In this document: positions 1 through 11,331 of the stretch, piece after piece
Position numbering within the stretch: the stretch's first letter is position 1
How the letters are laid out: every line of letters starts with the position of its first letter
Origin: Sphingopyxis sp.
GTDB taxonomy: Bacteria > Pseudomonadota > Alphaproteobacteria > Sphingomonadales > Sphingomonadaceae
Assembly (NCBI GenBank): GCA_012035435.1
Contig: JAAUPH010000051.1
Coordinates: 1 to 11,331, forward strand
Direction of reading: 5' to 3'
DNA length: 11,331 nt
Program-made: the position numbers and the translations under genes
Notes under the pieces: model-generated
Seen by the model: the letters and a program-made list of their open reading frames with translations, nothing else
Database searches by the model: none
Told to the model about the DNA's origin: nothing

Positions 1-223
<223 letters not shown>

Positions 224-2309
224 GTTGCCCGCCCTCCAAAAGCAGCGTTCTACTTGCGGCCGCAATCGTCTCTTGCCGGTGCGCGATGATGATGCGGGTA
301 ATGCCCATCGCGCCGATGGCGGCATTGACCGCTTGTTCATGGCCGGAATCGAGGTGGGCCGTCCCTTCATCCATAATCAGGATTCTGGGCTGGCGGTAGA
401 GCGCACGGGCCAGCAGCACGCGCTGCTTTTGCCCGCCTGATAGCGTTGACCCCATATCGCCGACCAGCGTTTCATAGTGCATGGGCATTCGGGCAATGTC
501 ATTATGAATGGATGCAGCCATTGCTGCTCCCATGACCCGCTCCATATCGATAGATTCGTCAAACAGAGCAATATTGTCGGCCAGACTGCCTGCGAACAGG
601 CTATCTTCTTGCAGCACCGCCGCAATCTGGCCGTGAAAGCTCTTATAGCCGAACCGTGCGAGAGGCAGGCCATCGACCAGCACCTCACCCGCTTCCGGCT
701 CAACCAGGCCGAGCAACAGCTTGACCAACGTGGATTTGCCGCCGCCCGATGGACCGGTAATTGCGACATGCTCACCAGGCTCAACGGTCAGATTGACGCC
801 GCCCAGCACCAGCGGCTCGCTTGGCGCGTAGCGGTAGAATAAATCGCGCAGCTCGATGCGGCCTTTGAGCTTGGTTTCAATATCGGCGCTTTGGCCGAAG
901 CTCTTATCCTGGTCGGATAGCGCAATGTCAGACAGACGTTCGAGGTGCAGGCCAAGCATTCGGAACGCGATGGCTTGATCGATCAGTGCTGCTGCCTTGC
1001 CAATGAACTGGCCCTTATAGGCCATATAGGCGAACACCATGCCGACGCTGAATCCCGCCCCTTCGATAACGAACCCCACCGCCAGCCAGATAGTGACGAT
1101 ATTCTCGATGCCAAAGATGATCGTGTTTGCCGTTCCCTGCCAAAGGCCGATCCGTGCCACGCGAACATCGGCATTGACCGCATCGGTTAGCCGCGTCTGC
1201 CACAGTGCATGACGCAGCGTCTCACGTCCGAACAACCGAAGCGTCGTCATGCCGCGCAATGTTTCGATGAGGATGCTTTGCTCTTTGCCGCCGGTGATGA
1301 TCGAGGCCTCGATGGCCTCACGCTCGAACGAGAAAGAAATAAACCGGACGATAGTGTAGAGCACAAAGGCAATGATCGCCACAAAGGCCAGCAGCGGGCT
1401 ATACCAGAGCATCAAGGCCAGCGTCAGGATCGCCATGATGCCATCGACGAGCGCCGCCACTGCGCCGGTGGTCAGCATGGACTGGATTGGGCCGATAGAT
1501 TGAAAACGCGACAATATGTCGCCAGTGTGCCGTTTCTCGAACCAGTCGATAGGCAGTCGAAACAATCGCCGCGCAATGTTCGACGCCAAGCTGAACCCGA
1601 TGCTCGTGCCCGCAACGAGAAGCACGAACGAGCGAAGCAGCGCTGCACCTGCATTGATGATGGTGAACAAGCCAAAACCAAGCGCCAATACGGTCAGCAG
1701 ATCATTGTCGAGCGCAGGCACTGCCTGGTCGATGGCGAGCTGCATGTAATAGGGGGACGCCAGCACAAAGGCTTGCAGCACCAGCGTCAACACCAGCACT
1801 TGCAACAAGGCCTGCTTGATGCCGGTCATGCGTTGCCAGAGCTGCGATAGCTTTAACCGCTCGCGCTCTTTGCCGGTCTGGAAATCATTGCTGGGCCGAA
1901 GTTCCAGGGCAACACCGGTGAAATGGTCGGACATTTCGGCCATCGGCAGCCAGGTCGAGCGGCCATCGGGATTATGGATCAGCGCTCTATCGCCGTTGAC
2001 CCTTTCGAGCACAACATAATGGTTCATGTCCCAGTGCAGCACCGCAGGAACATGAAGGTTGCCGAGCTGCTCTAATGGCAGTTTGACCGCTCGCGGGGTA
2101 AGTCCGATCTTATCGGCCAACCCGATCAGCGTTTTAAGCGCCGCACCGCGCATACTTGGCGCAAAGCGGCGGCGCATCGTTCCCAAATCGATGTCGAGGC
2201 CGTGATAATTGGCGACCATTGTCAGCGAAGCGAGGCCGCATTCGGCAATCTCGGTTTGCCGCACAAGCCGCACCCGCGAGCGGGTCAGAAAACCAAGATC
2301 GAGCATCGC

Positions 2310-3560
2310 CTACCGCCGCCGCACGGCGAACAGCGGCTCGAACAGCCATTCAAGCAAGGATTGCTGTTCTGTGACAATCCTTGCGGTCAGGGACATGCCC
2401 GATACCAGAGATTCATTGCGGCCATAAGCGGTGATGCTCGCCGTATCGATTGCGACCGTGACCGGATAGACTGCAATTGTCGAACTATTCGGCCCCTGGG
2501 CATTGACCGCACTTGCCGACACGGTCTGCACTTTGCCGGTGACCGTGCCGAAGCGCTGATAGGGGAAAGCATCAATGGCAAGCCGCACCTGCTGCCCCTG
2601 TTTCACAAAGCCAATGGCAGCGCTTGGCACAGCCAGTTCGGCCCGCAACTTTGCGCCCGCTGGCACGATGGTCATCAATTGCCCTTGCGGACTGGCAGGC
2701 TGGCCGACGCGGGCGATGAGTGCAGTGACACGTCCTGCAACCGGAGCGCGGAGCACATAGGACCGAGCACCCGCCGTGCTAGCCGCTTGCTGGGCGACTT
2801 GCGCCCGTGTTGCCGAAAGACTTGCGGTCTGGGCGCGGGCTTGTGCCGATATTTGCGCGGCAGAGCGCTCATTCTCGGTTACGGCAGCACGTTTGGCGGC
2901 GAGCGATTGTTCGAGCTGTGAAAGCCCCTGTTGCCGTGCAAGCAAAGTCTCTTCGCGCACTTGCAGATCCCGCCCGCTGATGAATCCCCGATCGGCGATC
3001 GTGCGGGCGCGGTCGAGATCCTTTTGCGCCGACGCGATCAGAGCGCGTTGGGTGGTTATCTGGGATTGAAGCTGCGCAATCTCGGCAGCAAAGCCGGAGC
3101 GCTGTGCCACGAGCTGGGAAGCCTGTGCCTGAGCGGATGCTTGCGCCGCGTCCGATTGGGCGACGAGGCTTGCATCCTGCCGCGCTATAGCGGCTTCAAC
3201 CAAGGCAGCAGGGGACAATACCGCCGCGCCATCCTCCTCGGCGCGGATCGTGGCCAGTTCTGCGCCAGCGGGTACGTTCTGGCCATCGCGGACTGATAGA
3301 GCTGCAATCACACCGCTGCGTGTTGGAACAATCGACGAAACGCCTGTGTCAGGGGTGATCGTGCCGGTGACGGTCTCGACGCGGGAATAGCTCGCCAACG
3401 ACAGAAACAAAATCCCCGTCGCAACACCGCCAAAGATCAAAAAGCCAATGCTCTGCCACGCAACGGACACCACAATCGCCACGTCTCCTGACAAGCGATT
3501 ATAATGTATTGCTACAGCCTCTTTTCTAAACAAGTCGCCCAGAAATTTTTCACAGTGCAT
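2310..3560 (-). CDS. HlyD-family membrane fusion protein (CvaA/RaxA-like) of the peptide exporter
   Basis: This 416-aa periplasmic adaptor should link the C39 ABC exporter to an outer-membrane TolC-type channel. The N-terminus carries an LFRKEAV segment typical of CvaA-like adaptors, followed by one membrane helix (about 36-57). A first lipoyl-like half (~65-105) precedes a long Ala/Gln/Glu/Arg-rich coiled coil (~120-265, with many QA and RA steps). The second lipoyl half begins near LRAPVAGRVTALIARVG, and a beta-barrel/C-terminal domain follows. The ATG at 3560 is the only good start near the conserved N-terminus. A GAGG lies about 15 nt upstream, rather far for a ribosome site, and sits in an inverted repeat. 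No outer-membrane component is in the window, so a chromosomal TolC is presumably used. The gene lies 55 nt after the small peptide gene and 3 nt before the ABC gene. Confidence 0.93.
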   Translation of the reverse strand: MHCEKFLGDLFRKEAVAIHYNRLSGDVAIVVSVAWQSIGFLIFGGVATGILFLSLASYSRVETVTGTITPDTGVSSIVPTRSGVIAALSVRDGQNVPAGAELATIRAEEDGAAVLSPAALVEAAIARQDASLVAQSDAAQASAQAQASQLVAQRSGFAAEIAQLQSQITTQRALIASAQKDLDRARTIADRGFISGRDLQVREETLLARQQGLSQLEQSLAAKRAAVTENERSAAQISAQARAQTASLSATRAQVAQQAASTAGARSYVLRAPVAGRVTALIARVGQPASPQGQLMTIVPAGAKLRAELAVPSAAIGFVKQGQQVRLAIDAFPYQRFGTVTGKVQTVSASAVNAQGPNSSTIAVYPVTVAIDTASITAYGRNESLVSGMSLTARIVTEQQSLLEWLFEPLFAVRRR

Positions 3561-3575
3561 TTATTCGTCGAGTTT

Positions 3576-3609
3576 CCTCACCGCGGTGAATTTAAGCACA
3601 GAGGTGAGG
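3576..3609 (-). promoter_or_regulatory. Inverted repeat between peptide genes and hlyD
   Basis: Arms CCTCACC and GGTGAGG (7 bp, perfect) are separated by 20 nt. Within this lies a 12-nt palindrome, TCACCGCGGTGA (3578-3589). In the mRNA the hairpin would tie up the only GAGG ahead of the hlyD start. It could lower transporter translation relative to the peptides, or be a partial transcription stop. There is no T-tract, so it is not a convincing intrinsic terminator. The role is inferred from position only. Confidence 0.35.
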
Positions 3610-3615
3610 ACTCGT

Positions 3616-3807
3616 CTACGGGCAGTTCCCAGATGTCTTTCTTATAACAGAGCCATCTCTATTATACGTATATTCGGATATTGATCTACAGCCATTGGCG
3701 TTAAATAAATCAAAATATCTGAACAAACCGAACATAGCCACTGCCGTCAAGATCGACGAGGCTAGCACTGCCATCAAGACACGTTGAGGCGAACGTGTAA
3801 TGTTCAA
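3616..3807 (-). CDS. Small membrane-anchored Cys-loop protein, candidate immunity protein or second peptide
   Basis: I do not recognise a named family. The 63-aa reading uses a TTG start whose bases overlap the precursor's stop (TTGA), so it is probably read by coupled translation; an ATG at codon 12 would give a 52-aa form. There is no Shine-Dalgarno sequence ahead of either. Residues ~11-30 are one hydrophobic helix (LMAVLASSILTAVAMFGLF). After it comes a Cys40-to-Cys62 segment with EYTYNRDGSVIRKT, resembling the Cys-bounded tail of the neighbouring precursor (VYDSKGRLVKTT). There is no double-glycine leader, so it is less likely to be C39 cargo. A membrane-anchored mimic of the mature peptide would suit an immunity protein, but a second active peptide or an accessory factor is possible. 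It is AT-richer than the surrounding chromosome. Confidence 0.7.
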   Translation of the reverse strand: MNITRSPQRVLMAVLASSILTAVAMFGLFRYFDLFNANGCRSISEYTYNRDGSVIRKTSGNCP

Positions 3808-4088
3808 TTACATACGGTGGTAGTTTTCACCAACCGCCCCTTACTATCATAGACATTGGTCGTGGTGCAGTCGTCTGTGCGAGTGCCAGATGACAGTACT
3901 GCTACCACAACTGATACGATTGCCGTCCCGACAGCAGCAGCTGTAGCAGCACAAGGGGCACTGGCGGCACAAGCCGCAATCGGTGCTAGCGGACCTGGAC
4001 CGCCACCGACCTCCGCGATCTCGTCAAAGCTCAGTACTTGAATCCCACCAGCAGGTGCGAAAGCGGTATTGTGACCCATGTAAGACAT
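3804..4088 (-). CDS. Double-glycine-leader peptide precursor (putative class II microcin/bacteriocin)
   Basis: This is a 94-aa precursor with a C39-type leader. LSFDEIAEVGGG (19-30) places Leu at -12, Glu at -8, Ile at -7, Val at -4 and Gly-Gly at -2/-1 if cleavage follows Gly30. The mature peptide would be about 64 aa, starting PGPLAP. It has an Ala/Gly/Val-rich hydrophobic stretch (~35-66) typical of membrane-active microcins, then a polar tail bounded by Cys74 and Cys93 containing VYDSKGRLVKTT. Cys40 and Cys46 form a second possible pair. The ATG is fixed by GGAGAG (complement of 4092-4097) a few bases upstream. It is first in an operon with its presumed exporter. I recognise no described family, and killing versus signalling cannot be told from sequence. 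Confidence 0.85.
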   Translation of the reverse strand: MSYMGHNTAFAPAGGIQVLSFDEIAEVGGGPGPLAPIAACAASAPCAATAAAVGTAIVSVVVAVLSSGTRTDDCTTTNVYDSKGRLVKTTTVCN

Positions 4089-4091
4089 ACA

Positions 4092-4097
4092 CTCTCC
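4092..4097 (-). promoter_or_regulatory. Ribosome-binding site of the peptide precursor
   Basis: GGAGAG on the minus strand sits 3 nt before the ATG (GGAG is 5 nt away). It is the strongest ribosome site in the operon and fixes the precursor start. That fits the peptide being made in excess of the downstream transporter, whose genes have poorer sites. Confidence 0.7.
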
Positions 4098-4136
4098 ATA
4101 TTTCCATATTAAGCTGCGTCATTGCGGCTCAAGTTG

Positions 4137-4167
4137 AATATCCCCCCCCCCTCCGCCGTTATGTCAA
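4137..4167 (-). promoter_or_regulatory. Candidate promoter with a G10 tract in its spacer
   Basis: Reading toward the precursor, a perfect -35 box TTGACA (4162-4167) is followed by a spacer ending in ten consecutive G (4142-4151), then GATATT (4137-4142), four of six matches to TATAAT. The spacer is 19 nt, two above the optimum, so loss of two G would give 17. The start would lie about 42 nt before the ATG. A separate perfect TATAAT (4190-4195) upstream has no good -35 box and may be an alternative. The tract length could be misread in a window with many apparent single-base losses. Confidence 0.45.
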
Positions 4168-4298
4168 TAGTCTTTGCGACAGTCGAAGCATTATAATGTA
4201 AATCATATTATATACTTACATCATTGAAAGCACCACGCTCTTTGAGAGCCGACTGGCACGGAAAACCGAGGCGCGAAGCGGCTTCCTGGCATTCATGC

Positions 4299-5155
<857 letters not shown>

Positions 5156-5156
<1 letters not shown>

Positions 5157-5338
5157 TGGGAAAGACTGTCTTTGAACGCCACAAGCAACCCTGGACCGCG
5201 CAGGAGATCGACAAGCTGCACACGCTGGCCAGGAAAGGCATGGGGTTGCAACAAATTGCGAAGGCGCTGACGCGGAGCGAGGAATCGGTGAAGGCGCGCG
5301 CGAAAGCCGATGGGGTGGCAGTGGCGAAACTTAGGTGA
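5156..5338 (+). CDS. Small Myb/SANT-like helix-turn-helix protein
   Basis: This 60-aa protein starts at a GTG whose G is the last base of the lepA stop codon, so translation is probably coupled to lepA. It has the pattern of a small Myb/SANT-like three-helix fold: Trp13 in PWTAQEIDKLHTLA, then LQQIAKAL (31-38) and a third helix SEESVKARAKADGV (41-54). Such folds often bind DNA; no target can be named. It shows that the right side of the lepA duplication is the native chromosomal side. A non-DNA-binding role is possible. Confidence 0.75.
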
Positions 5339-5599
5339 CGGTGCGGCGGGTTTGTTGGGGGGGGGGGGCGGAACGTCCGGTTTCAAAAGCAAAACGCAAC
5401 AAGCGGACGTTAGGTTTAGAGTACTCAGTGAGGAGAAACCCCTCCGGCTTCAGCCGGATGCTGGCTTCAGCCAAAGCCTCGGCTGATAGCGTGAGCAGCA
5501 ACGCCAGCAACGGTGCGCTCAACGTTAGCAGGATGGGCGCTACGAATGTGAGCATTGGCAGCTACGATTGCGAGCGGCTACAGATAGTTCCCGGTGCCG
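5339..5599 (+). other. Convergent intergenic gap with G12 tract and two tandem TTCA hairpins
   Basis: No gene is supported here between the Myb-like gene and the convergent small operon. The gap holds a run of twelve G (5357-5368). It also holds two adjacent perfect stem-loops with the same TTCA loop: CCGGC-TTCA-GCCGG (5444-5457) and TGGC-TTCA-GCCA (5462-5473). Neither is followed by a T-run, so they are weak terminator candidates at best. A minus-strand open frame (5331-5555) with a hydrophobic start lacks a ribosome site and family features. Confidence 0.5.
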
Positions 5600-5746
5600 T
5601 CAGGTCGGCAGTACACGTCTGAAGAAATAGTGCAGCACGAAGTGGCCGGGCGACACGACTGCCACTAGCTCCCATCCTTGCTGTCCCAAGTCGCTCAACG
5701 AGGCCTGATCGAGCTTCTCCTCGATCACCAGATAGTCCCATTTCAT
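5600..5746 (-). CDS. 48-aa DUF4177-like small protein
   Basis: This gene is easy to miss because of its length. The product starts MKWDYLVIEE and has the core LGQQGWELVAVV (about 20-31) and a HYFFRR end. This is the pattern of DUF4177-type proteins (W-[ED]-Y, then L-x-x-x-G-x-x-G-W-E-L-V-x-V, then an aromatic/basic end). AGGAG (complement of 5754-5758) sits 7 nt before the ATG. The start lies 18 nt after the lipoprotein stop, so the two form an operon. The biochemical role of the family is unknown to me. At 48 aa it is near the minimum length for the fold. Confidence 0.75.
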   Translation of the reverse strand: MKWDYLVIEEKLDQASLSDLGQQGWELVAVVSPGHFVLHYFFRRVLPT

Positions 5747-5764
5747 TTCAATTCTCCTGATCGG

Positions 5765-6109
5765 TCAACGTTTGCATTCGCGGCGGCTGGGGTCACGGTC
5801 GCAGCGTTGCTTGCGCGCGCGGTCGGCCATGATCTGGGCATCGCGGGCAATTTCGCTTGTCAGCCGCGTCTTTTCGAGATCCTCGATCTGCTTCAGGTCA
5901 CGCCGACGCTGCTGGGCCAGCATACAGTCACTATAGGCGGGCGAGCCATAGCGCGCTCCGAAATTGGCACAGATGGTCGCATCATGCTGGAGATTCACTT
6001 GCTGCCGCTCGGTCCCGGATATGCAACCGGCCAGGCTGATGCCCAGCAATGCGACAATTCCAACCGATTTCGCGAATTGAGGAAAAGGGGGAAATGTCTG
6101 GTACGCCAT
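5765..6109 (-). CDS. Small predicted lipoprotein
   Basis: This 114-aa protein has a lipoprotein signal: a short N-region with Lys14, a hydrophobic core (SVGIVALLGISLA) and lipobox LAGC with Cys29 as the lipidated residue. The mature part is polar and charged, with a likely helix (~67-100, rich in Arg, Lys, Asp, Glu, Ala). It has four further Cys, 47/62 and 103/112, well placed for two disulfides in the periplasm. GGAG lies 8 nt before the ATG. It is first in a two-gene unit with the 48-aa DUF4177-like gene. I do not recognise a named family; a conserved envelope lipoprotein is the safest call. Confidence 0.75.
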   Translation of the reverse strand: MAYQTFPPFPQFAKSVGIVALLGISLAGCISGTERQQVNLQHDATICANFGARYGSPAYSDCMLAQQRRRDLKQIEDLEKTRLTSEIARDAQIMADRARKQRCDRDPSRRECKR

Positions 6110-6139
6110 TACAATAACTCCAATTGTTTAAGGGTTTCA

Positions 6140-6155
6140 GGGCGCGGAGCCGCCC
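6140..6155 (-). terminator. Weak stem-loop after the Rid-family gene
   Basis: GGGCG and CGCCC pair around a 6-nt loop about 30 nt beyond the Rid gene's stop on the minus strand. No U-run follows, so termination is uncertain. Confidence 0.25.
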
Positions 6156-6183
6156 TTCGACGGCGCCGCTCATGCCATGTGGG

Positions 6184-6587
6184 TCATTGGGTCACCGGGA
6201 TGCGGGCGACGACCTTGATCTCAAAATCGAACCCGGCGAGCCAGTTGACGCCGATGGCGGTCCAGGTCGGATAGGGCGCTGCTGGAAAGTTTTCGTCCTT
6301 GATCGCCAGGAAGCGATCGAACTGGCTCACCGGATCAGTGTGAAACGTGGTCACGTCCACGACATCGTCCAGCGTGCCGCCCGCAGCGGCCAGAACCGCT
6401 CGAAGATTGGCAAAGGCCAGCCGCAACTGATCTTCGTAAACAGGCTCAGGCGTGCCGTCATCGCGGCTGCCGACCTGCCCCGCTACGAATACCAGGTCGC
6501 CGCCGCGAACTGCGGCGGAATAGCGATAATCGTCATAGATGGCCTGCCGTCGGCCGGAAAATGGCGTCGCGTTCTCTCATGGGTCAT
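6184..6587 (-). CDS. Rid-family (YjgF/YER057c/UK114) protein, N-terminal frameshift
   Basis: The body reads as a Rid-superfamily trimer-forming protein: QAIYDDYRYSAAV, GDLVFVAGQVG, then LRLAFANLRAVLAAAGGTLDDVVDVTTF and FEIKVVARIP. The frame is open from the stop at 6184 back to about 6572, but the likely ATG (6585-6587, MTHER...) is out of frame by one base, consistent with one missing base near GAGAGAAC (6568-6580). The region aligned with RidA's catalytic Arg reads YPTWTAIGV, with Trp and no Arg. Imine deaminase activity is therefore unlikely, and this is probably one of the other Rid subfamilies. It diverges from tetR across an operator-like gap, so TetR control is plausible. Confidence 0.8.
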
Positions 6588-6636
6588 GTCCTTTGCAATT
6601 GGCGCCTTCACTGGCGCGCAGTTTTGATATACTGAT

Positions 6637-6669
6637 CGTATGTCAATTATTCACATACGTTTCGTATGT
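6637..6669 (+). promoter_or_regulatory. Operator-like triple half-site, probable TetR-binding region
   Basis: The half-site CGTATGT occurs at 6637-6643, inverted (ACATACG) at 6653-6659 and again at 6663-6669. The last two form a perfect 17-nt palindrome with a TTT centre; the first two are an inverted pair with a 9-nt spacer. Flanking CAATTA and TAATTG add outer symmetry to the palindrome. The gap separates the divergent Rid-family gene and tetR, the usual place for a TetR-family operator, and the sites would overlap promoters in both directions. Binding by this TetR is inferred. Confidence 0.65.
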
Positions 6670-6706
6670 TAATTGAGTTTGGCTGGATTGCGACGATCGG
6701 AGGCGT

Positions 6707-7290
6707 ATGACCGGCAAAACCCGAGCGATGATGATGGCGGAGACCCGGGGCAAGCTCCTCGCCGCCGGGCGCAAGGCGTTCGCCGAAAAGGGGTTTGCTA
6801 CGGCGTCGATGGACGATCTGACCGCTGCCGTGGGCCTGACGCGGGGGGCGCTCTACCACCATTTCGGGGACAAACAGGGGCTGCTTGCAGCTGTGGTGGC
6901 CGAAATCGACGGCGAGATGGCGACCAAGGCGAAAGCCGCCGCCAGTGCGCACGACCCCTGGGCGGCTCTGGAGGCGGAAGGCGTCGCCTACATCGAACTG
7001 GCACTCGACCCCGAGGTGCAGCGCATCGTGCTGCGCGACGGCCCGGCGTTTCTGGGCGATCCTTCGCAATGGCCGAGCCAGAACGCCTGTCTTGCCGAAA
7101 CCCGCCTCGCACTGGCACAGTTGGCCCGGAATGACCGATTGAAGCCGGTTGATATCGATGTCGCCGCGCGATTGCTGAATGTGCTGCTCTGGACGCGGCG
7201 CTGTGGGTCGCGGCGAGCAGCGACCCCCAATCTGTGTTGCCCCGGGCGATCGAAGCATTCCGGGCAATGGCGAGGGGCCTGCTGCAATAA
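6707..7290 (+). CDS. TetR/AcrR-family transcriptional regulator, C-terminal frameshift
   Basis: The N-terminus has the TetR DNA-binding domain: GRKAFAEKGFATASMDDLTA, then VGLTRGALYHHFGDKQGLL (helix-turn-helix, about 28-63). The ligand domain follows to DVAARLLN. At 7181 the frame fails: with one G restored (AAT GGT GCT GCT CTG GAC) it continues as DAALWVAAS and IEAFRAMARGLLQ to TAA at 7288-7290, giving about 194 aa. As printed, the wrong frame runs on to 7339. The ATG is preceded by GGAGG (6699-6703). It probably represses itself and the divergent Rid-family gene. The gene ends 17 nt from the convergent SDR gene. Confidence 0.88.
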
Positions 7291-7307
7291 ACGCGTCATG
7301 ATGGGCC

Positions 7308-8030
7308 TCAGTGTGCAGAGGCGGTGGGACGGATGGTGATCTCGCTTGTGTCGACGCTTGCTGGGGCGTCGATCAACTGGCGCACGGCGCGTGCGATGTC
7401 TTCGGGTTGCAGCGCAACGGCGCGGTAATCGCCCATCAGCGCGCGCGTGTCCTGATGAGTGATGGTCGATGCCAGTTCGCTCTCGACCACGCCCGGATTT
7501 ACGCAGGTCACACGGATTGCCGGGCTTTCCTGACGTAGCCCGTCTGAGATCGCACGCACCGCAAACTTGGTGCCGCAATACACGGCGGCCGTTGGCACGG
7601 CCCGCAGTGCGCCGATCGAGGCGATGTTGATAATCTGACCTTCGCCTTGCCGTTCCATGACCGGCAGGACAGCGGCAATTCCCCAAAGGACACCCTTGAT
7701 GTTCACATCGACCATATGCTCCCATTCTGCGAGTTTGAGAGCGGACATGGGCGACAGCGGCATCACACCGGCGTTGTTCACAAGCACATCGATGCGGCCC
7801 CAGAGATCGACTGCAGTCTGCGCAAACCTCTGCATGGAACCAATGCTGGTCACGTCCAGTGACAACGTCGCGACTTCGGCGCCGTTGCCGCGCAGATCGT
7901 CTGCGATGGCATCCAACCGATCGGTACGCCGCGCGCCCATCAGGACCTTGGCGCCCCGGGCGGCAAGCTCGCGGGCGATGCCTTCACCGATGCCGCTGGA
8001 GGCGCCGGTAACCAAAGTGACTTTGTCCAT
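7308..8030 (-). CDS. Classical short-chain dehydrogenase/reductase (SDR)
   Basis: This 240-aa NAD(P)-dependent oxidoreductase of the cytoplasm has all classical SDR landmarks. They are the cofactor motif TGASSGIG (8-15), Asp60, NNAG (85-88), Asn110, catalytic Ser138 (IASIG), Tyr151 and Lys155 (YCGTK), and NPG (178-180). GARR after the second strand (32-35) suggests NADP preference. The start at 8030 is chosen because GGAG lies 6 nt upstream; a GTG at 8048 in the same frame has no site. The substrate cannot be read from sequence. It diverges from lysR, a common regulator/target arrangement. Confidence 0.93.
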   Translation of the reverse strand: MDKVTLVTGASSGIGEGIARELAARGAKVLMGARRTDRLDAIADDLRGNGAEVATLSLDVTSIGSMQRFAQTAVDLWGRIDVLVNNAGVMPLSPMSALKLAEWEHMVDVNIKGVLWGIAAVLPVMERQGEGQIINIASIGALRAVPTAAVYCGTKFAVRAISDGLRQESPAIRVTCVNPGVVESELASTITHQDTRALMGDYRAVALQPEDIARAVRQLIDAPASVDTSEITIRPTASAH

Positions 8031-8096
8031 GTCCTTCTCCGCTCCCACCTGAGTGCAGGTCGGAATATGGACTCCGGCGGTTGTAAAGGGTATCGC

Positions 8097-8116
8097 CCAA
8101 TCGCTGGACTTATTGG
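8097..8116 (+). promoter_or_regulatory. Candidate LysR-type operator
   Basis: CCAAT (8097-8101) and ATTGG (8112-8116) form a 5-bp inverted repeat with a 10-nt spacer in the 115-nt gap between the SDR and lysR genes. Size and position suit a LysR-type recognition site, but short arms like these occur by chance. Confidence 0.35.
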
Positions 8117-8145
8117 TTAGCTAGCTGCGACAATGAAGGTGGCCA

Positions 8146-9029
8146 ATGGACCTGAACTTGCTACCGCTTCTGCTCGCAGTTGCCGATGAGCGGAACTTTC
8201 GCGCCGCAGCGGACCGGCTTGGGGTCACGCGGTCCGCCGTCAGCCAGGGCATCCGCCGGCTTGAGGATGCCGTGGGGGTACAGCTGGTGATGCGAACCAC
8301 CGCGCGGTTCGCCTGACGGAGGCCGGCGAGAGGCTGGTGGACAGTGTGCGCGCGCCATTGGGGGCGGTTCAGGACGCAATTGAGGTCAGTACAGACGCGC
8401 CTAGTGGCAGGCTGCGGCTGGCCGTATCCTCGATCGCTGAGGATTTCCTGTCTGGCCCTTTGCTGGCGCGCTTTGCTGAGACGCACCCCAATGTCACCGT
8501 TGATGTGACCGTGACAGACGACGAGCTGGACATTGTGGCGCATGGCTATGATGCGGGTGTTCGCCTGTGCGAAGTGATTGAGCAGGACATGATCGCCGTG
8601 CCGGTCAGCGGTCCGCAATCGGAAGTGGCGGCGGCTTCACCTGGCTATATCGCGCAACATGGCGCACCAGATCATCCGAAGGACCTTCTGGGCCATCGTT
8701 GCATCGGGTGGCGGCCCGGTCCCAACACGGCCCCGTGGCGATGGGAGTTCGAGCAGGACGGCAAACCCTTCGACGTCATGGTCGATCCGCAAGTGACGAC
8801 CAATGATCTGCGGCTGATGTTGCGTGTGGCGCTGGCGGGAGGTGGCATCACCTTTGCGCCGCGAGACTGCATGAAGGAATATTTTGACAGCGGTGCGCTG
8901 GTCCCGTTGCTCACGGACTATCTTACGCCCTTTACTGGTTTTTTTCTTTACTTCCCCCAGCGCAAGCACATGGCACCCAAGCTGCGCGCTTTGGTCGATC
9001 ACGCTCGCGGATGGCGTGTTGCAGGCTGA
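8146..9029 (+). CDS. LysR-family transcriptional regulator, frameshift near codon 52
   Basis: The N-terminus is a LysR winged helix-turn-helix: MDLNLLPLLLAVADERNFRA, then AADRLGVTRSAVSQGIRRLE. After MRTT the printed frame stops at TGA (8314-8316). Restoring one C after 8301 (ACC ACC CGC GCG GTT CGC) gives RAVRLTEAGERLVDSVRAPL and continues to TGA at 9027-9029, about 294 aa, normal LysR length. The effector domain is intact from ~90 (GRLRLAVSSIAEDFL, and VTVDVTVTDDELDIVAHGYDAGVRL). AAGGTGG (8136-8142) precedes the ATG. Likely target: the divergent SDR gene. The missing base sits in a C-run, so a sequence error is likelier than true decay. Confidence 0.9.
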
Positions 9030-9327
9030 TCACCATACTGCCACCGGACCATCGTAGGGGCGGTCAGCAATGGTCGTCTGTGTCGGACTGTCGAGCGACG
9101 AAGGGGACCGTGCAGTATGTCTGCAGGATCGTGCGCGAGACCTTCGAAACTACCCGATTGCAGTCTGTCATGCCTCGGGAGAGGTGCACTCACCTTTGAG
9201 TTCGCCTCGCATTGCTCAAAACCCCATGTCCGCTTTCGAAGAACCATAACAGCGCCGAATATGACTGCAATCTCGTCGCGAGCAGGCATGATCCTGTCGG
9301 GCACGGCTTCCTTGCGCGCCGGCATCC
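9030..9327 (+). other. Stretch with no recognisable gene
   Basis: From the lysR stop to the end of the minus-strand hypothetical gene, I see open frames on both strands but none with a ribosome site, conserved motif or normal composition. A minus-strand frame (8999-9649) crosses the area and overlaps the better-supported gene. No hairpin followed by a T-run and no transposase remnant is recognisable. Confidence 0.4.
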
Positions 9328-9863
9328 CTATGGCCAATTCGCGCCCGCCAGCCCCACAATCACATCTGGCCGGTTCATGTTGGCTGCGGGCAAGCCGCCG
9401 TAGCTTTGCGGCTGGCCGGGGTTGGTCCAGTCGCAGGGGCCGGTGAGCAAGTCCCATGCGGCGCGCTTGGCGGGATCGTCGGCGAGGCTTCGTCTGAAAT
9501 TGTCGCGGATTCGGCAAATCAGCATGGCAAGATGGTCGCGCGCACCGCCGCCCTCTTGTTCCTCGTCCGCCGCTGCCTGTTTTGCCTCTGCTTCCCATTC
9601 GGCGCGCCACCGGTCCTTGAGCTGCTGGAGCCGCGCGGGAGGCAGCCATTGGGGGCGGAGGGGTTTAGCGAACCGCCATATTCCTCGGGAAAGCGCTGTT
9701 GAACCACCCACATCATCGCGCGTGTGTTATATTTGCGGCGTTCGAGGACGATTTCGCCATCCTTTAGCAGGCGTTCAGGTGTGCCGTGGATCGCGTGGTC
9801 GATCAGCGTGTCGAGCACGCGGCGCGCGCCGGCCTCTATCGCGGCTTCCCATGCTGCGGCGAA
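9328..9863 (-). pseudogene. Headless phage-terminase-small-subunit-like protein, frameshifted
   Basis: The preserved part starts at [20 protein letters not shown] and runs through ERRKYNTRAMMWVVQQRFPEEYGG. It resembles the second half of alphaproteobacterial HTH proteins related to phage terminase small subunits, whose N-terminal helix-turn-helix is absent here. Near 9660-9663 the frame breaks; one extra C on the minus strand joins EEYGGSLNP to LRPQWLPPARLQQLKDRW, and the frame goes on through RDNFRRSL and CDWTNPGQPQSYGG to TAG at 9328. Upstream it is fused in frame to the aldolase N-terminus through a short TTCGCC match (about 9857-9863). The family call is from memory of the pattern; function unknown. 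Confidence 0.55.
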
Positions 9864-10141
9864 GCTGTCCGCCCCCGCCTCGATCATGCCGAGCGGGGCG
9901 GCGTAGGCCGAGCAGCCGGCGTCGATCGCGAGCTGGAATGGTAGTGCGGGTCGTAGGCGTCGGGGTTGGGGGCGAAGGAGCGCGCGGGGCCGTGTTCGAA
10001 GCCCTGGTCGACCGGCAGGATCACCATCTTGCCGGTTCCGGCCAGCCTGCCGTGGTTCAGCATCCGCGCCAGATTCGCCTTCGTACCGGCGTTGTCGGCG
10101 CTGTACCAGGAGAGGATTTCCTTCACACGCTTGGTCGTCAC
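9857..10141 (-). CDS. fba: Class I fructose-bisphosphate aldolase, N-terminal fragment, frameshifted
   Basis: This is the first ~95 residues of the DhnA-type class I aldolase: [51 protein letters not shown] and YDPHYH. At 9936-9937 a TTT appears as TT. Restoring one T continues as [27 protein letters not shown]. The sequence then passes without a stop into an unrelated hypothetical protein, so about three quarters of the enzyme, including the Schiff-base Lys, is missing. The start is GTG with GGAGGT 5 nt upstream. The reaction is glycolytic/gluconeogenic cleavage of fructose-1,6-bisphosphate. It lies divergent to a pyruvate kinase start, a sensible glycolytic pairing within one short piece of genome. 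Confidence 0.85.
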
Positions 10142-10272
10142 GAATGACCTCCGAATGACCCCGGGACTCGCGCCCGGCTGAATCGCGGGGATCTTATCTC
10201 ACGAACTGCTGAGCGGCCCCCCGGCCGGTTTGCTGTCAAGCAAAGCCCATGCCGTGCCGTATCGAGACAGAG
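10142..10272 (+). promoter_or_regulatory. Divergent fba/pyk intergenic region
   Basis: This gap holds the fba ribosome site (GGAGGT on the minus strand, about 10147-10152) and a perfect 6-bp hairpin, TTTGCT-GTCA-AGCAAA (10229-10244). Both promoters must lie here, but I cannot assign boxes with confidence. Confidence 0.4.
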
Positions 10273-10353
10273 ATGCGCACCCGTGCTGTCCGGATCGTCT
10301 GCACCGTCGGGCCCGCGAGCCGCTCGAACGAGACCCTGCTCGGACTGATCGAG
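10273..10353 (+). CDS. pyk: Pyruvate kinase, N-terminal fragment
   Basis: Only ~27 codons remain: MRTRAVRIVCTVGPAS followed by RSNETLLGLIE, the first strand and helix of pyruvate kinase (pattern K/R-IVCT-[IV]-GPAS). After LIE the expected AGM-x-VARLNFSHG is replaced by unrelated sequence although the frame stays open. The start could also be an ATG at 10249. Divergent from fba, so both probably come from one real genome piece. Confidence 0.7.
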
Positions 10354-10440
10354 GAGCTTCTCGACTACCAGCGCGCGCTCCACGCGGTGCCGCTTACCGG
10401 TGTCGGCTTCGACCTGCCATTCAGCACCACCGAAAGTAGC
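10354..10440 (+). other. Unassigned short fragment
   Basis: Open in frame after the pyruvate kinase piece, reading LLDYQRALHAVPLTGVGFDL. I cannot name its source. Base composition drops sharply at about 10430, where the next fragment begins. Confidence 0.3.
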
Positions 10441-10458
10441 ATTTCAGCATTTCTCCAT

Positions 10459-10717
10459 TCAGAGAATGATGGCTTGAGAAGCAACCCGATCTAAGTCCGC
10501 CGCCGCTACATTACTCAGCGTTACAAGGGTGACAGGATTCGAGTTAAAGTCGTTCCCCAACTTCGCCTGAATGACTGTATCAGAACCCACCTGTTTCAAT
10601 TGCAAAACCTGATTCAGGAGGTCTGGGTTTGCCCGATCGAACTTATCCACAATCTGACTGAAATCCAGCAAATCACGATTAATATCGAAATCCCTAATCC
10701 GATCGCCTCGATCGCGA
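10459..10717 (-). pseudogene. C-terminal fragment of an RTX/type I secretion target protein
   Basis: About 85 residues of a secretion-target domain: [19 protein letters not shown], then [12 protein letters not shown] and [14 protein letters not shown], ending at a stop codon at 10459. The D-x-I-x-D-F...D-x-L-D-[LF]-S pattern and the later V-T-L-x-N-V element are typical of C-termini exported by type I systems. GC is clearly lower than in the flanks, and the style recalls cyanobacterial proteins. The N-terminal remainder is replaced at ~10712-10720 by a LivG-like fragment on the other strand. Confidence 0.6.
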
Positions 10718-10860
10718 ACCAGACCTACCGCAAGTTCAAGACGATCCTGCTGGTCGAGCATGACATGCAGGTGGTCATGGGCATTTGCGAGCGCATCGCC
10801 GTGCTGGATTACGGCGTGAAGATCGCCGAAGGCACGCCGGCGGAGATCCAGGCCGACCGC
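10718..10860 (+). pseudogene. C-terminal fragment of a branched-chain amino acid ABC transporter ATPase (LivG-like)
   Basis: The piece reads [20 protein letters not shown], then [17 protein letters not shown]. This is the H-loop region (VEHDM) and end of LivG-type ATPases of amino acid importers. Walker A, signature and Walker B motifs are absent. It stays in frame into an ATP synthase b-subunit piece through a shared CAGGCCGACCGC stretch (10850-10860), so this reads as a chimeric junction rather than a gene. Confidence 0.7.
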
Positions 10861-10940
10861 CAACGGCTGCGTCGTGAGGTCGAGCTGGCCCGCGATCAGG
10901 CCTTGCAGGAAATCTGGACTCAGGCCGCACAACTGGCCAC
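10850..10940 (+). pseudogene. Internal fragment of ATP synthase F0 subunit b
   Basis: About 30 residues, [18 protein letters not shown] then TQAAQLAT, fit the helical stalk of F0 subunit b shortly before the usual AxxLA[ST]L element. Too short to place in an organism. It is joined on both sides to unrelated pieces. Confidence 0.5.
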
Positions 10941-11025
10941 CGGTCAGCCTCGCCCGAATCGACGCCGACGCCGTGGTCTGCAACGCCGACGTGCAGCGCA
11001 CGCTGGCGAGGCACCGAGCCCAACC

Positions 11026-11115
11026 TCAGATCGCGAGGACGCCCTCGATCTCGCTCGCGGTGTGGCCGTCACCCGCCGACCGAGCCTTTTCAAGTCCAAC
11101 GCCGAGGACCCGACG
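11026..11115 (-). other. Unassigned C-terminal protein fragment
   Basis: One minus-strand frame reads [20 protein letters not shown] then IEGVLAI and a TGA (11026-11028), with GC-rich third positions as in a real gene. I cannot assign a family. It sits between a possible NAD/FAD-protein-like piece (~10945-11020, [14 protein letters not shown] on the plus strand) and the peptidase fragment. Confidence 0.3.
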
Positions 11116-11331
11116 AGCGTCGTCATGACGAGGAGTTCGGGGCCATGGCTCGGCCCGGCCCAGAGGGTCAGCGCGGTCAACAGCTTGACATCTCCGCCGC
11201 CGATCCAGCCGACGACGAACGACACGAAACCGACTGCAAAAACGATGCCCGCCAGCACCAGATGTTCCTTGACGGTGGAGAGGTCGAGCCTGAGCGCCGC
11301 GTAGACGACAAACAGCACAACGAGCGCCGCG
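11115..11331 (-). CDS. Prepilin peptidase (A24/CpaA-like), C-terminal part, partial
   Basis: The minus-strand frame enters from beyond the window end ([15 protein letters not shown]...). It shows a hydrophobic helix ([19 protein letters not shown]), then GGGDVK, the Asp-containing GxGDxK motif of type IV prepilin/Tad peptidases, and a further hydrophobic stretch ([19 protein letters not shown]). Sequence turns unrelated at about 11115. An inner-membrane aspartyl protease for Tad/Flp pilin processing is the likely identity; the first catalytic Asp would lie outside the window. Confidence 0.7.

What the first reader, a model, noticed from the sequence alone, without database searches (positions are those of the whole stretch)
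3616..4088. Candidate undescribed microcin: two coupled small proteins sharing a Cys-bounded Y...G...[KR]T hairpin
The 94-aa precursor has a textbook double-glycine leader (Leu -12, Glu -8, Ile -7, Val -4, GG) and ends in a Cys74-Cys93 segment with VYDSKGRLVKTT. The next protein has no leader, one membrane helix, and a Cys40-Cys62 segment with EYTYNRDGSVIRKT. Both follow the plan hydrophobic helix, Cys, 18-21 residues with Y-x(n)-G-x-[LV]-[VI]-[KR]-x(0-1)-T, Cys. A membrane-held copy of the toxin's tail would be a neat immunity or receptor-mimic design. The motif loosely recalls YD-type beta-hairpins. I know of no described family with this pairing.
Basis: partly seen in the sequence, partly recalled or inferred. 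Interest (0 to 1): 0.8.

Follow-up and report, generated by a model that had tools for sequence, protein, structure and literature searches.

The report
Sphingomonad microcin with hairpin-bearing membrane partner
A small exported peptide, probably a weapon against rival bacteria, is encoded next to a tiny membrane protein of the same overall shape that probably protects the maker, but neither role has been tested.

Summary
A 94-aa double-glycine precursor (3804-4088, -) and a coupled 63-aa membrane protein (3616-3807, -) precede an HlyD adaptor and a C39 peptidase/ABC exporter, the usual class II microcin layout. The precursor belongs to a leader family with no curated model: 11 database relatives, plus loci in Sphingomonadales genomes. 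Seven of 12 aligned precursors (four nearly identical), plus one in Qipengyuania marisflavi, end in DDC-x(n)-C (L003). The Qipengyuania precursor is also followed by a 60-aa single-helix protein ending C-x(20)-C. So the pairing occurs in both tailed precursors whose DNA I could read, and beside 0 of 10 others. AlphaFold draws both window tails as beta-hairpins. That the second protein copies the toxin's tail is not supported by sequence: shuffles match it (281 of 2000; 1160 of 2000 in Qipengyuania) and hhalign gives P 0.063. Best reading: a class IIa-type microcin with an inner-membrane immunity protein, perhaps pairing with inserted toxin. Mimicry is unproven, not excluded. Against: no C39 match in the Qipengyuania genome; no partner relatives found.

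The parts
3804..4088 (-). 94-aa microcin-type precursor: 30-aa double-glycine leader, hydrophobic Ala/Val-rich segment, TDDC...C hairpin tail
   Evidence: ORF; homologues with the same leader; tail alignment; model E74-80/E86-93
3999..4088 (-). leader (residues 1-30, MSYM...EVGGG)
   Evidence: invariant columns; coordinates; similar leader in L001, L002, L003
3810..3869 (-). Cys74-Cys93 tail of the precursor, predicted beta-hairpin; disulfide inferred
3616..3807 (-). 63-aa partner, candidate immunity protein: one helix, then Cys40-Cys62 hairpin; TTG start overlapping the precursor stop
   Evidence: same-plan protein L003:8264-8446
2310..3560 (-). HlyD-family membrane fusion protein, 416 aa
189..2306 (-). 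C39 peptidase-containing ABC exporter (PCAT), 705 aa
   Evidence: PF03412, PF00664, PF00005; 91% identical to L002 11074-13176 over 702 aa
1..223 (+). 3' end of lepA overlapping the exporter's end, as in L002; one base fewer than the copy at 4933-5155
4297..5156 (+). second, 5'-truncated lepA copy (from about codon 321) on the other side of the cassette

Best explanation
A class IIa-type (unmodified, Cys-bearing) microcin operon of a sphingomonad. The exporter's C39 domain cuts after the double glycine and HlyD/TolC-type parts release a 64-aa peptide. By analogy with microcin V, the Cys-closed hairpin tail binds a receptor on the target's outer membrane, and the hydrophobic Ala/Val-rich half inserts into its inner membrane. 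The coupled 63-aa protein is the immunity protein: it sits N-in in the producer's inner membrane with its own hairpin at the periplasmic face, where it would pair with an inserting toxin molecule of the same layout (helix to helix, hairpin to hairpin) and stop it from assembling. Shown: gene order, leader family, exporter domains, second occurrence of the pairing. Predicted by model: the hairpins. Inferred: killing, receptor use, immunity, disulfides, topology and pairing. The confidence below is for 'exported toxin plus immunity protein'; the pairing step alone I put at about 0.2.
For: Exporter and HlyD domains; leader family; exporter 91% and HlyD 83% identical in L002, where the same locus carries two leader-family precursors, each followed by a membrane protein. 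Tail and partner plan recur in L003. In one search, 2 of 2 DDC-tailed precursors and 0 of 10 others have a partner of this plan. Hairpins modelled in both window proteins. Known immunity proteins are 51-216 aa, close to the microcin and tend to be inner-membrane proteins (PMC9746304, passages read). The C-terminal 32 residues of microcin V suffice for receptor specificity (PMC12511343, passages). The small genes lie at 43-54% GC against 55-63% around them.
Against: No activity data. Partner: no homologue at E<=1 in searches limited to relatives sharing exact 5-residue words, and not demonstrably homologous to the L003 partner (380 of 3000 shuffles). Its TTG start has no clear ribosome-binding site. 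The L003 and L001 genomes show no C39 match (0 of 2), so the second tailed pair stands without such an exporter in its assembly. The exporter's presumed catalytic Asp position reads Asn. Toxin model confidence is low overall (mean pLDDT 47). Sources disagree on the domain order I borrow: PMC13174018 (passage) puts uptake at the N-terminus and the antibacterial part at the C-terminus of class II microcins.
Confidence: 0.62

Rival explanations
1. Immunity by true mimicry: the partner's hairpin descends from or imitates the toxin's receptor-binding tail and blocks the toxin's inner-membrane docking site in the producer.
For: Same plan and predicted hairpin; pairing in L003; hhalign's best alignment is tail on tail.
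Against: Residue similarity at chance level for cognate pairs (281/2000, 1160/2000); hhalign P 0.063; P0006-type and L003 toxin tails differ strongly from the window's in length and composition.
Confidence: 0.15
2. The precursor is an exported peptide signal or biofilm factor rather than a toxin, and the partner is its membrane sensor or an accessory.
For: Double-glycine peptides needed for biofilm development exist in a cyanobacterium (PMC4997328, start of abstract in the search listing).
Against: Variable cores behind one conserved leader, several with different small membrane proteins next to them, fit toxin-immunity diversification better than a signal.
Confidence: 0.12
3. The 63-aa frame is not a gene, or is mis-framed by sequencing error; the likeness to the precursor is accidental.
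For: No homologues found; weak start; the window has frame breaks elsewhere.
Against: A same-sized, same-plan frame starts 5 nt after the L003 precursor; only 1 of 82 other hydrophobic small ORFs fits the plan.
Confidence: 0.11

Closest known systems
Microcin V (CvaC/Cvi/CvaB/CvaA), class IIa microcin
   Same: Double-glycine leader, C39 ABC exporter plus HlyD-type adaptor, no tailoring gene seen between them, a small membrane neighbour as immunity candidate; C-terminal receptor-binding region in microcin V (PMC10233263, PMC12511343, passages read)
   Different: No match for the precursor in NCBIfam, Pfam or PDB sequences (CvaC itself was not compared directly); alphaproteobacterial; tail is a TDDC...C hairpin; partner carries a Cys-bounded hairpin.
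Class IIb (siderophore) microcins
   Same: Leader and exporter type
   Different: No C-terminal Ser/Gly-rich region (sequence ends KTTTVCN).
CDI ionophore toxins with CdiI (PMC11630599, passages read)
   Same: Small hydrophobic immunity proteins predicted to bind the ionophore domain
   Different: Those CdiI are predicted two-helix hairpins with both ends cytoplasmic; here one helix with a beta-hairpin that I place in the periplasm; delivery differs.
Pep5-type immunity peptides (PepI) of lantibiotics (recalled, no call)
   Same: Short membrane-anchored immunity peptide with one hydrophobic stretch
   Different: Gram-positive, no Cys-bounded hairpin (recalled).

Membership tests
Class II microcin | N-terminal leader ending in double glycine | tested here: met
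   -12 L, -8 E, -7 I, -4 V, G-G
Class II microcin | PCAT and membrane fusion protein encoded nearby | tested here: met
   PF03412/PF00664/PF00005 and HlyD families directly downstream
Class II microcin | PCAT catalytic triad Cys/His/Asp (screen used in PMC9746304) | tested here: not met
   Cys and His present; at the position read from the aligned HDP/HNP motif the window and 5 of 9 other exporters have Asn. CvaB itself was not aligned. Asn serves that role in papain (recalled), so activity is not excluded
Class II microcin | small inner-membrane immunity protein next to the precursor | tested here: inconclusive
   63-aa, one-helix protein adjacent; protection untested
Class II microcin | mature peptide under 10 kDa | tested here: met
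   6.2 kDa calculated for the 64-aa form
Class II microcin | antibacterial activity | not testable with these tools
   needs the bench
Class IIb microcin | C-terminal Ser/Gly-rich siderophore attachment region | tested here: not met
   tail sequence; feature from PMC10233263 table
Named microcin or bacteriocin families in Pfam/NCBIfam | match to a curated model | tested here: not met
   no family at E<=1 for either small protein
YD/RHS repeat | match to a YD/RHS Pfam model | tested here: not met
   none at E<=1

The most novel reading that the evidence does not exclude
Immunity by a 'dud subunit': the producer keeps in its inner membrane a protein with the same helix-plus-Cys-closed-hairpin layout as the inserted toxin, so that toxin molecules assemble with it rather than with each other; the layout, not the sequence, is what is matched, and it has been kept in the window's lineage and in Qipengyuania.
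Probability: 0.22. Interest if true: 0.75.

Novelty: new variant of a known kind. Interest (0 to 1): 0.5.

Why it matters
Class II microcin immunity proteins are hard even to recognise: PMC9746304 (passages) says the ten verified ones show no obvious sequence similarity. A toxin and partner of one layout, 64 and 63 aa, with a second diverged pair for comparison, is a small test case for how such protection works. It would also give a concrete peptide family to sphingomonads, where predicted 'bacteriocin' gene clusters have been reported for a Sphingorhabdus and an Erythrobacter strain (PMC6374434, passages) without, in the passages seen, the peptides being described.

Tried and rejected
Relatives of the partner: none at E<=1 by protein search, alone or with the L003 partner, none in plasmids. 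Precursor: no relative confirmed in viral contigs, none in plasmids for window, P0002 or L003 precursors. Residue-level relation of the two tails: cognate pairs not above shuffles, hhalign P 0.063. Relation of window partner to L003 partner by sequence: not above segment-wise shuffles (380/3000). Fold search of the partner model: nothing with E<=0.001. PADLOC matches of the L003 proteins (E 0.0057, 0.043) and sub-cut-off Pfam matches of the small proteins judged chance.

Further tailed pairs in genomes: order sample 10 of 396 genomes with any match at E<=0.01, family sample 7 of 397 at E<=0.001, genus of G003 6 of 60 at E<=0.01, genus of G002 4 of 45 at E<=0.001 (one search repeated the same genus), family again with the L003 precursor 3 of 397 at E<=1e-4. 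These samples overlap, and several weak matches lie in long frames and look like chance. I read L010-L013, L015, L017, L019, L020, L038 and L044 ORF by ORF. One search scanned all loci then held (to L053) with one leader pattern that misses weaker leaders (the first L002 precursor, L013, L015, L017, and second precursors in L012, L038, L044). Loci L014, L016, L018, L040, L041, L047-L053 were scanned only by that pattern, and L054-L058 were not read. No further tailed precursor was seen. Exporter at E<=1e-100: 8 of 45 genomes of the G002 genus; I fetched 6 regions around such exporters.

Full report
WHAT IS THERE. On the minus strand the window reads: 94-aa precursor (3804-4088), 63-aa partner (3616-3807), HlyD adaptor (2310-3560), C39/ABC exporter (189-2306). 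The partner starts with TTG inside the precursor's stop (ATTGA), without a visible ribosome-binding site, whereas GGAGAG stands 3 nt before the precursor's ATG. The stretch is 43-54% GC against 55-63% around it.

THE LEADER FAMILY. A protein search found 11 relatives. All 12 aligned sequences share AFAPAGGIQ-LSF-E--EV-G, while the cores differ. Eight of 12 contain DDC and 7 of 12 the full DDC-x(n)-C tail at the C-terminus; P0003 has DDC but a different end, and P0006, P0007, P0010 and P0011 are nearly one sequence, so the distinct tailed forms are few. The genome scan gave 3 loci: a Sphingomonadales MAG (L001), Sphingorhabdus wooponensis (L002) and Qipengyuania marisflavi (L003). In L002 the exporter is 91% and the adaptor 83% identical to the window's, next to lepA as in the window, and two leader-family precursors there are each followed by a membrane protein (64 aa, and 168 aa with a sub-threshold PrsW-protease match). 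Of 45 genomes in that genus, 8 hold an exporter match at E<=1e-100; what lies beside it varies among the six regions fetched. So one kind of export locus is loaded with changing cargo.

THE PAIRING. Qipengyuania carries the only other tailed precursor whose DNA I could read...STDDC-x25-C-S, followed 5 nt later by a 60-aa protein with one helix and C-x20-C near its end. In one search my leader pattern found 12 distinct precursors in the window and the loci then held. The 2 with the tail both have such a partner. None of the other 10 does; in several of those the next frame is another precursor, so they are not 10 independent negatives. The pattern missed some precursors with weaker leaders that I read by eye (first copy in L002, L013, L015, L017); none of these has the tail. 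Across 980 distinct small ORFs, 85 were hydrophobic and 4 fit the plan: three are those discussed and one (L026) lies antisense to the exporter gene. The plan's limits were set after I had seen L003, so this measures rarity and is not a clean test.

ARE THE TAILS RELATED? By sequence, there is no evidence for cognate pairs. Shuffling the partner tail between its Cys reaches the observed score against the window toxin tail in 281 of 2000 trials, and in 1160 of 2000 for the L003 pair; the best of ten cross-comparisons, L003 partner against window toxin, gives 50 of 2000, which ten comparisons would readily yield. hhalign of the two alignments does choose tail on tail, but with P 0.063 and probability 0.9%. 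By predicted structure both window tails are hairpins: precursor strands 74-80 and 86-93 (block pLDDT 67-75, in a model whose mean is 47), partner helix 5-38 and strands 41-48 and 54-61 (blocks 41-60 pLDDT 78-80, mean 76). The alignments behind these models had 6 and 2 sequences; the L003 proteins were not modelled. A two-stranded hairpin is a common shape, and a PDB fold search with the partner found nothing at E<=0.001.

HOW IT PROBABLY WORKS. Class II microcins are made as double-glycine precursors, exported by a C39 transporter with HlyD-type adaptor and TolC, and paired with a small, usually inner-membrane immunity protein; these immunity proteins share no obvious sequence similarity (PMC9746304 and PMC10233263, passages). 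In microcin V the C-terminal 32 residues suffice for receptor specificity (PMC12511343, passages); PMC13174018 states the opposite domain order for the class (passage). I follow the microcin V structure paper and infer the same division here: tail for the receptor, hydrophobic half for the membrane. The partner would place a hairpin right above the membrane, as an inserted toxin would, which makes direct pairing the simplest mechanism. No step of this has been tested.

AGAINST. No homologue of the partner was found, in searches of limited sensitivity. The genomes of L003 and L001 have no C39 match (0 of 2), so the Qipengyuania pair may be a relic or may depend on some other exporter. The exporter's presumed third catalytic residue is Asn in the window and 5 of 9 other exporters aligned. 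The window has frame breaks (lepA left copy, LysR), so the partner frame, unsupported by close relatives, could be affected.

LITERATURE. Searches combining microcin or bacteriocin terms with Sphingomonas, Alphaproteobacteria, Sphingorhabdus, sphingomonad and Erythrobacter listed 0, 0, 7, 8 and 6 papers, none of which by title or the start of its abstract describes this family. Two were searched for passages: PMC6374434 reports predicted bacteriocin gene clusters in all its ten cultured alphaproteobacterial strains except one, a Sphingorhabdus and an Erythrobacter among them, and PMC9860996 gives only general remarks in the passages seen. Only open-licence PMC papers are held, so this is a limited statement.

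VERDICT. The second frame is kept in plan beside the one diverged relative that could be checked. The mimicry idea is neither shown nor excluded.

Noticed in passing
window 1-223 and 4297-5156; L034 3397-3626; L035 3442-3488: A 5'-truncated lepA copy flanks the cassette. Its match begins at lepA nt 962 in the window and 961 in L035 (47 nt only), 1014 in L034 (71% identical), while lepA's 3' end overlaps the exporter's end on the other side in the window, as in L002. This may be insertion at one point in lepA with a new 3' end supplied and the old one displaced. L032 instead has intact lepA upstream of a co-directional cassette.
   Followed up: partly
L031 3425-3619 and 3727-4869: Beside a close relative of the exporter (86% identical) a 64-aa double-glycine peptide is followed by an ATP-grasp protein (GSH-S_ATP above cut-off; MvdD pre-ATP-grasp 24.0 bits, below its cut-off of 27): a graspetide-like cargo in the same kind of locus.
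   Followed up: partly
window 189-2306; L002, L030-L033: The C39 domain has Asn where L004, L005, L034 and L035 have the presumed catalytic Asp: 6 of 10 aligned, window included.
   Followed up: partly
L002 8506-8724: A stray 5' fragment of the HlyD gene (79% identical) lies after the first precursor-partner pair and before the second, as if cassettes had been added by recombination at the start of HlyD.
   Followed up: partly
L004 4435-4677: On a Rhizobium leguminosarum plasmid, a 64%-identical exporter and an HlyD gene lie beside an 80-aa Gly/Ala-rich peptide with a double-glycine leader.
   Followed up: no
L027 3-688: The 3' part of lepA also lies in the locus of a different, 43%-identical exporter match in genome G183.
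   Followed up: no
window 3561-3640: RNA stem-loop between partner and HlyD gene, z -3.15, 1 of 200 shuffles as stable; no Rfam match at gathering threshold in the window.
   Followed up: no
window 8146-9029: A LysR-type regulator appears split over two frames (family name recalled, not searched); with the lepA difference this suggests sequencing indels or a decaying region.
   Followed up: partly
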